Origin: Flagellatimonas centrodinii
GTDB lineage: Bacteria > Pseudomonadota > Gammaproteobacteria > Nevskiales > Nevskiaceae
Reading direction: 5' to 3'
DNA length: 64,000 nt
NCBI RefSeq assembly: GCF_016918765.2
Contig: NZ_CP092104.1
Span: 2,914,001 to 2,978,000 of the forward strand
Position numbers and translations under genes: made by a program. Below, in pieces: positions 1-64,000 of this stretch. Each line of letters opens with the position of its first letter. Position 1 is the first letter of the stretch. Below the pieces are notes generated by a model. It was not told the DNA's origin and ran no database searches. It saw only the letters and a list, made by a program, of their open reading frames with translations.

Positions 1-593
1 GCCAGCACGTCGATACCGATCCCCATGGCGTTCGCTGCCCCCGCTGCGGTTCCAGCCTTCATCGGCGGCGGCCGAACAGCCTGATGTTGAGCTGGGCGTT
101 GCTGATTGCCGCCGCGGTGCTCTATCTGCCGGCCAATCTGCTGCCGATCATGAAAACCTCGACCTTCTTCGACGGTCGCAGTGACACCATCCTCAGTGGG
201 GTCATCGTGCTGTGGGAGGAAGGCGCCTGGGACCTGGCGCTGATTGTCTTCGTTGCCAGCGTAATGGTGCCGCTGCTGAAGATCGGCGTGCTGGCGAGCC
301 TGCTCATCAGTGTTCAGTTGCGGCTGCAGCGGGGTCAGGCCGAACGAACCCGTCTGTATCGCATGATTGAACGCATCGGTCATTGGTCGATGCTCGACAT
401 CTTTGTGGTGGCCTTGCTGGTGGCATTGGTGAACTTCCAGAGTTATGCCCAGGTCGGCGCCGGGCCCGGCGCGGCAGCTTTTGGTGGTGTGGTTATCCTG
501 ACGATGCTGTCGGCGATGTGTTTTGATCCGCGCTTGATCTGGGATGTGTCCGATCCCGCCATGCAGCACGCGAGGCCTCATGAACGACGCTGA
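1..593 (+). CDS. pqiA: PqiA/YebS-type intermembrane transport protein, 5'-truncated
   Basis: The reading frame is open from base 3, so the gene begins before the window and only about 196 C-terminal residues are visible. They start with a CPRCG zinc-ribbon-like motif followed by an arginine-rich stretch (RRRPNS) and then hydrophobic segments typical of a PqiA half: one ending in PANLLPIM, then one around residues 75-100, and two near the C-terminus. PqiA-family proteins are inner-membrane partners of MCE-domain proteins that bridge the envelope and move lipid. The stop at 591-593 overlaps the start of pqiB by 14 bp, indicating translational coupling in a pqiABC operon. Confidence 0.88.
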   Translation, partial: QHVDTDPHGVRCPRCGSSLHRRRPNSLMLSWALLIAAAVLYLPANLLPIMKTSTFFDGRSDTILSGVIVLWEEGAWDLALIVFVASVMVPLLKIGVLASLLISVQLRLQRGQAERTRLYRMIERIGHWSMLDIFVVALLVALVNFQSYAQVGAGPGAAAFGGVVILTMLSAMCFDPRLIWDVSDPAMQHARPHERR

Positions 594-2211
594 CGATCCC
601 TTGTCCCGACTGCCGGCACCCGATGTGGCGCCGCGTTCGCGGTTACTGCCCTCGTTGATCTGGCTGGTGCCGCTGGTGGCGGCGCTGGTGGGACTGGTGC
701 TGATCGTGCAGACCTACGCCGGGCGCGGGCCGACGATCACGATCCGCTTCGAGTCAGCCGAAGGCCTTGAGGCCGGCAAGACCGAGGTGAGGTTCAAGAA
801 TGTGGTGATCGGGCGGGTTAGCACCATCGAGCTCAGTGAGGACCGCGAACAGGTGCTGGTCAGCGTTGATCTCAGCAAGGATGCCTCGTCGGTGGCGGTG
901 GAGGACACCCGCTTCTGGGTGGTGCGGCCGCGCGCAGACCTCGGCGGCGTTTCCGGCCTCAACACCTTGTTGTCGGGCGCCTATGTCGGTGTCGATGTCG
1001 GTCGCAGTGACAAGCAGCAGCTGCATTTCACCGGGTTGGAGATTCCACCGGCGGTGACCAACGACCAACAGGGCACACGGTTCACCCTGACGCGTGAGGA
1101 CCTCGGCTCGCTGAACATCGGCTCGCCGATCTACTTCCGCAGCGTGCCGGTCGGCCGAGTGGTCGGGTTCGATCTCGACGAGAACGGCGAGGGTGTCACC
1201 CTGCAGGCGTTCATTGATGCCCCCTACGACCGCTTTGTGACCCGCCGCACGCGCTTCTGGAACGCCAGCGGGGTCAACGTCAATCTCGATGCCAATGGGC
1301 TCAAGCTCAATACCCAGTCGCTGGTGACCCTGTTGGCGGGTGGTTTGGCGTTCCAGTCGTTACCGGGCGGCAAGGAAGCGCCGGAGCCGGCGACGGAGAA
1401 CAGCACCTTCCGCGTTTACGACGACCAGGCCACCGCGCTGGCGCCGGCCGACCGCATCGCGATGACGGTCAAGATGCGGTTCTTCCAGTCCATGCGGGGC
1501 CTCTCCCGAGGTGCCATCGTTGATTTCAAGGGCGTTGAGCTGGGGGCCGTGACCGATACCGAGCTGGAATATGACCCCGGCCAAAAGCGCTTCGCATCAA
1601 CCGTGACTGCCACGGTCTATCCCGGGCGGCTCGGGCGCGCCTACGAACAGTTGCGGGCGCGGGAGGGCGGCGAAGACCCGGCGCCGGAGGTATTGTTCCA
1701 GCGGATGATCGACCGCGGCCTGCGGGCACAGCTGCGGAATGGCAACCTGATCACCGGGCAACTCTACGTGGCGCTGGATTTTATGCCCAAGGCGCCACGG
1801 GTGATCAGCAACCCGGATATCCGGCCGCTGGAGATTCCCACCGAGGCCGGCAGCTTCGACCAGTTGCAGGCGCAGATCGCCGATATCGTCACCAAGATCG
1901 ATAGCATTCCCTTCGGTGAAATCGGTGGCAATTTGCGCGATACGCTGAAGAGTGCGGAGCAGGTCATGAGGCAGATCGATACCGAAGTGGCCCCGGAGTT
2001 GCGGCGGACACTGGCGGAAACCCGCGCCGCTGTCGAGGCCGCCAACAGCAGCCTTGCCGCACCGGATGCACCGCTGCAGCAGGACCTGCGGTTGATGATG
2101 GAACAGGTGGACCGTGCTGCACGGTCGCTGCGCAACCTGTCCGATACCCTGCAACGCAACCCGCAGTCGCTACTGCGCGGCAAGCCGGAGACCCCTGATG
2201 AGGAGCAATGA
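580..2211 (+). CDS. pqiB: Intermembrane transport protein PqiB (three MCE domains)
   Basis: 543 residues, close to the roughly 546 of E. coli PqiB. A short cytoplasmic N-terminus is followed by one membrane anchor (about residues 25-45), then MCE/MlaD domains in series; the first begins at GPTITIRF and carries the family pattern GLEAGKTEVRFKNVVIG. The C-terminal part is helical and probably forms the needle that spans the periplasm. I chose ATG 580 rather than an in-frame ATG at 544 because it has a GAGG-like ribosome site just upstream and gives the same 14-bp overlap with pqiA that pqiC has with pqiB. Confidence 0.92.
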   Translation: MNDADDPLSRLPAPDVAPRSRLLPSLIWLVPLVAALVGLVLIVQTYAGRGPTITIRFESAEGLEAGKTEVRFKNVVIGRVSTIELSEDREQVLVSVDLSKDASSVAVEDTRFWVVRPRADLGGVSGLNTLLSGAYVGVDVGRSDKQQLHFTGLEIPPAVTNDQQGTRFTLTREDLGSLNIGSPIYFRSVPVGRVVGFDLDENGEGVTLQAFIDAPYDRFVTRRTRFWNASGVNVNLDANGLKLNTQSLVTLLAGGLAFQSLPGGKEAPEPATENSTFRVYDDQATALAPADRIAMTVKMRFFQSMRGLSRGAIVDFKGVELGAVTDTELEYDPGQKRFASTVTATVYPGRLGRAYEQLRAREGGEDPAPEVLFQRMIDRGLRAQLRNGNLITGQLYVALDFMPKAPRVISNPDIRPLEIPTEAGSFDQLQAQIADIVTKIDSIPFGEIGGNLRDTLKSAEQVMRQIDTEVAPELRRTLAETRAAVEAANSSLAAPDAPLQQDLRLMMEQVDRAARSLRNLSDTLQRNPQSLLRGKPETPDEEQ

Positions 2212-2788
2212 GCGCTGGCAGCGTGCCGCGATGGCGATGATGGCCGCACTGTGGGTGTCGGCTTGCGCGCCACCAGCTTCACATTTCTACACCCTGATGC
2301 CGCCGTCGCAGGCCGAAGTTGCGGTGCCGGTCGGTGCCGAGGCCTTCGAGCTGCGGGCAGTGCGGGTGCCTGGCCAGGTCGACCTGCCGCAACTGGTCGT
2401 GCGGGAAGGTATCGGCGAGGTGCGGGTGGCGGAAACCCACCAATGGGTGGCGCCGCTGCATGACGAAGTGCGCAGCGCGCTCTCCACGCTGCTGGCAGCA
2501 CGGCTGGGCCAGGCCGACTTGTATCGCGTGCCGCAGCCCGAGGGTATTTCGCTGACGCGTATCACGGTCGAGCTGCGACGTTTCGACTCGGCGCCGGGCG
2601 ATCATGTCGGCATCGACGCCTTGTGGGCGATTCAGCCGCCGGGTGACGCCGTGCTGCGCACCTGCAGCGGCAGTTTTCGGGAGTCGGTGTCGCGGTCCGG
2701 CTACGGCGCGCTGGTCGAGGCGCACCAGCGAGCTTTGGGACGTCTGGCCGATGCCATTGAGGTTGCGCTGACCACCCCCGGCTGCTGA
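2198..2788 (+). CDS. pqiC: PqiC-type outer-membrane lipoprotein (ABC-transport auxiliary, DUF330)
   Basis: 196 residues beginning MRSNERW, with a lipoprotein signal ending in the lipobox VSAC. The mature part (ASHFYTLMP, then ELRAVRVPGQVDLPQLV) matches the PqiC/YmbA family, which sits in the outer membrane and receives the PqiB needle. ATG 2198 overlaps the pqiB stop by 14 bp; a longer in-frame start at 2114 would bury the signal peptide behind 28 residues and is rejected. It is the last gene of the pqi operon. Confidence 0.88.
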   Translation: MRSNERWQRAAMAMMAALWVSACAPPASHFYTLMPPSQAEVAVPVGAEAFELRAVRVPGQVDLPQLVVREGIGEVRVAETHQWVAPLHDEVRSALSTLLAARLGQADLYRVPQPEGISLTRITVELRRFDSAPGDHVGIDALWAIQPPGDAVLRTCSGSFRESVSRSGYGALVEAHQRALGRLADAIEVALTTPGC

Positions 2789-2831
2789 ATCGTCGCGGTT
2801 GCGCTTGCACCGCCATGGTGCGCGTTTGCGC

Positions 2832-2840
2832 TGCTATGAT
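2832..2840 (+). promoter_or_regulatory. Candidate extended -10 promoter for amtB
   Basis: TGCTATGAT fits an extended -10 element (TGnTATAAT with one mismatch) 82 bp before amtB. No good -35 box is visible at the normal spacing. A nearby sigma-54-like TGG...TTGC pair has the wrong spacing by one base. Confidence 0.3.
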
Positions 2841-2855
2841 CCGGCGCAGGCGGGC

Positions 2856-2890
2856 GCGCACGTCAAAGGGGCAAACCGCCTGACGTGCGC
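2856..2890. promoter_or_regulatory. 10-bp perfect inverted repeat in the amtB leader
   Basis: GCGCACGTCA at 2856-2865 is matched by its exact reverse complement at 2881-2890 around a 15-nt loop, lying between the candidate -10 element and the amtB ribosome site. It could be an operator for a nitrogen regulator or an RNA hairpin in the leader. No T-tract follows, so it is not an ordinary terminator. Confidence 0.4.
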
Positions 2891-2921
2891 ACCCTGATGG
2901 GGCTTCGGGGAGAACAAACAG

Positions 2922-4217
2922 ATGAAATCAATTCGGGTGCTGGCGGCTGTGCTGGGCACGCTGCCGATCGCAGCGTTTGCGCAAGACAGCGCGTTCAGCG
3001 GTGCTGATACCGCGTGGATCCTCACATCCACGGCGCTGGTGCTGTTCATGACCCTGCCGGGTCTGGCACTGTTCTACGGTGGCCTGGTGCGCACCAAGAA
3101 TGTGCTGTCGGTGCTGATGCAGTGCTTCATCATCACCGGCATCGTCACCGTGTTGTGGCTGGTGGCGGGTTACAGCCTGGCCTTCAGCGGCGGCAATGCG
3201 TTCATCGGCGATCTGGGCAAGTTCATGCTCGGCGGTATCGGCGAAGAGACCCTCAGCGGCAGCATTCCCGAGTCCCTGTTCGCGATGTACCAGATGACCT
3301 TCGCCATCATCACCCCGGCGCTGGTCATCGGCGGCTTCGCCGAACGCATCAAGTTCTCCGCGATGGTGCTGTTCTCCGGCCTGTGGCTGCTGGCGGTCTA
3401 CGTGCCGGTCACCCATTGGGTGTGGTCGGGCGAGGGTTGGCTGTTCAAGATGGGGCTGCTCGACTTCGCCGGCGGTACCGTGGTGCACGTCACCGCCGGT
3501 GTCGCTGCACTGGTTGCGGCGCTGGTGCTGGGCCCGCGTCAGGGCTTTCAGAGCACGCCGATGCTGCCGCACAACATGACCATGACCGTGACTGGTGCCG
3601 GCATGCTGTGGGTGGGCTGGTTCGGCTTCAACGCTGGTTCCGCCCTCGGCGCCAACGGCAATGCCGCGATGGCGATGCTGGTCACCCATATTTCGGCAGC
3701 CGCTGGGGCCATGGCCTGGTCAGTGGCTGAATGGAAACGCTATGGCAAGCCCTCAGCCCTGGGCACGGTCACCGGCATGGTGGCGGGTCTTGGCACCATC
3801 ACTCCGGCCTCCGGCTTCGTCGGCCCTGGCGGGGCACTGATCATCGGTCTTACCGCCGGGGTGGTCTGCTTCGCGATGACCAATTTCCTCAAGCGCGTGC
3901 TCAAGGTGGACGATTCCCTTGATGTGTTCCCGGTGCACGGTGTCGGCGGCATTCTCGGGACCCTGGCCGCCGGCATCTTTGCCTCCGACGCACTGGGCGT
4001 GTTCAGTGGCCAGGGCTATGCCGACGGCATGACAATGGGTTCGCAGATGGGCGTGCAGGCCATTGGCGTGCTTGCCACCGGCGCCTATACCGCGGTGGTC
4101 ACCTGGGTGCTGTTCAAGGTCGTGGGTGTACTCACCAGCGGCTTGCGGGTGAGCGGCGAGGACGAGCAGGTGGGCCTCGACCAGGTCAGCCACAACGAGC
4201 GCGGTTACGACCTCTGA
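2922..4217 (+). CDS. amtB: Ammonium transporter AmtB
   Basis: 431 residues, the normal size for Amt/MEP/Rh ammonium channels. There is a cleavable signal peptide (about residues 1-20, ending AFA) followed by eleven hydrophobic helices. The two pore histidines can be placed in VVHVTAGVAAL and FPVHGVGGILGT, and the first mature helix has GLALFYGGLVR. A GGGGAG ribosome site lies 9 nt before the ATG. Unlike in many proteobacteria no glnK (PII) gene is adjacent; the upstream neighbour is the unrelated pqi operon. It is followed by a GC-rich hairpin, so it is probably monocistronic. Confidence 0.96.
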   Translation: MKSIRVLAAVLGTLPIAAFAQDSAFSGADTAWILTSTALVLFMTLPGLALFYGGLVRTKNVLSVLMQCFIITGIVTVLWLVAGYSLAFSGGNAFIGDLGKFMLGGIGEETLSGSIPESLFAMYQMTFAIITPALVIGGFAERIKFSAMVLFSGLWLLAVYVPVTHWVWSGEGWLFKMGLLDFAGGTVVHVTAGVAALVAALVLGPRQGFQSTPMLPHNMTMTVTGAGMLWVGWFGFNAGSALGANGNAAMAMLVTHISAAAGAMAWSVAEWKRYGKPSALGTVTGMVAGLGTITPASGFVGPGGALIIGLTAGVVCFAMTNFLKRVLKVDDSLDVFPVHGVGGILGTLAAGIFASDALGVFSGQGYADGMTMGSQMGVQAIGVLATGAYTAVVTWVLFKVVGVLTSGLRVSGEDEQVGLDQVSHNERGYDL

Positions 4218-4226
4218 TGTGTGGGC

Positions 4227-4248
4227 GCCCCGGCTCGGATGCCGGGGC
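4227..4248 (+). terminator. Hairpin after amtB (possible terminator)
   Basis: GCCCCGGC / GCCGGGGC, an 8-bp perfect stem with a 6-nt loop 10 bp after the amtB stop. No T-run follows, so it may only be an RNA-stabilising hairpin. Confidence 0.4.
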
Positions 4249-4260
4249 CTCGCCACAGCC

Positions 4261-4298
4261 ACGAGATTGCCACGCCTGCTGAGCAGGCTCGCAATGAC
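4261..4298. repeat. REP-like palindromic intergenic element
   Basis: The sequence ATTGC...GCCTGC-TGA-GCAGGC...GCAAT folds into a stem interrupted by a small bulge. It sits between the convergent amtB and quinone-oxidoreductase genes. The outer part (GTCATTGCGAG / GGCAATCTCGT on the other strand) resembles a dispersed intergenic repeat known from many proteobacterial genomes. Only one copy is seen in this window. Confidence 0.4.
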
Positions 4299-4313
4299 CG
4301 GGCGTACTTCGCC

Positions 4314-5315
4314 CTACGCCGACACCGTCAACACGATCTTGCCGATATGGGCCCCGCTTTCCATCAGCCGGTGCGCATCCGCCGCCGCGTCCAGCGGGAA
4401 GGTCTGATGGATCACCGGGCGAATGTTGCCGGCCTCGATCAACGGCCACACCCGTTGCCGCAGGGCGGCGGCGATCTTCGCCTTGTAGGCCGGCGGTCGT
4501 GGGCGCAGCGTCGACCCGGTGACGGTCAGGCGGCGCATCAGGATCTGCGGTAGCGGCACCTGCGCCTGGACGCCGCCGAGCAGGCCGATGATGACCAGTC
4601 GGCCGTCATCGGCGAGACAACTCAGCTCGCGGGCGATGTAGTCGCCGCCGACCATGTCGAGGATGACATCGACGCCGTGGCCATCGGTGAGGCGCTTGAT
4701 CTCGGCGGCGAAATCCTGCTCTCGATAGCGGATGGCAACCGCCGCGCCCAGGGCTTCACAGGCCGCGGCCTTGTCAGCGCTGCCAACCGTGGTGAACACG
4801 CGGTGGCCGAGCGCGTGCGCCAACTGGATGGCAGTGACGCCGATGCCGCTGCTGCCCCCCTGCACCAGCAGGGTTTCGCCGGGTGCCAGCGCTCCACGTT
4901 CGAACACGTTGCTCCAGACCGTGAACAGGGTTTCCGGTAGCGATGCCGCTTCGATCTCGGACCAGCCCTGCGGGATCGGCAGGCACTGGTCGGCCTGGGC
5001 ACAGCAGTACTCGGCGTAGCCGCCGCCGTGAACCAGGGCGCAGACGCGGTCGCCGATGCGCAGGCCGGATGCCCCGACATCACCGGCGACCACCGTGCCG
5101 CTGACCTCGAGCCCCGGAAGGTCCGACGCATCGTCCGGTGGCCGGTACAGGCCCTGGCGCTGCAGGACGTCGGGACGGTTGATGCCCGCGGCGGCCACTC
5201 GGATCAGGACTTCGCCGGCGCGCGGAACCGGGCAGGGCCGCTGCGTCGGGATCAGCACCTCGGCACCACCAGGCTGGCTGATCTCGACGACTCGCATGCT
5301 TTCAGGAATGTTCAT
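4314..5315 (-). CDS. NAD(P)H quinone oxidoreductase (zinc-free MDR family, PIG3-like)
   Basis: 333 residues from ATG 5315 (MNIPESMRVV). The N-terminal GroES-like domain carries the GEVLIRVAAAGINRPD signature of quinone-oxidoreductase MDR enzymes. The Rossmann half has GGSSGIGVTAIQLA for NADPH binding, and DMVGGDYIARE follows. There is no zinc-binding cysteine cluster, so this is the reductase rather than the alcohol-dehydrogenase branch. A longer in-frame start at 5564 reads backwards through the divergent gene and its promoter and is rejected. It is divergent from the dienelactone hydrolase gene, sharing a 97-bp promoter region. Confidence 0.88.
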   Translation of the reverse strand: MNIPESMRVVEISQPGGAEVLIPTQRPCPVPRAGEVLIRVAAAGINRPDVLQRQGLYRPPDDASDLPGLEVSGTVVAGDVGASGLRIGDRVCALVHGGGYAEYCCAQADQCLPIPQGWSEIEAASLPETLFTVWSNVFERGALAPGETLLVQGGSSGIGVTAIQLAHALGHRVFTTVGSADKAAACEALGAAVAIRYREQDFAAEIKRLTDGHGVDVILDMVGGDYIARELSCLADDGRLVIIGLLGGVQAQVPLPQILMRRLTVTGSTLRPRPPAYKAKIAAALRQRVWPLIEAGNIRPVIHQTFPLDAAADAHRLMESGAHIGKIVLTVSA

Positions 5316-5412
5316 GCCTGCAGTATGCCGGGCCCGCCTCACCGAGTGCGCTGCACAGCTTGTGCGTCCGAGCTGAAGGTCGTTCAATAGGGGACATAAC
5401 GGAGGAACCCCC

Positions 5413-6300
5413 ATGCATGCATTCGAGTACGGCCTGCGTCCCCTGAACTTCAGGACGGCACGACCCGCGGCAGCCGGCTTCAGCCGTCGCCGCTTTCTCA
5501 CTGCCACCCTGGCCAGTGGCTTCGCCCTGGCGGCACAGCCGGTCCGGGCGCAGACCATCACCACCGACAGCGACGGGCTGGTGGCAGGCGAGGTCGAGGT
5601 GCCGGTGGCCGATGGTCATATCCCGGCCTACCGGGCGATGCCGGCCAGCGGCACGGGGTTTCCGGTGCTGCTCGTGGTGCAGGAAATCTTCGGCGTCCAC
5701 GCGCATCTCCAGGATGTCTGCCGTCGCTACGCCAAGCAGGGCTACTTTGCCATCGCACCGGAGATGTTCGTGCGCCAGGGCGACGTCTCCGGGATGTCCG
5801 ATGTCGGCGCCATCCTGTCTGAGGTGGTCTCGAAGGTGCCCGATGCACAGGTGATGTCGGACCTCGATGCCACGGTCGCCTACGCCGACAGCACCGGCAA
5901 GGCCGACGCCGGCCGCCTTGGCATCGTCGGCTATTGCTGGGGTGGTCGCACCGTCTGGCTTTATGCCCATCACAATCCGTCGGTCAAGGCGGGCGTGGCC
6001 TACTACGGGCTGTTGAACGGGATGAAGGGCCCGCTCAAGCCGGTTGACCCGGTGGATATCGCCGCCGACCTGAAGGTGCCAGTGTTGGGCCTGTACGCCG
6101 GCGCCGATGCCTACATCCACAATGACGCCCTGGTGGCGATGCGCGCCGGTTTGCGGCAGGGCAGGACCGACTCCGAGATCATCGTGTTCCCCGGTGTGCA
6201 GCATGGATTCAACGCCGATTACCGCCCCAGCTACGACCGCGTGGCGGCGGAGTACGCTGCCGGTCTGGCACGCGGGTGGCTGAGCGATCACGGCGTCTGA
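5413..6300 (+). CDS. Tat-exported dienelactone hydrolase family protein
   Basis: 295 residues. The N-terminus has a twin-arginine signal (SRRRFL at residues 24-29, a hydrophobic stretch, then VRA|Q near residue 46), so it is predicted to be exported folded. The mature part is a dienelactone-hydrolase alpha/beta fold: QEIFGVHAHLQDV, the nucleophile elbow GYCWGG with a Cys nucleophile, an Asp region at YAGADAYI, and the His in VQHGFNADY. It presumably cleaves a small lactone or ester; the substrate cannot be told. A strong GGAGGA ribosome site precedes the ATG. The 3' end faces the thioesterase gene. Confidence 0.88.
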   Translation: MHAFEYGLRPLNFRTARPAAAGFSRRRFLTATLASGFALAAQPVRAQTITTDSDGLVAGEVEVPVADGHIPAYRAMPASGTGFPVLLVVQEIFGVHAHLQDVCRRYAKQGYFAIAPEMFVRQGDVSGMSDVGAILSEVVSKVPDAQVMSDLDATVAYADSTGKADAGRLGIVGYCWGGRTVWLYAHHNPSVKAGVAYYGLLNGMKGPLKPVDPVDIAADLKVPVLGLYAGADAYIHNDALVAMRAGLRQGRTDSEIIVFPGVQHGFNADYRPSYDRVAAEYAAGLARGWLSDHGV

Positions 6301-6329
6301 TCCGGAGACGGCCGCCTTGGCTGCCACCC

Positions 6330-6785
6330 TCAGGCGGGGGTGCGGTCCATCACCAGTAGGGTAGAGGACGCGGAGGCCAGCAGACGATCCTCGCTGTCCA
6401 GCAGCTGCGCCTCGGCAAATGCCACACGTCGCCCCATGGTGAGGACGGTTCCGATCGCCCGAACCTTGCCGGTCGCGGCGCTCATGCCCCGGTGGTAGGC
6501 CACCTTGAGTTCCAGCGTGGTGTAGGCCTGGTCGGCGCTCAGTCGACTGTGGACGGCGCAGCCGCAGGCCGAGTCCAGCAGCGTTGCGGCAAAGCCCCCG
6601 TGCACAGAGCCGATGGGGTTGTACAGGTGCGCCCCGGGCACGGCGGTAAACACCGCGCGGCCCTCCGAGACCTCTTCAAGCCCGAACTGCAGGGTCTCCC
6701 CGATGGGCGGCTGGCGGCCGCCCGCGAGCAGGTTCTGAAGTTGCTGCAGGCCTGTGGCGGCGGCATCGCGGGTCATCACGTTCAT
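6330..6785 (-). CDS. PaaI-family hotdog-fold thioesterase
   Basis: 151 residues with the PaaI/YdiI-type hotdog signature (NPIGSVHGGFAATLLDSACG) and the later LKVAYHRGM strand. Such enzymes hydrolyse acyl- or aryl-CoA thioesters. The chosen start is ATG 6785, which has a GGAG ribosome site; a TTG at 6812 would add 9 residues. It is divergent from the TetR gene, and the 18-bp operator at 6828-6845 lies between them, so the TetR protein probably controls this gene as well as itself. Confidence 0.85.
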   Translation of the reverse strand: MNVMTRDAAATGLQQLQNLLAGGRQPPIGETLQFGLEEVSEGRAVFTAVPGAHLYNPIGSVHGGFAATLLDSACGCAVHSRLSADQAYTTLELKVAYHRGMSAATGKVRAIGTVLTMGRRVAFAEAQLLDSEDRLLASASSTLLVMDRTPA

Positions 6786-6827
6786 AGGGGCTCCGGTCAG
6801 GGTTGACGGCAAGGTGATGACTGAATA

Positions 6828-6845
6828 ATATGACGATCATCATAT
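6828..6845. promoter_or_regulatory. TetR operator, copy 1 (thioesterase/tetR intergenic)
   Basis: ATATGACGATCATCATAT is a palindrome with one mismatch between half-sites. It differs at one position from the perfect palindrome at 7485-7502 on the other side of the TetR gene. Two near-identical sites flanking a regulator strongly suggest its own operator. Confidence 0.7.
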
Positions 6846-6861
6846 ACACGGCAAGTCAGGC

Positions 6862-7452
6862 ATGATCGGAAGCAATCGCCGAGAGCAGACGCATCAGCGC
6901 ATCGTCGATACCGCCGCTCGGGCGATCCGGCGGGGTGGCTATCAGGGCGTCGGCCTCGCCGACATCATGAAGGCCGCCGGCCTGACACACGGCGGCTTCT
7001 ATGCACACTTCGCCAACCGCGACGCCTTGCTGGTGGAAGCCATCGAGCAGGCCGGCGTTGCCAGCGCGCAGTCGATGATCGACGCCACCGCCCGCCGGGA
7101 GGCGCGGGGTGCGGGTCGTTTTGCTGCGCTGGTGTCGACCTATCTGGCCGACATCCACCTGTCGAAGATCGAAGAAGGCTGTCCGATCGCGGCGTTGCTG
7201 AGCGAGATGCCGCGGCAGTCCGCCGAGGTGCAGGTGGCCTCGCGGCGGCGCATCCGCGCCTTTGTGGCGGCGATACGGGAGCGGTTGCCGGAGACGGCGG
7301 ATGACGCCGCTGCCGACATCGTGGCAGCAACCCTGGTCGGGGCCCTGCAAATGGCCCGGGCGCTGGGTGACGGGCCGGAAGGCCGGGCTTTCCTGGCGGC
7401 GCAGCGCACCGCATTGATGAATACCTATGGCGCTGGCGAGGCGTCGACCTGA
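6862..7452 (+). CDS. TetR/AcrR-family transcriptional regulator
   Basis: 196 residues. The N-terminal helix-turn-helix domain (about residues 8-55) has the usual RIVDTAARAIRRGGYQGVGLADIMKAAGLTHGGFYAHFANRDALL-type pattern, here seen as the pieces GVGLADIMKAAG and GGFYAHF. The C-terminal ligand domain contains EEGCPIAALLSEM, common in regulators that sense small electrophiles or quinone-like compounds. The gene is flanked on both sides by near-identical 18-bp palindromes, implying autoregulation plus control of the thioesterase and the SDR gene. Confidence 0.93.
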   Translation: MIGSNRREQTHQRIVDTAARAIRRGGYQGVGLADIMKAAGLTHGGFYAHFANRDALLVEAIEQAGVASAQSMIDATARREARGAGRFAALVSTYLADIHLSKIEEGCPIAALLSEMPRQSAEVQVASRRRIRAFVAAIRERLPETADDAAADIVAATLVGALQMARALGDGPEGRAFLAAQRTALMNTYGAGEAST

Positions 7453-7484
7453 TCCGTGCCCGGCACGGTTTCATTTGCCCAGAA

Positions 7485-7502
7485 ATATGACGATCGTCAT
7501 AT
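7485..7502. promoter_or_regulatory. TetR operator, copy 2 (upstream of the SDR gene)
   Basis: ATATGACGATCGTCATAT is a perfect 18-bp palindrome, 25 bp before the SDR start codon. It shares 17 of 18 bases with the copy at 6828-6845. Confidence 0.75.
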
Positions 7503-7527
7503 CAATGAACTTCAAGGAGTGACACGG

Positions 7528-8256
7528 ATGAAAATCGAAAACGCAGTGGTGCTGGTCACCGGCGCCAACCGTGGTTTGGGCCAGGTGTTCGCCCGCGCGG
7601 CTTTGGCGCGGGGCGCCCGCAAGGTGTATGCGGCGGTGCGTGACCCGGCGTCGGTGCAGCTGGCACGGGTGACGCCGGTCAAGCTGGATGTGACCCGCCC
7701 CGAAGATGTCGCCCGCGCTGCCGCAGAATGTGGTGACGTGACGCTGGTGATCAACAACGCAGGCATTGCCCACTTCGGCGGCTTCTTCGCCGACCACAGT
7801 ATCGACGAGGCGCGCCAGCAACTCGAGACCAACTTCTTCGGGCCGCTGCGGGTCAGCCGTGCCTTCGCGCCGATTCTGGCGGCAAACGGAGGGGGTGCGA
7901 TTCTCAACGTACTGTCGGTGGCCAGCTGGCTCAACGGCCCCTTGCTGGGCGTGTACGCGGCGACCAAGTCTGCCGCATGGGGGCTGACCAACGGCATGCG
8001 CATGGAACTCGCGGCCCAGGGCACGCAGGTGACCGGTCTGCACGTGGGTTTTGTCGATACCGACCTCACCCGCGACCTCGACGTGCCCAAACTGAATCCG
8101 ACGGCGGTAGTCGATGCCGCCTTCGACGGGCTGGAAGCGGGCGAGGCCGAAATCCTGGTCGATGACTTTACCCGAGCGGTGAAGCGCGGATTGTCGGAAA
8201 CCCCGGCGATTTACGTCACGGGCCCACAGCCGGTTCGCGTGGCCGAGACGGCCTGA
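7528..8256 (+). CDS. Short-chain dehydrogenase/reductase
   Basis: 242 residues from ATG 7528, preceded by an AAGGAG ribosome site. Classical SDR motifs are present: the cofactor site TGANRGLG, NNAG, and the catalytic YAATK with an upstream Ser (SVASW). The substrate cannot be read from the sequence. An in-frame start at 7456 would place the operator inside the coding region and is rejected. It is probably the main target of the adjacent TetR protein. Confidence 0.92.
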   Translation: MKIENAVVLVTGANRGLGQVFARAALARGARKVYAAVRDPASVQLARVTPVKLDVTRPEDVARAAAECGDVTLVINNAGIAHFGGFFADHSIDEARQQLETNFFGPLRVSRAFAPILAANGGGAILNVLSVASWLNGPLLGVYAATKSAAWGLTNGMRMELAAQGTQVTGLHVGFVDTDLTRDLDVPKLNPTAVVDAAFDGLEAGEAEILVDDFTRAVKRGLSETPAIYVTGPQPVRVAETA

Positions 8257-8275
8257 CCCTGAACATCGACACATA

Positions 8276-8308
8276 ATGCATAAAGTTGCATAACAAAAAA
8301 GTTGCATA
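8276..8308. promoter_or_regulatory. Candidate regulator-binding site upstream of the nitronate monooxygenase
   Basis: Two direct repeats AAAGTTGCATA (8282-8292 and 8298-8308) spaced 16 bp apart, together with the palindrome ATGCA-N6-TGCAT (8276-8291). PadR-family regulators bind ATG/CAT-type palindromes, and a PadR gene lies downstream in the same unit, so this is a plausible operator. Confidence 0.35.
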
Positions 8309-8343
8309 TAAAGTCGGCGCACCTTTTCCACCGACCGAACGTC

Positions 8344-9309
8344 ATGAGCCTGCCCGAGATCCTCCGCAAGAACCTTCGCCTGCCCGTGGTGGGCTCCCCC
8401 CTGTTCATCGTCTCCAACCCGGACCTGGTGATCGCCCAGTGCAAGGCCGGGGTGGTGGGCTCGTTCCCGGCACTCAATGCCCGTCCGGCCGACCAGCTGG
8501 CAGTGTGGCTGAAGCGCATCAACGAGGAACTGGATCGCCACAACCAGGAAAATCCGGACCGACCCGCGGCACCGTATGCGGTGAACCAGATCGTGCATCG
8601 CTCCAATGCCCGTCTGCAGCACGATATCGAAGTCTGTGTCGAGCATAAGGTGCCCATCGTCATCACCTCGCTGGGCGCCCGCACCGATCTCAACGACGCG
8701 GTGCATTCCTACGGCGGCATCACCCTGCACGACATCATCAACGATCGGTTTGCGCGCAAGGCGGTGGAAAAGGGGGCCGATGGCCTCATCGCAGTGGCGG
8801 CAGGCGCCGGTGGCCACGCCGGCACGCTGTCGCCGTTCGCGCTGATCCAGGAAATTCGTCAGTGGTTTGACGGGCCGCTGCTGCTCTCCGGCTCGATCGC
8901 CAGCGGCGACGGTGTGCTCGCCGCCCAGGCGATGGGCGCCGACATGGCCTACATCGGCTCAGCCTTCATCGCCACCGTCGAGGCCAATGCCGACGAGCGC
9001 TACAAGCAGTGCATCGTCGACAGCCGCGCCGAAGACATCGTCTATTCCAACCTGTTCACCGGGGTGCACGGCAACTACCTGCGGCCCTCGATCGTGCAGA
9101 TGGGACTGGACCCGGACAACCTGCCGGAATCCGACCCGAGCAAAATGGATTTCGGCTCCGGCGGCAACACCGATGCCAAGGCCTGGAAGGACATCTGGGG
9201 CTGCGGGCAGGGGATCGGGGCGGTCAAGGAGATCCAGTCCACCGCCGATCTCGTGGCACGCCTGGAACGCGAGTACCAGGCGGCTCGGCAGCGCGTACTC
9301 GGCGCCTGA
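8344..9309 (+). CDS. Nitronate monooxygenase family flavoprotein
   Basis: 321 residues from ATG 8344; a TTG 42 bp upstream lies within the repeated regulatory sequence. It is a TIM-barrel FMN enzyme of the 2-nitropropane dioxygenase/NMO family, recognised by PVVGSPLFIVSNPDLVIA at the N-terminus, the catalytic-His region AGAGGHAGT and the FMN phosphate loop near AQAMGADMAYIGSAF. It probably oxidises alkyl nitronates or acts as an NAD(P)H:quinone reductase. The PadR gene follows after 13 bp, a pairing common in proteobacteria. Confidence 0.9.
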   Translation: MSLPEILRKNLRLPVVGSPLFIVSNPDLVIAQCKAGVVGSFPALNARPADQLAVWLKRINEELDRHNQENPDRPAAPYAVNQIVHRSNARLQHDIEVCVEHKVPIVITSLGARTDLNDAVHSYGGITLHDIINDRFARKAVEKGADGLIAVAAGAGGHAGTLSPFALIQEIRQWFDGPLLLSGSIASGDGVLAAQAMGADMAYIGSAFIATVEANADERYKQCIVDSRAEDIVYSNLFTGVHGNYLRPSIVQMGLDPDNLPESDPSKMDFGSGGNTDAKAWKDIWGCGQGIGAVKEIQSTADLVARLEREYQAARQRVLGA

Positions 9310-9322
9310 TCGGTTCTCAGCT

Positions 9323-9898
9323 GTGGCGTTGGCGCATGCCATTCTGGTGTCGTTGCTCGACCGTCCTGCGTCGGGCTACGACCTCGCCAAGCGGTTCGAC
9401 CAGACCGTGGGCTATTTCTGGAAGGCCAGTCACCAGCAGATCTATCTGGAACTGCACAAGCTCGCGCAGAACGGGTGCGTGCAGGCCGAGACGGTGGAAC
9501 AGAGTGCCCGCCCCAACCGGATTCTCTATGCGTTGACGCCACTGGGGCGCGACGCGATCGACTCCTGGGTCGAGGAGCGTACCGAGCCGCCCACCGTCAA
9601 GGAGGAGCTGCTGGTGAAGCTGTTCGCATTGGGGTCGGTGGATATTGCCACCGTCCAGGCCGAAATCGAACGGCGTCTGGTCGCGCATCGTGAGCGGCTA
9701 CAGCGCTACACCGCCGTGATGGCCGAGCACTATCCGAGGCCGGAGGCGCTCGGTCCCCGCAAACGGGGCCGCTACCTTGGCCTGCGGCTGGGCATTCTGT
9801 CCGAGCAGAGCACCATCGCCTGGTGCGAAGAAGCGGTCGCGATGGTGGCCGCCTTGCAGCCCTCGCGGGCAGCGCCCAAAGCCCCAAGCGACGGCTGA
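9323..9898 (+). CDS. PadR-family transcriptional regulator
   Basis: 191 residues if the GTG at 9323 is used, giving MALAHAILVSLLDRP, the standard start of this family. The winged-helix domain includes SGYDLAKRFDQTVGYFW and HQQIYLELHKLAQ. The C-terminal coiled dimerisation part is typical of the longer PadR subfamily (PadR_4 type). An open frame continues far upstream (to 8867) inside the preceding gene and is not coding. It probably senses a phenolic or nitro compound and controls the nitronate monooxygenase, perhaps through the repeats at 8276-8308. Confidence 0.87.
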   Translation: MALAHAILVSLLDRPASGYDLAKRFDQTVGYFWKASHQQIYLELHKLAQNGCVQAETVEQSARPNRILYALTPLGRDAIDSWVEERTEPPTVKEELLVKLFALGSVDIATVQAEIERRLVAHRERLQRYTAVMAEHYPRPEALGPRKRGRYLGLRLGILSEQSTIAWCEEAVAMVAALQPSRAAPKAPSDG

Positions 9899-9905
9899 GC
9901 CGGCG

Positions 9906-10142
9906 TCAGTACTGGCTGTCGATTGCTTCGTCGAGTGCCTGTTTGCGCTGGTCGTTGGCGTCCAGTGCGGCATCGATTTTGTCGGCAATACCACTGCCGC
10001 CGTAGCCGACGGCGTCCGTGTTGCGGATGCTCTGGGTTTCGAGACGACCTTCGGGCTCCGAGACGGGGCGGGCATCATCCTGGGGTGCGCCGCAGGCGGC
10101 CAGCGACAACAACGGGAACAGCATCCAGGCATGCTTCATCAT
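9906..10142 (-). CDS. Small predicted lipoprotein of unknown function
   Basis: 78 residues with a clear lipoprotein signal (MMKHAWMLFPLLSLAAC; lipobox SLAAC). The mature peptide is about 60 residues, acidic and hydrophilic, with no family I recognise; it contains YGGSGIADKID and a helical DQRKQALDEAID tail. Its ATG overlaps the stop codon of the upstream GST-like gene (TGATG), so it is translationally coupled to it. Position 2 after the lipid Cys is Gly, giving no inner-membrane retention signal, so outer-membrane sorting is likely. Confidence 0.75.
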   Translation of the reverse strand: MMKHAWMLFPLLSLAACGAPQDDARPVSEPEGRLETQSIRNTDAVGYGGSGIADKIDAALDANDQRKQALDEAIDSQY

Positions 10143-10948
10143 CAGGGTGCTCCGAGGGGGGCGGGGGTGACGGCATAAGCCGGGTCGTGCGGGCTGTCTC
10201 GCGCGGCCACGCGCCGATGCCGGGCAAATAAATCAAGAGCGTATCGCCCCGCAGGATGCGCCCGGAAGCGTGCCAGGTCAGCACGTGCCGAGGTCGGCGC
10301 CTCGTCCAGCGCGGGTAGCCGGATACCATATTCTGGCGGCAGCAATACCGGCGAGGCCATGCAGGCAAAGCTGAGGTCGGCGGCAGTAAAGCGGTCGCCG
10401 CATAGATAGGGCCTGCCATCCGCCAGGCGTGCCGCCACCCGGTCAAACGTCTGCTCAATCGTTCCAAGGCCATGTCTGACCTTGTCGGCCGTCACCGCCA
10501 GGTGGCGTTTCAAGGCGACGCGCAACAACGGATACATTGGCGGTCCAATCCAGCGCTGCCAGCGCGGCGTGCCTTGTGCCGCGACCCTCACGACGTCACG
10601 GCCAGACTGGGGCAGCCAGTGAAAGTAGACCCAGCGCCGCGTTTCAACACCCAGGTGTTCGTCAAAGTCTTCTTCGAGTGCGGCCACCTCATCCGCAATC
10701 ATCGGCGGGTACAACCTCTGGGCGGCGGGCAGCGGGCCGTCGAGGTAGCGCAGGATGGCGGTCGAATCGGCCACCACCTTGTCGCCATCAATCAGCACCG
10801 GCAACAAACCGGCCGGGTTGTGGCGGCGTGCCACCCTGATGTGAAGCCCCTGAAGATGACCTTCTTCCACATAGGCCACACCGGCGTACACCAGCCCCCA
10901 GCGGGCCTTCTCGCAGTAGTGGCTCATGGGGATGGTGATCAGGCGCAT
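10142..10948 (-). CDS. Glutathione S-transferase family protein
   Basis: 268 residues from ATG 10948 (MRLITIPMSHYCEKARWGL). The N-terminal thioredoxin-fold domain has the SHYCEKARW active-site region and PAGLLPVLIDGDKVVADSTAI, the cis-Pro loop plus the glutathione gamma-Glu site (DST instead of ES). The helical C-terminal domain contains YLCGDRFTAADLSFAC, the GST N-capping box. The in-frame extension to 11149 has no GST character. The gene is coupled to the small lipoprotein downstream. Confidence 0.85.
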   Translation of the reverse strand: MRLITIPMSHYCEKARWGLVYAGVAYVEEGHLQGLHIRVARRHNPAGLLPVLIDGDKVVADSTAILRYLDGPLPAAQRLYPPMIADEVAALEEDFDEHLGVETRRWVYFHWLPQSGRDVVRVAAQGTPRWQRWIGPPMYPLLRVALKRHLAVTADKVRHGLGTIEQTFDRVAARLADGRPYLCGDRFTAADLSFACMASPVLLPPEYGIRLPALDEAPTSARADLARFRAHPAGRYALDLFARHRRVAARDSPHDPAYAVTPAPLGAP

Positions 10949-11170
10949 GGGCGTGGCTCGGTCAATCGGGCGTGGTCGTTCATGGCCACAACGGCCGTCG
11001 CCCCGGACCCGAAGCCTGCGTGATCGTCGCGCGCGCGTCCACTGGTCCGGTGTGACGGGGGCAGGGCGAGTGGCGGGTTTGATCGGCGCCTTACGCGCCA
11101 CTGAATCCGCTAGGCTTTCAGCTGCGGCCTGCCATCGCAGCGGGTTCACATCATTCCTGGGGGACTTGCC

Positions 11171-11557
11171 ATGTCATTCATCGTTGCCCACATCAAGTGG
11201 ATTTTGCTGGTCTGCGGCTTGCTGACCTGCAGCATGCTGCTGGCCCTGCTGGCGCCGGGGTTGGCGCTGCAGAACACATTCGGTGCCAGCCTTGAAGGCC
11301 CGCTGGCCGAAGTGGTGGTGCGTAGCTGGGGCAGCCTCATCACCCTGATGGGCAGCTTGCTGATCTATGCCGCGTACCATCCGGTGCACCGGCGCCTGGT
11401 GGTCACGGTCTCGGCGCTCGGCAAGCTGATCTTCGTGATCCTGTTGCTGAGCATCGGTAGCGCCTACCTGGACAAGGCGATGCTGACGGTGGTGGCGGAC
11501 AGCATCATGGTGGTGGTGTTTGCGCTCTACCTTCTGGGCAGCAGCTCAAAGTCTTGA
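11171..11557 (+). CDS. Small four-helix membrane protein, unknown function
   Basis: 128 residues with four hydrophobic segments, about residues 8-30, 50-67, 78-95 and 104-122. A GGGGGA ribosome site precedes the ATG. I do not recognise the family; the arrangement resembles small DoxX/DUF4345-like membrane proteins but no diagnostic motif is visible. Its last 12 bp overlap the 3' end of the convergent methyltransferase gene. Confidence 0.72.
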   Translation: MSFIVAHIKWILLVCGLLTCSMLLALLAPGLALQNTFGASLEGPLAEVVVRSWGSLITLMGSLLIYAAYHPVHRRLVVTVSALGKLIFVILLLSIGSAYLDKAMLTVVADSIMVVVFALYLLGSSSKS

Positions 11558-12133
11558 CGCGTTGAGTGTGTATGCCCAGCGCCAGCCGAGCGTCTGCAAA
11601 GGCATGAACCCATGCTGCCGCAGGTCTGCCGCAACGTCGGAAGCACTCTCGAAGTCCGGGTCCGGATGGTGCTCCGTGATGGACAGCACGCCATCCTTCT
11701 TCAGCACGCGTGCCGCTTCCAGAAGGAATGAGGCGCGATTCTCGATCTCTCCGAAAACCGTGACGAGGAACAGCGCATCAAAGGTGTTGTTCTTGAATGG
11801 CAACGTCGCCCCGTCGGATTGCCGCGTGGCGAAATGGTGGATGCCTGCCGCCTTCAGCGCATGCGCGCTTTTCTCCAGCATTTCCTGCTGGATATCGACG
11901 AGCGTCAGCCAGCCATCAGGAATACGTTTGGCGACCTCCACACTGTAGTAGCCAGATCCCGGGCCGATCTCGAGCACGTTTGCGTCGGGTTTTACCGGCA
12001 GGCGGTCAGCGACCGTTCGGGCAGACATGATCAAGCCACGGCCGGGAAGATCAAGAATCCAGGTCAACTGATGCGGAAAGACGCCACGCCCCAAGGCGCG
12101 CGACCAGATCCCACGTTTATCGGTGTCTTTCAT
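11546..12133 (-). CDS. Class I SAM-dependent methyltransferase
   Basis: 195 residues. The SAM-binding motif I is VLEIGPGSGYYS, followed by the acidic residue in TLVDIQQEM and motif GVLSITEHHPDPD. The N-terminus (GVFPHQLTWILDLPGRG) is typical of UbiE/YcgJ-like small-molecule methyltransferases found in many bacteria. The substrate is unknown. It is on the same strand as mscS, 15 bp after that gene's stop, so the two may be cotranscribed. Confidence 0.85.
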   Translation of the reverse strand: MKDTDKRGIWSRALGRGVFPHQLTWILDLPGRGLIMSARTVADRLPVKPDANVLEIGPGSGYYSVEVAKRIPDGWLTLVDIQQEMLEKSAHALKAAGIHHFATRQSDGATLPFKNNTFDALFLVTVFGEIENRASFLLEAARVLKKDGVLSITEHHPDPDFESASDVAADLRQHGFMPLQTLGWRWAYTLNASRL

Positions 12134-12148
12134 TGTGTGCTGTGGTCG

Positions 12149-13087
12149 TTAGCGCGGCGGTTCGGGGGTGGGGGCGCTTCGGTCGGTCTCGCGCTGCATC
12201 GATCCACGGCTGGAAAAGTAATCGGAATCTGACTTTCCGTTGGCAAACGAGATGGTTTGCTGTGGGAAAGGGATTTCGATGCCAGCCTCATCAAATCGGC
12301 GTTTTACATTGACGTAACTGTCGCATTGCAGCAGGAAGCCATTGGCAGGATTATCAGCCCAAGCCCATGCTCTGAGCGTAACGGAAGAGTCGCCCAAGGC
12401 CATGACTCGCACCGGAACAATCGGAGTGTTGTCGCGTATTTGCGCCTCTGTGCGTTGGTCAATGACCAGGGGATGCTTGACGATCTCCTCCTGCATGATT
12501 GTCATTGCCCGCTCCAGATCGGATGAATAGCCAACCCCCACGTCGATGAACTTGCAAATCTTATGATCGGTGTGGTTGGCATTGACCACCACCTCGCTGC
12601 TGATCTGTGAATTCGGGATGATGATTCGGTTGTTCTCGGCATCGCGTACGATGGTCTCTCGAAGTGTAATGTCCTCGACAGTGCCGGAATAATTTCCAGA
12701 TAGGGTAATTCGGTCACCGATCCGAAACGGTCGAAAGAACACGATCATGAATCCGCTGACAATATTGCCGAGGACCTGCTGTGAGGCCAAACCGCCGACA
12801 ATCGTCAGAATACCGGCCCCCGTCAGCAGTGAATGGCCGACAATCTTGAGTTCGGGGATATGTGTCAGGCAGGCACCAAATCCGGCGCCATAGATCAAGA
12901 CGGATATCAACCGTTTCGCAAAGTTGAATGCCGTTTTATCGACAGAGCCCGTTGTCAACCTCGATGATTCCAACCGATTGATGACATTGATTAAAGCCCA
13001 ATTCAGCAGGGCCGTAAGTCCGATTATGGTCGCAAGTATCGATAAGAGCCGAAAGTCAGCGGGCACGGCGTCGAACACTGATTTCAT
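12149..13087 (-). CDS. MscS-family mechanosensitive ion channel
   Basis: 312 residues: three N-terminal helices (about 15-35, 55-75 and the pore helix around 90-110), then the MscS beta domain (IVFFRPFRIGDRITL, VEDITLRET, IIIPNSQI) and the alpha/beta cage domain. The pore helix GILTIVGGLASQQVLGN replaces the E. coli Ala/Gly pattern but is within the family's range. It would release solutes on hypo-osmotic shock. The C-terminal 25 residues are hydrophilic and variable. Confidence 0.9.
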   Translation of the reverse strand: MKSVFDAVPADFRLLSILATIIGLTALLNWALINVINRLESSRLTTGSVDKTAFNFAKRLISVLIYGAGFGACLTHIPELKIVGHSLLTGAGILTIVGGLASQQVLGNIVSGFMIVFFRPFRIGDRITLSGNYSGTVEDITLRETIVRDAENNRIIIPNSQISSEVVVNANHTDHKICKFIDVGVGYSSDLERAMTIMQEEIVKHPLVIDQRTEAQIRDNTPIVPVRVMALGDSSVTLRAWAWADNPANGFLLQCDSYVNVKRRFDEAGIEIPFPQQTISFANGKSDSDYFSSRGSMQRETDRSAPTPEPPR

Positions 13088-13268
13088 CTAGGAACCCTGA
13101 TTATTGAAACATGGAGTCCAGCATCGAATGCGGAATGGTCCCGGCGACTCGCAGTAAAAACCACCGACTGGAGGCCCGTTCCTGGATCACCGGGAAGACC
13201 CCGGACAATTGTCATCACCCCGATCAATCGTGGTCGGTCGCCGTCTGTACGGGCGAAGTTGCGGGTCC
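13088..13268. other. Intergenic region upstream of mscS
   Basis: No gene is visible. Near 13222 it contains AATCGTGGTCGGTC, similar to one arm of the inverted repeats at 16093-16141 and 16733-16784, so it may hold a degenerate copy of that element. It also marks the left edge of the accessory island. Confidence 0.4.
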
Positions 13269-13329
13269 GTTATGCCCGAGTCGTTGAGTCGGTTCAAGTG
13301 GGCGACGGGGAAGGGCCACAGAAACAACA

Positions 13330-13349
13330 AAGGCGCCTTTCGGCGCCTT
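13330..13349 (-). terminator. Copy of the acnA terminator hairpin
   Basis: AAGGCGCC-TTTC-GGCGCCTT, identical in stem and loop to the hairpin after intact acnA (23376-23395). Here it follows only the acnA fragment. Confidence 0.6.
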
Positions 13350-13372
13350 CGTTGTTGCAGCCTGATAAAAGA

Positions 13373-13490
13373 TCAGGCGGCCATCTGCCGCAGCATGTCG
13401 TTCAGCACGTCGCCGTAGCTGTAGTCGTCCCCACGCCTTCGGTGTGTTGATGCGCACCTTGGCCTTGAAGGTGATGACCTTGCCGTCGGT
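13373..13490 (-). pseudogene. Aconitase 3'-end fragment, frameshifted
   Basis: On the minus strand the first part reads DGKVITFKAKVRINTPKAWG, nearly identical to the C-terminal region of AcnA (DGKVVTFKAKVRINTPKEWD). After a frame change it continues YSYGDVLNDMLRQMAA and a stop, matching the AcnA end YSHGGVLNYMLRQMAA. Nothing upstream of this corresponds to aconitase, so only about 40 codons remain. It is a relic of a second acnA 3' end. Confidence 0.8.
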
Positions 13491-13588
13491 ATCGCGCCTG
13501 CGGGGTGGGGTGGCTGCGTGATGGTGCGCGTGCGTCACGAGCGCGGGGCCCTGCCGCTGGTCACATGCGCTTCACCTCTGTAGTGTGA

Positions 13589-13972
13589 AGTTTTCAGCAG
13601 CACCCAAAATCCTGTGGACAGGTCGTCGCGGCAACGCGCCATCGAACAAACGACCGCGGCGCGCCCACCGGCACCCTGTTCTCGGTCACCGGTGGCGGTT
13701 CGGCACTGGCCACGGCACCCGATGGCAGCGCCGCCTGGACCTGGGTTGAAGGCGCCGGCGATGCCGATCAGGATCTGCAGACGCAGCTACTCGGCGCGAC
13801 CGGTGCGACGGCCGGCAGCCCCTTCCGTGTCCACGCGCCGTCGACGCGGCGACAGTTCGCGCCGCGTGCCGCAGTAGATGCTGACGGTAATTTCGCCATC
13901 GGCTGGACCGATGCCCCGGTGGGGACGTCGATCGATCATCACTTCCGGGTTCGTCGCGTAGAGGGTTTTTAG
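13589..13972 (+). pseudogene. Remnant of a secreted repeat-type protein
   Basis: A frame without a start codon stays open from 13589 to the TAG at 13970-13972. The meaningful part from about 13664 reads like the repeats of large extracellular proteins: FSVTGGGSALATAPDGSAAWTW, here seen as two halves, then GSPFRVHAPSTRRQFAPRAAVDADGNFAIGW in pieces such as AVDADGNFAIGWTD, ending HFRVRRVEGF. Such repeats normally occur in tandem in proteins of over 400 residues, so this is probably the 3' end of a lost gene. The family assignment is by resemblance only. Confidence 0.45.
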
Positions 13973-14051
13973 TCGCGCGACAGACGGTGTCCGGTGAGCT
14001 GGGCTGCCCCTTTCTTCCCGAACAGTGGATGAAGGGCGGGGCCGGCCGCCG

Positions 14052-14390
14052 CTACAACAGCTTGGTTCCGAGGGGTACGTCCTTGTCCGGAATGCAAAGA
14101 ACCACCTCACCATTTTCGTCATGAAACCCGGTGGTCAAGCATTCGGACATCAACGGGCCGATCTGCTTCTTCGGGAAATTGACCACAGCGACCACCAGCT
14201 TGCCGATCAGGCCCTCTGGCGTGTAGCGCGCTGTGATCTGGGCGCTGGATTTTCTGATGCCCAGTTCCTCGCCAAAATCAATCTGCAGGACATACGCCGG
14301 CTTTCTGGCTTCCGTAAAGACATTGGCGCTCACCACACGACCGACGCGCAGCTCTACCTTTGTGAAATCGTTCCAGCTGATTGTTTCCAT
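14052..14390 (-). CDS. csaA: CsaA-type tRNA-binding/chaperone protein
   Basis: 112 residues, the full length of CsaA. It is a single OB-fold tRNA-binding domain with the signature VELRVGRVVSANVF, PAYVLQIDFG, KSSAQIT and the C-terminal VVLCIPDKDVPLGTKLL. CsaA has chaperone-like and tRNA-binding activity and forms dimers. It is transcribed with the neighbouring hydrolase on the minus strand. The upstream gap of 63 bp contains no obvious terminator. Confidence 0.9.
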   Translation of the reverse strand: METISWNDFTKVELRVGRVVSANVFTEARKPAYVLQIDFGEELGIRKSSAQITARYTPEGLIGKLVVAVVNFPKKQIGPLMSECLTTGFHDENGEVVLCIPDKDVPLGTKLL

Positions 14391-14453
14391 GTTGTTCCCC
14401 GGGGGCGATGCTCACGCCATGGTGACATCGTTTCCCGATCAACCGTCTGCCGA

Positions 14454-15323
14454 TCAGGCCGCCTGCAGAAACGGCAGTATCTTTTCGAGAACCTCAGACG
14501 GCTTCTCTTCGTAGGCCAACAACTTGGTTTTCGGCACGATGACCAATCCGCGACAGTCGGCAAACTGGTTGACCATCGGCCGCGCATGTTCAACCGGGAA
14601 TGTTGGATCATCCTCGCCCCAAACCAGTAGCACGGGCGCACGGATCTTTCGATGGTCTTCGGCCAGTGCATCCACCACCGGCCAGGTGATGCCGCCGAGA
14701 TACCGCAGCATGCCTTCCATGCGTCGTGGTGATTCCAGCAAAGGCTGCACCGTGTACTGATGGAATTCGCCGTCCAGCAAGTCAAGGTTGGCGAAGCTGC
14801 CACCAAACCCCATGCCGGAGCGACGGAACAGGCGTGAGCCGATCGCCAGGCGAAAGCCGGCTTGCGCACCCGGCAGGCGCGTCAGGGCTTGGAACAACTG
14901 AATCCACGGTGGGCGGTGATGCGGGATCTCGGTGTTGAACAACACCAGTTTCGACACGCGTTCTTGATCAATCAGCGCCAGGCAGCGAGCGATCGTGGCA
15001 CCCGTGTCCTGTGCCATGACGGCATAGCGGGCCACGCCCAGCTGCGCCATAAGCTGCTTGAGGCGCGCGGCATGGGCAGGGAAGGTGAAGTCCGTGTTCG
15101 CATCCCATTCGGACTCGCCCTTGCCGGCGAGGTCCGGCACGTAGCACGTGAAGTGTTGTGCCAGCGTCGGCAGCAAATGACGCCAAGTGAATCCATACAG
15201 GGGGAATCCGTGCACCAGCAACAGTGCTGGGCCCTGCCCGTACCGACGCAGACCCAGCGTAGCGTCGTTGAACTTGAGCCGGCGCAACGGTGCACTGAAG
15301 TAGAAGTCGGACTCCGCACTCAT
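14454..15323 (-). CDS. Alpha/beta hydrolase (dehalogenase/epoxide-hydrolase-like) lacking the catalytic His
   Basis: 289 residues from ATG 15323. It has the oxyanion motif HGFP (38-41), a nucleophile elbow MAQDTG with Asp106, and an acid region VWGEDDPTFPV. Asp nucleophiles are typical of haloalkane dehalogenases and epoxide hydrolases. In this family the last motif normally reads GH..x.EEP; here the equivalent stretch is KTKLLAYEEKPSEV, with Thr-Lys (about 266-267) where Gly-His is expected. No other nearby His fits. It may be inactive as a hydrolase or use a different mechanism. A longer in-frame start at 15386 is unlikely. Confidence 0.82.
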   Translation of the reverse strand: MSAESDFYFSAPLRRLKFNDATLGLRRYGQGPALLLVHGFPLYGFTWRHLLPTLAQHFTCYVPDLAGKGESEWDANTDFTFPAHAARLKQLMAQLGVARYAVMAQDTGATIARCLALIDQERVSKLVLFNTEIPHHRPPWIQLFQALTRLPGAQAGFRLAIGSRLFRRSGMGFGGSFANLDLLDGEFHQYTVQPLLESPRRMEGMLRYLGGITWPVVDALAEDHRKIRAPVLLVWGEDDPTFPVEHARPMVNQFADCRGLVIVPKTKLLAYEEKPSEVLEKILPFLQAA

Positions 15324-15563
15324 GATCGACGATCCAGCTCTGGAATGATGGGCCGTCATGCTGCGTTGCCGCCTGCATCGCCACAATTACCCAATAGGTA
15401 ATCGCAGCCGCGCGTTCCAATCACCCGTACGCTGAAGCCGTTCGATCAAGCTGCCACCGCCCCCCACGTTGAAAGCTACTCAAACAGGCTCACTACCGTG
15501 GCTCGGCCGACGACGAACCGCGTAGTGGTTTGACAGTCGACTGGAGGGCATGGCTGGGTATGA

Positions 15564-15929
15564 CTACTTGCCGGAACGTGCCGCAGCAATGACGCGCTGA
15601 AGCTCTGCCGGAACCGGGAAAGACTTGAAGGGACTGACATTTGCGCCGCCCGTATTGCCAGCGGGCACCAGCCCAATGGCTGTTTTTGTAGCTGCGCCAA
15701 TGACGCGTGTTATTTGCCCCAGAATTTCTTTGAAAGAACGCCGCCTGAGGCCCCAAAGCAGCATGTGACAGTGAACACGGACGTGCTCGCGTGTCGACGC
15801 CTGGCCCAGGATGTGGGCACGCTCGAGATGACGGAAGGCTACCGAAATGTTGCCTTGATGTTCTGCTGTTTCAGCGAGCACCAGCTCGGCAGTAACAGGG
15901 GGTCGAATGTTATTTGCGAACGTGCTCAT
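15564..15929 (-). CDS. DUF3703 family protein
   Basis: 121 residues from ATG 15929 (MSTFANNIRPP). The body VAFRHLERAHILGQASTREHVRVHCHMLLWG, seen in the pieces AFRHLERAHILGQ and HVRVHCHMLLWG, is characteristic of DUF3703, a small family of unknown function often found near metal-resistance genes. The HxxMLLW...H pattern could bind metal. The start lies 22 bp after a GTTGGAC sequence that fits an integron recombination core, so this may be the last cassette of the array. No metal-resistance genes are nearby. Confidence 0.8.
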   Translation of the reverse strand: MSTFANNIRPPVTAELVLAETAEHQGNISVAFRHLERAHILGQASTREHVRVHCHMLLWGLRRRSFKEILGQITRVIGAATKTAIGLVPAGNTGGANVSPFKSFPVPAELQRVIAAARSGK

Positions 15930-15950
15930 AGTGGGGGCTCTCTCAGTTGT

Positions 15951-16025
15951 GTCCAACCAGATCCAGCTGACGTCAACACAGCTCGGCAAGTCGGATATTG
16001 CGATCCAAACTGTATCTCGTTATGC
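15951..16025 (-). repeat. Weak candidate attC site
   Basis: On the minus strand it begins GCATAAC and ends GTTGGAC, fitting the outer cores RYYYAAC (one mismatch) and GTTRRRY. The inner arms GAGATACAG and CTGGATCTG pair at 7 of 9 positions. It lies where the attC of the zinc-ribbon cassette would be expected, just before the DUF3703 start. Pairing is weaker than at the three main sites. Confidence 0.35.
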
Positions 16026-16048
16026 CCGAGCTGGCAGGCCTCTTCAAG
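16019..16048. repeat. Dispersed motif GTTATGCCCGAG-N12-TTCAAG, copy 2
   Basis: The same 12-mer, spacer length and 6-mer occur at 13269-13298 and 23313-23342. This copy lacks the acnA-derived sequence that follows the other two. Its origin is unknown. Confidence 0.55.
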
Positions 16049-16092
16049 GGGCTAGCCCGGATCGCCACGAGTCATAAGGGACAAGTAATATG

Positions 16093-16141
16093 GGACAGAC
16101 CACGATTTGTTGACGGTCACATGGTTAATCGTGGTCTGTCC
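16093..16141. repeat. 15-bp inverted repeat GGACAGACCACGATT
   Basis: Arms at 16093-16107 and 16127-16141 are perfect reverse complements with a 19-nt loop. A related imperfect copy lies at 16733-16784, so the two flank the zinc-ribbon gene. The arm resembles the GGGGACAGACCACG repeats associated with REP-type (Y1) transposases, but no transposase gene is present. Confidence 0.6.
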
Positions 16142-16159
16142 ACAATTATTTTCTGGGCA

Positions 16160-16675
16160 TCATTTTGAACCGAATCGAACACGATAGGAAATAAATGCGA
16201 TGCTCAAAGCGAACAGAATGTGAATTCCAATGCCGAACCAAAAATCGGAGGCGCTATCTGCCAGAGTGATACTGCGAGCTCCACGCCCCAGCAAGAGCCG
16301 TTGAGAAAATACTTCATACCCTATAACAATATATATCAAATTCACATACCAGGCTCCGAACAATACCTCTTTACACTGCGAAAGGAATTTACTAGAACCG
16401 GGCCGCGTCATTTTTAGAGGTTGTGGAATGGTGCTAATCTTCGTAGCTCTTGCCTTAGCCGCATTAAATTCATGGTTGCAGTTTTGACAGCGCCATTTAT
16501 CGCCACGAGAAAAATCATTCTTTGACGCAAACGAGTAGCCGACTTCACAGCCAGGGCAGGAGATAAACCATGTCGTCTTGCTGCAGAGCGCACAACGCGT
16601 TTCAAATACGCCTGTTTGGTCTTCGCTTTCGTGCATGCTCGGAGTTTCACAGTGTTCGCAGTAAAAATATTTCAT
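16160..16675 (-). CDS. Zinc-ribbon membrane protein (integron cassette gene, unknown function)
   Basis: 171 residues from ATG 16675 (MKYFYCEHC). The N-terminal half has three Cys pairs forming zinc ribbons: CEHC, CALC...CPGC and CQNC. The C-terminal half has two membrane helices (about 105-125 and 145-165). The family is unknown to me. The region is clearly more AT-rich than the core genes, which with the attC at its 5' side marks it as acquired. The in-frame extension to 16744 runs into the repeat upstream and is rejected. A sensor or effector anchored in the membrane is possible but not shown. Confidence 0.72.
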   Translation of the reverse strand: MKYFYCEHCETPSMHESEDQTGVFETRCALCSKTTWFISCPGCEVGYSFASKNDFSRGDKWRCQNCNHEFNAAKARATKISTIPQPLKMTRPGSSKFLSQCKEVLFGAWYVNLIYIVIGYEVFSQRLLLGRGARSITLADSASDFWFGIGIHILFALSIAFISYRVRFGSK

Positions 16676-16732
16676 ATTGCTTTCAGTGACTAATATTATA
16701 AATGGGCGCCTCTGACTAATGGAGAGCAACTG

Positions 16733-16784
16733 GGGGTGGACCACTGTTAATCAAGAAAACTCCAATAAATCGTGGTCAGTCCCC
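16733..16784. repeat. Imperfect inverted repeat related to 16093-16141
   Basis: One arm reads GGGGTGGACCACTGTT, the other AATCGTGGTCAGTCCCC; they pair imperfectly and share the GACCACGATT core with the repeat on the other side of the zinc-ribbon gene. Confidence 0.45.
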
Positions 16785-16806
16785 ATTTTTCAATTATTTC
16801 CGCGAA

Positions 16807-16878
16807 ATCTAACGCCCAGCCTCAGCCGCTGGCCGCGAGCGCAGCGAGTGGCTCGTCGGCTGGAGGCGATGGTTGGGG
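16807..16878 (-). repeat. attC recombination site A
   Basis: On the minus strand the site runs from CCCCAAC to GTTAGAT, the latter a perfect GTTRRRY core. Inner arms GCCTCCAGCCG and CGGCTGAGGC pair with one unpaired C, the extra-helical base typical of attC. The GC-rich middle forms a further hairpin. It lies 8 bp after the stop of the 85-residue gene and before the zinc-ribbon gene. A 72-bp length is normal for attC. Confidence 0.8.
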
Positions 16879-16886
16879 ACAAACTC

Positions 16887-17144
16887 TCATCTTGCGTCGT
16901 ATACCTCAACCTGAGTCTCGGGTGTTTGTACCACTGATACGCGAAGCATATCTCCGTCTACGAATAGATTGCCGCATCGGCACCCATGATTGCCCCCGCC
17001 CTTCAATACGAACTCCTGACACAGCGGACATTTGAGGTAGTTGCCATGCCAGGCTCCCTTTCTCGGGCCACGAGAAACAAGTCGAAGCGAGAAAGCGGAA
17101 AGCAGCTCTGCCTCTGTCGCGGTCAATGGCATTCGTCGCTTCAT
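16887..17144 (-). CDS. 85-residue zinc-ribbon protein (integron cassette gene)
   Basis: 85 residues from ATG 17144 (MKRRMPLTATEAELL). Central CPLC and CRCGN motifs around KGGGNHG form a single zinc ribbon, followed by FVDGDMLRVSVV and an acidic tail QVEVYDAR. The start lies directly after the recombination point (GTTGGGC then ATG) and the stop 8 bp before the next attC, so the gene fills its cassette exactly. An upstream in-frame ATG at 17162 lies inside the attC. Function unknown; similar small proteins are common in cassette arrays. Confidence 0.78.
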   Translation of the reverse strand: MKRRMPLTATEAELLSAFSLRLVSRGPRKGAWHGNYLKCPLCQEFVLKGGGNHGCRCGNLFVDGDMLRVSVVQTPETQVEVYDAR

Positions 17145-17204
17145 GCCCAACGCCTCAAACATCGGCGCAGTTTTTCTGCGTCCGAGTGCTTTGACTTGTT
17201 AAGC
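17145..17204 (-). repeat. attC recombination site C
   Basis: On the minus strand it runs from GCTTAAC to GTTGGGC, both perfect cores. Inner arms CAAAGCACTCGG and CCGATGTTTG pair with two unpaired bases, and the tip is a CGCAG/CTGCG hairpin with an A/T loop. Total 60 bp. The rhomboid stop codon lies inside the site and the next gene starts at its edge. Confidence 0.85.
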
Positions 17205-17883
17205 GCTGAGGTTTTAAACGGCAATAAATGATTGCACCAAGCGCCCCTAGAAAGTGTCCAATGTGATCAATTCTCAAATCTGCCGCCGCACTTGAACGCC
17301 CCTTGAATTCACCTTCTATTGCAAGCAATATTGCTAAAAACACGAATAGTGAAATTGCTGCAAGCCATTCCTTGGTGCTTAATTCCTTTTCATCTGTAAA
17401 ATATGCAGCAGCAAGACCAAAAACCCCGCCAGATATTCCAGAGACTGCAACGTTTTCCGAATAGAATAATATAGATGGCATGGATGCCGCACTTCCTACA
17501 AAAAGAACAGCCAAATACCTCTTGGCTCCAACTCTGCGTTCATAAATAGAGGCCAGACCTAAGCCAATAGCGTTCGCGGCAAGATGAATCAGGTTGCTAT
17601 GGATAAACAAGTGCGATACAGACTGCGCCGGCCACCTTAAAAGCTGATCACTGTTATTACTCAGTGCCAAAGTTCGATACAGGTTCTCATCTACGGAAAT
17701 GAAACCAAAGTTTGTTGTTAGAAGAAATATGAAAAGAATGAACACCCCTGAGCATATAGAGCCCCGAACAAGCTTTAAATTTTCAATGTAAGTAATTGGT
17801 ACGGTTTTCAAGCTACTTGGAGCTGGCTTAATAAAAACCAATAAGCCAACATAAGTCGTAGCAGAAATTAGAAACATGATCAT
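17155..17883 (-). CDS. Rhomboid-family intramembrane serine protease (integron cassette gene)
   Basis: 242 residues with about six membrane helices. Rhomboid signatures are complete: HSNLIHLAANAIG (residues 95-107), the catalytic GISG with Ser151, and HIGHFLGALG with the catalytic His207. It should cleave transmembrane segments of client proteins. Its ATG overlaps the stop of the upstream PH-domain gene (ATGA), so the two were translated together and lie in one cassette. The region is AT-rich relative to the chromosome. With the upstream gene disrupted by an IS, its expression may now depend on the element. Confidence 0.88.
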   Translation of the reverse strand: MIMFLISATTYVGLLVFIKPAPSSLKTVPITYIENLKLVRGSICSGVFILFIFLLTTNFGFISVDENLYRTLALSNNSDQLLRWPAQSVSHLFIHSNLIHLAANAIGLGLASIYERRVGAKRYLAVLFVGSAASMPSILFYSENVAVSGISGGVFGLAAAYFTDEKELSTKEWLAAISLFVFLAILLAIEGEFKGRSSAAADLRIDHIGHFLGALGAIIYCRLKPQRLTSQSTRTQKNCADV

Positions 17884-18073
17884 GTTGCTAAAGTTATATT
17901 ACTTTCAATATGTTCTTGTACTTCTGGCAACAGTTTTGCGACGCTTTCCACGCCCTTCAACTGTGCTTTTACTTTTATTTTTCGATTGTTTCCAAACGTG
18001 AACTTCATTGGCCTTTGTAATAGCCCCTTTCCTATGGTAATCCCCCCATTTTTAACGGCATTCAGAAGTGGAG

Positions 18074-18901
18074 CTACGCAGCGGCAGCAAGCCGCTGCAT
18101 GGGGGTAATGCCACCAAGTGCCATATTTGGCCTTTCGTGATTGTACGACCAGAGCCAGTCGGTGGCGGATTGCTGCACCTGCTCGATGCTGTGAAACAGG
18201 TGTTGACTCAGCCAGTCGTAGCGTACGGTTCGGTTGTAGCGCTCGACATAGGCATTTTGCTGCGGCTTTCCCGGCTGGATGTATTCGATGCGGATGCCTT
18301 TCTCCCTGGCCCAGGTCATGAGCGCGCCACTGATCAGTTCCGGGCCGTTGTCGCACCTCAGGACCCGCGGTGTGCCGCGCCATTCGATGATCTGCTCCAG
18401 GCTGCGGATAACCCGTGTCGATGGCAGCGATAGATCCACTTCGATCCCGAGCCCTTCCCGGTTGTAGTCATCCAGCACGTTGAACAACCGAAAGCTGCGG
18501 CCGTCACTGAGCTGGTCGTGCATGAAGTCCATCGACCAGACCTCGTTACATGCCAGCGGTACTGTCAGGGGCCGCGGCAGCTGTCGCAGCAGCCGCTTCT
18601 TCGGTTTGATGCGGAGATTGAGCTCCAGTTCGCGATATATCCGGTAGACGCGCTTGTGGTTCCACCCGAACCCCTTGACGTTGCGCAGGTACAGGAAGCA
18701 CAGCCCAAAGCCCCAGTTGCGGTAGGTACTGGTGAGCCGCACCAGCCAATCGGCAATGCGCACGTTTTCAGGCTCGGCTTTGGCCTGGTACCGGTAGCAG
18801 GTCTCGCTGACCTGAAAGGTCACACAGGCCTGCCGGATGCTGATCGCCTTGGAAGTTACCGCCCATCGGGCCATCTCTCGGCGCTGAGATGGCCTCACCA
18901 T
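18074..18901 (-). CDS. IS3-family transposase OrfB (integrase core)
   Basis: 275 residues counted from the ATG at the frameshift site; in the natural product it is fused to OrfA by -1 slippage on the A7 run (18901-18907 on the plus strand is T7). The DDE catalytic triad is visible: [16 protein letters not shown] and [11 protein letters not shown]. The HTH_21 region [11 protein letters not shown] and the ending [13 protein letters not shown] are characteristic of the IS407 group. It appears intact. Confidence 0.93.
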
Positions 18902-19161
18902 TTTTTTGACAGCGCTTCCTTCAGCAGCTCCGCGCTCATCTGGGACTCGGCGTACATCTTCTTCAGCCGCCGGTTCTCGTCCTCCAGCTCCTTCATCCGG
19001 GTGAGCTGCGAGACGTCCAAGCCGCCGAACTTCGACCGCCACTTGTAGAACGTCGCCGAGCTGATGCCGTGCTCCCGGCACAGCTCAGGCACGGGCGCGC
19101 CACCTTCTGCCTGCTTCAACACCGCCATGATCTGGCTGTCGGTAAATCGTGATTTCCGCAT
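18895..19161 (-). CDS. IS3-family transposase OrfA (HTH protein)
   Basis: 88 residues. The helix-turn-helix [21 protein letters not shown]-type sequence (seen as [17 protein letters not shown]) is followed by a leucine-zipper coiled coil ([15 protein letters not shown]). It ends LSKKW then TGA immediately after the slippery run A AAA AAA, where ribosomes shift -1 to make OrfAB. Confidence 0.93.
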
Positions 19162-19525
19162 GGGAACCTCCTCGACTCAGGTTACGAGAAAATTCCACTC
19201 CCGGCTGCCGCTATCCTGTGGGGGGATTACCCTATCTTTACATTTTCAATGTCGCCAAACTCGAAGAAATCATGCTCCTTAAACTTTCCTAGTAGACTTA
19301 GCTTGTGAAAAGATATCCCTTTTTCAGTAACAGCCAAGAAGTACGTTCTCATGCTTAGAACGAAAAGAGGACCAATTATGAGAAGCAACCAGATTTTGGG
19401 TGGACTAACTGCTTGAAAGAAGCCTATTAAGTTATCGCCTTCATTGAGTTGTTCTTCTATATATTTTTTTGCTTGTTCTTTCTTCATCGTTACTCCTAGT
19501 TATGTTTGTATGGCCTCTGGCAAGC

Positions 19526-19603
19526 GCTTAACGCCGAGCATAAGCCGCGGCCACGCCGGAGCGAAGCGGAGGCGTGGACGTCGGCTTGATGCTCTGGTTA
19601 TGT
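19526..19603 (-). repeat. attC recombination site B
   Basis: On the minus strand it runs from ACATAAC to GTTAAGC (perfect GTTRRRY). Inner arms AGCATCAAGCCG and CGGCTTATGCT pair with one unpaired C, and the middle CCACGCC/GGCGTGG forms the tip. Total 78 bp. The AbiJ-like gene's TAA stop is part of the first core; the PH-domain gene starts 39 bp after the site. Confidence 0.87.
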
Positions 19604-19906
19604 GCGTAGCTTTCCGACGCTCTCTCGAATTTCATGGATTGCAGCCCTAAGAACCTGCAAGCAAATCTTCGCCGTGTGCTCGCGTGGCGCGAACCCTGAA
19701 GCCATCTGCTCGAATGGGTGAATGTAGTTTCTGAAGTCACGAAGTGAATGGCTGAACTTGTGCGTGTCATGCTGGACAAGGCCCAACTCTCGTGCGACAT
19801 CAATGAAGCCGCTCAAGCTCCATTCTTGAAACTGCCTCACTTTCCCGTTGTTGTCCTTCGGCGCCGCCCTTGCTGAGTTGAAGTAGCGCGGAAACTGGAT
19901 CGCTAG

Positions 19907-21138
19907 GGAAACACTGATCAAGTGTCTGAATTTTGCGCCGCTCCGCACTTGGGCGCCAAGAGTCGGCTGACTTTGCGGTTTTCAGCACGTTTGGCATGAG
20001 AATCGCTCAGTTCTTCCCGATATTCGGGCTCTTTCGCATATTTGCCCACTGATTCTGCTTGCTGCAGACGCAATTCATCTGCTGGGCTCGGGGATTCGTC
20101 GGGCGGCAATCAGCAGATTGGCCAGCCCGAACAGGCTGTAAAGCTGGGCGGTGTTCTTGAACAAGCCCCGATAGCGAGCCTTCCGATGCCTGAACAGGTT
20201 CTTGATGATGTGAAATGGGTGCTCGACCTTGGCACGCAGGCTGGATTTCAGTTGTTCGGTTTGCTGAAGCAGCCGTCCGCCTTCGGTGTCAGGGAGTTTG
20301 CGTCGCTTGCCCGGTCGCATCGCGATCTGCCAGGCGACGGTGTGTTCGGGGTTGCACTCTTCCCGCTTCTCCACACCCTGATAGCCCGCATCACCATGGG
20401 CGTGTCGCTCTTCGCCATGCAGCAGGGCATGGGCTTGGGTGATGTCAGCCACGTTACCCGCCGTGCCAATGAGGCTGTGCACCAGTCCCGAGGCGGCATC
20501 TACGCCGATATGGGCCTTCATGCCGAAGTGCCACTGGTTGCCCTTCTTCGATTGATGCATCTCAGGATCTCGCTCGCCTGCTTTGTTCTTTGTCGAAGGC
20601 GAAGCAGCAATCAGGGTGGCATCGACAATGGTGCCTTCCCGCATCAGCAGTCCCTGTTCGGCCAGGTGTCCCTTGATGGTCTCGAAGATCAGCTTCGTCA
20701 GCCCGTGGGTTTCCAATAGCCGCCGGAACTTCAGCACCGTGGTGGCATCCGGGGACGACTCCCGTCCCAGATCAATGCCGACAAACCGGCGAATTGCGCC
20801 AGAGTCGTAAATCGCATCCTCGATCCCCTCGTCGGAGAAACCAAGACATTGCTGGGCAACGTACATCCGCAGCATGCGTTCACAGCCTAGGGGAGGTCGA
20901 CCATTGCCCGCCTTCGGGTAGAAGGGATCGATGACCGCAAGCAGTGCAGGCCAGGGCGTTGCGGCATCAATCTTCGATAAAAACCGATCCTGCCGCGTCT
21001 GACGTGGCTTGGCGGCATATTCGGCATCAGCAAAGCTGCGCTGCTTCATCACCCTCATCCCCGTGGAATTCGTCAGCAATATTTTCTCATGTCCAGTCAA
21101 TCGCAAAAAGCGTTTGAGGGGACTTGATCAGTGTTTCC
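19907..21138 (-). mobile_element. IS5-family insertion sequence, copy 1 (1232 bp)
   Basis: Ends GGAAACACTGATCAAGT and its inverted complement ACTTGATCAGTGTTTCC; CTAG is duplicated outside (19903-19906 and 21139-21142), the target typical of the IS5 group. Carries one transposase gene. It has the same length, orientation and, as far as compared, the same sequence as copy 2. Confidence 0.94.
20075..21058 (-). CDS. IS5-family transposase, copy 1
   Basis: 327 residues from ATG 21058 (MRVMKQRSFADAEYA); ATG 21049 is an alternative and a longer frame to 21106 reads into the IS end. DDE residues lie in GTIVDATLIAA, GDAGYQGVEK and RAKVEHPFHIIK. The N-terminal DUF772-type domain has GRPPLGCERMLRMY. 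It appears intact and so probably active, able to supply both copies. Confidence 0.93.
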   Translation of the reverse strand: MRVMKQRSFADAEYAAKPRQTRQDRFLSKIDAATPWPALLAVIDPFYPKAGNGRPPLGCERMLRMYVAQQCLGFSDEGIEDAIYDSGAIRRFVGIDLGRESSPDATTVLKFRRLLETHGLTKLIFETIKGHLAEQGLLMREGTIVDATLIAASPSTKNKAGERDPEMHQSKKGNQWHFGMKAHIGVDAASGLVHSLIGTAGNVADITQAHALLHGEERHAHGDAGYQGVEKREECNPEHTVAWQIAMRPGKRRKLPDTEGGRLLQQTEQLKSSLRAKVEHPFHIIKNLFRHRKARYRGLFKNTAQLYSLFGLANLLIAARRIPEPSR

Positions 21139-21358
21139 CTAGGCCAAGAAGTATTCCTTCAAGAGTGCTGCCAGCCAGAATGATTACAGCTAAAGGGGAA
21201 TCCGATGTGAAGCATTTTTCTATCTCCCTTGTTCGATGCTCTAGCACATCGGTTACCGCGCCCTCCAAACCGAGACCCTTCAAGCTTACGTTTGTGAACT
21301 CCCGGCTTAGGAACTCACTCTCGGTTTTCTGAGGCTCATTCAGATCAATTTTGTCTAG

Positions 21359-22590
21359 GGAAACACTGATCAAGTGTCTGAATTTTGCGCCGCTCCGCAC
21401 TTGGGCGCCAAGAGTCGGCTGACTTTGCGGTTTTCAGCACGTTTGGCATGAGAATCGCTCAGTTCTTCCCGATATTCGGGCTCTTTCGCATATTTGCCCA
21501 CTGATTCTGCTTGCTGCAGACGCAATTCATCTGCTGGGCTCGGGGATTCGTCGGGCGGCAATCAGCAGATTGGCCAGCCCGAACAGGCTGTAAAGCTGGG
21601 CGGTGTTCTTGAACAAGCCCCGATAGCGAGCCTTCCGATGCCTGAACAGGTTCTTGATGATGTGAAATGGGTGCTCGACCTTGGCACGCAGGCTGGATTT
21701 CAGTTGTTCGGTTTGCTGAAGCAGCCGTCCGCCTTCGGTGTCAGGGAGTTTGCGTCGCTTGCCCGGTCGCATCGCGATCTGCCAGGCGACGGTGTGTTCG
21801 GGGTTGCACTCTTCCCGCTTCTCCACACCCTGATAGCCCGCATCACCATGGGCGTGTCGCTCTTCGCCATGCAGCAGGGCATGGGCTTGGGTGATGTCAG
21901 CCACGTTACCCGCCGTGCCAATGAGGCTGTGCACCAGTCCCGAGGCGGCATCTACGCCGATATGGGCCTTCATGCCGAAGTGCCACTGGTTGCCCTTCTT
22001 CGATTGATGCATCTCAGGATCTCGCTCGCCTGCTTTGTTCTTTGTCGAAGGCGAAGCAGCAATCAGGGTGGCATCGACAATGGTGCCTTCCCGCATCAGC
22101 AGTCCCTGTTCGGCCAGGTGTCCCTTGATGGTCTCGAAGATCAGCTTCGTCAGCCCGTGGGTTTCCAATAGCCGCCGGAACTTCAGCACCGTGGTGGCAT
22201 CCGGGGACGACTCCCGTCCCAGATCAATGCCGACAAACCGGCGAATTGCGCCAGAGTCGTAAATCGCATCCTCGATCCCCTCGTCGGAGAAACCAAGACA
22301 TTGCTGGGCAACGTACATCCGCAGCATGCGTTCACAGCCTAGGGGAGGTCGACCATTGCCCGCCTTCGGGTAGAAGGGATCGATGACCGCAAGCAGTGCA
22401 GGCCAGGGCGTTGCGGCATCAATCTTCGATAAAAACCGATCCTGCCGCGTCTGACGTGGCTTGGCGGCATATTCGGCATCAGCAAAGCTGCGCTGCTTCA
22501 TCACCCTCATCCCCGTGGAATTCGTCAGCAATATTTTCTCATGTCCAGTCAATCGCAAAAAGCGTTTGAGGGGACTTGATCAGTGTTTCC
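21359..22590 (-). mobile_element. IS5-family insertion sequence, copy 2 (1232 bp)
   Basis: Same ends as copy 1, with CTAG at 21355-21358 and 22591-22594. Only 216 bp of the AbiJ-like gene separate the two elements, in the same orientation. Recombination between them would delete one copy plus that segment. Confidence 0.94.
21527..22510 (-). CDS. IS5-family transposase, copy 2
   Basis: The translated product is identical to that of copy 1 over its full length. The two insertions are therefore recent or kept identical by gene conversion. Confidence 0.93.
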   Translation of the reverse strand: MRVMKQRSFADAEYAAKPRQTRQDRFLSKIDAATPWPALLAVIDPFYPKAGNGRPPLGCERMLRMYVAQQCLGFSDEGIEDAIYDSGAIRRFVGIDLGRESSPDATTVLKFRRLLETHGLTKLIFETIKGHLAEQGLLMREGTIVDATLIAASPSTKNKAGERDPEMHQSKKGNQWHFGMKAHIGVDAASGLVHSLIGTAGNVADITQAHALLHGEERHAHGDAGYQGVEKREECNPEHTVAWQIAMRPGKRRKLPDTEGGRLLQQTEQLKSSLRAKVEHPFHIIKNLFRHRKARYRGLFKNTAQLYSLFGLANLLIAARRIPEPSR

Positions 22591-22957
22591 CTAGCTTCTT
22601 GAACGAGATGTCAGCACCATCGCGAACGACCCGCCATTTATCGAACGCGAGGTATTGATTGAATTCTTGGATGTGCGCGTCAAGCTCCGCGATACGTCCG
22701 ATGAAGTTGGCTGGGGAGAACACTGCCTTGATGCAATCATCAAGGGCGGGCGTTCCATTGATCTTCCCCAAGCGTTCGTCGGTGAAGGCCCAGCGCGAAG
22801 GGAATCCTTGGCCATAGGCATCTCGAAACCCGAGTCGATTGAAGAATTGCACTAACTTTGGCCCCGAACGGTACTCGGTCCGTTCGTTGATCAGCTCGCG
22901 CAGATTCTCAAGCGTCTTCGGGTTCAGGATCATCGCTGTGGCCTGCTCCGCACAAGC

Positions 22958-23011
22958 ACATAACTAGAATTAGACGGACTGGAAACCGGCCACGATGGCA
23001 AGCTAATTCCA
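22958..23011 (-). repeat. Degenerate attC or attI relic at the upstream end of the array
   Basis: ACATAAC (22958-22964; GTTATGT on the minus strand) is the same core as in attC site B, and the AbiJ-like gene starts 25 bp further on. Arms TAGAATTAG (22965-22973) and CTAATTCCA (23003-23011) pair at 8 of 9 positions. The second outer core is missing, so this is either a decayed attC or an attI-like first site. Confidence 0.4.
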
Positions 23012-23312
23012 GCAACCAGCCCAACCTTGTCGTAACTGCGGAGTTCCTGGTGTTTAGTGCGGACTAAAAAAGTCCGGATCGCGTTGCCTTCGCCAGGGCT
23101 ACCCGTCAGTCGTACCGCTTCGAAGCACCCCAATAGGCCTTCGTCGGCGTACGTGGATGGGGAGAGCGGTGCATGGTGCCGATTTGCACGCCGGTTCAGG
23201 CCAGGCGGGCCGCCGCTCGTTTGGATGCCGGGCGTGGTCGGCATCGGTGTGACGTCCTGTGCTGGCGCGAAGCCTCTCATCCTAGAGTTCCTGACGGCGG
23301 TGCTATGGGATG
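23012..23312. other. Region without a recognisable gene
   Basis: Open frames exist on both strands (for example 22930-23280 minus and 23057-23446 plus) but none shows family motifs, a credible ribosome site or codon use like its neighbours. It may be decayed coding sequence or the position of a lost integrase; nothing supports a choice. Confidence 0.4.
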
Positions 23313-23375
23313 GTTATGCCCGAGTCGGCGCGCCGGTTCAAGCGGGCTGCCGCAATGCATTGGCCAGAAACAACA

Positions 23376-23395
23376 AAGGCGCCTTTCGGCGCCTT
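23376..23395 (-). terminator. Rho-independent terminator of acnA
   Basis: AAGGCGCC / GGCGCCTT, 8-bp perfect stem with a 4-nt loop, 23 bp after the acnA stop. On the minus strand it is followed by TGTTGTTTC, a moderately T-rich tail. Confidence 0.78.
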
Positions 23396-23418
23396 CGTCG
23401 TTGCAGCCTGAAAGAAGA

Positions 23419-26085
<2,667 letters not shown>

Positions 26086-26224
26086 GGCTGGGACTCTCCG
26101 GGGTGGATGGCTAGCGGTCAGCGGCCGCGGCAGGGCCGGGCGCGTCAGGAAAACGCCGCATTATAACGGCCTGCGGAGCCCAATTGACGCAAGATTCACC
26201 GAAATGCGGAGGTTTTTAGCGGTC

Positions 26225-27331
26225 TTAGGGGTGTGCGAGCGCGATTTCGGCGCTGCCCAGACATTCCGCGCCGTCGTAGAGCACCAGATATTGCCCCGGG
26301 GCCGCCGCCCGCTGTGGGGCTTCAAAGCGAACCGACAGTGCGCCCGCCGTTTCGGCGGTCACTGTGCAGTCCTGCAGGGCCTGACGATGGCGGATGCGCC
26401 CCTGCAGGCGCCCCGGCAGCGTTTGCGGGCGCCGGATCCAGTGGAAGCGGTCCGTATCGATCCGCGTGCTCATCATCTGCGGATCTGCCGGGTCCTGCGA
26501 GACCACCAGTTCGCGTTGCGGCAGCCGCTTGGCCACCACGTACCACGGCGCTTCCTCCGCGCCGCGGCGGCCGCCGATATGCAGCCCCTTGCGTTGCCCA
26601 AGCGTGAAGTGGTGCAGCCCGGGGTGTTCGCCCACCCGTGCACCGGTGGTGTCGACAATGGCGCCGGGGGCATCCTTCAGGTGCTGGGCCAGAAAGTCGC
26701 GGAAGCGCCGCTCACCGATAAAGCAGATGCCGGTGGAATCCTTCTTCTTGTGCACCGGCAGGCCGGCGGCGAGCGCGATCTGCCGCACCTCGGGCTTGGT
26801 GAGATGGCCGATGGGGAACATCACCCGTTCCAGCTGGGCCTGGGTGACGGCGGCGAGGAAGTAGGTCTGGTCCTTGTCTTCGGTCACCGATCGCAGCAGC
26901 CGCGGGCCGTCGGGCCGGTGGTCGATACGGGCGTAGTGGCCGGTGGCAATGCCGTCAGCGCCGAGGCGGAAGGCGTATTCGCGAAATGGCTGAAACTTCA
27001 CTTCGCGGTTGCACAGCACGTCCGGGTTGGGCGTCTTGCCGGCGGCGAGGTCGGCAAGAAAATGGGCGAACACCCGGTCCTTGTAGTCGGCGGAGAAGTC
27101 GACCCGCTGTAACGGGATGCCGATTTCCTCGGCCACCGCACGGGCATCCTGAAAGTCCTCGGCGGCGCGGCAGTAGCCGTCTTCGTCCTCCTCCCAGTTC
27201 ACCATGAACAGCCCGGTGACCCGGTAGCCCCGTTCCTTCAGCAACCAGGCACTCACCGAGGAGTCGACGCCACCGGACAGGCCGACCACGACATGGCTGC
27301 CCGCGGGCAGCGGATGATCGTTGATGTCCAC
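26225..27331 (-). CDS. mnmA: tRNA-specific 2-thiouridylase MnmA
   Basis: 368 residues from a GTG start (MDINDHPLPAG). It thiolates U34 of Lys, Glu and Gln tRNAs. The PP-loop SGGVDSS is at 19-25, the catalytic Cys107 lies in PNPDVLCNRE, and the second Cys203 in STGICFIGER; the C-terminal beta-barrel follows. It is downstream of nudJ on the same strand with a 7-bp gap, the same neighbours as in E. coli, although here hflD is absent and acnA follows. Confidence 0.97.
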   Translation of the reverse strand: MDINDHPLPAGSHVVVGLSGGVDSSVSAWLLKERGYRVTGLFMVNWEEDEDGYCRAAEDFQDARAVAEEIGIPLQRVDFSADYKDRVFAHFLADLAAGKTPNPDVLCNREVKFQPFREYAFRLGADGIATGHYARIDHRPDGPRLLRSVTEDKDQTYFLAAVTQAQLERVMFPIGHLTKPEVRQIALAAGLPVHKKKDSTGICFIGERRFRDFLAQHLKDAPGAIVDTTGARVGEHPGLHHFTLGQRKGLHIGGRRGAEEAPWYVVAKRLPQRELVVSQDPADPQMMSTRIDTDRFHWIRRPQTLPGRLQGRIRHRQALQDCTVTAETAGALSVRFEAPQRAAAPGQYLVLYDGAECLGSAEIALAHP

Positions 27332-27338
27332 GGCGGGC

Positions 27339-27791
27339 TTACAAGTGGCGGATCACCGACAGCGGTACCCGCTGCCCGGCCCAGTGATCGTCGATACAGC
27401 GCAACACCATCGGGCTGCGATGGCGCTCGGGGCAGGCGGCAATCTCGTCGCGGCTCATCCACAGTGCGCGGACGATGCCCTCATCCAGGGGGCGGTCCGG
27501 GTCATGGCGAATGGCGTCCGCGGCAAACGCCAGCCGCACGAACGTATAGGGCAGCCCGTCCGGCTGATACTCGTAGACGCCGATGAGGTGGGTCGGCTCG
27601 ACATGCCAGCCACTCTCCTCGAGGGTCTCGCGACGCGCGCCTTCGGTGAAGCTCTCGCCGTACTCCCAGTGGCCGGCGGGTTGATTGAGCACCAGCACGC
27701 CCCCCGCGGACTCTTCGATCAGCAGATAACGGCCCTCGCGCTCCACCACGCAGGCCAGCACCAGGTGCGGCGGCTCCGGCGCGGTGCTCAC
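27339..27791 (-). CDS. nudJ: Nudix hydrolase NudJ
   Basis: 150 residues from GTG 27791. The Nudix box is complete at residues 40-62 (GHWEYGESFTEG...RETLEESGW). NudJ hydrolyses thiamine-precursor and other pyrophosphates; pairing with mnmA supports the name. The start codon overlaps the gspN stop in GTGA. A longer frame reading to 28130 lies inside gspN and is not coding. Confidence 0.88.
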   Translation of the reverse strand: MSTAPEPPHLVLACVVEREGRYLLIEESAGGVLVLNQPAGHWEYGESFTEGARRETLEESGWHVEPTHLIGVYEYQPDGLPYTFVRLAFAADAIRHDPDRPLDEGIVRALWMSRDEIAACPERHRSPMVLRCIDDHWAGQRVPLSVIRHL

Positions 27792-28567
27792 GGCAGGGGC
27801 AGGCGGCCGCTGCGCTGGATGCGGTACCAGCCTTCGGCATCGGGGCGCCCCAGGCTGTTGAGCATGTTGCGCAGGATGGGCGGTGCATCGGCCTTGGCCC
27901 GCACCCGCAGGTCGGCAGCCTGGCGGCGGTCGGCGTACTGTCGGGCGGTGCCGTTGACCTCCAGCGGGCCGTCCAGCGCGCTGACGGTGGCCAGCAGGGT
28001 GGGGGGCTGATCGTCGACGCCCGGCTCGGTGCTCAGCACGGCCTCGAAATCGCCCAGCACCAAGGGATCGCGCAACAGGGTCGAGACGACCCCCTGCAGG
28101 GTGAGCACGCCGTCGATCTGCTGCGGCCATTGGTCGCGCACGGTCAGGTCGGTGAGGTTCAGACGGAACTGGCCATCAATGGGCAGAAAGCCCTGGCCGA
28201 CGGCTTGCAGCAACTGCTTCAAATTGCCCGCCGCCTGGGTGTCGGCCAGCGCCAAGGTGCCGCCGGGGCTGGCTTGAACCTGCCCGGTAAAGACGCTGCC
28301 CAGGGCTTCACCCTCCAGTTGGTAGCGCAACCGGGCGGTCAGCAACGTCCACGGGCTGAGTTGCCAACGGGCTTCATCGACCCAGCGCCGCTGGCCCTCG
28401 ACCACACCGGTAATTCGGCCCTGAACCAAGGTGCCACTGAGGCCGCTGATGGTCACCGGCAGGGGTTGTGGTGCGAACCACGCCACCAGGTTGGCGACAG
28501 GGGCCAGGGTGATCAGACCGTAGACAAAGGCGATGACGCCGAGCAGGGGGGCGAGCCAGCGAATCAT
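27788..28567 (-). CDS. gspN: Type II secretion system protein GspN
   Basis: 259 residues. One N-terminal membrane helix (about 5-28) is followed by a periplasmic beta-rich domain with VTISGLSGTLVQG and ARWQLSPWTLLTARLRYQLEG, characteristic of GspN. GspN is an accessory inner-membrane component. It overlaps gspM by 4 bp upstream and nudJ by 4 bp downstream. Confidence 0.88.
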   Translation of the reverse strand: MIRWLAPLLGVIAFVYGLITLAPVANLVAWFAPQPLPVTISGLSGTLVQGRITGVVEGQRRWVDEARWQLSPWTLLTARLRYQLEGEALGSVFTGQVQASPGGTLALADTQAAGNLKQLLQAVGQGFLPIDGQFRLNLTDLTVRDQWPQQIDGVLTLQGVVSTLLRDPLVLGDFEAVLSTEPGVDDQPPTLLATVSALDGPLEVNGTARQYADRRQAADLRVRAKADAPPILRNMLNSLGRPDAEGWYRIQRSGRLPLP

Positions 28568-29067
28568 GGGCGCACCAGGGTCAGGCGGGCATCGACCAGC
28601 CCGGGTTCACTCAGGCGTTCGATGTCGGCGGTGCTGACCACGATGCCGTGCTGCCGGTCCAGTTCATGCACCCAGCGGACCACGCCGTCGAAGGCGGTAC
28701 GTTCGAGCCAGACCCGCACTTCGTTGTCGCCCTCGGGCTGCAGCCGGACGGGTGGCTTGCCGAGGGTGCCGGCTCGCGCGGCCTGATCCACGGCCGCCAA
28801 AAGCGACAGGTTGCGGCTGGCGACGGCCGCCGGTGCGCTGCCCCGTTGTGCCGCGACCTGAGCGCCGATCACTTCCAGTCGGTTGGCCAGTGCCCGGGCG
28901 CTTTCGAGGTTGGTCGCCTCACGGGCGCGGGACTGCACCAGCGGCTCCCACAGGGCCAGGTAGATCACCGTCAGTGTCACCACGATGGCGGCAGCGATCA
29001 CCATGACCCGCTCGCGGGGCGCGAGTCGTGCCAGGGCGTCTAACAGGGGCGCTAGGGCGTTCTTCAT
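28564..29067 (-). CDS. gspM: Type II secretion system protein GspM
   Basis: 167 residues: a short cytoplasmic N-terminus with the LAPRERVMV pattern, one membrane helix (about 21-41), a coiled-coil stretch and a ferredoxin-like periplasmic domain. GspM partners GspL in the inner-membrane platform. It follows gspL after 2 bp and overlaps gspN by 4 bp (ATGA). Confidence 0.88.
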   Translation of the reverse strand: MKNALAPLLDALARLAPRERVMVIAAAIVVTLTVIYLALWEPLVQSRAREATNLESARALANRLEVIGAQVAAQRGSAPAAVASRNLSLLAAVDQAARAGTLGKPPVRLQPEGDNEVRVWLERTAFDGVVRWVHELDRQHGIVVSTADIERLSEPGLVDARLTLVRP

Positions 29068-29069
29068 GA

Positions 29070-30272
29070 TCAGACCGGTGCGATGCGGATGCGGATCTGC
29101 ACGCCGTCACTGCCAGAGTTGGCCGACTGCACTTCGAGGGTGACGTCGCCGCGGTTGGCGAACTGCCCGCGCAGGGCCTCGAGCTGGGCGAGGGCGTTCC
29201 CGGTGAGGCTGGCGAAGACGGCGCCCTCGCGATACTGCAGCCCCTGTAGTTGCAGGCCATCGACCGCTCGCAGCGCCTGCTCCAGGACCGCGGTCAGGGG
29301 CAGCAGGCCACCCCCGCGTTGCCGCTGGCTTGCCAGCTGCAGTTGCTGTTCGGCCTGGGCGCCGAGGTCGACGATGCGGGTTTCGCCAGGGAACAGCTGC
29401 TGAAACCGGGTGACATTGCGGGCGTCCTGCGCTGCAGCTTGATGCCCCAGGCGCCAGGTCGCGACGCCATATTCCGCCACCACCAGCGCCAGCAGAGAGG
29501 CGGTGAGTGCCGCCGGTACCCGCCACGGGCGCCACAGGCGCTGATAGTCCGCCTGTTGGGAATAGCGGCCCTGCAGTAGGTTCAGCGGTTCGGATTCCGC
29601 CAGTTGTGGCAGCAGGGCCTCAAGGCCGTATCGGAAGCCGGACCGCAGTTCGATGCTGCGCTCCAGCGGTGTGAAGTCGGGCGCGGCAGTCGATACGATC
29701 AGACGCAGGCCCTTGCGGCGCTCACCATCGGCGAGGTCGAGCAGCAGGGGCAGGTCCTCGGCATAGCTCGAAAACGAAGCCCAGGGCTGATGGCGCACCA
29801 GCACCCGATCACCTTCGACCAGGCCGTACCACCACTGATCGTCGGGCATCGGCAGGCAGAGGGTTTCGGCGATCAGCGCCTTCGGCCGAATGCCGGCTGC
29901 ACGCAGCGGTGCCAGCCAGCCCTCCATCAGGCTGAGCCGCGCGACCGCCACTGGAAAGCTGCCGTCGGTCTGACGGTTGCCGACCGCAAAGTGCAGGGTG
30001 TCGACTTCATCGGCCAGCGACTCTTCGAGCGCGAACGGCGCTGCCAGCGCCGCCTTGGCTGCCTGTTTGACCGGCAGTGCCAGGCGTTCGAGACGGACGT
30101 CGTCGCCGGGAACCAGCACCACCACATGCCGACCGGCCGCCTGGCGCAGGACGTCGCGCAACGGTGCGCGCTCGACCGGCCATGACAGGCGTGCATCCTC
30201 TGGCGCCACGCAGTACTCGGTGGCGGCGTCTGCATCGGTGGATCGCAGGCGGAGATAAAGCGTTTCGCGCAC
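29070..30272 (-). CDS. gspL: Type II secretion system protein GspL
   Basis: 400 residues from a GTG start (MRETLYLRL). An actin-like cytoplasmic domain (about 1-240) recruits the ATPase GspE; a single membrane helix (near 255-272, VPAALTASLLALVVAEYGVATW in part) leads to a small ferredoxin-like periplasmic domain. It is in line with gspM. GspE itself is not in the window. Confidence 0.9.
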   Translation of the reverse strand: MRETLYLRLRSTDADAATEYCVAPEDARLSWPVERAPLRDVLRQAAGRHVVVLVPGDDVRLERLALPVKQAAKAALAAPFALEESLADEVDTLHFAVGNRQTDGSFPVAVARLSLMEGWLAPLRAAGIRPKALIAETLCLPMPDDQWWYGLVEGDRVLVRHQPWASFSSYAEDLPLLLDLADGERRKGLRLIVSTAAPDFTPLERSIELRSGFRYGLEALLPQLAESEPLNLLQGRYSQQADYQRLWRPWRVPAALTASLLALVVAEYGVATWRLGHQAAAQDARNVTRFQQLFPGETRIVDLGAQAEQQLQLASQRQRGGGLLPLTAVLEQALRAVDGLQLQGLQYREGAVFASLTGNALAQLEALRGQFANRGDVTLEVQSANSGSDGVQIRIRIAPV

Positions 30273-30333
30273 GGAAGACGAGGGCTCTGGACAGTCGGTT
30301 GTGGGTCAGCACGCCGCGCGGCGGCGCACGGTG

Positions 30334-31263
30334 CTAGTCGGCATCGGTACTTCGTCCCAGCAGCAGCGCGCCGCTGGGGCCGGGCCGAAAAATCAGACTA
30401 TACAGTCCGACCCGACTACTGCCTATCAGGGCTTCACTTTCGAGACGGAAGTAACGGCTCTGGATGTCGATCGGCGGGCTGGTGGCCGGGAACAGGGTCT
30501 GCACGCTGGCGAGGTCCTGCGCCGGTTGGTCTTCGCGCGCTTCGAGAAAGCCCTGCAGCTCCGGCCCGGCATCCTCGGCAAGCGTCAGCAGCACCGGTTC
30601 GGGGGCGGTATTGACGTTGATGGCCGAGTTGATGATCGGCAGCGCGGCGACGTAGGGCGCCAGTGCACGGTAGATATCCGGGGTCACGCCCTTGACCAGC
30701 AGCAGTTCGCTGACACTCGCCATCGGCTGGTTGGCGGCGCGATAGGGCTGTTCCAGGCCGAGGTATTCATTGTCTTCGGCGCCGTCGAAGCCGGTCGGCT
30801 CCTGGTCGGGGTCGATCCAGTCACGGATGCCGGCGGCAATCGCTCGCGCCTGAAAGTTGTCGCCAGCCTCGACAAAGCGGAACAGGCGTTCGAAATGGTT
30901 GCGGTAGCGCTCGAAGGCGGCGGTGTCGGCAGTGCCGAGGTTGTTGAGGTTGAAGCGCCCCTGCAGGTCGACCACACGGCCGCGCAACACCCCCTCGTCG
31001 ACCGGGAGATAGTCCACCGGCTGCGCCCACGGTTCGTCGAGCGAGTCGACTTCATTGGCTTCGCGGTCACGCTCGAGAATGGTCATCACCCATTGCTCGA
31101 CCCCTTCCGCATACCACCAGCCCTTCTCGGAATCCTGCAATGTTGCCGACCGGTGAATGGCGATGTTGCCGCTGCTGACCATGGCGGTGGCGGCGATGGT
31201 GGCGATGGCGACGATGAGGATGGCAGTGATCAGCGCCACGCCCCGCTGGCGATGACCGTTCAT
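30334..31263 (-). CDS. gspK: Type II secretion minor pseudopilin GspK
   Basis: 309 residues. The prepilin-type N-terminus RQRGVALITAILIVAIA is cleaved after Gly8; the +5 residue is not Glu, as is usual for GspK, which caps the pseudopilus. The large globular part includes FNLNNLGTAD, RDWIDPDQEP, ADNEY-like AEDNEYLG and INVNTAPEPVL, all diagnostic. It overlaps gspJ by 4 bp. Confidence 0.94.
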   Translation of the reverse strand: MNGHRQRGVALITAILIVAIATIAATAMVSSGNIAIHRSATLQDSEKGWWYAEGVEQWVMTILERDREANEVDSLDEPWAQPVDYLPVDEGVLRGRVVDLQGRFNLNNLGTADTAAFERYRNHFERLFRFVEAGDNFQARAIAAGIRDWIDPDQEPTGFDGAEDNEYLGLEQPYRAANQPMASVSELLLVKGVTPDIYRALAPYVAALPIINSAINVNTAPEPVLLTLAEDAGPELQGFLEAREDQPAQDLASVQTLFPATSPPIDIQSRYFRLESEALIGSSRVGLYSLIFRPGPSGALLLGRSTDAD

Positions 31264-31973
31264 AAGGCGGGCACCGTCGGGGTGTTGCCATCGTTGTCGA
31301 CGGTGGGTGCGACGCTCTCCGCTGCCGGTTCACCATCCGTGACCTCTGCAGCGGTGCCTGCGGCCCCGGTCAGGACAGCAGCGGCCTGAGGCGACAGGCC
31401 GGGCCGGAAGCGCCAGCGCAGCAGGCCCCAGTCTTCGGTTTCCAACTGCAGTTCGATCATGCCGGGTACCCCGTCCCGCTCCGGCGGCCATTCGTCCTGC
31501 CACTCGCGGGCCTCGTCGAGGAAGCGCCAGCGCAGCACGTCGACCCGCTCCAGCAGCGGCAGTTCGACGACGGCGGAGTCCTGCGCCCGGTCGAGGACCC
31601 GCCAGCTGTCGCGGTACAGGGTGCGATCGGCCAGGCGGTAGCGCACCCGCTCCAGCGATGCCCGCGGCGCCAGCAAGGGGTTCCGCCAGCCGCCGCGAGT
31701 GAACAGAAGGCCCTCGCCGCCGACCGACATCAGCGGCGGCTGAAGGTCGCCGAAGCCATCGCGGACCGGTCGTGCGCGGACTTGCTGAAGGTCGTCGCGG
31801 ACTTTGCGGAATGTGCGTTGGTAGCGGGCCGTGCGGTCCATCGCCGCTTCGACGTCGACCCGTGCGGTGAGCACGCTGCGCAATCCGCCATAGGCCATCA
31901 CCGACATGACGGCGAACACCAGCAGCACCACAATCAGCTCGAGCAGCGTGAACCCGCGCTGTGCACCGTTCAC
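31260..31973 (-). CDS. gspJ: Type II secretion minor pseudopilin GspJ
   Basis: 237 residues from a GTG start. The prepilin peptidase site is QRG|FTLLELIVVLLVFAV. The C-terminal half has the GspJ pattern LERVRYRLADRTLYRDSW and an extra Ala/Thr-rich tail beyond the usual end. It forms the tip complex with GspI and GspK. It overlaps both neighbours by 4 bp. Confidence 0.93.
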   Translation of the reverse strand: MNGAQRGFTLLELIVVLLVFAVMSVMAYGGLRSVLTARVDVEAAMDRTARYQRTFRKVRDDLQQVRARPVRDGFGDLQPPLMSVGGEGLLFTRGGWRNPLLAPRASLERVRYRLADRTLYRDSWRVLDRAQDSAVVELPLLERVDVLRWRFLDEAREWQDEWPPERDGVPGMIELQLETEDWGLLRWRFRPGLSPQAAAVLTGAAGTAAEVTDGEPAAESVAPTVDNDGNTPTVPAL

Positions 31974-32353
31974 GGCGTGCCACCACTGCGGGGGTCACGC
32001 AGGAAGGCAGAGACACTGGCAAGACTGGCATCCTGACGATCCTCCCGCGCCACGCTGACATCAATGCGGCGCAGCCGATCGTCCGGGGTCTCCTTGACCT
32101 CAGCAGACCAGCGCCAGTCGATGCCGCCCATGTCCTCGGTGCCGTTGCTGCGGCCGGTGCCGGGCCAGGTGGGCTGGGCCATGAGATCGGTGAGACGGTT
32201 GTGCGCCACCCACATCGCCAGTGTCTTGTCGCGCAGGTAGCCGGCGTTGTCGGCATAGCGCGCCATGCCGCTGATGATGGCGCCCATGGCGATGGCCAGA
32301 ATGGCCACCGCCACCAACACTTCAACCAGGGTGAACCCGCGGGGGCGCTTCAT
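31970..32353 (-). CDS. gspI: Type II secretion minor pseudopilin GspI
   Basis: 127 residues from ATG 32353 (MKRPRG|FTLVEVLVAVAILAI). MWVAHNRLTDLMA and the WRWSAEVKETPDDRLRRIDV strand pair are typical of GspI. A TTG at 32362 would overlap the gspH stop as TTGA and add three residues; the ATG is preferred. Confidence 0.93.
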   Translation of the reverse strand: MKRPRGFTLVEVLVAVAILAIAMGAIISGMARYADNAGYLRDKTLAMWVAHNRLTDLMAQPTWPGTGRSNGTEDMGGIDWRWSAEVKETPDDRLRRIDVSVAREDRQDASLASVSAFLRDPRSGGTP

Positions 32354-32358
32354 CGCTA

Positions 32359-32907
32359 TCAAACGTCGTCGTCAGCACGACGGCGCTGCACCCGGCCAAG
32401 CGCATCCACCTCAATCCGGTAGACGGCATCGAGACCGGGCACGCTGAGGTCGATGACCATCGGCGTCGCCTCGCCACTGGACAGAAACAGGCCCTGGGGG
32501 TCCATCGATGCATCGGGCTTGAGGTCGCTCTGCGCCGGTGGCATGACGCGCCCCTCGACTCGCAGCGTCATTTCCACCGGCTCGGTGATCGGCCGCGAGC
32601 GCAGGGGGCCCGACTCGACGTACGGCATCCAGCGGCCATCACCCGACAGCATCACCCACTGGATGGCGCGGTCGGTATGGCGGAAGCCGATCAGCAGACC
32701 CTGCAGCTCGGCCTCCTCCTGCGCCAGCACCATCAGCCGCTCCAACCGCCGGGATTCATTGTCGAGGGTATCGCCCTGGGCACGGTCGCCCACCGACAAC
32801 ACGGCGAAGTTGATGATGACGCCGATGATCAGCACCACCACCAGAATCTCCAGCAGCGTGAAGCCGCGTTGGCTGGCGCGGATGTGGCCGGGGGTGGGGA
32901 TGCGCAC
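32359..32907 (-). CDS. gspH: Type II secretion minor pseudopilin GspH
   Basis: 182 residues from GTG 32907. The prepilin signal is ASQRG|FTLLEILVVVLIIGVI. The body has NESRRLERLMVLAQEEAELQG in two recognisable parts (RRLERLMVLAQEEA), typical of GspH, which joins the tip complex to the GspG filament. Confidence 0.92.
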   Translation of the reverse strand: MRIPTPGHIRASQRGFTLLEILVVVLIIGVIINFAVLSVGDRAQGDTLDNESRRLERLMVLAQEEAELQGLLIGFRHTDRAIQWVMLSGDGRWMPYVESGPLRSRPITEPVEMTLRVEGRVMPPAQSDLKPDASMDPQGLFLSSGEATPMVIDLSVPGLDAVYRIEVDALGRVQRRRADDDV

Positions 32908-32939
32908 GGCGCCGGGCCGGAGCAGAGAGCCGGAGCGGC

Positions 32940-33380
32940 CTATTCGATGTTCCAGTTGCCGATGTCGGCGGCCGCGCCTTCACCCCCCGGGCGGTTGTCG
33001 GCGCCAAGAGAGAAGATATCGAACTCGCCCTTCACGCCCGGGTTGAGGTACTGATAGTCGTTGCCCCAGGGATCTTTCGGCAGCGATTTGACGTAGCCGC
33101 CGCTCTTCCAGTTGCGGGCCTGCGGTTCGCCCGAGGGCTGACTGACCAGGGCATCCAGGCCCTGCTGGGTGCTCGGGTAGTTGAAGTTGTCGAGCTTGTA
33201 GAGATTCAGCGAGGATTCCAGCACCCGGATGTCCTGCCGGGCCTTGGCGATGCGGGCATCGTCGGGCCGGTCCATGATGCGCGGCACCACAACCGCGGCG
33301 AGAATGCCGAGGATGACCACCACCACCATGATCTCGATCAGCGTGAAGCCGCGGCTGCGGCGAGCGTTCAACTGGGGCAT
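32940..33380 (-). CDS. gspG: Type II secretion major pseudopilin GspG
   Basis: 146 residues. The class III signal RSRG|FTLIEIMVVVVILGIL is followed by LYKLDNFNYPSTQQGLDAL and DPWGNDYQYLNPG; the calcium-site region near the end (SLGADNRPGGEG) is conserved. It is the major subunit of the pseudopilus and the first gene of the gspG-N operon. gspC, D, E and F are not adjacent and must lie elsewhere. Confidence 0.97.
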   Translation of the reverse strand: MPQLNARRSRGFTLIEIMVVVVILGILAAVVVPRIMDRPDDARIAKARQDIRVLESSLNLYKLDNFNYPSTQQGLDALVSQPSGEPQARNWKSGGYVKSLPKDPWGNDYQYLNPGVKGEFDIFSLGADNRPGGEGAAADIGNWNIE

Positions 33381-33431
33381 TGCAGTCTCGATTCTATTCA
33401 GGGGCCGGCAGGGCTGCCGACGTCGGGCGCG

Positions 33432-34079
33432 ATGATAACAAAGGGCCTGTTACTGTCCGTGTGGCGTCGTGCCGCCCCTTGGAGACCACCGCTGGCGCTG
33501 TTGGTTCTGATGATGGTGCTGCAACTGGCCCCGGTGGCCTGGGCCGATCTCCTGGTGTGGCAGCGGGGCGCCATCGAGGCCGGGCAATGGTGGCGGCTGT
33601 GGACCGGCCAACTGCTGCACCTCAGCGCCTGGCACCTGATCCTGAATGGACTCGGTCTGATGGTCTTCATGCTGCTGTGTCCGGTGCGTTGGGGCTGGCA
33701 GGGCTGGACCGTGCGCGGCCTGTGGCTGGGCGCTGCCGTCGGCCTCGGGCTGCTCTGGTGGGTGCCATCCTTGCACCGCTACGTCGGGTTATCCGGATTA
33801 CTGCATGGATTGTTCGTGCTAGGGCTGTGGCCCCAGGCCCGGCAGCGTGACGGTGTGGCGATCGCCTGCCTTCTGTATCTGGTGGCCAAGCTGGGGTATG
33901 AGGTGATCGCGGGTGCGCCGGTGTCGGATGAAGTACTGATTGGCGGGCGGGTAATCACTCAATCCCACCTGTTCGGGGCCCTCGGGGCTGTCATATTTTT
34001 GTCTGGTTGTGAAGCCTTGACGCGACTGCGTGCTGCGGTCAATGTCTCGGCCCCCGATACATCGAACGACGAAAAATGA
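33432..34079 (+). CDS. rrtA: Rhombosortase (rhomboid-like GlyGly-CTERM protease)
   Basis: 215 residues with about six membrane helices. The motifs HLILNGLGLMVF (His68), GLSGLLHG (catalytic Ser121) and QSHLFGALGA (catalytic His179) match the rhombosortase branch rather than GlpG. Rhombosortases cleave the GlyGly-CTERM tail of surface proteins that leave the periplasm through type II secretion. The gene is divergent from gspG with only 51 bp between them, and its stop overlaps fabD by 4 bp (ATGA), so it is the first visible gene of the fab operon. Confidence 0.85.
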   Translation: MITKGLLLSVWRRAAPWRPPLALLVLMMVLQLAPVAWADLLVWQRGAIEAGQWWRLWTGQLLHLSAWHLILNGLGLMVFMLLCPVRWGWQGWTVRGLWLGAAVGLGLLWWVPSLHRYVGLSGLLHGLFVLGLWPQARQRDGVAIACLLYLVAKLGYEVIAGAPVSDEVLIGGRVITQSHLFGALGAVIFLSGCEALTRLRAAVNVSAPDTSNDEK

Positions 34080-35014
34080 CTTACGCAATGCTCTTTCCGG
34101 GGCAGGGCTCGCAGTCCGTCGGCATGCTGCAGTCGCTGCCGTATCCCGAGATCCGGCAGACCTTCGAAGCAGCCTCGGACGCGTTGGGTTGGGACCTGAC
34201 AGGGCTGGTGCGAGACGGCCCGGAGACACAGCTGAACCAGACCGCCCGCACCCAGCCAGCACTACTGGCAGCCGGAATCGCCCTTTGGCGGGTCTGGCAG
34301 CAGGCGTCACCGCCTGCGCCGGCCGCGCTGGCCGGTCACAGCCTCGGCGAGTACACCGCGCTGGTCGCGGCCGGCGCGCTCGATTTTGCCGATGCATTGC
34401 GGTTGGTGGCGCTGCGCGGCGAGCTGATGCAGAACGCAGTGCCGGAAGGCGAGGGCGGCATGATCGCGGTGATCGGTCTCGACGATGCCGCTGTTGAGGC
34501 CTTGTGTGCGGACTGCCCGGTGGATGCCGTGTTGTCGCCGGTCAACTACAACGCCCCGGGCCAGGTGGTGGTGGCCGGGGCGCAGACCGCGTTGGCCTGG
34601 CTTGAAGCCAACGGCAAGGCGGCCGGTGCCCGCATGCTGGTCCGCCTGCCGGTGTCGGTCCCGTCGCACTGTGCCTTGATGCGGGGCGCCGCCGAGCGGC
34701 TGGCCGAACGGCTGGCGGAGACGGCTATCGGGGCTTGCCATATTCCCGTCATCCACAATGTGGATGGTCGGCCCCGAAGCGACGCGGCGGCCGTGCGTGA
34801 GGCGCTGGCCGCGCAGTTGTACCAGCCGGTCCGCTGGACCGCCTCGATCGGCCACCTGCGGGACATCGGCATACAGCGGTATATAGAATGTGGCCCCGGC
34901 AAGGTTCTTGCCGGATTGAACAAGCGCATCGTCAAGGGTGTCGACGTATATGCGCTGGAAGAACAAGGCGCCCTGGACGCCGCCCGCGCCGCGATCGGTG
35001 TGGCGACGGCCTGA
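34076..35014 (+). CDS. fabD: Malonyl-CoA:ACP transacylase FabD
   Basis: 312 residues. FPGQGSQ at the N-terminus, the nucleophile GHSLGEY with Ser89, and VPSHCALM with the catalytic His. It loads malonate onto ACP for fatty-acid synthesis. It overlaps rrtA by 4 bp and precedes fabG by 18 bp. plsX and fabH, often upstream, are not here. Confidence 0.97.
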   Translation: MTYAMLFPGQGSQSVGMLQSLPYPEIRQTFEAASDALGWDLTGLVRDGPETQLNQTARTQPALLAAGIALWRVWQQASPPAPAALAGHSLGEYTALVAAGALDFADALRLVALRGELMQNAVPEGEGGMIAVIGLDDAAVEALCADCPVDAVLSPVNYNAPGQVVVAGAQTALAWLEANGKAAGARMLVRLPVSVPSHCALMRGAAERLAERLAETAIGACHIPVIHNVDGRPRSDAAAVREALAAQLYQPVRWTASIGHLRDIGIQRYIECGPGKVLAGLNKRIVKGVDVYALEEQGALDAARAAIGVATA

Positions 35015-35032
35015 ACCCGTGAGAGGGAGGTT

Positions 35033-35770
35033 ATGACAGCAATTGCCCGATTTGCCGGCGAGACGGCACTGGTTACGGGTGCGAGTCGCGGCATCGGCCG
35101 GGCCATCGCGCTGCGACTTGCGGCCGAAGGCGTGACCGTGACCGGGACCGCTACCAGTGCCGCGGGAGCCGAGGCCATTGATGCCGCGCTAGCGCCTCAT
35201 GGCGGTCGTGGACGGGTGCTGGATGTGCGCGATGCCGCCGGCATCGAGACGCTGCTGGCCGACATCGGCACGCCCGGCATCCTCGTCAACAATGCGGGGG
35301 TGACCCGTGATCAGCTGTTGATGCGGATGAAGGATGAAGACTGGAACGATGTCATCGACACTGATCTCAGCAGTGTTTTCCGGCTGTCACGAGCCGTTCT
35401 GAAAGGCATGATGAAGGCACGTCATGGCCGCATAATCAGTATCGGTTCGGTCGTGGGCGCCCGTGGCAACCCCGGGCAGGCCAACTACTGTGCAGCCAAG
35501 GCCGGCCTCGTCGGGTTCTCGAAATCGCTGGCGCAGGAGATCGGCTCGCGCAACATTACGGTCAATGTCGTGGCGCCGGGCTTCATTGATACCGACATGA
35601 CCGCCGGGCTTCCCGACGACGCGCGCACCCGCCTGTTGCAGGGGGTGCCTGCCGGGCGTCTCGGCAGCCCCGAAGATATTGCCGCCGCCGTGGCGTTTCT
35701 GGCCTCCCGTGAGGCCGGCTACATCACCGGCGAAACCCTCCATGTGAATGGGGGGCTGCATATGGCCTAG
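35033..35770 (+). CDS. fabG: 3-oxoacyl-ACP reductase FabG
   Basis: 245 residues, a typical FabG: TGASRGIG cofactor site, NNAGVTRD, Ser in SIGSVVGARGNPGQ, catalytic YCAAK, and the C-terminal ITGETLHVNGG. It reduces 3-ketoacyl-ACP with NADPH. A GAGGGAGG ribosome site precedes the ATG. Confidence 0.97.
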   Translation: MTAIARFAGETALVTGASRGIGRAIALRLAAEGVTVTGTATSAAGAEAIDAALAPHGGRGRVLDVRDAAGIETLLADIGTPGILVNNAGVTRDQLLMRMKDEDWNDVIDTDLSSVFRLSRAVLKGMMKARHGRIISIGSVVGARGNPGQANYCAAKAGLVGFSKSLAQEIGSRNITVNVVAPGFIDTDMTAGLPDDARTRLLQGVPAGRLGSPEDIAAAVAFLASREAGYITGETLHVNGGLHMA

Positions 35771-35789
35771 CACCGTTTGGCGCTAGGCC
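35764..35789 (+). terminator. Hairpin at the end of fabG
   Basis: GGCCTAGC / GCTAGGCC, an 8-bp perfect stem with a 10-nt loop that includes the fabG stop, followed after a few bases by GTTTTT. It may attenuate transcription before acpP, whose transcript is usually more abundant. Confidence 0.4.
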
Positions 35790-35867
35790 GTTTAACGGGT
35801 TTTTGACCCCTGTTGTCTCGCACTACACTATGGCGGCTTTACGCCCCACAATCGTCAGGAGTGACGC

Positions 35868-36113
35868 ATGAGCAGTCTCGAAGAGAAAGTCAAGAAGATC
35901 ATCGCGGAGCAGCTTTCCGTGGCCGAAGACCAGATCACCCCGGAAGCTTCGTTCGTGGAAGATCTCGGTGCCGATTCTCTTGACACCGTGGAACTGGTGA
36001 TGGCGCTCGAAGAGGAGTTCGAGATCGACATCCCCGATGAAGAAGCGGAAAAGATCGTCACCTTCCAGGACGTTCTCAACTACATCCGTACGCACGCGCC
36101 GCAAAACGGCTGA
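35868..36113 (+). CDS. acpP: Acyl carrier protein
   Basis: 81 residues, acidic, with the phosphopantetheine site [18 protein letters not shown] (Ser37). It carries growing acyl chains in fatty-acid synthesis. A CAGGAGTG ribosome site precedes the ATG. Position between fabG and fabF is standard. Confidence 0.98.
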
Positions 36114-36211
36114 GTCGTACCTGGCGGTGGCGGCCGGCCGGTGCCCCGAGAGGGGCGCCGCCCCGGTCGCAGGGCCGTCTTCTCCAAATTCTCAAGAATG
36201 CAGGGGCGTGC

Positions 36212-37456
36212 ATGAGCCGCAGTCGAGTCGTCATCACCGGACTGGGCGTGATTTCGCCGGTCGGCAATACCGTTGCCGGTGCCTGGGAAGCGCTGCTGGC
36301 CGGCCGTTCCGGCATTGGCCCGCTGACCGGCTATGACGCTTCGGCCTACTCGACTCGTTTCGCCGGGCTGATCAAGGACTTCGATGCCACCCAGTGGATG
36401 GGGCCGAAGGAAGCCAAGCGTGTTGATCCCTTCATTCATTACGGGGTCGCTGCCGCCAAACAGGCGGTGACCGATGCCGGCCTCGAGATCACCGACGACA
36501 ATCGGGAACGTATCGGGGTGTGTATCGGCTCCGGGATCGGCGGGATCGGCACCATCGAGCGCGAATGCAAGGTGCTCAGCGACAGCGGCCCACGCAGGGT
36601 GTCCCCATTCTTCGTCCCGTCGTCGATCATCAACATGGTCTCCGGCCACGTGTCGATCGACCTGGGGATTACCGGCCCCAATCTGGCCACTGTCAGCGCC
36701 TGCACCACCGGCACCCATGCCATCGGCATGGCCTACCGGATGATCGTGCACGGCGATGCCGATATCTTTGTCGCCGGAGGTGCCGAGTTCGGCTCAGCCC
36801 CCGCGGGCATGGCCGGATTCTGTCAGGCGCGTGCGCTGTCGACGCGTAATGACGCGCCAGAGCAGGCCAGTCGCCCCTTCGACGTCGATCGCGATGGCTT
36901 CGTGCTGGGGGATGGCGCCGGCGTACTGGTGCTGGAGTCACTCGAGAGTGCGAAGGCGCGCGGCGCACGCATCTACGCCGAGATTGTCGGGTTCGGCATG
37001 TCCAGCGATGCCTATCACATCACGCTGCCGCCGGAAGACGGCAACGGCGCCCGGCGCGCCATGCAGAACGCGATGCGGGATGCCGGCCTGCAACCGGAGG
37101 AGGTCGATTACGTCAACGCCCACGGCACCTCGACACCCGCCGGCGACGTTGCCGAGACCACCGCGGTCAAGGCCGCGTTCGGCGACCATGCCCGCCGACT
37201 TTGGGTGTCGTCGACCAAATCGATGACCGGGCACCTGCTCGGTGCGGCGGGCGGGCTGGAGGCGGTCATTTCGGCATTGGTGCTGCACGACCAAAAGGTG
37301 CCGCCGACCATCAATCTCGACAACCCCGACCCCAAATGCGACCTCGACTACGTGCCCCACACGGCGCGCGATGGCAAGGTCGAGGTGGTGCTGTCCAACT
37401 CCTTCGGTTTTGGCGGCACCAACGGCACGCTGGCCTTCCGTCGGTTTCGCGAATGA
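36212..37456 (+). CDS. fabF: 3-oxoacyl-ACP synthase II FabF
   Basis: 414 residues. The Cys-His-His catalytic set is in [22 protein letters not shown] and [12 protein letters not shown]; the C-terminus [13 protein letters not shown] is diagnostic. It elongates acyl-ACP chains. The gene is followed by pabB after 13 bp. Confidence 0.97.
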
Positions 37457-37469
37457 CGTCACTATTGAC

Positions 37470-38774
37470 GTGAGCTTTATCGCACAAGCGTCTGTTGATA
37501 AAGACCTTTTCGACTTACATTCGAGCCAGACCAGCGCCTTCCCGTTTCTGCTGGAGAGCGTTGCCGGGCACCCTCGCTCGGGGCGTTTCGACCTGCTGCT
37601 GGGCCGCCCGGAGCAAGTGATCCAGGCCGGCGATCCGTTTGCTGCGTTGGATGCCGCGGCACGGTCGACACCTCCGATTCCGCCGCATCCGTTGCTGCCC
37701 TTCCTCGGTGGCTGGCTGGTGTTTCTGGGCTATGAGGCGGCGCGCTGGGTCGAACCTTCGGTGGTGTTTCATCCACGGCCCGTCGGCCATGCGGACGCCT
37801 GGCTGGCCCGCTGTTGCAATGCGGTGCTGCGGGATCGGCGCCTGGGGCAGGTGTATGCCGTCTCCGAACACAGCCTGGCCGACGCCGAGGCCCTGTTGGC
37901 GGCGGCGCTGGCGGCGCCAGCGGCGCAGCTACAGGCGCCGCGGATGGACACACTGGCCGCCGAGCCACCGGAGCGCTATCTCGACGGCGTGTTACGGGTT
38001 CACGACTATCTGATGGCTGGCGATGTATTCCAGGTCAATCTGTCGCGAGCCTGGCAGGGTCGTCTGGCTGACGGTGCCAATGCGATGACGGTTTACGCGG
38101 CCCTGCGGCAGCACAACCCGGCGCCGTTTGCCGCCAGCCTGCATGGGCCCGGCCCGGCGGTGATCAGTTCATCACCGGAGCGGCTGCTGTCACTCGACGC
38201 CAGCGGCGCCCAGACCCGTCCGATCGCGGGGACCCGCCCCCGTGGCATCACTGACGCCGAAGATGCCCTGGCACGGGCCTCGCTGGCCGCGAGCCTCAAG
38301 GAACGGGCCGAGCACATCATGTTGATCGATCTCGAGCGGAATGACCTGGGGCGGGTCTGCCAACCCGGCAGCGTGTCAGTCGACGAGTTGATGGCGATCG
38401 AGAGTTACGCCCATGTGCACCACATCGTTTCCAATGTTCGGGGCCGCCTGCGGGACGGGGTGGGGCCCGGCGCTGCCCTGCGTGCGGTATTCCCCGGCGG
38501 CACCATCACCGGCTGCCCCAAGGTGCGGTGCATGGAGATCATCGGCGAACTGGAATCGGGCCCGCGTGGCGCTTACACCGGCAGCGTCGGCTATCTGTCG
38601 CGCTGCGGACGGTTCGACAGCAATATCCTGATCCGCAGCCTGGAGATTACCGGCCGTGACCTGCGATTCCGGGTGGGGGCGGGCATCGTCGCCGACTCTA
38701 CCCCCGAGCATGAGCTGGCCGAGACCGACGCCAAGGCGCGCGGACTGCTGCGCGCGTTGCAGGTGGGGCTGTGA
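37470..38774 (+). CDS. pabB: Aminodeoxychorismate synthase component I
   Basis: 434 residues if GTG 37470 is used (MSFIAQASVDKD); no strong ribosome site is visible, and the open frame extends back into fabF. The chorismate-binding domain has PIAGTRPRG, DLERNDLGRVC, ESYAHVHHIVSNV and FPGGTITGCPK, the Lys of which marks the aminodeoxychorismate rather than the isochorismate branch. With PabC it makes p-aminobenzoate for folate. It overlaps pabC by 4 bp. Confidence 0.92.
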   Translation: MSFIAQASVDKDLFDLHSSQTSAFPFLLESVAGHPRSGRFDLLLGRPEQVIQAGDPFAALDAAARSTPPIPPHPLLPFLGGWLVFLGYEAARWVEPSVVFHPRPVGHADAWLARCCNAVLRDRRLGQVYAVSEHSLADAEALLAAALAAPAAQLQAPRMDTLAAEPPERYLDGVLRVHDYLMAGDVFQVNLSRAWQGRLADGANAMTVYAALRQHNPAPFAASLHGPGPAVISSSPERLLSLDASGAQTRPIAGTRPRGITDAEDALARASLAASLKERAEHIMLIDLERNDLGRVCQPGSVSVDELMAIESYAHVHHIVSNVRGRLRDGVGPGAALRAVFPGGTITGCPKVRCMEIIGELESGPRGAYTGSVGYLSRCGRFDSNILIRSLEITGRDLRFRVGAGIVADSTPEHELAETDAKARGLLRALQVGL

Positions 38775-39598
38775 GCCTGCGCGTAGACGGTGCCACCGCG
38801 GAGCACACCGGGCTGCCCGCATTGATGCGTGGTCTGGTGTACGGCGACGGCGTCTTCCGGACACTGCTGGTGCGCGATGGCGAGATCATTTCGGCAGCGT
38901 CGCAGTGGACCCACCTTGCCGAAGATGCGCAGCGCCTCGGCATCGAGGTCGGTCCCTTGTCGGACTGGCTGACCGACAGCCAGGCGGCGCTGGCAGGCAT
39001 GGCTGACGCCGCATTGCGCTGGATCACCGTGCGGGGCAATCACGGCCGGGGTCAGGCGCCTGTCGGCGGCGCTGGCGTCCGGGTGGTGGACGCGGCCCCG
39101 CTGCCTCGCCATGCCGCTCGGTTCTGGAGCGAGGGCGTCGGCGTATTCACGCACGCGTCGGCACTGCCGGTATTGCCGGCGCTTGCCGGACTCAAGCATC
39201 TCAACCGGCTTCCGCTGGTCCTGGCCAGCGACCACTGGCCGGACCAGCAGCAGGAGGCCTTGCTGTGTGACACCGACGGTCACCTGGTCTGCGGGACACG
39301 CAGTAATCTTTTCTGGGTGCGGCAGGGACAGCTGCACACCCCCTGTCTGGATCGCGCGGGCGTCGCCGGTCACCTGCGACGCAGGCTGCGGATGATCGCC
39401 ATGAAGGAAGACGTGCCCGTCCACGAGGTTCGCGTGCCGGCGTCGGCATTGAGCGCCGCCGAGGAAGTCTTCATCACCAACAGCCTGATCGGCATCTGGC
39501 CGGTCCGGCAAGTCGATGACCACCGCTACGTCGCGCCTGGACCGGTGACCCGCCGGTTGATGCAGGCGCTGGCACATCCCTGGCAAGGTGCCTTGTGA
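38771..39598 (+). CDS. pabC: Aminodeoxychorismate lyase PabC
   Basis: 275 residues from a GTG start overlapping the pabB stop. It is a fold-type IV PLP enzyme: RGLVYGDGVFRTL at the N-terminus, the PLP lysine in GLKHLNRLPLV (Lys142), and EEVFITNSLIGIWPV. It releases pyruvate to give p-aminobenzoate. The stop overlaps mltG by 4 bp. Confidence 0.94.
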   Translation: MSLRVDGATAEHTGLPALMRGLVYGDGVFRTLLVRDGEIISAASQWTHLAEDAQRLGIEVGPLSDWLTDSQAALAGMADAALRWITVRGNHGRGQAPVGGAGVRVVDAAPLPRHAARFWSEGVGVFTHASALPVLPALAGLKHLNRLPLVLASDHWPDQQQEALLCDTDGHLVCGTRSNLFWVRQGQLHTPCLDRAGVAGHLRRRLRMIAMKEDVPVHEVRVPASALSAAEEVFITNSLIGIWPVRQVDDHRYVAPGPVTRRLMQALAHPWQGAL

Positions 39599-40629
39599 AC
39601 ATTCGTCTTCGCGTCATTGCCCTGATCGTCATTCTGATGCTGGTGCTCGCCGGCGCCGGCGTGCGCATGTTGCAGCAGATGGCGATGCAGCCGCTGCCGC
39701 TGGAGCAGGACCTGAGCTTCGACATCCCGCCGGGCCAGAGCTATCGCGGCGTGCTGAATCAGCTGGTGGCGGCCGATCTGCTGTCGTCGCATCAGGCGCT
39801 GGCACTTCGACTGATGGCGCGTCTGCGGGGCAACCAGCTGGTGCAGGCCGGGGAGTACACCCTGACGCCCGGTCTGTCGATTGCCGACGCGCTGGCGCTG
39901 TTCCGCAGTGGCCGGGTCACCCTGCATGCGCTGCGGTTGGTCGAGGGCTGGAATATCCGTGACGCGATTGCGGCGGTGCGCTCACATCCGGCGATCCGGT
40001 TGGAGCTGGCGGAAGCCGATCTGGCACCCGAGCGCCTGCTGGCCGCTCTTGGTCTGCCGCCCGGTCACGCCGAGGGACGACTGCGGCCGGAGACCTATCA
40101 CTTTCCCCGGGGCACTACCGATGCCGCGTTTCTACGACGTGCTGCGCGGGCGCAAGTGACCGCGCTGGAGGGGGTCTGGGCGGCCCGTGTGCCGGACCTG
40201 CCATTGGCCGATGCCGATGCTGCGCTGGTGTTGGCGTCGATCATCGAAAAAGAGACGGGTATCGGTGGAGAGCGTCGCGAGGTGGCCGGGGTGTTCGTCA
40301 ACCGACTGCGGTTGGGGATGAAGCTGCAGACCGACCCGACGGTCATCTATGGGCTGGGGGCGACCTTCGACGGCAACCTGCGGCGCCGCGACCTTGAAGC
40401 CGACACTCCGTACAACACCTACACTCGAACCGGCCTGCCACCGACACCGATCTGCTTGCCGGGCTCGGCGTCGTTGCAGGCAGCCGTGAATCCCGCCAGC
40501 ACCGAGGCGCTATTTTTTGTCGCGCTCGGCGACGGCAGCGGGCGACACGCATTTTCCCGTACGCTGGACGAACATAATCGGGCGGTAAGGGCCTACCTGC
40601 AGCGCCTGCGCGAGGCACGAAATCCATGA
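39595..40629 (+). CDS. mltG: Endolytic murein transglycosylase MltG
   Basis: 344 residues from a GTG start. One N-terminal membrane helix (about 6-24), a LysM-like region, then the YceG domain with the catalytic Glu218 in ASIIEKETGIGGER and the ending NPASTEALFFVALGDGSGRHAFS. It cuts nascent glycan strands at the inner membrane. It overlaps pabC and tmk by 4 bp each. Confidence 0.95.
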   Translation: MNIRLRVIALIVILMLVLAGAGVRMLQQMAMQPLPLEQDLSFDIPPGQSYRGVLNQLVAADLLSSHQALALRLMARLRGNQLVQAGEYTLTPGLSIADALALFRSGRVTLHALRLVEGWNIRDAIAAVRSHPAIRLELAEADLAPERLLAALGLPPGHAEGRLRPETYHFPRGTTDAAFLRRAARAQVTALEGVWAARVPDLPLADADAALVLASIIEKETGIGGERREVAGVFVNRLRLGMKLQTDPTVIYGLGATFDGNLRRRDLEADTPYNTYTRTGLPPTPICLPGSASLQAAVNPASTEALFFVALGDGSGRHAFSRTLDEHNRAVRAYLQRLREARNP

Positions 40630-41240
40630 GTGGACGTTTAATCACCCTGGAGGGCGGTGAGGGGGCCGGCAAATCGACACAGGTCGACACGGTCGTGACC
40701 TGGCTCCAGGCACGTGGGCGCCGGGTGGTACAGACCCGCGAACCCGGCGGCTCACCGTTGGCCGAAGCGGTCCGCGGACTGGTGCTGGCAGACTGGGACG
40801 AGGGCGTGTCGCCGACCACCGAAGTCCTGCTGATGTTTGCCGCCCGCGCCGCTCACTGGCATCACACCATCGCGCCTGCGCTGGAGCGCGGCGAAGATGT
40901 GGTCTGTGATCGATTCATCGATTCCAGTTTTGCCTATCAGGGCGCCAAGGGTGTCTCGCCGGCGACCCTCGACCGGCTGAATACGCTGGTGTTGGGGGGG
41001 CGTCTGCCCGATCTCACCCTGCTGCTGGATCTGCCGCCGGAAATCGGCCTGGCGCGCGCGCGGACGCGAGGGGGCGAGAACCGCTTTGAGCGCGAGGCAC
41101 TGCAGTTCCAGAGCGCGGTTCGCGCCGGCTTCCTGGCTCGCGCCGCAGCCGACCCGGCACGGATGGTGATCATTGATGCCGCCGGCGCGGCGGCGCAGGT
41201 GCGGCAGCAGGTAGAACAGACACTGGAGGCCCGGTGGTGA
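40626..41240 (+). CDS. tmk: Thymidylate kinase
   Basis: 204 residues. P-loop GGEGAGKST (10-18), the DR(F/Y) motif in CDRFIDSSFAYQG, and the lid region ARARTRGGENRFE. It phosphorylates dTMP to dTDP. It overlaps both neighbours in the operon. Confidence 0.97.
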   Translation: MSGRLITLEGGEGAGKSTQVDTVVTWLQARGRRVVQTREPGGSPLAEAVRGLVLADWDEGVSPTTEVLLMFAARAAHWHHTIAPALERGEDVVCDRFIDSSFAYQGAKGVSPATLDRLNTLVLGGRLPDLTLLLDLPPEIGLARARTRGGENRFEREALQFQSAVRAGFLARAAADPARMVIIDAAGAAAQVRQQVEQTLEARW

Positions 41241-42202
41241 GCGACTTGCAGCCCTTGCCCTGGCAGGCGCCATTGTTGTCCACCCTGCGCCAGCAACAGG
41301 CGGCCGGCCAGTTGGGGCACGCCCTGTTGATCACCGGGCCCGCCGGTGTCGGCAAGCGGCATCTGGCGCATGCCCTGGTGGCCGCATCCCTGTGTGAACA
41401 GGGCGGGGACAGCGCCTGCGGAACCTGTCCGGCCTGTGCGCGGCTGGCAGCCGGCAGTCACCCGGACCGGCAATGGCTGCAACGCCGTGCCGACGACAAG
41501 ACCGGCAAGCTGCGCCGCGATATCAGCATCGAACAGATCCGCGAAATGATTGAGCGGGTGATGCTGTCGGCGCAGTACGGGCGCGGAAAATTCGTGCTGA
41601 TCGATCCGGTCGATGCCCTCAATGGTGCCGGCCGCAATGCCCTGCTGAAAACCCTGGAAGAACCTCCGGCTGAGACCGTCCTGTTGCTCATCAGCGAGCG
41701 GCCGTTGGAGTTGCCGGCGACGGTCCGGTCTCGCTGTCGGCAGCTGCGGCTAGCGCCGCCTCCGGCCGCCGAGGCCGCGCAATGGCTGTCCCGGCAGGGC
41801 CATGATGCCCAGCTATTGCCCTGGGCCGGGGGCGCACCGCTGCAAGCAGCCGCTTGGTCCGAATCCCAACAGGGCGCCCATTTTCAGCGCTGGGCACAGG
41901 GGCTGACGGCCATCGCCCGCGGTCGCACTGAACCGCTGGCGCTGGCAGCCGAGATCGGGCGCGATGAAGTCGCGGGGTTCGTCGAGTGGCTGATCCGCTG
42001 GTTGCATGCCGAGTTGCGACGAGCCCTGACCAACGAGACGTCAGTGGTTCCGGCAGCCTGGCTGGAACCCGTGGTGGTGGAGGCACTGGCCGCTCGTGGC
42101 CAGCTGGCTGGCAACGTCAACCCACAGATGGTGCTGGAGTCGCTGCTGATCCTCTGGTGGCGGCAGGCGCGACTGGCCGCCCGCGGCGTACAATCGCGAT
42201 GA
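41234..42202 (+). CDS. holB: DNA polymerase III delta' subunit
   Basis: 322 residues from a GTG (41234 or 41237). The clamp-loader AAA+ domain has GPAGVGKRHLAHAL, the zinc module C-x8-C-x2-C-x2-C (CEQGGDSACGTCPAC), and the SRC motif in TVRSRCRQL. Part of the clamp loader. It overlaps tmk by 7 bp. Confidence 0.94.
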   Translation: MVSDLQPLPWQAPLLSTLRQQQAAGQLGHALLITGPAGVGKRHLAHALVAASLCEQGGDSACGTCPACARLAAGSHPDRQWLQRRADDKTGKLRRDISIEQIREMIERVMLSAQYGRGKFVLIDPVDALNGAGRNALLKTLEEPPAETVLLLISERPLELPATVRSRCRQLRLAPPPAAEAAQWLSRQGHDAQLLPWAGGAPLQAAAWSESQQGAHFQRWAQGLTAIARGRTEPLALAAEIGRDEVAGFVEWLIRWLHAELRRALTNETSVVPAAWLEPVVVEALAARGQLAGNVNPQMVLESLLILWWRQARLAARGVQSR

Positions 42203-42230
42203 CATCCCCAGCGGTTTGGAGACGAACCCG

Positions 42231-42593
42231 ATGAACACTCCGTCGCGTGTCGGTGGCGCGCAGCCCGGCATCCTCACGCTCAACATCAAGGACAAGTCGG
42301 CGCTCTATGTCGCCTACATGCCGTTCGTGAAGAACGGAGGTCTGTTCATTCCAACCGCCAAGGAATATCGCCTTGGCGACGAAGTGTTCATGCTGCTCAC
42401 GCTGATGGAGGACCCTGAGCGCCTGCCGGTGGCCGGGAAAGTGGTCTGGGTGACGCCGAAAGGCGCCCAGAACAAGCGGCTACAGGGGATTGGCGTTCAG
42501 TTCAGCAGTCAGGACAACGGCGCCACGCAGGGCAAGATCGAGGGTTTGCTGGCGGGTGCCCTGGGCGCGGATCGGGCCACCTACACGCTCTAG
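42231..42593 (+). CDS. pilZ: PilZ domain protein
   Basis: 120 residues from ATG 42231 with a GGAG ribosome site; a TTG 15 bp upstream is rejected. The sequence LTLNIKDKSALYVAYMPFVKNGGLFIPT matches the type IV pilus PilZ that follows holB in Xanthomonas and Pseudomonas. The canonical c-di-GMP RxxxR and D/NxSxxG motifs are absent, as in those proteins, so it probably acts by protein contacts (PilB/FimX type). Last gene of the fab-pilZ operon. Confidence 0.9.
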   Translation: MNTPSRVGGAQPGILTLNIKDKSALYVAYMPFVKNGGLFIPTAKEYRLGDEVFMLLTLMEDPERLPVAGKVVWVTPKGAQNKRLQGIGVQFSSQDNGATQGKIEGLLAGALGADRATYTL

Positions 42594-42618
42594 GCGCTAG
42601 CGCAGGTTCCGCCCGCAC

Positions 42619-43662
42619 TCAGCCTGGCGGCGGCAGGCCGCCGTCAAGGACGAAGGCCGAATAGCCCTTCTGTGCCAGTACGAAAGCGGCTGCCGAGCTG
42701 CGACGACCGCTGTCGCAACACACCACCCACTGTGTATTGTTTTCGAGCGCCCCGAGTTTGATCCGCAGTACGTACAGCGGCAGATTCACAGCGCCGGGCA
42801 GACTGCCGGTGGCAAACTCGCTGGGCAACCGGACATCGAGCCACCGCGCATCGCCACTTTCAACCTTGCGACGGGCTTCCTCCAGCGAAATCTTGCGGGC
42901 CAGTGGCTCATTCAGCAGTTGACGGAAATCGTCCTTCGATAAACGCATCAGCTGTGTGGGCAATACCGCGGTGACGGTGGCATTGCGTTGGGTCTCGGAG
43001 ATCAGCGCCTCCTCGCCGAAGCAGGCGCCGGGCTCAAGTTCGGCCAGCCGGATGGGCTTGGCATGTGCCTGCTCCCGCGTGACCAGACAGCGCCCCGACA
43101 TGATCACGTAGAAATAGTCGCCCTCGGCACCCTGCTTGACGATGGTCTCGCCCGGCGCCGCCGACACCGATTGCATGCGCATGAACATGGCTTGCAGGTT
43201 GGAGGGCGGCACCATCTGGAAGGTGCGGATCTGCAACAGCTTGGACATCCAGTCATCGTTGTCGCCCGCGCTGGAGAGATCCGACACTTCGATCGCACCG
43301 GTCTGGTCCCAGGTGAGCATCACGTCGAGCAGGCCAGCGTCGACGTTCAATACCTGGACCTCGCCCACACACCGGGCGCTGACGCGTCGCGGCGATTGAT
43401 GGGCCAGCCGATGCATGCCGCTGGGCTCACCGCCGACCACCCGCGCCAGCGCCTTGCCGGCCGCATCGTGCAAGTGAACCTCCCCCTTGACGACATAAAG
43501 CGCAGAGCGAGCGTCGTCGCCAATCTTGAACAGCGTCTGGCCTTTGGGCACGGTCTGCAATTGCGCTTTTTTCAACAGGTCGGTCAGCGACTCCGGCTTC
43601 AACGCATTGAGCGGAACCAGTGACTTGCAAAGGGCTGGATCGATCGGGGTCGGAGTGGTCAC
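42619..43662 (-). CDS. Two cNMP-binding domains fused to a rhodanese domain
   Basis: 347 residues from GTG 43662; a TTG at 43674 is an alternative and neither has a clear ribosome site. The first cyclic-nucleotide-binding-like domain (about 15-115) is degenerate; the second (about 140-260) is better preserved with IVKQGAEGDYFYVIMSGRC and LAELEPGACFGEEALI, close to the CRP phosphate cassette. The C-terminal rhodanese domain (about 265-345) has WLDVRLPSEFATGSLPGAVNLPL and an active-site loop CCDSGRRSS. There is no helix-turn-helix. It may sense a ligand and handle sulfane sulfur; the role is unknown. Confidence 0.85.
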   Translation of the reverse strand: MTTPTPIDPALCKSLVPLNALKPESLTDLLKKAQLQTVPKGQTLFKIGDDARSALYVVKGEVHLHDAAGKALARVVGGEPSGMHRLAHQSPRRVSARCVGEVQVLNVDAGLLDVMLTWDQTGAIEVSDLSSAGDNDDWMSKLLQIRTFQMVPPSNLQAMFMRMQSVSAAPGETIVKQGAEGDYFYVIMSGRCLVTREQAHAKPIRLAELEPGACFGEEALISETQRNATVTAVLPTQLMRLSKDDFRQLLNEPLARKISLEEARRKVESGDARWLDVRLPSEFATGSLPGAVNLPLYVLRIKLGALENNTQWVVCCDSGRRSSAAAFVLAQKGYSAFVLDGGLPPPG

Positions 43663-43695
43663 AGGTACGGACAATATGGCATTCGGGTGGGCAGG

Positions 43696-44571
43696 TTACC
43701 GCACATGCACGGGGCCGCCGAGAGTACGCCCGAGGGTGCGCCCCCGGCTGTCGCCCAGACTGCCGTCAATGACGAGCCGATAGATGCCCCCGCGGGTTAC
43801 CGGGAACACCAGCATCGTGTTGTTCTCAGGGCTGACCGACCAATTGCCAGCAACCATATTGCCGTTGATGTCGCGGACCGTGATGGCACGATTCGCCGCA
43901 GCCCCATCCGCTACCGTGCCGCTGATGATGAGCACGATCGCAGGCGCATAGGCGGCGGAACCGGCGAAGACCACATTTAGCCCGTCGGCAGCCCCCTCGT
44001 CAGCCCACCAGGCGTCGAGCGACACCTCCGGCACCGTCGGACGCGGGGCAGGAGTGGCTGCGGCAGTGGCAGTCACCGGGGCTGATGTCGTTGTGGAGGG
44101 CGGCTGCGCTGTCGGCGCCGGAGTAGCCAAGACCGGACGGTCAGCCTCGTTCGACGGGTCGTCGGCCGTCTCGGCCGGAACCGCGATCGACGCCGTATCG
44201 GCCGCAGTCGGCGATACAGACGCGGGCTCAGCGGGCTCAGCGGGCTCGGCTGCCGCCGCTTCTACCACCGGCGGATCCACCTGCAGAGCGGCCGCGACTT
44301 CGATGGGCGCCGAAGCCGGCGCACTCATGTCTTCTGAAAGCGTCGCCTCGGCGGTGGTCTCGCTGGCGATACCATCGGCGGAGGCGGGCTTGATGGCCTT
44401 GCCAGGGGCAATCGGCGCCGGCGCCAGCGGTTGCTGCAGAATCCGCTCCAGCGCAGGCATCTCGGCCTCTGCCGCGGCCTGTTGCTCGGGGTGCGGGAAC
44501 AACAATTCAAGACCGTAGGCGGTGCCAAATGCTGTGGCCAGCGCGGCAACGGTCATCACCAGTGCTTTCAT
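43696..44571 (-). CDS. Exported or membrane-anchored Ala/Pro/Thr-rich protein, unknown function
   Basis: 291 residues from ATG 44571 (MKALVMTVAALATAFGTAYG). A hydrophobic N-terminus is either a signal peptide or anchor. Residues about 30-190 are low-complexity (Ala, Pro, Glu, Thr; short AEPAEPAEPA runs). The C-terminal ~95 residues form a predicted beta domain with IVLIISGTVADGA, ITVRDINGNMVAGNWSV and GGIYRLVIDGSLGD. No family recognised. It lies 33 bp upstream of the cNMP-rhodanese gene on the same strand. Confidence 0.7.
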   Translation of the reverse strand: MKALVMTVAALATAFGTAYGLELLFPHPEQQAAAEAEMPALERILQQPLAPAPIAPGKAIKPASADGIASETTAEATLSEDMSAPASAPIEVAAALQVDPPVVEAAAAEPAEPAEPASVSPTAADTASIAVPAETADDPSNEADRPVLATPAPTAQPPSTTTSAPVTATAAATPAPRPTVPEVSLDAWWADEGAADGLNVVFAGSAAYAPAIVLIISGTVADGAAANRAITVRDINGNMVAGNWSVSPENNTMLVFPVTRGGIYRLVIDGSLGDSRGRTLGRTLGGPVHVR

Positions 44572-44808
44572 GATGTTGGTGTCTCCCCAGACAGGTTGAG
44601 CCTCACGGAGCACCTCCGATTGTTCGCCGGGTGCGTGCCGGCGCGTGCTCCCGCTCAAACACTATCTTGGATGGCTGAAGCCTCGTCAATGACGTTACGG
44701 ACGTTCACGCTCCGTCATTACAGCCGTGCGCAGTGCCTGAGGGGCTGCGATAATGCGCGCCGATTCGCCGTGCTCGCGGCGTCCCGCTTCCCCCTTGAAG
44801 GAGTTCCG

Positions 44809-46233
44809 ATGTCGGACCGCTATCTGGAATTCACCCAGTCCTCGTTTGGCAAGACCCTCTCAGGCCTCATGGGCCTGCCGCAGCCCCCACGCCTGAAACG
44901 CGCCAAAGCGGCCTGGGCCGATCAGCCGCTGGAAGGCCGACAGGCTCTGATCGGCGCCGCACCGGAAGGCGAACTGGTCAAGCCGGTATTGAAAGCGCTG
45001 GCGGCCATGGGGGCGGGGCTGCGTATCCAACCCGATCATGCCGGCCTGTCAACCATCAAATCGGCCGCACAGGCGCTCAAGCTGTCGCTCTCCGGTGAAC
45101 CGGCGAAGGGCAGTGGCGAGACCGCCAGCAGCGTCATCGTGTTCGATGCCACCGGTATCGATTCGGTCCAGGGTCTGCGGACGCTCTACGACTTTTTCAA
45201 CCCATTGGTTCCCGCCATACCCGCCGGGGCCCACGTTCTGATTCTCGGCCGTGCAGTGGACGCCGCGGAAACCGTGAACGCCAAGACCTGCTCCGCCGCG
45301 CTGCGGGGGTTCCTGCGGTCGCTCGCCAAAGAAGTCGGGCGCAAGGGCATCACGGTCAATCTGCTGGACGTCGGCGCCGGTGCCGAGACGCAAGTTGAGG
45401 GACCACTGCGTTTTCTGCTGACCGAACACTCCGCTTTCATCACCGGTCAGGTGCTGCCGCTCACCGCCGGGCGCGGCAAGCCCGCGGCGTTGGTCGGGTC
45501 TCTGCAGGGCAAGGTGGCGCTCGTGACCGGCGCAGCCCGCGGAATCGGCGCATCGATTGCGGAAACGCTGGCCCGTGAAGGCGCACAGGTCATCGGACTG
45601 GATCACCCGTCGCAGGAGGGTGCACTCGGCGAAACCATGGGCAAGATCGGCGGCCACGGCCTGGCACTCGACGTGACGGCGCCGGATGCAGCCAGTCGCA
45701 TTGCCGCCGAGGTTGCCCGTCACTTCAAGGGGCTCGACGTGGTGGTGCACAACGCCGGCGTGACCCGCGACAAGATGATCCGCAACATGCCACCGCACTT
45801 CTGGGACATGGTGCTGAACATCAACCTGGGTGCGATCCTGGCGATCAACGAGGGCCTGCTGGAAAGTCGCGTGCTCAACGACAAGGCGCGGGTGGTCTGC
45901 ATCTCATCGATCGGCGGCATCGCCGGCAATGCCGGGCAGACCAATTACGGTGCGACCAAGGCTGGCGTCATCGGCTATGTCGCCGCCATGGCCGAGGCGT
46001 TGGCGGAAAAGGGCGGGGCGATCAACGCGGTTGCCCCGGGCTTCATCGAAACCCAGATGACCGCCGAAATGCCGGTGGGGCCGCGTGAAGTGGGCCGGCG
46101 CCTGGCGTCGTTGGGGCAGGGGGGGCAGCCTCAGGACATCGCCGAGGCAGTGACCTTCCTCGCGTCGGCCGCGGCCGGGGGTGTCAACGGCGCCACGCTG
46201 CGGGTCTGCGGGCAGAACTTTGTCGGCGCCTGA
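44809..46233 (+). CDS. High-molecular-weight 3-oxoacyl-ACP reductase (FabG4-type)
   Basis: 474 residues from ATG 44809 with a GAAGGAG ribosome site. The N-terminal ~220 residues are a degenerate Rossmann domain without the TGxxxGxG motif. The C-terminal half is an active-type [23 protein letters not shown], Ser in [19 protein letters not shown]. This two-domain arrangement is that of HMwFabG, which acts on CoA-linked substrates. It is separate from the fab operon; its stop region overlaps ribA. Confidence 0.9.
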
Positions 46234-46843
46234 ACCGGCGCTGCCGGCTGAAGGGCGGCTGATTCGGTTGGCCGAGTCGCGCCTGCCGACCCGATTCGGA
46301 CTGTTTCGGGTCAGCGTGTTTCTCGCTGCCGATGGCAAGGAACATGCGGTGCTGGCGATGGGCGATCTCGGGAATGCCGAAGCAGCACCGCTGGTCCGGC
46401 TGCACTCTGAATGCCTCACCGGTGATGCCTTGTTTTCGCTGCGATGTGATTGTGGCGCGCAGCTGGAGGAGGCGTTGGCACGTATTGCCGCCGACGGGCG
46501 CGGGGCGGTGCTGTACTTGCGGCAGGAAGGCCGGGGCATCGGGCTGGGCAACAAGATCCGTGCTTACGCCCTGCAGGATGAGGGGGCGGATACCGTTGAG
46601 GCCAATCATCAGCTGGGATTCCCGGCAGATGCCCGCGACTTCGGCCTGGCCGTGCAGTTGCTGCATCATCTGGGCGTGCCACGCATCCGGCTGATGACGA
46701 ACAATCCGCGCAAACTCGAACAGTTGCGGACTGCCGGAATCGATATTGTCGAGCGGATTCCGCTCAACCCGGGCGAGAACCCGCACAACCGGGCCTATCT
46801 CGCAACGAAGGCAAGCAAGCTGGGCCATCTGCTCGGCGACTGA
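46220..46843 (+). CDS. ribA: GTP cyclohydrolase II
   Basis: 207 residues from TTG 46220, which fits the family length best; GTG 46181 would add 13 residues inside the preceding gene. It opens GTP to start riboflavin synthesis. Zinc cysteines 65, 76 and 78 lie in [17 protein letters not shown], and [21 protein letters not shown] and [12 protein letters not shown] are diagnostic. It overlaps the reductase gene by 14 bp; pyrD follows after 9 bp. Confidence 0.93.
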
Positions 46844-46852
46844 CAGGACATC

Positions 46853-47893
46853 ATGCTCTACGCCCTTGCGCGCCACGCCCTGTTCGCCCTCGATGCCGAG
46901 CGGGCCCATGAGTTGACGCTGGCCTGCTTCCGTCACCAGCCCTGGCTCAGCACCCTGCCGTTCGCCGGCCCTGCGGTGCGCGATCCGGTGTCGTTGCTCG
47001 GGCTGCAATTCCCCAATCGTGTCGGGCTTGCCGCCGGGCTCGACAAGAACGGCGAATGCCTGTCTGCCTGGGCTCGGCTGGGGTTCGGCTTCGTCGAGGT
47101 GGGTACCGTCACGCCGAGGCCGCAACCCGGAAACCCACGACCTCGAATGTTCCGGCTGCCGGATCAGCACGCCCTGATCAATCGGCTGGGCTTCAACAAC
47201 AAGGGCGTCGACCACCTGCTGCAGGCCGTCGCGGCAGCGGACTACCGGGGCATTCTCGGCATCAATATCGGCAAGAATTTCGATACGCCAAATGAGCGGG
47301 CGGCCGACGACTATCGGATCTGCCTGGAGAAGGTCTACCGGGCGGCGAGCTATGTCACCGTCAATATCTCCAGTCCGAACACTCGAGACCTGCGGGATCT
47401 GCAGGCCGAGGCCCCGTTGCGTGCCTTGCTCGAAACCCTGGCGCGCACGCGCACTTCGCTGGCGCAGACCCACGGAAAGCGGGTTCCGCTGCTGGTAAAA
47501 ATAGCCCCCGACATGGGGCCGGAGGCGCTCACCAGCCTGGCCCGAGTGGTTCAGGATGCCGGGGTCGACGGTTTGATCGCCACCAACACCACGATCGCGC
47601 GGCCGGGACTGGAAGGTGGCCGATGGCAGGCCGAGGCCGGCGGCCTGTCGGGGGCGCCGTTGGCGCCGATGGCAAGGGAAACCCTTGCGGCCCTTAGGCG
47701 CGCGGTAGGGCCGACATTTCCGCTGGTCGGTGTTGGCGGCATCGACTCGGCGGCGGTTGCGCGTGATCGCCACAGTGCCGGCGCCGACCTGATCCAGCTC
47801 TACACCGGCTTCATCTATCGAGGCCCGTCACTGGTGCGGGAGGTCGCCGAGGCACTGGCGGCTACGGTTGCCGAGCGGCAGCCGGATCATTAA
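46853..47893 (+). CDS. pyrD: Dihydroorotate dehydrogenase (quinone), class 2
   Basis: 346 residues. The N-terminal amphipathic extension (MLYALARHALFALDAERAHE) binds the membrane, as in class 2 enzymes. FMN-barrel motifs: GLAAGLDKNGE, INRLGFNNKG, the catalytic Ser in NISSPNT and LVGVGGIDSAAVA. It feeds electrons from pyrimidine synthesis to quinone. Confidence 0.96.
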   Translation: MLYALARHALFALDAERAHELTLACFRHQPWLSTLPFAGPAVRDPVSLLGLQFPNRVGLAAGLDKNGECLSAWARLGFGFVEVGTVTPRPQPGNPRPRMFRLPDQHALINRLGFNNKGVDHLLQAVAAADYRGILGINIGKNFDTPNERAADDYRICLEKVYRAASYVTVNISSPNTRDLRDLQAEAPLRALLETLARTRTSLAQTHGKRVPLLVKIAPDMGPEALTSLARVVQDAGVDGLIATNTTIARPGLEGGRWQAEAGGLSGAPLAPMARETLAALRRAVGPTFPLVGVGGIDSAAVARDRHSAGADLIQLYTGFIYRGPSLVREVAEALAATVAERQPDH

Positions 47894-47920
47894 ATTCGCT
47901 GTCACAAAGGACTTGTAACC

Positions 47921-47948
47921 TTGGGTCCTTATATGTCGTTCTTATAAA
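47921..47948 (+). promoter_or_regulatory. Candidate sigma-70 promoter of the OmpA-family gene
   Basis: TTGGGT and TATAAA separated by 16 bp, ending 20 bp before the start codon; the short leader makes it only tentative. Confidence 0.3.
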
Positions 47949-47967
47949 CAAGCCTAGGGAAGAAACC

Positions 47968-49083
47968 ATGCGTTCAAATGCACGGGCCGCAATCGCGGCT
48001 GTATTGCTGTTCAGTGGTGCGGCATCAGCCGAACACGTTGCCCAGCCCTCACCGTATCTGGCCGGCCAGTACGCCTTCGAACTCAACGACGGTGATCGTG
48101 ACTCCGCCAACGGCCATGGTTTCCAGCTGACCTTCGGCATGCCGTTATTCAATCTCGAGCACTACACCACCGAATTGTCGTATTACGCGGTGGCACGCGA
48201 GCGTGATATCGATGGCAGCGACGATTATCAGTCAACGCTCAGTCTCGACCTGGTGCGCCAGTTGGGGCGTTTTGGCTGGGCAGATCAGCTGGAATGGCTG
48301 CCGACATTCCAGCCGTTTGCATTGTTGGGCGCCGCACTTGTCGAAGAAGATGTGCGGGGCGACAAGCACTACCACGCCGGCCTCAACGTTGGTGCCGGCG
48401 CGCTCGTGGATCTGGGGTTCCGCGGGCTGGCACTGCGTACCGAAGCCCGCGCCCTGGCGCAGCTCAACGACCGCTCGGTGGTCACCGAGGACGCGCTGTT
48501 CGACTATCGCCTGATGGTGGGTTTGCAGGCACCGCTGACCATCTTCTTCCCGCCCTCCGAAGCTGTTGAGCCTGCGCCGGTGGACGCCTGTGCCGTTGCG
48601 GTGGTCGACCCACTGACCGGTCGTTCCGACTGTGTCACCGATTCCGACCGAGACGGTGTTGCCGACGGCATCGACGAATGCCCGGGCACACTGCCCGGCA
48701 CCGTGGTCAACCCGCAGGGTTGCCCAGTGGATCTGACCGCGCAGGTCATCCGCGGTGTGAACTTCGAAACCGACTCGGCGGTGCTGCTGCCGGAATCGAA
48801 GGCGATCCTCGACGAGACCGCGCAGTCACTGAAGGCCATGGAAGACCCCAACGTTCTGATCGAGATCGGCGGGCACACCGATCCCATCGGCACCAAGGAC
48901 TACAACCTGACGCTGTCGCAACAGCGTGCAGAGTCGGTGCGCCAGTATTTGGTGGGCAAGGGCGTTGAGGGTTCCCGCCTGCAGGCACGCGGATACGGTG
49001 AGAGCCAGCCGGTCGCCAGCAACGACACCGAAGCGGGGCGTGCCCAGAATCGTCGCGTGGAGTTCCGCATCATTCTCCGCTGA
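47968..49083 (+). CDS. OmpA-family outer-membrane protein with a TSP3 linker
   Basis: 371 residues: a signal peptide (to about residue 24, GAASA), an eight-strand-type beta-barrel (about 30-195), a linker with calcium-binding type-3 repeat features (DSDRDGVADGIDECPGT), and a C-terminal OmpA domain that binds peptidoglycan (VNFETDSAVLLPES, GHTDPIGTKDYN, LSQQRAESV, NRRVEF). It anchors the outer membrane to the wall. A strong terminator follows. Confidence 0.92.
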   Translation: MRSNARAAIAAVLLFSGAASAEHVAQPSPYLAGQYAFELNDGDRDSANGHGFQLTFGMPLFNLEHYTTELSYYAVARERDIDGSDDYQSTLSLDLVRQLGRFGWADQLEWLPTFQPFALLGAALVEEDVRGDKHYHAGLNVGAGALVDLGFRGLALRTEARALAQLNDRSVVTEDALFDYRLMVGLQAPLTIFFPPSEAVEPAPVDACAVAVVDPLTGRSDCVTDSDRDGVADGIDECPGTLPGTVVNPQGCPVDLTAQVIRGVNFETDSAVLLPESKAILDETAQSLKAMEDPNVLIEIGGHTDPIGTKDYNLTLSQQRAESVRQYLVGKGVEGSRLQARGYGESQPVASNDTEAGRAQNRRVEFRIILR

Positions 49084-49102
49084 CCGGGCGGGTATCATGC
49101 CG

Positions 49103-49135
49103 ACCCGCGGCACGGAAACGTGCCGCGGGTTTTTT
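49103..49135 (+). terminator. Rho-independent terminator after the OmpA-family gene
   Basis: ACCCGCGGCACG-GAAA-CGTGCCGCGGGT, a 12-bp perfect stem with a GAAA tetraloop, followed by T5. Confidence 0.9.
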
Positions 49136-49156
49136 GTGAACGGATCCACGACCATC

Positions 49157-49378
49157 ATGCGCAAACAGTCCGTCGTCGAATCGCCCTGCACCGGGGTCTG
49201 CACGCTGGATGATCAGGGCGTCTGCGCAGGGTGTGGGCGGCTTATGGACGAAATCGTGCGCTGGTCTGCCGCCTCCGTCTCCGAGCAGCACGACATCCGC
49301 GAGCGCGCCGCCCGCCGCCGCCGACCCAAGGACGGGAACGACGACCTTTCCATTTCAAGCGAGCCTAATCTCCCATGA
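49157..49378 (+). CDS. DUF1289 family protein
   Basis: 73 residues from ATG 49157. The four-Cys pattern SPCTGVC...GVCAGCGR followed by the helix EIVRWSAASVSEQHDIRERA defines DUF1289, a small family whose cysteines may bind a metal or Fe-S cluster. Its stop overlaps the thioesterase start by 4 bp, so the two are coupled. Confidence 0.88.
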   Translation: MRKQSVVESPCTGVCTLDDQGVCAGCGRLMDEIVRWSAASVSEQHDIRERAARRRRPKDGNDDLSISSEPNLP

Positions 49379-49821
49379 GCCGTACCCTCCCGACCCGTGA
49401 TGCCTTTGGTTTCTGGCATGCCATCTCGACCCGTTGGTCGGACCATGACCGTCTCGACCACGTCAATAACGCGCGCTATTTCAGCTTTGACGAGGACGCA
49501 CGTCTGGGTTATTTCCAGGACCTGTGGCGCGACGACCCGCAGTTCTGGAAGCAGTACGGCTTCATCCTTGCCCGGCTCGGATGCGATTTTGTTTCGCAGT
49601 TACGGCACCCTGCCACAGTGGACGTCGGCTTCCGCGTCACCCGGCTCGGCGGTGCCAGCATGGAAACCGAATCGTTGATGCTCGATGGCGACACCGTGGT
49701 GGCCGTCACGCAGGGCGTGATCGTTTGGTTTGACTACGCCGAACAGAAGCCAATGCCGATTCCCGAAAGCGTGCGCGCTTCCATCCGGGCCCGTGAGCCG
49801 GTGGCGCCAACCGAAAAGTGA
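49375..49821 (+). CDS. Acyl-CoA thioesterase, 4HBT hotdog family
   Basis: 148 residues. The WSDHDRLDHVNNARYFSFDEDAR signature, in parts RWSDHDRLDHVNNARY, with catalytic Asp marks the 4-hydroxybenzoyl-CoA-type thioesterases. The substrate is unknown. Coupled to the DUF1289 gene upstream. Confidence 0.88.
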   Translation: MSRTLPTRDAFGFWHAISTRWSDHDRLDHVNNARYFSFDEDARLGYFQDLWRDDPQFWKQYGFILARLGCDFVSQLRHPATVDVGFRVTRLGGASMETESLMLDGDTVVAVTQGVIVWFDYAEQKPMPIPESVRASIRAREPVAPTEK

Positions 49822-49845
49822 ACGTGGGGTTCACTTAGCACTTTT

Positions 49846-49864
49846 AATACGAATCGTTCGCGTT
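49846..49864. promoter_or_regulatory. Fur box upstream of the siderophore receptor
   Basis: AATACGAATCGTTCGCGTT matches the gammaproteobacterial Fur pattern AATGCGAATCATTCGCATT at 16 of 19 positions and is itself nearly palindromic. It lies 117 bp before the receptor gene. Iron repression of the receptor-hydroxylase pair is expected. Confidence 0.65.
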
Positions 49865-49980
49865 TATACTGGTTGCCCTCTCAGGCAGCAGCCGCCCGGC
49901 GCGGCGCCCACCCAGGAGTCCTGTCCGCCGATCCAGAGCATCGGCGGGAGACCGATCACTTTCCTGGGAGATGTACTGCG

Positions 49981-52203
49981 ATGAACCATCGCCTGAACCG
50001 AATTGCCGCGGCCGTTCTCGCGGCTCATGCGCTGCCCGTCATGGCTCAAGAGGAAACGGCCGCCGAACTGTCACCGGTTACCGTGGAGGGCGCGTCGATC
50101 CGCGACTACAAGAGCGACGAAGCATCGTCACCCAAATTCACTGCACCGCTACTGGACACACCGCGTTCAGTCACCGTGATCAATAGCGAGGTGCTGCGGG
50201 ATTCAGGCTCGACATCGCTGCAGGACGCGCTCCGGGTCGTGCCTGGCATTACCTTCGGTGCCGGCGAGGGTGGCCAGCCAATCGCCGACCGCCCGATCAT
50301 TCGGGGGTTGAACTCGACCGCCAATGTTTTCGTCGATGGTGTTCGCGATATCGGCACCCAGACGCGTGAGATCTTCGCCCTGGAATCAGTCGAGGTGATC
50401 CGTGGCGCTGACTCGGTGTACTCAGGTCGGGGCTCCGGCGGCGGCAGTATCAACCTGGTCAGCAAGACGCCGAAGCCAGAGGCCTTTACCAGCGGCACCC
50501 TGATGATCGGAACAGATGACTTGTTGCGGGGCACGCTGGATCGCAACTGGCGGCTGGGTGAGGACGTCGGGGCGCGCCTCAATGTTCTGGGGTCGAAGGG
50601 CGGAACGCCGGGACGCGACAATGCAGTCGACTTCGAAAAATGGGGCATCGCACCGTCAATCACAGTGGGAATCGACAGTGCGACCCGGCTGACGGCCGGG
50701 TATTACCACCTCACCGACAACGGCATGCCGGACTACAGCATTCCCTATGATCTCGCCTCCGGACAACCCGCCACAGAGACCCTGGGCGTCGATTCAGACC
50801 GCTTCTTTGGATTGGTGTCGCGCGACTTTCGTGAAGCGAAGACGGATACCGCAACCCTCACCGCTGCACGCGATCTCGACAATGGTTTCGTGCTGCGGAA
50901 TGTCACCCGCTACGGCACGTCAACCAACAGCTATGTTGTCACCAACCCTGATGACAGCAAGGGCAATGTGGCCAACGGGCTGGTCTATCGGAACACCAAG
51001 AGTCGGTTCACCGAAACCGACACGTTTGCCAACGTCACCGACCTCAGCGGTGTGGCGCAGGTTTATGGCTTTGAGCACCGTTTCAATATCGGCTTGGAAT
51101 TCAGTCGCGAAGAGAAGCTGGCTGACGGCTGGAACGTCGTCAGCGATGGCGCGGGCACTGGAACCGACTGCAGCGATCCGGTGCAGGGGCCCCTGCTGTT
51201 AGCGTCGGGCGACTGCACCGACCTGTTTGCGCCCAACCCCTATGACCCATGGTCCGGGACGGTGTCGCGCCGAAATGACCCCACGTACTTCACCACGGAC
51301 ATCACCAGTCTGTACGGACTCGACAGCGTTTCGCTGAGCCCGCGCTGGCAGGGCAGCTTCGGATTGCGCTGGGACCAGTACCAGACCGAGGCGATCAAGC
51401 CGTCCGATCCGGCCGTCAATGGCATCAGCCGCGACAGCTTTCTCAATTACCAGGTCGGACTGGTGTTCAAGCCGGTTCCCAACAGCAGCATCTACGCCAG
51501 TCTGAGCACCACCACGACACCGGCATCACTGGGGAATGGTGACGAGGATTCGCCGAATCCCGGGAGCCCGGACAGCTGCACTTCACGCTGCCGTCGAGAC
51601 AATACCAACCTCGATCCCGAGGAAACCCTGAACCTCGAACTGGGAACAAAATGGGCGCTGTTCGCCGACCGGATGCTGGTGTCTGCGGCGCTCTTCCAGA
51701 TGACCCGGGAAAACGCAGAAATTGAGGTGGCCGCCGATATTTTTGAACAGGTTGGTGAAGCCGAGGTACGGGGGCTCGAACTCAGTCTTTCCGGCAGCGT
51801 CACACCGCGCTGGAACGTATTTGGTGGTTACACCTACCTCGATACCGAGTTGGTTCGGGGGGCGTTCGACAGCGCTGCTGTCGGCGAGGTGCTGCCGAAT
51901 ACACCCGAACACAGTCTGAGCGTGACGACCCGATACGAAGTGACGCCAACCCTGACGGTCGGTGGTGGCGCCTTCTATGTCAGTGAGGTCTATGGCAGTA
52001 CCAGCAGTAGTCCCAAGAAGCAGATCCCCGAGTACTGGCGCTTCGATGCATTGCTGGGCTGGCGTATCAACCGCAATTTCGATGTCCAGGTGAACGTCCA
52101 GAATCTGGCCGACGAGGTGTACTACACCAAGGCCTACGCGGCACACTACGCTGCGTTGGGAAGCGGTCGGCAGGTATTGGTGTCCACCCACTTTTCGTTC
52201 TGA
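49981..52203 (+). CDS. TonB-dependent catecholate siderophore receptor (Fiu/PiuA-like)
   Basis: 740 residues from ATG 49981. Signal peptide ending PVMAQ, a plug domain (TPRSVTVINSEVL, DALRVVPGITFGAGEGG, RGADSVYSGRGSGGGSINLVSK) and a 22-strand barrel ending in an aromatic residue (VLVSTHFSF). It imports a ferric catecholate or monomeric catechol. The frame extends upstream to 49873 without a signal peptide. The downstream piuC-like gene supports the Fiu/PiuA assignment. Confidence 0.9.
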   Translation: MNHRLNRIAAAVLAAHALPVMAQEETAAELSPVTVEGASIRDYKSDEASSPKFTAPLLDTPRSVTVINSEVLRDSGSTSLQDALRVVPGITFGAGEGGQPIADRPIIRGLNSTANVFVDGVRDIGTQTREIFALESVEVIRGADSVYSGRGSGGGSINLVSKTPKPEAFTSGTLMIGTDDLLRGTLDRNWRLGEDVGARLNVLGSKGGTPGRDNAVDFEKWGIAPSITVGIDSATRLTAGYYHLTDNGMPDYSIPYDLASGQPATETLGVDSDRFFGLVSRDFREAKTDTATLTAARDLDNGFVLRNVTRYGTSTNSYVVTNPDDSKGNVANGLVYRNTKSRFTETDTFANVTDLSGVAQVYGFEHRFNIGLEFSREEKLADGWNVVSDGAGTGTDCSDPVQGPLLLASGDCTDLFAPNPYDPWSGTVSRRNDPTYFTTDITSLYGLDSVSLSPRWQGSFGLRWDQYQTEAIKPSDPAVNGISRDSFLNYQVGLVFKPVPNSSIYASLSTTTTPASLGNGDEDSPNPGSPDSCTSRCRRDNTNLDPEETLNLELGTKWALFADRMLVSAALFQMTRENAEIEVAADIFEQVGEAEVRGLELSLSGSVTPRWNVFGGYTYLDTELVRGAFDSAAVGEVLPNTPEHSLSVTTRYEVTPTLTVGGGAFYVSEVYGSTSSSPKKQIPEYWRFDALLGWRINRNFDVQVNVQNLADEVYYTKAYAAHYAALGSGRQVLVSTHFSF

Positions 52204-52216
52204 AGTTGCCTGGCCC

Positions 52217-52239
52217 GCCCCGCGCGCGCTGCGCGGGGC
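52217..52239 (+). terminator. GC-rich hairpin between receptor and hydroxylase genes
   Basis: GCCCCGCGC / GCGCGGGGC, a 9-bp perfect stem with a 5-nt loop and no T-run. It probably reduces or stabilises rather than stops the transcript into the next gene. Confidence 0.4.
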
Positions 52240-52260
52240 TCGGTCCCAAGGGAGTCTGCA

Positions 52261-54335
<2,075 letters not shown>

Positions 54336-54352
54336 CTACCGGAGGCCACCCG

Positions 54353-55726
54353 ATGAACGAGGTTCGCATCGAGCAGGACAGTCTGGGAACGCTGGAAGTC
54401 CCGGCCACCGCGCTGTGGGGCGCCCAGACCCAGCGGGCGATCGAGAACTTTCCGATCTCGGGACAACCGATGCCCGCCGCCTTCATCCATGCCTTGGGGC
54501 TGGTGAAAGCGGCCTGTGCCGAGAGCAATGCAGCGCTCGGCGTGCTGCCTGCAGACATCGCCGATGCCATCATCGCCGCCGCCGAGGCGGTGGCCCGGGG
54601 GGAGTACGACGCCGAGTTCCCGGTCGACGTGTTCCAGACCGGCTCCGGCACGTCGACCAACATGAACGCCAACGAGGTCATTGCCCATTTGGCGACGACG
54701 AAGTTGGGGCGGGACGTGCATCCCAATGATCATGTCAACGCCAGCCAGTCCTCGAACGACGTCATTCCGACCACGGCCCATCTGTCGGTCGCCATCGAGA
54801 TCGAGCGCGGGTTGCGGCCGGCACTGGCTGCGTTGCGGACCAGCATCGAGCGTCGGTCAGAGGAGCTGCGGGACACCGTCAAGACCGGACGCACCCATCT
54901 GATGGATGCCATGCCGCTGACGCTGGGCCAGGAACTGTCAGGCTGGGCGCAACAGCTTGCCGACGGCGAGGCGCGCTTGCAGGCGACACGCCCGCGGCTT
55001 TACGCATTGGCGCAGGGCGCGACGGCGGTCGGCACCGGCATCAATGCGCCTCAGGGTTTCGGCCCCTTGGTGGCCGAACGCCTCGCGGCTCGCACCGGTT
55101 TGCCGCTGACCACGGGCCGAAATTACTTCGAGCGTCTGTCCAGCCTCGACACGCTGGCGGAAGTTTCGGCACAAATGAAGGTGATCGCCTGCAGCCTGAT
55201 GAAGATCGCCAATGATCTGCGATGGATGAACTCCGGCCCCTTGGCCGGATTGGGTGAAATCGTGCTGCCGGTGCTGCAGCCGGGTTCCAGCATCATGCCG
55301 GGCAAGGTCAATCCGGTGATCCCGGAAGCCGTCTGCATGGTTGCAGCGCGGGTGATCGGCAACGACGCCACGGTGACCATCGCCGCCCAGTCCGGCAACT
55401 TCCAGCTCAACGTCATGTGGCCGGTCGCCAGCCTTGCCGTCCTCGAATCCGTGCGGTTACTGACCGCCGCCGCGCGACAACTGGCCGCCCGGGCCATTGA
55501 TGGCTTCGAGGTTCGGCCGGTCGCGCTGGATGCGGCACTCGCCCGCAACCCGATTCTGGTCACGGCCCTGAACCGCGAAATCGGCTATGAGGCCGGTGCG
55601 CGGATCGCCAAGCGCGCCTATGCCGAAGGTCGCCCAGTACTCGATGTGGCGGTCGAAGAGACCGGTATGGACCGCGCCACACTCGCGCGGCTGCTGGATC
55701 CGGCCACCCTGACGCGGCCGGGCTGA
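54353..55726 (+). CDS. fumC: Fumarate hydratase, class II
   Basis: 457 residues, iron-free fumarase of the aspartase/fumarase superfamily. GSGTSTNMNANEVIA, TGRTHLMDAMPLTLGQE, and the catalytic-Ser loop PGSSIMPGKVNPVIPEA. It makes malate from fumarate. A class I enzyme gene follows after 38 bp. Confidence 0.96.
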   Translation: MNEVRIEQDSLGTLEVPATALWGAQTQRAIENFPISGQPMPAAFIHALGLVKAACAESNAALGVLPADIADAIIAAAEAVARGEYDAEFPVDVFQTGSGTSTNMNANEVIAHLATTKLGRDVHPNDHVNASQSSNDVIPTTAHLSVAIEIERGLRPALAALRTSIERRSEELRDTVKTGRTHLMDAMPLTLGQELSGWAQQLADGEARLQATRPRLYALAQGATAVGTGINAPQGFGPLVAERLAARTGLPLTTGRNYFERLSSLDTLAEVSAQMKVIACSLMKIANDLRWMNSGPLAGLGEIVLPVLQPGSSIMPGKVNPVIPEAVCMVAARVIGNDATVTIAAQSGNFQLNVMWPVASLAVLESVRLLTAAARQLAARAIDGFEVRPVALDAALARNPILVTALNREIGYEAGARIAKRAYAEGRPVLDVAVEETGMDRATLARLLDPATLTRPG

Positions 55727-55764
55727 CGGTACAATATCGGGCTCCGCCCAACGCAATCCCCGCC

Positions 55765-57285
55765 ATGACGACCATCCGCCAGGACGACTTCATCCAGTCG
55801 ATTGAAGACGCCTTCCAGTACATCAGCTGTTACCACCCGCTGGACTACATCAAGGCGCTCGGCGAAGCCTGGGAACGCGAGGAGAGCCCGGCGGCGAAGG
55901 ACGCCATCGCGCAGATCCTGACCAATTCGCGGATGAGTGCCGAAGGGCGTCGCCCCATCTGTCAGGACACCGGCATCGCCACGGTCTTCCTCAAGGTCGG
56001 CATGAACGTACGTTGGGACGCCACCCTGAGCGTTACCGAGATGGTCAACGAAGGCGTGCGCCGGGCATACAACAACGCCGACAACAAGCTGCGTGCCTCG
56101 GTCTTGGCCGATCCCGCCGGCAAGCGCCAGAACACGCGCGACAACACCCCGGCCGTGATTCACACCGAGATCGTCGCCGGTGATGACGTCGAGGTGATCT
56201 GCGCTGCCAAGGGCGGCGGTTCCGAGGCCAAGGCGAAGATGGTGATGCTCAATCCTTCGGACTCCATCGTTGACTGGGTGGTCAAGACAGTGCCGACGAT
56301 GGGCGCAGGCTGGTGCCCTCCGGGGATCCTCGGCATCGGCATCGGGGGCACGCCGGAAAAGGCCATGTTGCTGGCGAAGGAATCGCTGATGGCGCCGGTG
56401 GATATTCATGAGCTGATCGCCCGCGGTCCGCGCTCGCGCGCCGAGGAGCTGCGGCTGGAGCTCTACGACAAGGTCAATGCGCTGGGCATCGGTGCCCAGG
56501 GGCTCGGCGGGTTGACCACCGTCGTCGATGTCAAAGTGCTCGATTACCCGACCCATGCCGCCAACCTGCCAGTGGCGATGATCCCCAATTGTGCGGCCAC
56601 CCGGCATGTGCACTTCCACCTTCACGGCGATGGTCCGGCTGAACTGCCGGTGCCACGGCTGGAGGATTGGCCGCAGGTGACGTGGCAAGCCGACACGGAA
56701 ACCTCAACGCGGGTCGACCTCGATACGCTGACGCCGGAGCAGGTGGCAGCTTGGAAGCCCGGCCAGACCCTCCTGCTAAACGGCAAGATGCTGACCGGGC
56801 GCGACGCCGCCCACAAGCGGATTGCCGACATGCTCGCCAAGGGCGAGCAGTTGCCGGTGGACTTCACCAATCGGGTGATCTACTACGTCGGACCGGTCGA
56901 CCCAGTGCGCGACGAAGTCGTGGGGCCGGCTGGGCCCACCACCGCCACCCGCATGGACAAGTTCACCGAGATGATGCTGGCGCAGACCGGGCTGATCTCG
57001 ATGGTCGGCAAGGCGGAGCGCGGTCCGGTCGCCATCGAGGCGATCAAGAAGCACCGCAGCGCCTATCTCATGGCCGTTGGTGGCGCCGCCTACCTGGTCG
57101 CCAAGGCCATCCGCGGTGCCCGGGTAGTCGGATTCGAGGACCTGGGCATGGAGGCCATTTATGAATTCGAGGTACAGGACATGCCGGTGACCGTGGCCGT
57201 CGATGCCAGTGGCGAGTCCGTGCACCAGACCGGCCCCCGCACCTGGCAGGGCCGGATCGGCAAGATTCCGGTCGTGGCCGCCTGA
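55765..57285 (+). CDS. fumA: Fumarate hydratase, class I ([4Fe-4S])
   Basis: 506 residues combining alpha and beta domains in one chain, as in the iron-dependent class I fumarases. Cluster cysteines are in ICQDTG (Cys66), GAGWCPPG and IPNCAATRH. The beta-domain has GPTTATRMDKFTEMM and AVGGAAYLVAKAI. It does the same reaction as the unrelated FumC next to it but is oxygen-sensitive. The chemically close L(+)-tartrate dehydratases cannot be fully excluded. Confidence 0.93.
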   Translation: MTTIRQDDFIQSIEDAFQYISCYHPLDYIKALGEAWEREESPAAKDAIAQILTNSRMSAEGRRPICQDTGIATVFLKVGMNVRWDATLSVTEMVNEGVRRAYNNADNKLRASVLADPAGKRQNTRDNTPAVIHTEIVAGDDVEVICAAKGGGSEAKAKMVMLNPSDSIVDWVVKTVPTMGAGWCPPGILGIGIGGTPEKAMLLAKESLMAPVDIHELIARGPRSRAEELRLELYDKVNALGIGAQGLGGLTTVVDVKVLDYPTHAANLPVAMIPNCAATRHVHFHLHGDGPAELPVPRLEDWPQVTWQADTETSTRVDLDTLTPEQVAAWKPGQTLLLNGKMLTGRDAAHKRIADMLAKGEQLPVDFTNRVIYYVGPVDPVRDEVVGPAGPTTATRMDKFTEMMLAQTGLISMVGKAERGPVAIEAIKKHRSAYLMAVGGAAYLVAKAIRGARVVGFEDLGMEAIYEFEVQDMPVTVAVDASGESVHQTGPRTWQGRIGKIPVVAA

Positions 57286-57287
57286 TC

Positions 57288-57794
57288 ATGCGCATCGGAT
57301 ATCGCGGCATGCAGGGGCTCGGTGCGCTGGGCTGTGTGGTCGGCCTGTTGTTTGCGCTGTACCTGCAGCACTACCAGGGGTACGAGCCTTGCCCGATGTG
57401 CATTTTTCAGCGCGTGGCCATGTTGGCTGCCGGTCTGCTGTTTGCACTGGCAGCGCTGCATGGGCCGCGCAGCACCAAGGGGCAGGGGCTCTACCTGCTA
57501 CTGACGATGCTGGCCGCCGATGTCGGCGCGCTGATCGCCGGTCGTCACGTCTGGTTGCAATCGCTGCCCCCGGACCAGGTGCCTGCCTGCGGCCCGACAC
57601 TCGACTATCTGATGGACGTGATGCCGCTCGCCGACGTGCTGGCCACCGTGCTTCGCGGTGACGGCAACTGCGCCATCATCGACGCAGCATGGATGGGCAT
57701 CTCGCTGCCCGCCTGGACGCTGATCAGCTTCATCGGCCTGTCGCTGTGGGCGCTGGCCGCCTTCATCGTCGGCCTGCGCGCGGCGCGGGCCTGA
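57288..57794 (+). CDS. dsbB: Disulfide bond formation protein DsbB
   Basis: 168 residues, four membrane helices. The two redox pairs are present: Cys35/Cys38 in EPCPMC and Cys101/Cys128 in the second periplasmic loop. It reoxidises DsbA using quinone. Its start is 2 bp after the fumarase stop. Confidence 0.94.
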
Positions 57795-57823
57795 CGCCTC
57801 ACCTCCCCACCGAGACCACCGAC

Positions 57824-58303
57824 ATGACGCCGACCACCGACCTCTGCGATGCCCACCCGGACCTTCAGGTGTGCGACCCCATCTTCCTCGACTTCGGCGG
57901 CGAGCTGGCGTTCTGCGGCCCGATTAAGACGCTGAAGATCTTTGAGGACAACGTGCTGGTGCGCAGCGTGCTCGAAACACCGGGGCAGGGGCGTGTCCTG
58001 GTGGTGGATGGCGGTGGCTCCATGCGCTGCGCATTGGTGGGTGGCAATCTCGGAGTGCTGGCGGTCGACAACGGCTGGGCCGGCATCGTCGTCAATGGGT
58101 GCGTCCGCGATACCGAAGAACTGGCCGGGCAGGCGGTGGGCATCAAGGCCCTGGCGCCACACCCTCGCAAGAGTGAAAAAGGACTTCACAGCGGTCACGA
58201 GGACCGCGACGTTCATTTCGCCGGCGTCCGATTCAGCCCCGGGGCCTGGCTGTATGCCGACGGCGACGGCATCGTGGTCTCGGACGGCCCGGTCCACGCC
58301 TAG
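57824..58303 (+). CDS. rraA: RraA-family protein (RNase E inhibitor or HMG/CHA-type aldolase)
   Basis: 159 residues from ATG 57824; the longer frame from 57689 lies in dsbB. Signatures: [44 protein letters not shown]. RraA binds RNase E and inhibits it; the same fold includes metal-dependent aldolases, and the catalytic Arg/Asp of that group (RDTEEL) is present, so either role is possible. Confidence 0.9.
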
Positions 58304-58347
58304 CCTGTAATTGACGTCGGCGACAGCGCCGCCTCGTCTTTACGGCG

Positions 58348-58378
58348 TTGGCAGGATGTCGGACAAGGCGTTTATAAT
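58348..58378 (+). promoter_or_regulatory. Candidate sigma-70 promoter of aceB-aceA
   Basis: TTGGCA and a consensus TATAAT separated by 19 bp, 72 bp before aceB. The spacing is slightly long. Confidence 0.45.
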
Positions 58379-58449
58379 GGAGGACTTTACTGGGCCCGGT
58401 GCTGTTACCGACGCCTGCTCAACATCACACGTCTGAGGGAGTTGCCTGA

Positions 58450-60030
58450 ATGAGCGCAGTCAAGGGTGTCGAGATCGTCGGCGAAATGAGCGCCGCCTAC
58501 AAGAAAGTCCTGACCCCGGACGCGCTGGAGTTTCTGGCAACCCTGGTCCGCAAGCACAGCAAGCGCCGCAATGCGCTGCTGGCGTTGCGGTCCGAGCGAC
58601 AGGCGCTCATCGACAGTGGCAAGCTGCCCGGGTTCCTCAAGGAAACCAAGGCCATCCGCGACGGCAAGTGGACAATTGCCGGCATCCCCGAGGATCTGCA
58701 GGACCGCCGCGTGGAAATCACCGGTCCGGTCGACCGCAAGATGGTCATCAACGCCCTCAATTCGGGTGCCAAATGCTTCATGGCGGACTTCGAAGATTCC
58801 GCCAGCCCGACGTGGCAGTTGATGATGGACGGTCAGATCAACCTGGCCGACGCGGTTCGCCGGAAGATCACGTTCAAGAACGATGCCGGCAAGGAATACA
58901 AGCTCAACAAGGACATCGCCACGCTGATCGTCCGTCCCCGCGGCTGGCACCTTGATGAAAAGCATGTGCTGGTCGACGGCAAGCCGGTGCCTGGCGGTAT
59001 CTTCGACTTCGCCCTGTTCTTCTTCCACAACGTCGAGGCGCAGTTGAAGCGGGGCACCGGCCCTTACTTCTACCTGCCGAAAATGCAGTCGCATCTCGAA
59101 GCGCGCCTGTGGAACAGCCTGTTTGTTGATGCGCAGAAGCTGCTGGGCGTTCCGAAGAAGACCATCAAGGTGACCGTGCTGATCGAAACGATCTGGGCCG
59201 CCTTCGAGATGGATGAGATCCTGTACGAGCTGCGCGACCATATCGTGGCGCTCAACTGCGGCCGCTGGGACTATATCTTCAGCTGCATCAAGACCCTCAA
59301 GAACCGCAAGGATTGGCTGGTGCCGGACCGCTTCCAGGTCACCATGGACAAGCACTTCCTCGACAGCTACTCCAAGCTGCTGTGCGAGACCTGTCACAAG
59401 CGCGGTGCCCAGGCGATGGGCGGGATGGCGGCGTTCATCCCCACCAAGGACCCGAAGAAGAACGAAGAAATTTTCGCCAAGGTTCGGGCTGACAAGCTGC
59501 GTGAAGTGATGAACGGTCACGACGGCACCTGGGTGGCGCATCCGGGGCTGGTGAAAACCGCCATGGACGTGTTCAACGAGCACATGCCCGAGCCGAACCA
59601 GGTTGCCCGCCAGTTCAAGTACAAGATCAAGGCGGCCGACCTGCTGAAGTGCCCGGAAGGGCAGATCACCGAAGCCGGTCTGCGCATGAACATCAACGTC
59701 GGCATTGGCTACGTCGAGGCGTGGATCAACGGCAATGGCTGCGTGCCGCTGCACAATCTGATGGAAGACGCCGCCACCGCCGAGATTTCCCGCACCCAGA
59801 TCTGGCAGTGGCTGCAGCACGGCGCCAAGCTCAGCGATGGCCGCCCGGTAACCCGCGAACTGGTGCTGCGGGTCATCGACGAAGAACTCGCGGCCTACCG
59901 CAAGGAACTCGGCGACGCCCGCTTCTACAAGGGCCGCTTTGCTGAGGCTGCCGGCATCATGGCGCGCATGAGCACGGCCAAGGCCTGTGAGGACTTCCTC
60001 ACGCTGCCCAGCTACAACTATCTCGATTGA
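58450..60030 (+). CDS. aceB: Malate synthase A
   Basis: 526 residues, isoform A size. It condenses glyoxylate and acetyl-CoA. Recognised by [15 protein letters not shown], the active-site [29 protein letters not shown] and [13 protein letters not shown]; the catalytic Asp region is near the C-terminus ([19 protein letters not shown]-like [16 protein letters not shown]). It is followed by aceA after 70 bp; the usual kinase gene aceK is not adjacent. Confidence 0.97.
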
Positions 60031-60100
60031 GATTCGGTATTTCCCTTTTTCAGCGGCCTCGGTCGCACTACCTCCTCCCCATCCACAGGAACGGCTGAAC

Positions 60101-61408
60101 ATGACCCGTGAAGAGCAAATCAAGGCCCTAGAGCAAGACTGGGCGACCAACCCCCGCTGGAAAGGTGTGAAGCGCACCTATTCCGCCGCTGACGTCGTGC
60201 GTCTGCGCGGCAGCGTGCAGCCGGAGCACACCCTGGCCAAGCGTGGCGCGGAAAAGCTCTGGAAGCTGGTCAACGGCGAAGCCAAGAAGGGCTACGTCAA
60301 CGCTTTCGGCGCCATCACCGCCGGCCAGGCGATGCAGCAGGCCAAGGCAGGTCTCGAAGCCGTGTACCTGTCCGGTTGGCAGGTGGCAGCGGACGGCAAC
60401 ACCTCCGAAACCATGTACCCGGACCAGTCGCTCTACGCGTATGACTCCGTGCCGACCATGGTGCGTCGCATCAACAACACCTTCAAGCGCGCCGACGAGA
60501 TCCAGTGGGCCAAGGGTCTGAATCCGGGCGACAAGGATTTCGTCGATTTCTTCCTGCCGATCGTGGCCGACGCGGAAGCCGGTTTCGGTGGCGTACTCAA
60601 CGCCTTCGAGCTGATGAAGAACATGATCACCGCCGGCGCCGCCGGGGTGCACTTCGAAGACCAGCTGGCTGCGGTGAAGAAGTGCGGGCACATGGGCGGC
60701 AAGGTGTTGGTGCCGACCCAGGAAGCCATCGAGAAGCTGGTGGCGGCGCGCTTCGCCTCCGACGTCATGGGCGTTCCGACCATCGTGTTGGCTCGTACCG
60801 ATGCCGAAGCGGCCAACCTGTTGACCTCCGACCACGACGCCAACGACAAGCCCTTCGTCACCGGTGAGCGCACCGCTGAAGGCTTCTACCGCGTCAAGAA
60901 CGGTCTTGAGCAGGCCATCTCCCGCGGTGTTGCCTACGCGCCCTACGCCGACCTGGTGTGGTGCGAAACCGGCGTGCCGGACATCGGCTTTGCCCGCGAA
61001 TTCGCACAGGCCGTGCTCAAGGACAACCCGGGCCAGCTGCTGAGCTACAACTGCTCGCCCTCGTTCAACTGGAAGAAGAACCTCAACGACGCCCAGATCG
61101 CCAAGTTCCAGGACGACCTGTCGGCGCTGGGCTACAAGTACCAGTTCATCACCCTGGCCGGCATCCACGTCAACTGGTACAACACCTTCCAGTTCGCACA
61201 TGCCTATGCTCGCGGCGAAGGCATGAAGCACTACACCGAAATGGTGCAGGAGCCGGAATTCGCGGCACGCGAGAAGGGCTACACCTTCGTGTCGCACCAG
61301 CAGGAAGTGGGCGCCGGTTACTTCGACGACGTCACCACCGTGATCCAGGGCGGTTCCAGCAGCGTCAAGGCGCTGACCGGCTCCACCGAGGAAGAGCAGT
61401 TCCACTGA
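60101..61408 (+). CDS. aceA: Isocitrate lyase
   Basis: 435 residues from ATG 60101 with an AGGAACG ribosome site; an in-frame extension to 59987 overlaps aceB and is not likely. It splits isocitrate to glyoxylate and succinate. The catalytic [29 protein letters not shown] and [13 protein letters not shown] are present. With aceB it forms the glyoxylate shunt; a strong terminator closes the unit. Confidence 0.98.
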
Positions 61409-61425
61409 AGCTGCAGTTCAGTGAT

Positions 61426-61454
61426 AAAAAGGCGCTCTTCGGAGCGCCTTTTTT
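61426..61454 (+). terminator. Rho-independent terminator of aceBA
   Basis: AAAAAGGCGCTC-TTCG-GAGCGCCTTTTTT, a 12-bp stem with a TTCG tetraloop ending in T6. Confidence 0.92.
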
Positions 61455-61468
61455 GTAGGGAGAACACG

Positions 61469-62023
61469 ATGAAACTGCTTGCCTGGATGGCCGCTGTGGT
61501 GGCGGGGCTGGTGCTGCTGGCGGTGGCAGTGGGGTACCTGTTGCTGCCCTCGACGGCGACCGTGTCCCGCGAGATCATGGTTGCGGCACCGCAGACCGAG
61601 GTTTTCGCAGCGCTCAACGGATTCGAGCGATTCGATCAATGGTCACCCTGGGCAGACCTTGATCCCGATGCCATCTCCACGCTCAGTGGCCCGCCCACCG
61701 GCGTCGGTGCGCGTCAAACCTGGCGTAGCGATGATCCGTCGGTCGGTTCCGGCAGTCAGGAGATTATTCTCAGCGAGCCGCCGGTGCGCGTGCAGATGAA
61801 GGTTGAATTTGCCGGCTTCGATGCGGAGAACATCAGCACCTTCGAACTCAGCCCGGAAGGGCAGGCCACCCGGGTCACCTGGCGTTATCAAACCGACGTT
61901 GGCCGGCAGCTGTTGGGCCGGTACTTTCTGCTGTTGTTGGAGGGCATGCTGGCGCCCCAGTACGAGAAGGGGCTGGTACAGCTCAAAGCAATGCTCGAAC
62001 AGGACGTACCTGACGTCCCGTAG
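61469..62023 (+). CDS. SRPBCC (polyketide cyclase/START-like) family protein
   Basis: 184 residues from ATG 61469, placed 15 bp after the aceA terminator; the longer frame from 61421 runs through that hairpin. One N-terminal hydrophobic segment (about 3-24) anchors or exports it. The START-like domain shows VSREIMVAAPQTEVFAALNGFERFDQWSPWADLDP in parts such as VFAALNGFERFDQWSPW, typical of the SRPBCC/polyketide_cyc2 group. It probably binds a hydrophobic ligand; function unknown. Confidence 0.82.
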   Translation: MKLLAWMAAVVAGLVLLAVAVGYLLLPSTATVSREIMVAAPQTEVFAALNGFERFDQWSPWADLDPDAISTLSGPPTGVGARQTWRSDDPSVGSGSQEIILSEPPVRVQMKVEFAGFDAENISTFELSPEGQATRVTWRYQTDVGRQLLGRYFLLLLEGMLAPQYEKGLVQLKAMLEQDVPDVP

Positions 62024-62105
62024 GCGATTTGCGGATGCGACACCGCAGCGACTCGCCTACACTCGCTGCAGCAGCGGCCCCGGGGCCGGAAGAACTGAGA
62101 AGACA

Positions 62106-62759
62106 ATGATCAAGATCATGCTGGTTGATGACCACCGCCTGGTTCGTGCCGGTCTCAAACGGGTACTCACTGAAATCGCGGATATGGAAGTGGTCGCTGA
62201 AGCCAGCACTGGGGAAGAAGCACTCGAGCTGGCCCGCGGCAACGCGCCGGACATCGTGCTCATGGACATCAACATGCCCGGCATCGGCGGTCTGGAAACC
62301 ACCCGCCGATTGAAGCAGCGACTGCCCGAGGTGAAGATCATCGTGGTATCGATGCACCTTGAGGAGCCCTATCCCAGCCGTCTGTTGGCGGCAGGTGCGG
62401 CCGGTTACCTCAGCAAGGACTCGGCGGCCGACGAAGTGGTCGCGGCCATCCGCCGCGTCAATGGCGGCGGTCACTATGTGGCGGCGGACGTGGCCGGCAA
62501 CCTCGCCGCAAGCCTGGTCAAGGGCAAGAGCGACTCGCCCTTCGAGCAACTCTCCCAGCGTGAAACCCAGGTCATGCTGATGGTCACCAAAGGGCATTCA
62601 ACCCAGGACATCTCCGACCGGCTGCACCTTTCGCCCAAGACGGTGAGTACCTACCGCTACCGCCTGTTCGAGAAGCTCGGGGTGTCCAACGACGTGGAAC
62701 TGACACGGATGGCGATGCGCTACGGCCTGCTCGACGAGAAGAGTGAATCCGCCCTCTGA
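62106..62759 (+). CDS. uvrY: GacA/UvrY-type LuxR-family response regulator
   Basis: 217 residues from ATG 62106; the frame extends upstream into the preceding gene without meaning. Receiver domain with VDDH (residues 7-10), phospho-Asp54 in DIVLMDINMPG and Lys near KDSAADEV; C-terminal LuxR helix-turn-helix with LSQRETQVMLMVTKG and LSPKTVSTYRYRLFEKLGV. It is the response regulator of the BarA/GacS system that induces small regulatory RNAs. Its position before uvrC is conserved in gammaproteobacteria; it overlaps uvrC by 17 bp. Confidence 0.95.
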   Translation: MIKIMLVDDHRLVRAGLKRVLTEIADMEVVAEASTGEEALELARGNAPDIVLMDINMPGIGGLETTRRLKQRLPEVKIIVVSMHLEEPYPSRLLAAGAAGYLSKDSAADEVVAAIRRVNGGGHYVAADVAGNLAASLVKGKSDSPFEQLSQRETQVMLMVTKGHSTQDISDRLHLSPKTVSTYRYRLFEKLGVSNDVELTRMAMRYGLLDEKSESAL

Positions 62760-64000
62760 ACCCGAACCGCAGGGTGGCGATGAGTTTGACGCCCGGAGTT
62801 TCCTGCAGCAGTTGACCCATGCGCCGGGGGTCTACCGCATGTATGGCGGGGCAGGGGAGTTGCTGTATGTCGGCAAGGCCCGCAATTTGCGCAAGCGGGT
62901 CGGCACCTATTTCCTCAGAGCCTCCGGCAATGCGCGGATCGAGAGCATGGTCTCGCAGATTCGCCGCATCGAGGTCACGGTAACTCACACCGAGGACGAA
63001 GCACTCATCCTCGAGGCGACGCTGATCAAGGAACAGCAGCCGCGCTACAACATTCTCTATCGCGACGACAAGAGCTATCCCTACGTCCGGCTATCGGCCC
63101 ATGCGTTTCCGCGCATCAGCTACTACCGCGGTGAAAAGCGCGGTCGCGACCAGTATTTCGGGCCGTTTCCCAGCGCCACGGCAGTACGCGACACGCTCTA
63201 CACGCTGCAGAAGCTCTTCCTGCTGCGCCCCTGTCGTGACAGCTTCTTCGCCCATCGCGACCGTGCCTGCCTGCAGTATCAGATCAAGCGTTGTTCCGGC
63301 CCCTGTGTCGGCCTGATCAGCCCCGAGGATTACGCCCGGGACGTACGCAATGCGGCGCGGTTGCTGGAGGGTCGCGGCGACGAGCTGGCCGACGAGCTGG
63401 CGGTCGAGATGGAGCGCGCCGCCGAAGCGCTCGCCTTCGAGCGTGCCGCCCGCCTGCGGGATCAGATCAGCGCGCTGAAACGGGTCCGCGAGAGCCGGAG
63501 CATGACCGGCGGCGCAAGCGAGCTGGACGTCATCGCCGTCGCCCCTCACCCCAGCCAGTCCTGTGTCGTCGTGATGTCGGTGCGCGACGGCATGAACATG
63601 GGGCATCGCAGTCATTTTCCACGGCATCCCCCGCATGCCGCACCGGAGGCTCTGCTTGAAAGCTTTCTCGGTCAGCACTATCTCGGCATACCGACACCGG
63701 GCGAGATTCTGCTGAGCCACGTGCCGGAAGAGTTGGACTGGATCGCCGCAGCCCTCGGCCAGACGGCAGGACGCCGCATCCGCCTCGCCAAGCCCCAGCG
63801 TGGTGCCAAATTGCGGCTGCTGGAGATGGCCCAGAACACTGCCAACCAAGCATTGTCAGCACGGCTGGCGGACATGGCCAGCATGGATGCCCGGTTGCTG
63901 GAGCTGCAGGGCGCGCTGGACCTGCCGCACCCGCCACGACGGCTCGAATGCTTCGACATATCGCATACCGGCGGCGAGCGCGCCGTCGCTTCCTGCGTGG
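62743..64000 (+). CDS. uvrC: Excinuclease ABC subunit C, 3'-truncated by the window end
   Basis: About 419 residues are visible from GTG 62743 (MNPPSEPEPQGG); the C-terminal nuclease part lies beyond 64000. The GIY-YIG nuclease domain (HAPGVYRMYGGAGELLYVGKARNLRKR in the parts GVYRMY and LLYVGKARNLRKR), the Cys-rich CRDSFFAHRDRACLQYQIKRCSGPC region and the UvrB-interaction domain (ALAFERAARLRDQISAL) follow in order. The window cuts the gene at ECFDISHTGGERAVASCV, the start of the second endonuclease region. It makes the dual incisions in nucleotide-excision repair. Confidence 0.96.
   Translation, partial: MNPPSEPEPQGGDEFDARSFLQQLTHAPGVYRMYGGAGELLYVGKARNLRKRVGTYFLRASGNARIESMVSQIRRIEVTVTHTEDEALILEATLIKEQQPRYNILYRDDKSYPYVRLSAHAFPRISYYRGEKRGRDQYFGPFPSATAVRDTLYTLQKLFLLRPCRDSFFAHRDRACLQYQIKRCSGPCVGLISPEDYARDVRNAARLLEGRGDELADELAVEMERAAEALAFERAARLRDQISALKRVRESRSMTGGASELDVIAVAPHPSQSCVVVMSVRDGMNMGHRSHFPRHPPHAAPEALLESFLGQHYLGIPTPGEILLSHVPEELDWIAAALGQTAGRRIRLAKPQRGAKLRLLEMAQNTANQALSARLADMASMDARLLELQGALDLPHPPRRLECFDISHTGGERAVASCV

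What the first reader, a model, noticed from the sequence alone, without database searches (positions are those of the whole stretch)
33381..34079. Rhombosortase divergent from the pseudopilin operon and coupled to fabD
Rhombosortase works on GlyGly-CTERM proteins that use type II secretion. Here its gene shares a 51-bp promoter region with gspG-N, yet its stop overlaps fabD by 4 bp. This ties protein sorting to both secretion and lipid synthesis. It predicts GlyGly-CTERM substrates elsewhere in the genome.
Basis: partly seen in the sequence, partly recalled or inferred. Interest (0 to 1): 0.5.

Follow-up and report, generated by a model that had tools for sequence, protein, structure and literature searches.

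The report
Tail-cutting protease locked to secretion genes
A membrane protease that trims the tails of exported proteins sits beside the genes of the export machine in dozens of related bacteria, and its presence goes with one optional machine part (GspN) known to carry lipid-anchored proteins, which suggests a testable partnership for placing enzymes on the cell surface.

Summary
Window 33432-34079 (+) is a rhombosortase (TIGR03902, 136 bits, cut-off 84), 51 bp from divergent gspG-N and overlapping fabD by 4 bp. Four GlyGly-CTERM candidates were found elsewhere in the genome (two trypsin-like, one subtilase, one Calx-beta), each modestly supported alone.

The arrangement is not local. In Nevskiales all 63 relatives' rhombosortase genes examined face gspG; fabD follows in the 62 where it can be seen. 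Outside the order 40 of 108 loci (23 families) adjoin gspG, only 10 with fabD. The T2SS link recurs; fabD looks like a neighbour. Order genomes with rhombosortase average 5.4 GlyGly-CTERM matches, 18 without it 0.44.

Two new points. A conserved extended -10 element facing gspG (43 of 63 gaps; shuffles 0.1) lies on the rhombosortase start codon, so the gap holds a putative gspG promoter. And among T2SS-positive genomes rhombosortase goes with gspN (111 of 119 against 52 of 122; one genome per family 44 of 48 against 21 of 53; katG control flat). GspN carries lipoproteins through T2SS, so it may also carry rhombosortase products. That step, and any tie to lipid synthesis, is untested.

The parts
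33432..34079 (+). rhombosortase (rrtA/rssP type), 215 aa; Ser121 and His179 dyad
   Evidence: TIGR03902 136.3 bits, cut-off 84; invariant residues. A GTG at 33459 is an alternative start.
33381..33431 (.). 51-bp divergent gap between gspG and the rhombosortase gene; leader of the gspG-N transcript by inference
   Evidence: conserved divergent arrangement
33432..33440 (-). extended -10 element facing gspG (TGTTATCAT on the - strand); its last three bases are the complement of the rhombosortase ATG
   Evidence: the same kind of element without the gene in G001
33454..33459 (-). -35-like hexamer CGGACA, 16-nt spacer, inside the rhombosortase reading frame
   Evidence: consensus match only; the same scan lists a second candidate facing gspG (33420 to 33391, TCGGCA/TAGAAT)
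32940..33380 (-). gspG, T2SS major pseudopilin
   Evidence: TIGR01710 193.7 bits
32359..32907 (-). gspH
   Evidence: TIGR01708 88.9 bits, cut-off 80
31970..32362 (-). gspI
   Evidence: PF02501
31260..31973 (-). gspJ
   Evidence: PF11612
30334..31263 (-). gspK
   Evidence: NF037980 262.5 bits
29070..30272 (-). gspL
   Evidence: TIGR01709 249.1 bits
28564..29067 (-). gspM-like
   Evidence: weak match to a GspM-family model, below its cut-off, and position
27788..28567 (-). gspN, optional T2SS part
   Evidence: PF01203 98.5 bits, cut-off 29.6
34076..35014 (+). fabD; start overlaps the rhombosortase stop by 4 bp
   Evidence: TIGR00128 334.9 bits
35033..37456 (+). fabG (35033-35770), acpP (35868-36113), fabF (36212-37456)
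   Evidence: fabG; acpP and fabF named by eye from the translation, order conserved
26225..27331 (-). mnmA (named by eye): boundary gene that faces fabD in family f6, where the gsp-rhombosortase block is absent
   Evidence: ORF; tblastn match upstream of fabD in 17 of 17 f6 loci

Best explanation
This is a normal rhombosortase whose gene is fixed beside the T2SS pseudopilin operon because the two serve one pathway. Proteins with a GlyGly-CTERM tail are exported to the periplasm and held in the inner membrane by the tail; the rhombosortase (S121/H179) cuts the tail (inferred from family membership and from V. cholerae RssP). The new C-terminus receives a glycerophosphoethanolamine-type anchor (reported for V. 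cholerae VesB). T2SS, probably with GspN, moves the product to the cell surface (inferred). gspG-N is read from an extended -10 promoter that lies on the rhombosortase start codon, so the two genes are physically interlocked (sequence shown, activity inferred). fabD and the fab genes behind it are a read-through neighbour, not a functional partner (inferred).
For: Family: catalytic residues. Substrates. Synteny: 63 of 63 order relatives have divergent gspG; 40 of 108 loci outside the order adjoin gspG, 38 divergent, in 23 families; seen again in named records. Tree (quick, one model): the order's rhombosortases are one side of a supported branch (97), while gspG adjacency needs 18 changes, at least 4 forced by well-supported branches, so the neighbourhood was probably gained or lost several times. 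Co-loss: at E<=1, 61 of 64 rhombosortase-positive order genomes have GlyGly-CTERM matches (mean 5.4) against 7 of 18 negatives with a fabD locus in the assembly (mean 0.44). T2SS tie: 119 of 127 rhombosortase-positive genomes of the class sample have gspG, against 122 of 242 negatives. GspN tie; control 87, 89. Promoter: 43 of 63 gaps, shuffles 0.1; 36-54 nt from the gspG start in 38 of 43.
Against: 8 of 127 rhombosortase-positive genomes show no gspG. 68 of the 108 loci outside the order are not next to gspG in the stretch held, and none of the 40 Alteromonadales loci (mostly Shewanella) is, so adjacency is not needed for function. Haft and Varghese saw no T2SS subclass marked by rhombosortase (PMC3237569, passage read). 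Three rhombosortase-positive order genomes, one of the same genus, have no GlyGly-CTERM match at E<=1. The 17 f6 genomes have weaker rhomboid matches to TIGR03902 (up to 54 bits, cut-off 84), so a divergent enzyme there is not excluded. The tree has long branches that meet (warning). The promoter is a sequence motif only. The GspN association could partly reflect ancestry above family level; 12 of 127 rhombosortase genomes have no gspN match.
Confidence: 0.72

Rival explanations
1. One reading: translational coupling to fabD ties protein sorting to fatty-acid or phospholipid synthesis, for example to supply the lipid that anchors the cut protein.
For: fabD follows in 62 of 62 order relatives where it can be seen, within 100 nt in 57 of 62 and overlapping in 21. 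V. cholerae VesB carries a glycerophosphoethanolamine group (abstract of PMC6219818; passages of PMC11389362).
Against: Outside the order only 10 of 40 gspG-linked loci have fabD and none of the 108 has it without gspG (one named locus, L358, has it without a gspG hit). About 1 kb separates the genes in 3 relatives. fabD keeps its place without the gene in G001 and in family f6.
Confidence: 0.12
2. The gene order is inherited inertia: the block arose once by chance and stayed, with no selection for linkage.
For: The order's rhombosortases form one supported group, and fabD linkage needs few changes (5 outside the order, 6 in all).
Against: gspG adjacency needs 18 changes on the quick tree, at least 4 forced, and occurs in 23 families outside the order. 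Two loci have gspG on the same strand, which points to rearrangement with adjacency kept.
Confidence: 0.2
3. The conserved ATGATAACA is a protein or translation-start constraint (Met-Ile-Thr/Ala), not a gspG promoter.
For: 53 of 64 order loci score at least 10 of 12 for the motif; 45 of these have ATG there, 43 of them in frame with the gene.
Against: Codon 2 is the rare ATA in 50 of 63 loci while ATA is 4.3% of Ile codons in the same genes (the script took an in-frame ATG followed by ATA where there was one, which favours this count, but such an ATG is found in only 6 of 72 loci not divergent from gspG). Two same-genus species keep the motif upstream of, and out of frame with, the gene. G001 has TGTTATGAT starting 45 nt before gspG with no rhombosortase there.
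Confidence: 0.1

Closest known systems
Rhombosortase / GlyGly-CTERM system (Haft and Varghese 2011; RssP-VesB of Vibrio cholerae)
   Same: Same protease family above the curated cut-off, same catalytic residues, same kind of tail on secreted proteases, several candidate targets per genome and none found beside the gene.
   Different: Here the gene is locked beside gspG-N and before fabD; Haft and Varghese describe linkage to single targets and found no T2SS subclass.
GspN-dependent T2SS transport of lipoproteins (Acinetobacter, Klebsiella PulN; PMC12802150)
   Same: gspN is in the operon that faces the rhombosortase; cargo is membrane-anchored and surface-displayed.
   Different: That work concerns N-terminal lipobox proteins; its discussion (read) does not treat GlyGly-CTERM proteins as cargo, and the term occurs once, in the reference list.
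Myxosortase / MYXO-CTERM (PMC11980579)
   Same: Tripartite C-terminal tag cut by a membrane protease, surface delivery through T2SS (passages).
   Different: Different active site, and the tag has an invariant cysteine (passages).
Bidirectional promoters (PMC12825309)
   Same: Divergent genes with interlocked promoter elements and possible RNA polymerase competition (abstract).
   Different: Here no conserved -10 faces the rhombosortase; a symmetric promoter would, by my reckoning, start the transcript inside its reading frame.

Membership tests
Rhombosortase (TIGR03902) | Score above the curated equivalog cut-off | tested here: met
   136.3 bits against 84
Rhombosortase (TIGR03902) | Rhomboid Ser/His dyad | tested here: met
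   S121 in GLSG and H179 invariant in 20 aligned rows
Rhombosortase (TIGR03902) | GlyGly-CTERM proteins in the same genome | tested here: met
   Two matches over the TIGR03501 cut-off in six-frame search (20.4 and 17.8 bits; 1 of 14 control genomes also has one over the cut-off), and two more by tail model, a related family model or eye
Rhombosortase (TIGR03902) | Cleaves the tail and allows surface anchoring | not testable with these tools
   needs an experiment
GlyGly-CTERM proteins | Over the TIGR03501 cut-off as whole proteins | tested here: inconclusive
   C2 protease 15.5 bits, at the cut-off of 15.5; subtilase 13.4, below; the C1 trypsin-like and Calx-beta proteins have no TIGR03501 match at E<=1 (Calx-beta: 81 bits to the SVAGG GlyGly-CTERM model, cut-off 150)
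GlyGly-CTERM proteins | Signal peptide, secreted-type domain, Gly-rich motif, hydrophobic stretch, basic C-terminus | tested here: met
   By inspection of the four sequences and domain matches. No signal-peptide predictor was run; one start has a lipobox-like LAAC. The C2 protease is below Pfam's trypsin cut-offs.
Type II secretion operon | gspG to gspN genes in order | tested here: met
   gspM only weakly
Sigma70 extended -10 promoter | TGN before a TATAAT-like hexamer at a set distance from the gene | tested here: met
   (43 of 63, shuffles mean 0.1, maximum 1)
Sigma70 extended -10 promoter | Drives transcription | not testable with these tools
   needs 5'-end mapping or reporters

The most novel reading that the evidence does not exclude
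GspN, the optional T2SS part, is the handler of lipid-anchored cargo in general, and rhombosortase products are its main cargo in many bacteria. gspN and rhombosortase then form one surface-display module, of which the Nevskiales locus, with the gspG promoter written over the rhombosortase start codon, is the tightest genetic form. This would give GspN a cargo in species such as V. cholerae, where no lipoprotein T2SS effector is confirmed (PMC12802150).
Probability: 0.42. Interest if true: 0.7.

Novelty: new variant of a known kind. Interest (0 to 1): 0.52.

Why it matters
How rhombosortase products reach the cell surface after cleavage, and what GspN carries in species without known T2SS lipoproteins, are both open. 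The linkage and co-occurrence found here join the two questions and make them testable by single gene deletions in harmless strains. The locus is also a clear case of a start codon placed inside an opposite promoter-like -10 box.

Tried and rejected
TIGR03501 at the default E-value found nothing, even in the 14 control genomes: a 22-position model hardly reaches that E-value, so I relaxed it and built a tail model from relatives. The relaxed search is noisy: at E<=10 it rings in 11 of 14 control genomes, over the cut-off in 1; at E<=1 in 5, over the cut-off in 1. The weaker hits L006 and L007 and L381 were rejected: the ORFs listed around them show no secreted protein ending in such a tail. 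L382-L384 are short partial matches in small frames and were not opened. Three of the four candidates were rows of the tail model, so their scores are by construction; only the C1 trypsin-like protein (E 0.0245) is an independent find of that search.

I considered a GTG start at 33459 because two same-genus species start downstream of the motif. I prefer ATG 33432 because in L052 the motif ATG is the only start codon upstream of the conserved part, and in L043 the only other is a later TTG. I considered a symmetric bidirectional promoter and rejected it: it would place the rhombosortase transcript start after its own ATG, and no conserved -10 faces that way.

G019, G033 and G062 lack a rhombosortase match. 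G019 and G033 have no close fabD match and G062 only a partial one, so I treat the locus as missing from these assemblies and left them out of the comparison; they have 3, 1 and 13 GlyGly-CTERM matches. The 18 'negatives' are G001 and the 17 genomes of f6; one of their fabD matches (G076) has a stop inside.

Limits: of 128 matches outside the order (E<=1e-20; 126 of the 127 genomes with a match are over the cut-off) I examined 110 (30 returned as loci, 80 fetched), and the window rhombosortase matched 108 of them by tblastn. Some stretches end at contig ends, so adjacency counts are minima. One order gap (L099) could not be parsed and at least one (L049, 690 nt) looks misparsed. 'One genome per family' rests on the handle order G085-G241 and leaves out the window's order. 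One katG control is not a null distribution. Where gspC-F lie in this genome was not sought. No structure prediction was run.

Full report
1. What is there. The window is C1:2914001-2978000 of a 3.61 Mb genome in two contigs. ORF 33432-34079 (+) is a rhombosortase by the curated equivalog model TIGR03902 (136.3 bits, cut-off 84). S121 and H179 are invariant in 20 aligned rows. On the other strand gspG-N runs from 33380 to 27788. fabD overlaps the last 4 bp of the rhombosortase gene and is followed by fabG, acpP and fabF.

2. Substrates. Six-frame search with TIGR03501 gives two matches over the cut-off and two under it. The two are a trypsin-like protein on contig C2 with 107 Pro-Thr pairs, a lipobox-like start and a GGGGGG tail, and an S8 subtilase. 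A tail model built from 24 tails, three of them this genome's own, adds a second trypsin-like protein at C1:3329860, E 0.0245. A Calx-beta protein about 2 kb from the first was found by eye and has a sub-cut-off match to a GlyGly-CTERM family model (81 bits, cut-off 150). None of these hits is in the window. As whole proteins the C2 protease is at the TIGR03501 cut-off, the subtilase below it (13.4 against 15.5 bits), and the other two have no match at E<=1. Single-protein support is therefore modest, and the group evidence below matters.

3. Co-distribution in the order. Of 85 order genomes, 64 have a rhombosortase over the cut-off. GlyGly-CTERM matches at E<=1 occur in 61 of 64 positives (mean 5.4, median 4) and in 7 of 18 negatives with a fabD locus in the assembly (mean 0.44). 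T2SS alone does not bring GlyGly-CTERM: 14 of the 17 genomes of family f6, and G001, have gspG but no rhombosortase over the cut-off. The f6 genomes do have weaker rhomboid matches to the model, up to 54 bits.

4. Gene order. All 63 relatives' loci have gspG on the opposite strand upstream, and 62 have fabD downstream (the other contig ends). G001 has gspG facing fabD directly, with no rhombosortase match between and no GlyGly-CTERM match. In all 17 genomes of f6 fabD faces mnmA, and the gsp-rhombosortase block is absent there, with gspG elsewhere in 14. Outside the order, 40 of 108 loci have gspG beside the gene, 38 of them divergent; fabD follows in 10, always together with gspG. One named Woeseiaceae locus has fabD without a gspG hit. 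The 40 loci fall in 23 families. In 80 named loci, gspG adjoins in 28, among them all 12 placed in Nevskiales; none of 40 Alteromonadales loci has it. On a quick tree of 174 proteins the order's genes are one side of a supported branch (97); gspG adjacency needs 18 changes, at least 4 forced; the program warns of long branches that meet. The 4-bp overlap with fabD is seen in 18 of 62 relatives, any overlap in 21, at most 100 nt apart in 57.

5. The promoter-like element. The exact pattern TGNTATNAT facing gspG occurs in 43 of 63 order gaps against a mean of 0.1 (maximum 1) in 30 rounds of shuffles; facing the rhombosortase, 0 of 63. It lies 36-54 nt from the gspG start codon in 38 of 43. The rhombosortase ATG falls inside it: in 38 of the 43 the element ends in CAT on the gspG strand, that is ATG on the other. 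Codon 2 is then ATA in 50 of 63 loci, while ATA is 4.3% of Ile codons in the same genes; the script preferred such an ATG where one was in frame, and the same is found in 6 of 72 loci not divergent from gspG and 1 of 38 divergent ones outside the order. That this is a gspG element is shown best by G001, which has no rhombosortase there and has TGTTATGAT starting 45 nt before gspG, and by two same-genus species in which the motif is upstream of, and out of frame with, the gene. In f6, 0 of 14 gspG genes have the pattern within 150 nt. Outside the order it is seen in 9 of 38 divergent gspG-adjacent loci and 1 of 72 others, so the overlap with the start codon is mainly an order feature. In the window the element is 33432-33440 (-) with a -35-like CGGACA at 33454-33459; a second, weaker candidate facing gspG lies at 33420-33391. 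By inference RNA polymerase at this promoter would cover the first codons of the rhombosortase gene; where its own transcript starts is unknown.

6. GspN. In a class-wide sample of 369 genomes, rhombosortase is in 127 (126 over the cut-off), gspG in 241 and gspN (PF01203) in 172. Among the 241 with gspG, gspN is in 111 of 119 with rhombosortase and 52 of 122 without (odds ratio 18.7, p 2e-18). With one genome per family (G085-G241, 101 with gspG) it is 44 of 48 against 21 of 53 (odds ratio 16.8, p 3e-8). katG, a patchy unrelated gene, shows none: 44 of 119 against 42 of 122, and 15 of 48 against 20 of 53. Where rhombosortase was seen beside gspG, gspN is present in 39 of 40 genomes; in the other 85 outside the order (not beside it, or not examined) in 74, so the tie is not made by the linked loci alone. 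The p-values assume independence and are too small by an unknown amount.

7. Literature. PMC3237569 (parts 1-2 of the text and passages read) describes the family, linkage to single targets and no T2SS subclass. PMC6219818 (abstract and a passage) and PMC11389362 (passages) report cleavage and a glycerophosphoethanolamine-type group in V. cholerae. PMC13393428 (abstract) reports that the tail and RssP suffice for membrane association. PMC12802150 (discussion and passages) shows GspN-dependent lipoprotein transport. No paper in the library was found that links gspN or gspG gene order to rhombosortase: searches, and passages of four papers that hold a GspN-type and a rhombosortase-type term (PMC12802150, PMC12369372, PMC7771236, PMC10128026); PMC5861075 was not opened. 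Most subscription papers are not in the library.

8. Verdict. The enzyme is an ordinary member of its family. The interest lies in the order-wide lock to the pseudopilin operon, the promoter-like element written over a start codon, and the strong tie to gspN, which suggests that GspN handles rhombosortase products. The lipid-synthesis reading is not supported.

Noticed in passing
window 17155-17883 (-): A second rhomboid, below the rhombosortase cut-off (41 bits, cut-off 84), about 16 kb away and near transposase-like ORFs. V. cholerae also has a second rhomboid (GlpG) that cuts a GlyGly-CTERM protein at another site.
   Followed up: partly
window 20075-21106 and 21527-22558: Two identical copies of a transposase-like ORF in direct repeat, 1452 bp apart.
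   Followed up: no
L105:7405-13875 and L008:11-5197 (contig C2, 146.6 kb): A type IV pilus-like cluster on the small contig: secretin, ATPase, several prepilin-like ORFs and a protein with a weak Shufflon_N match, within about 5 kb of two of the four GlyGly-CTERM candidates.
   Followed up: partly
L008:5471-7591 (-): One protein seems to have a lipobox-like N-terminus and a GlyGly-CTERM tail, with 107 Pro-Thr pairs, nearly all in the linker before the tail: possibly two anchors on one protein.
   Followed up: no
L097, L102, L104: In genus g11 three genomes have about 1 kb between rhombosortase and fabD; in L102 it holds an opposite-strand ORF of 215 aa.
   Followed up: partly
L244, L256: Family f159 has gspG downstream of and on the same strand as rhombosortase instead of divergent.
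   Followed up: no
window 33373-33390 and 33977-33989 (+): Two terminator-like matches, one at the gspG start and one near the end of the rhombosortase gene; consensus matches only.
   Followed up: no
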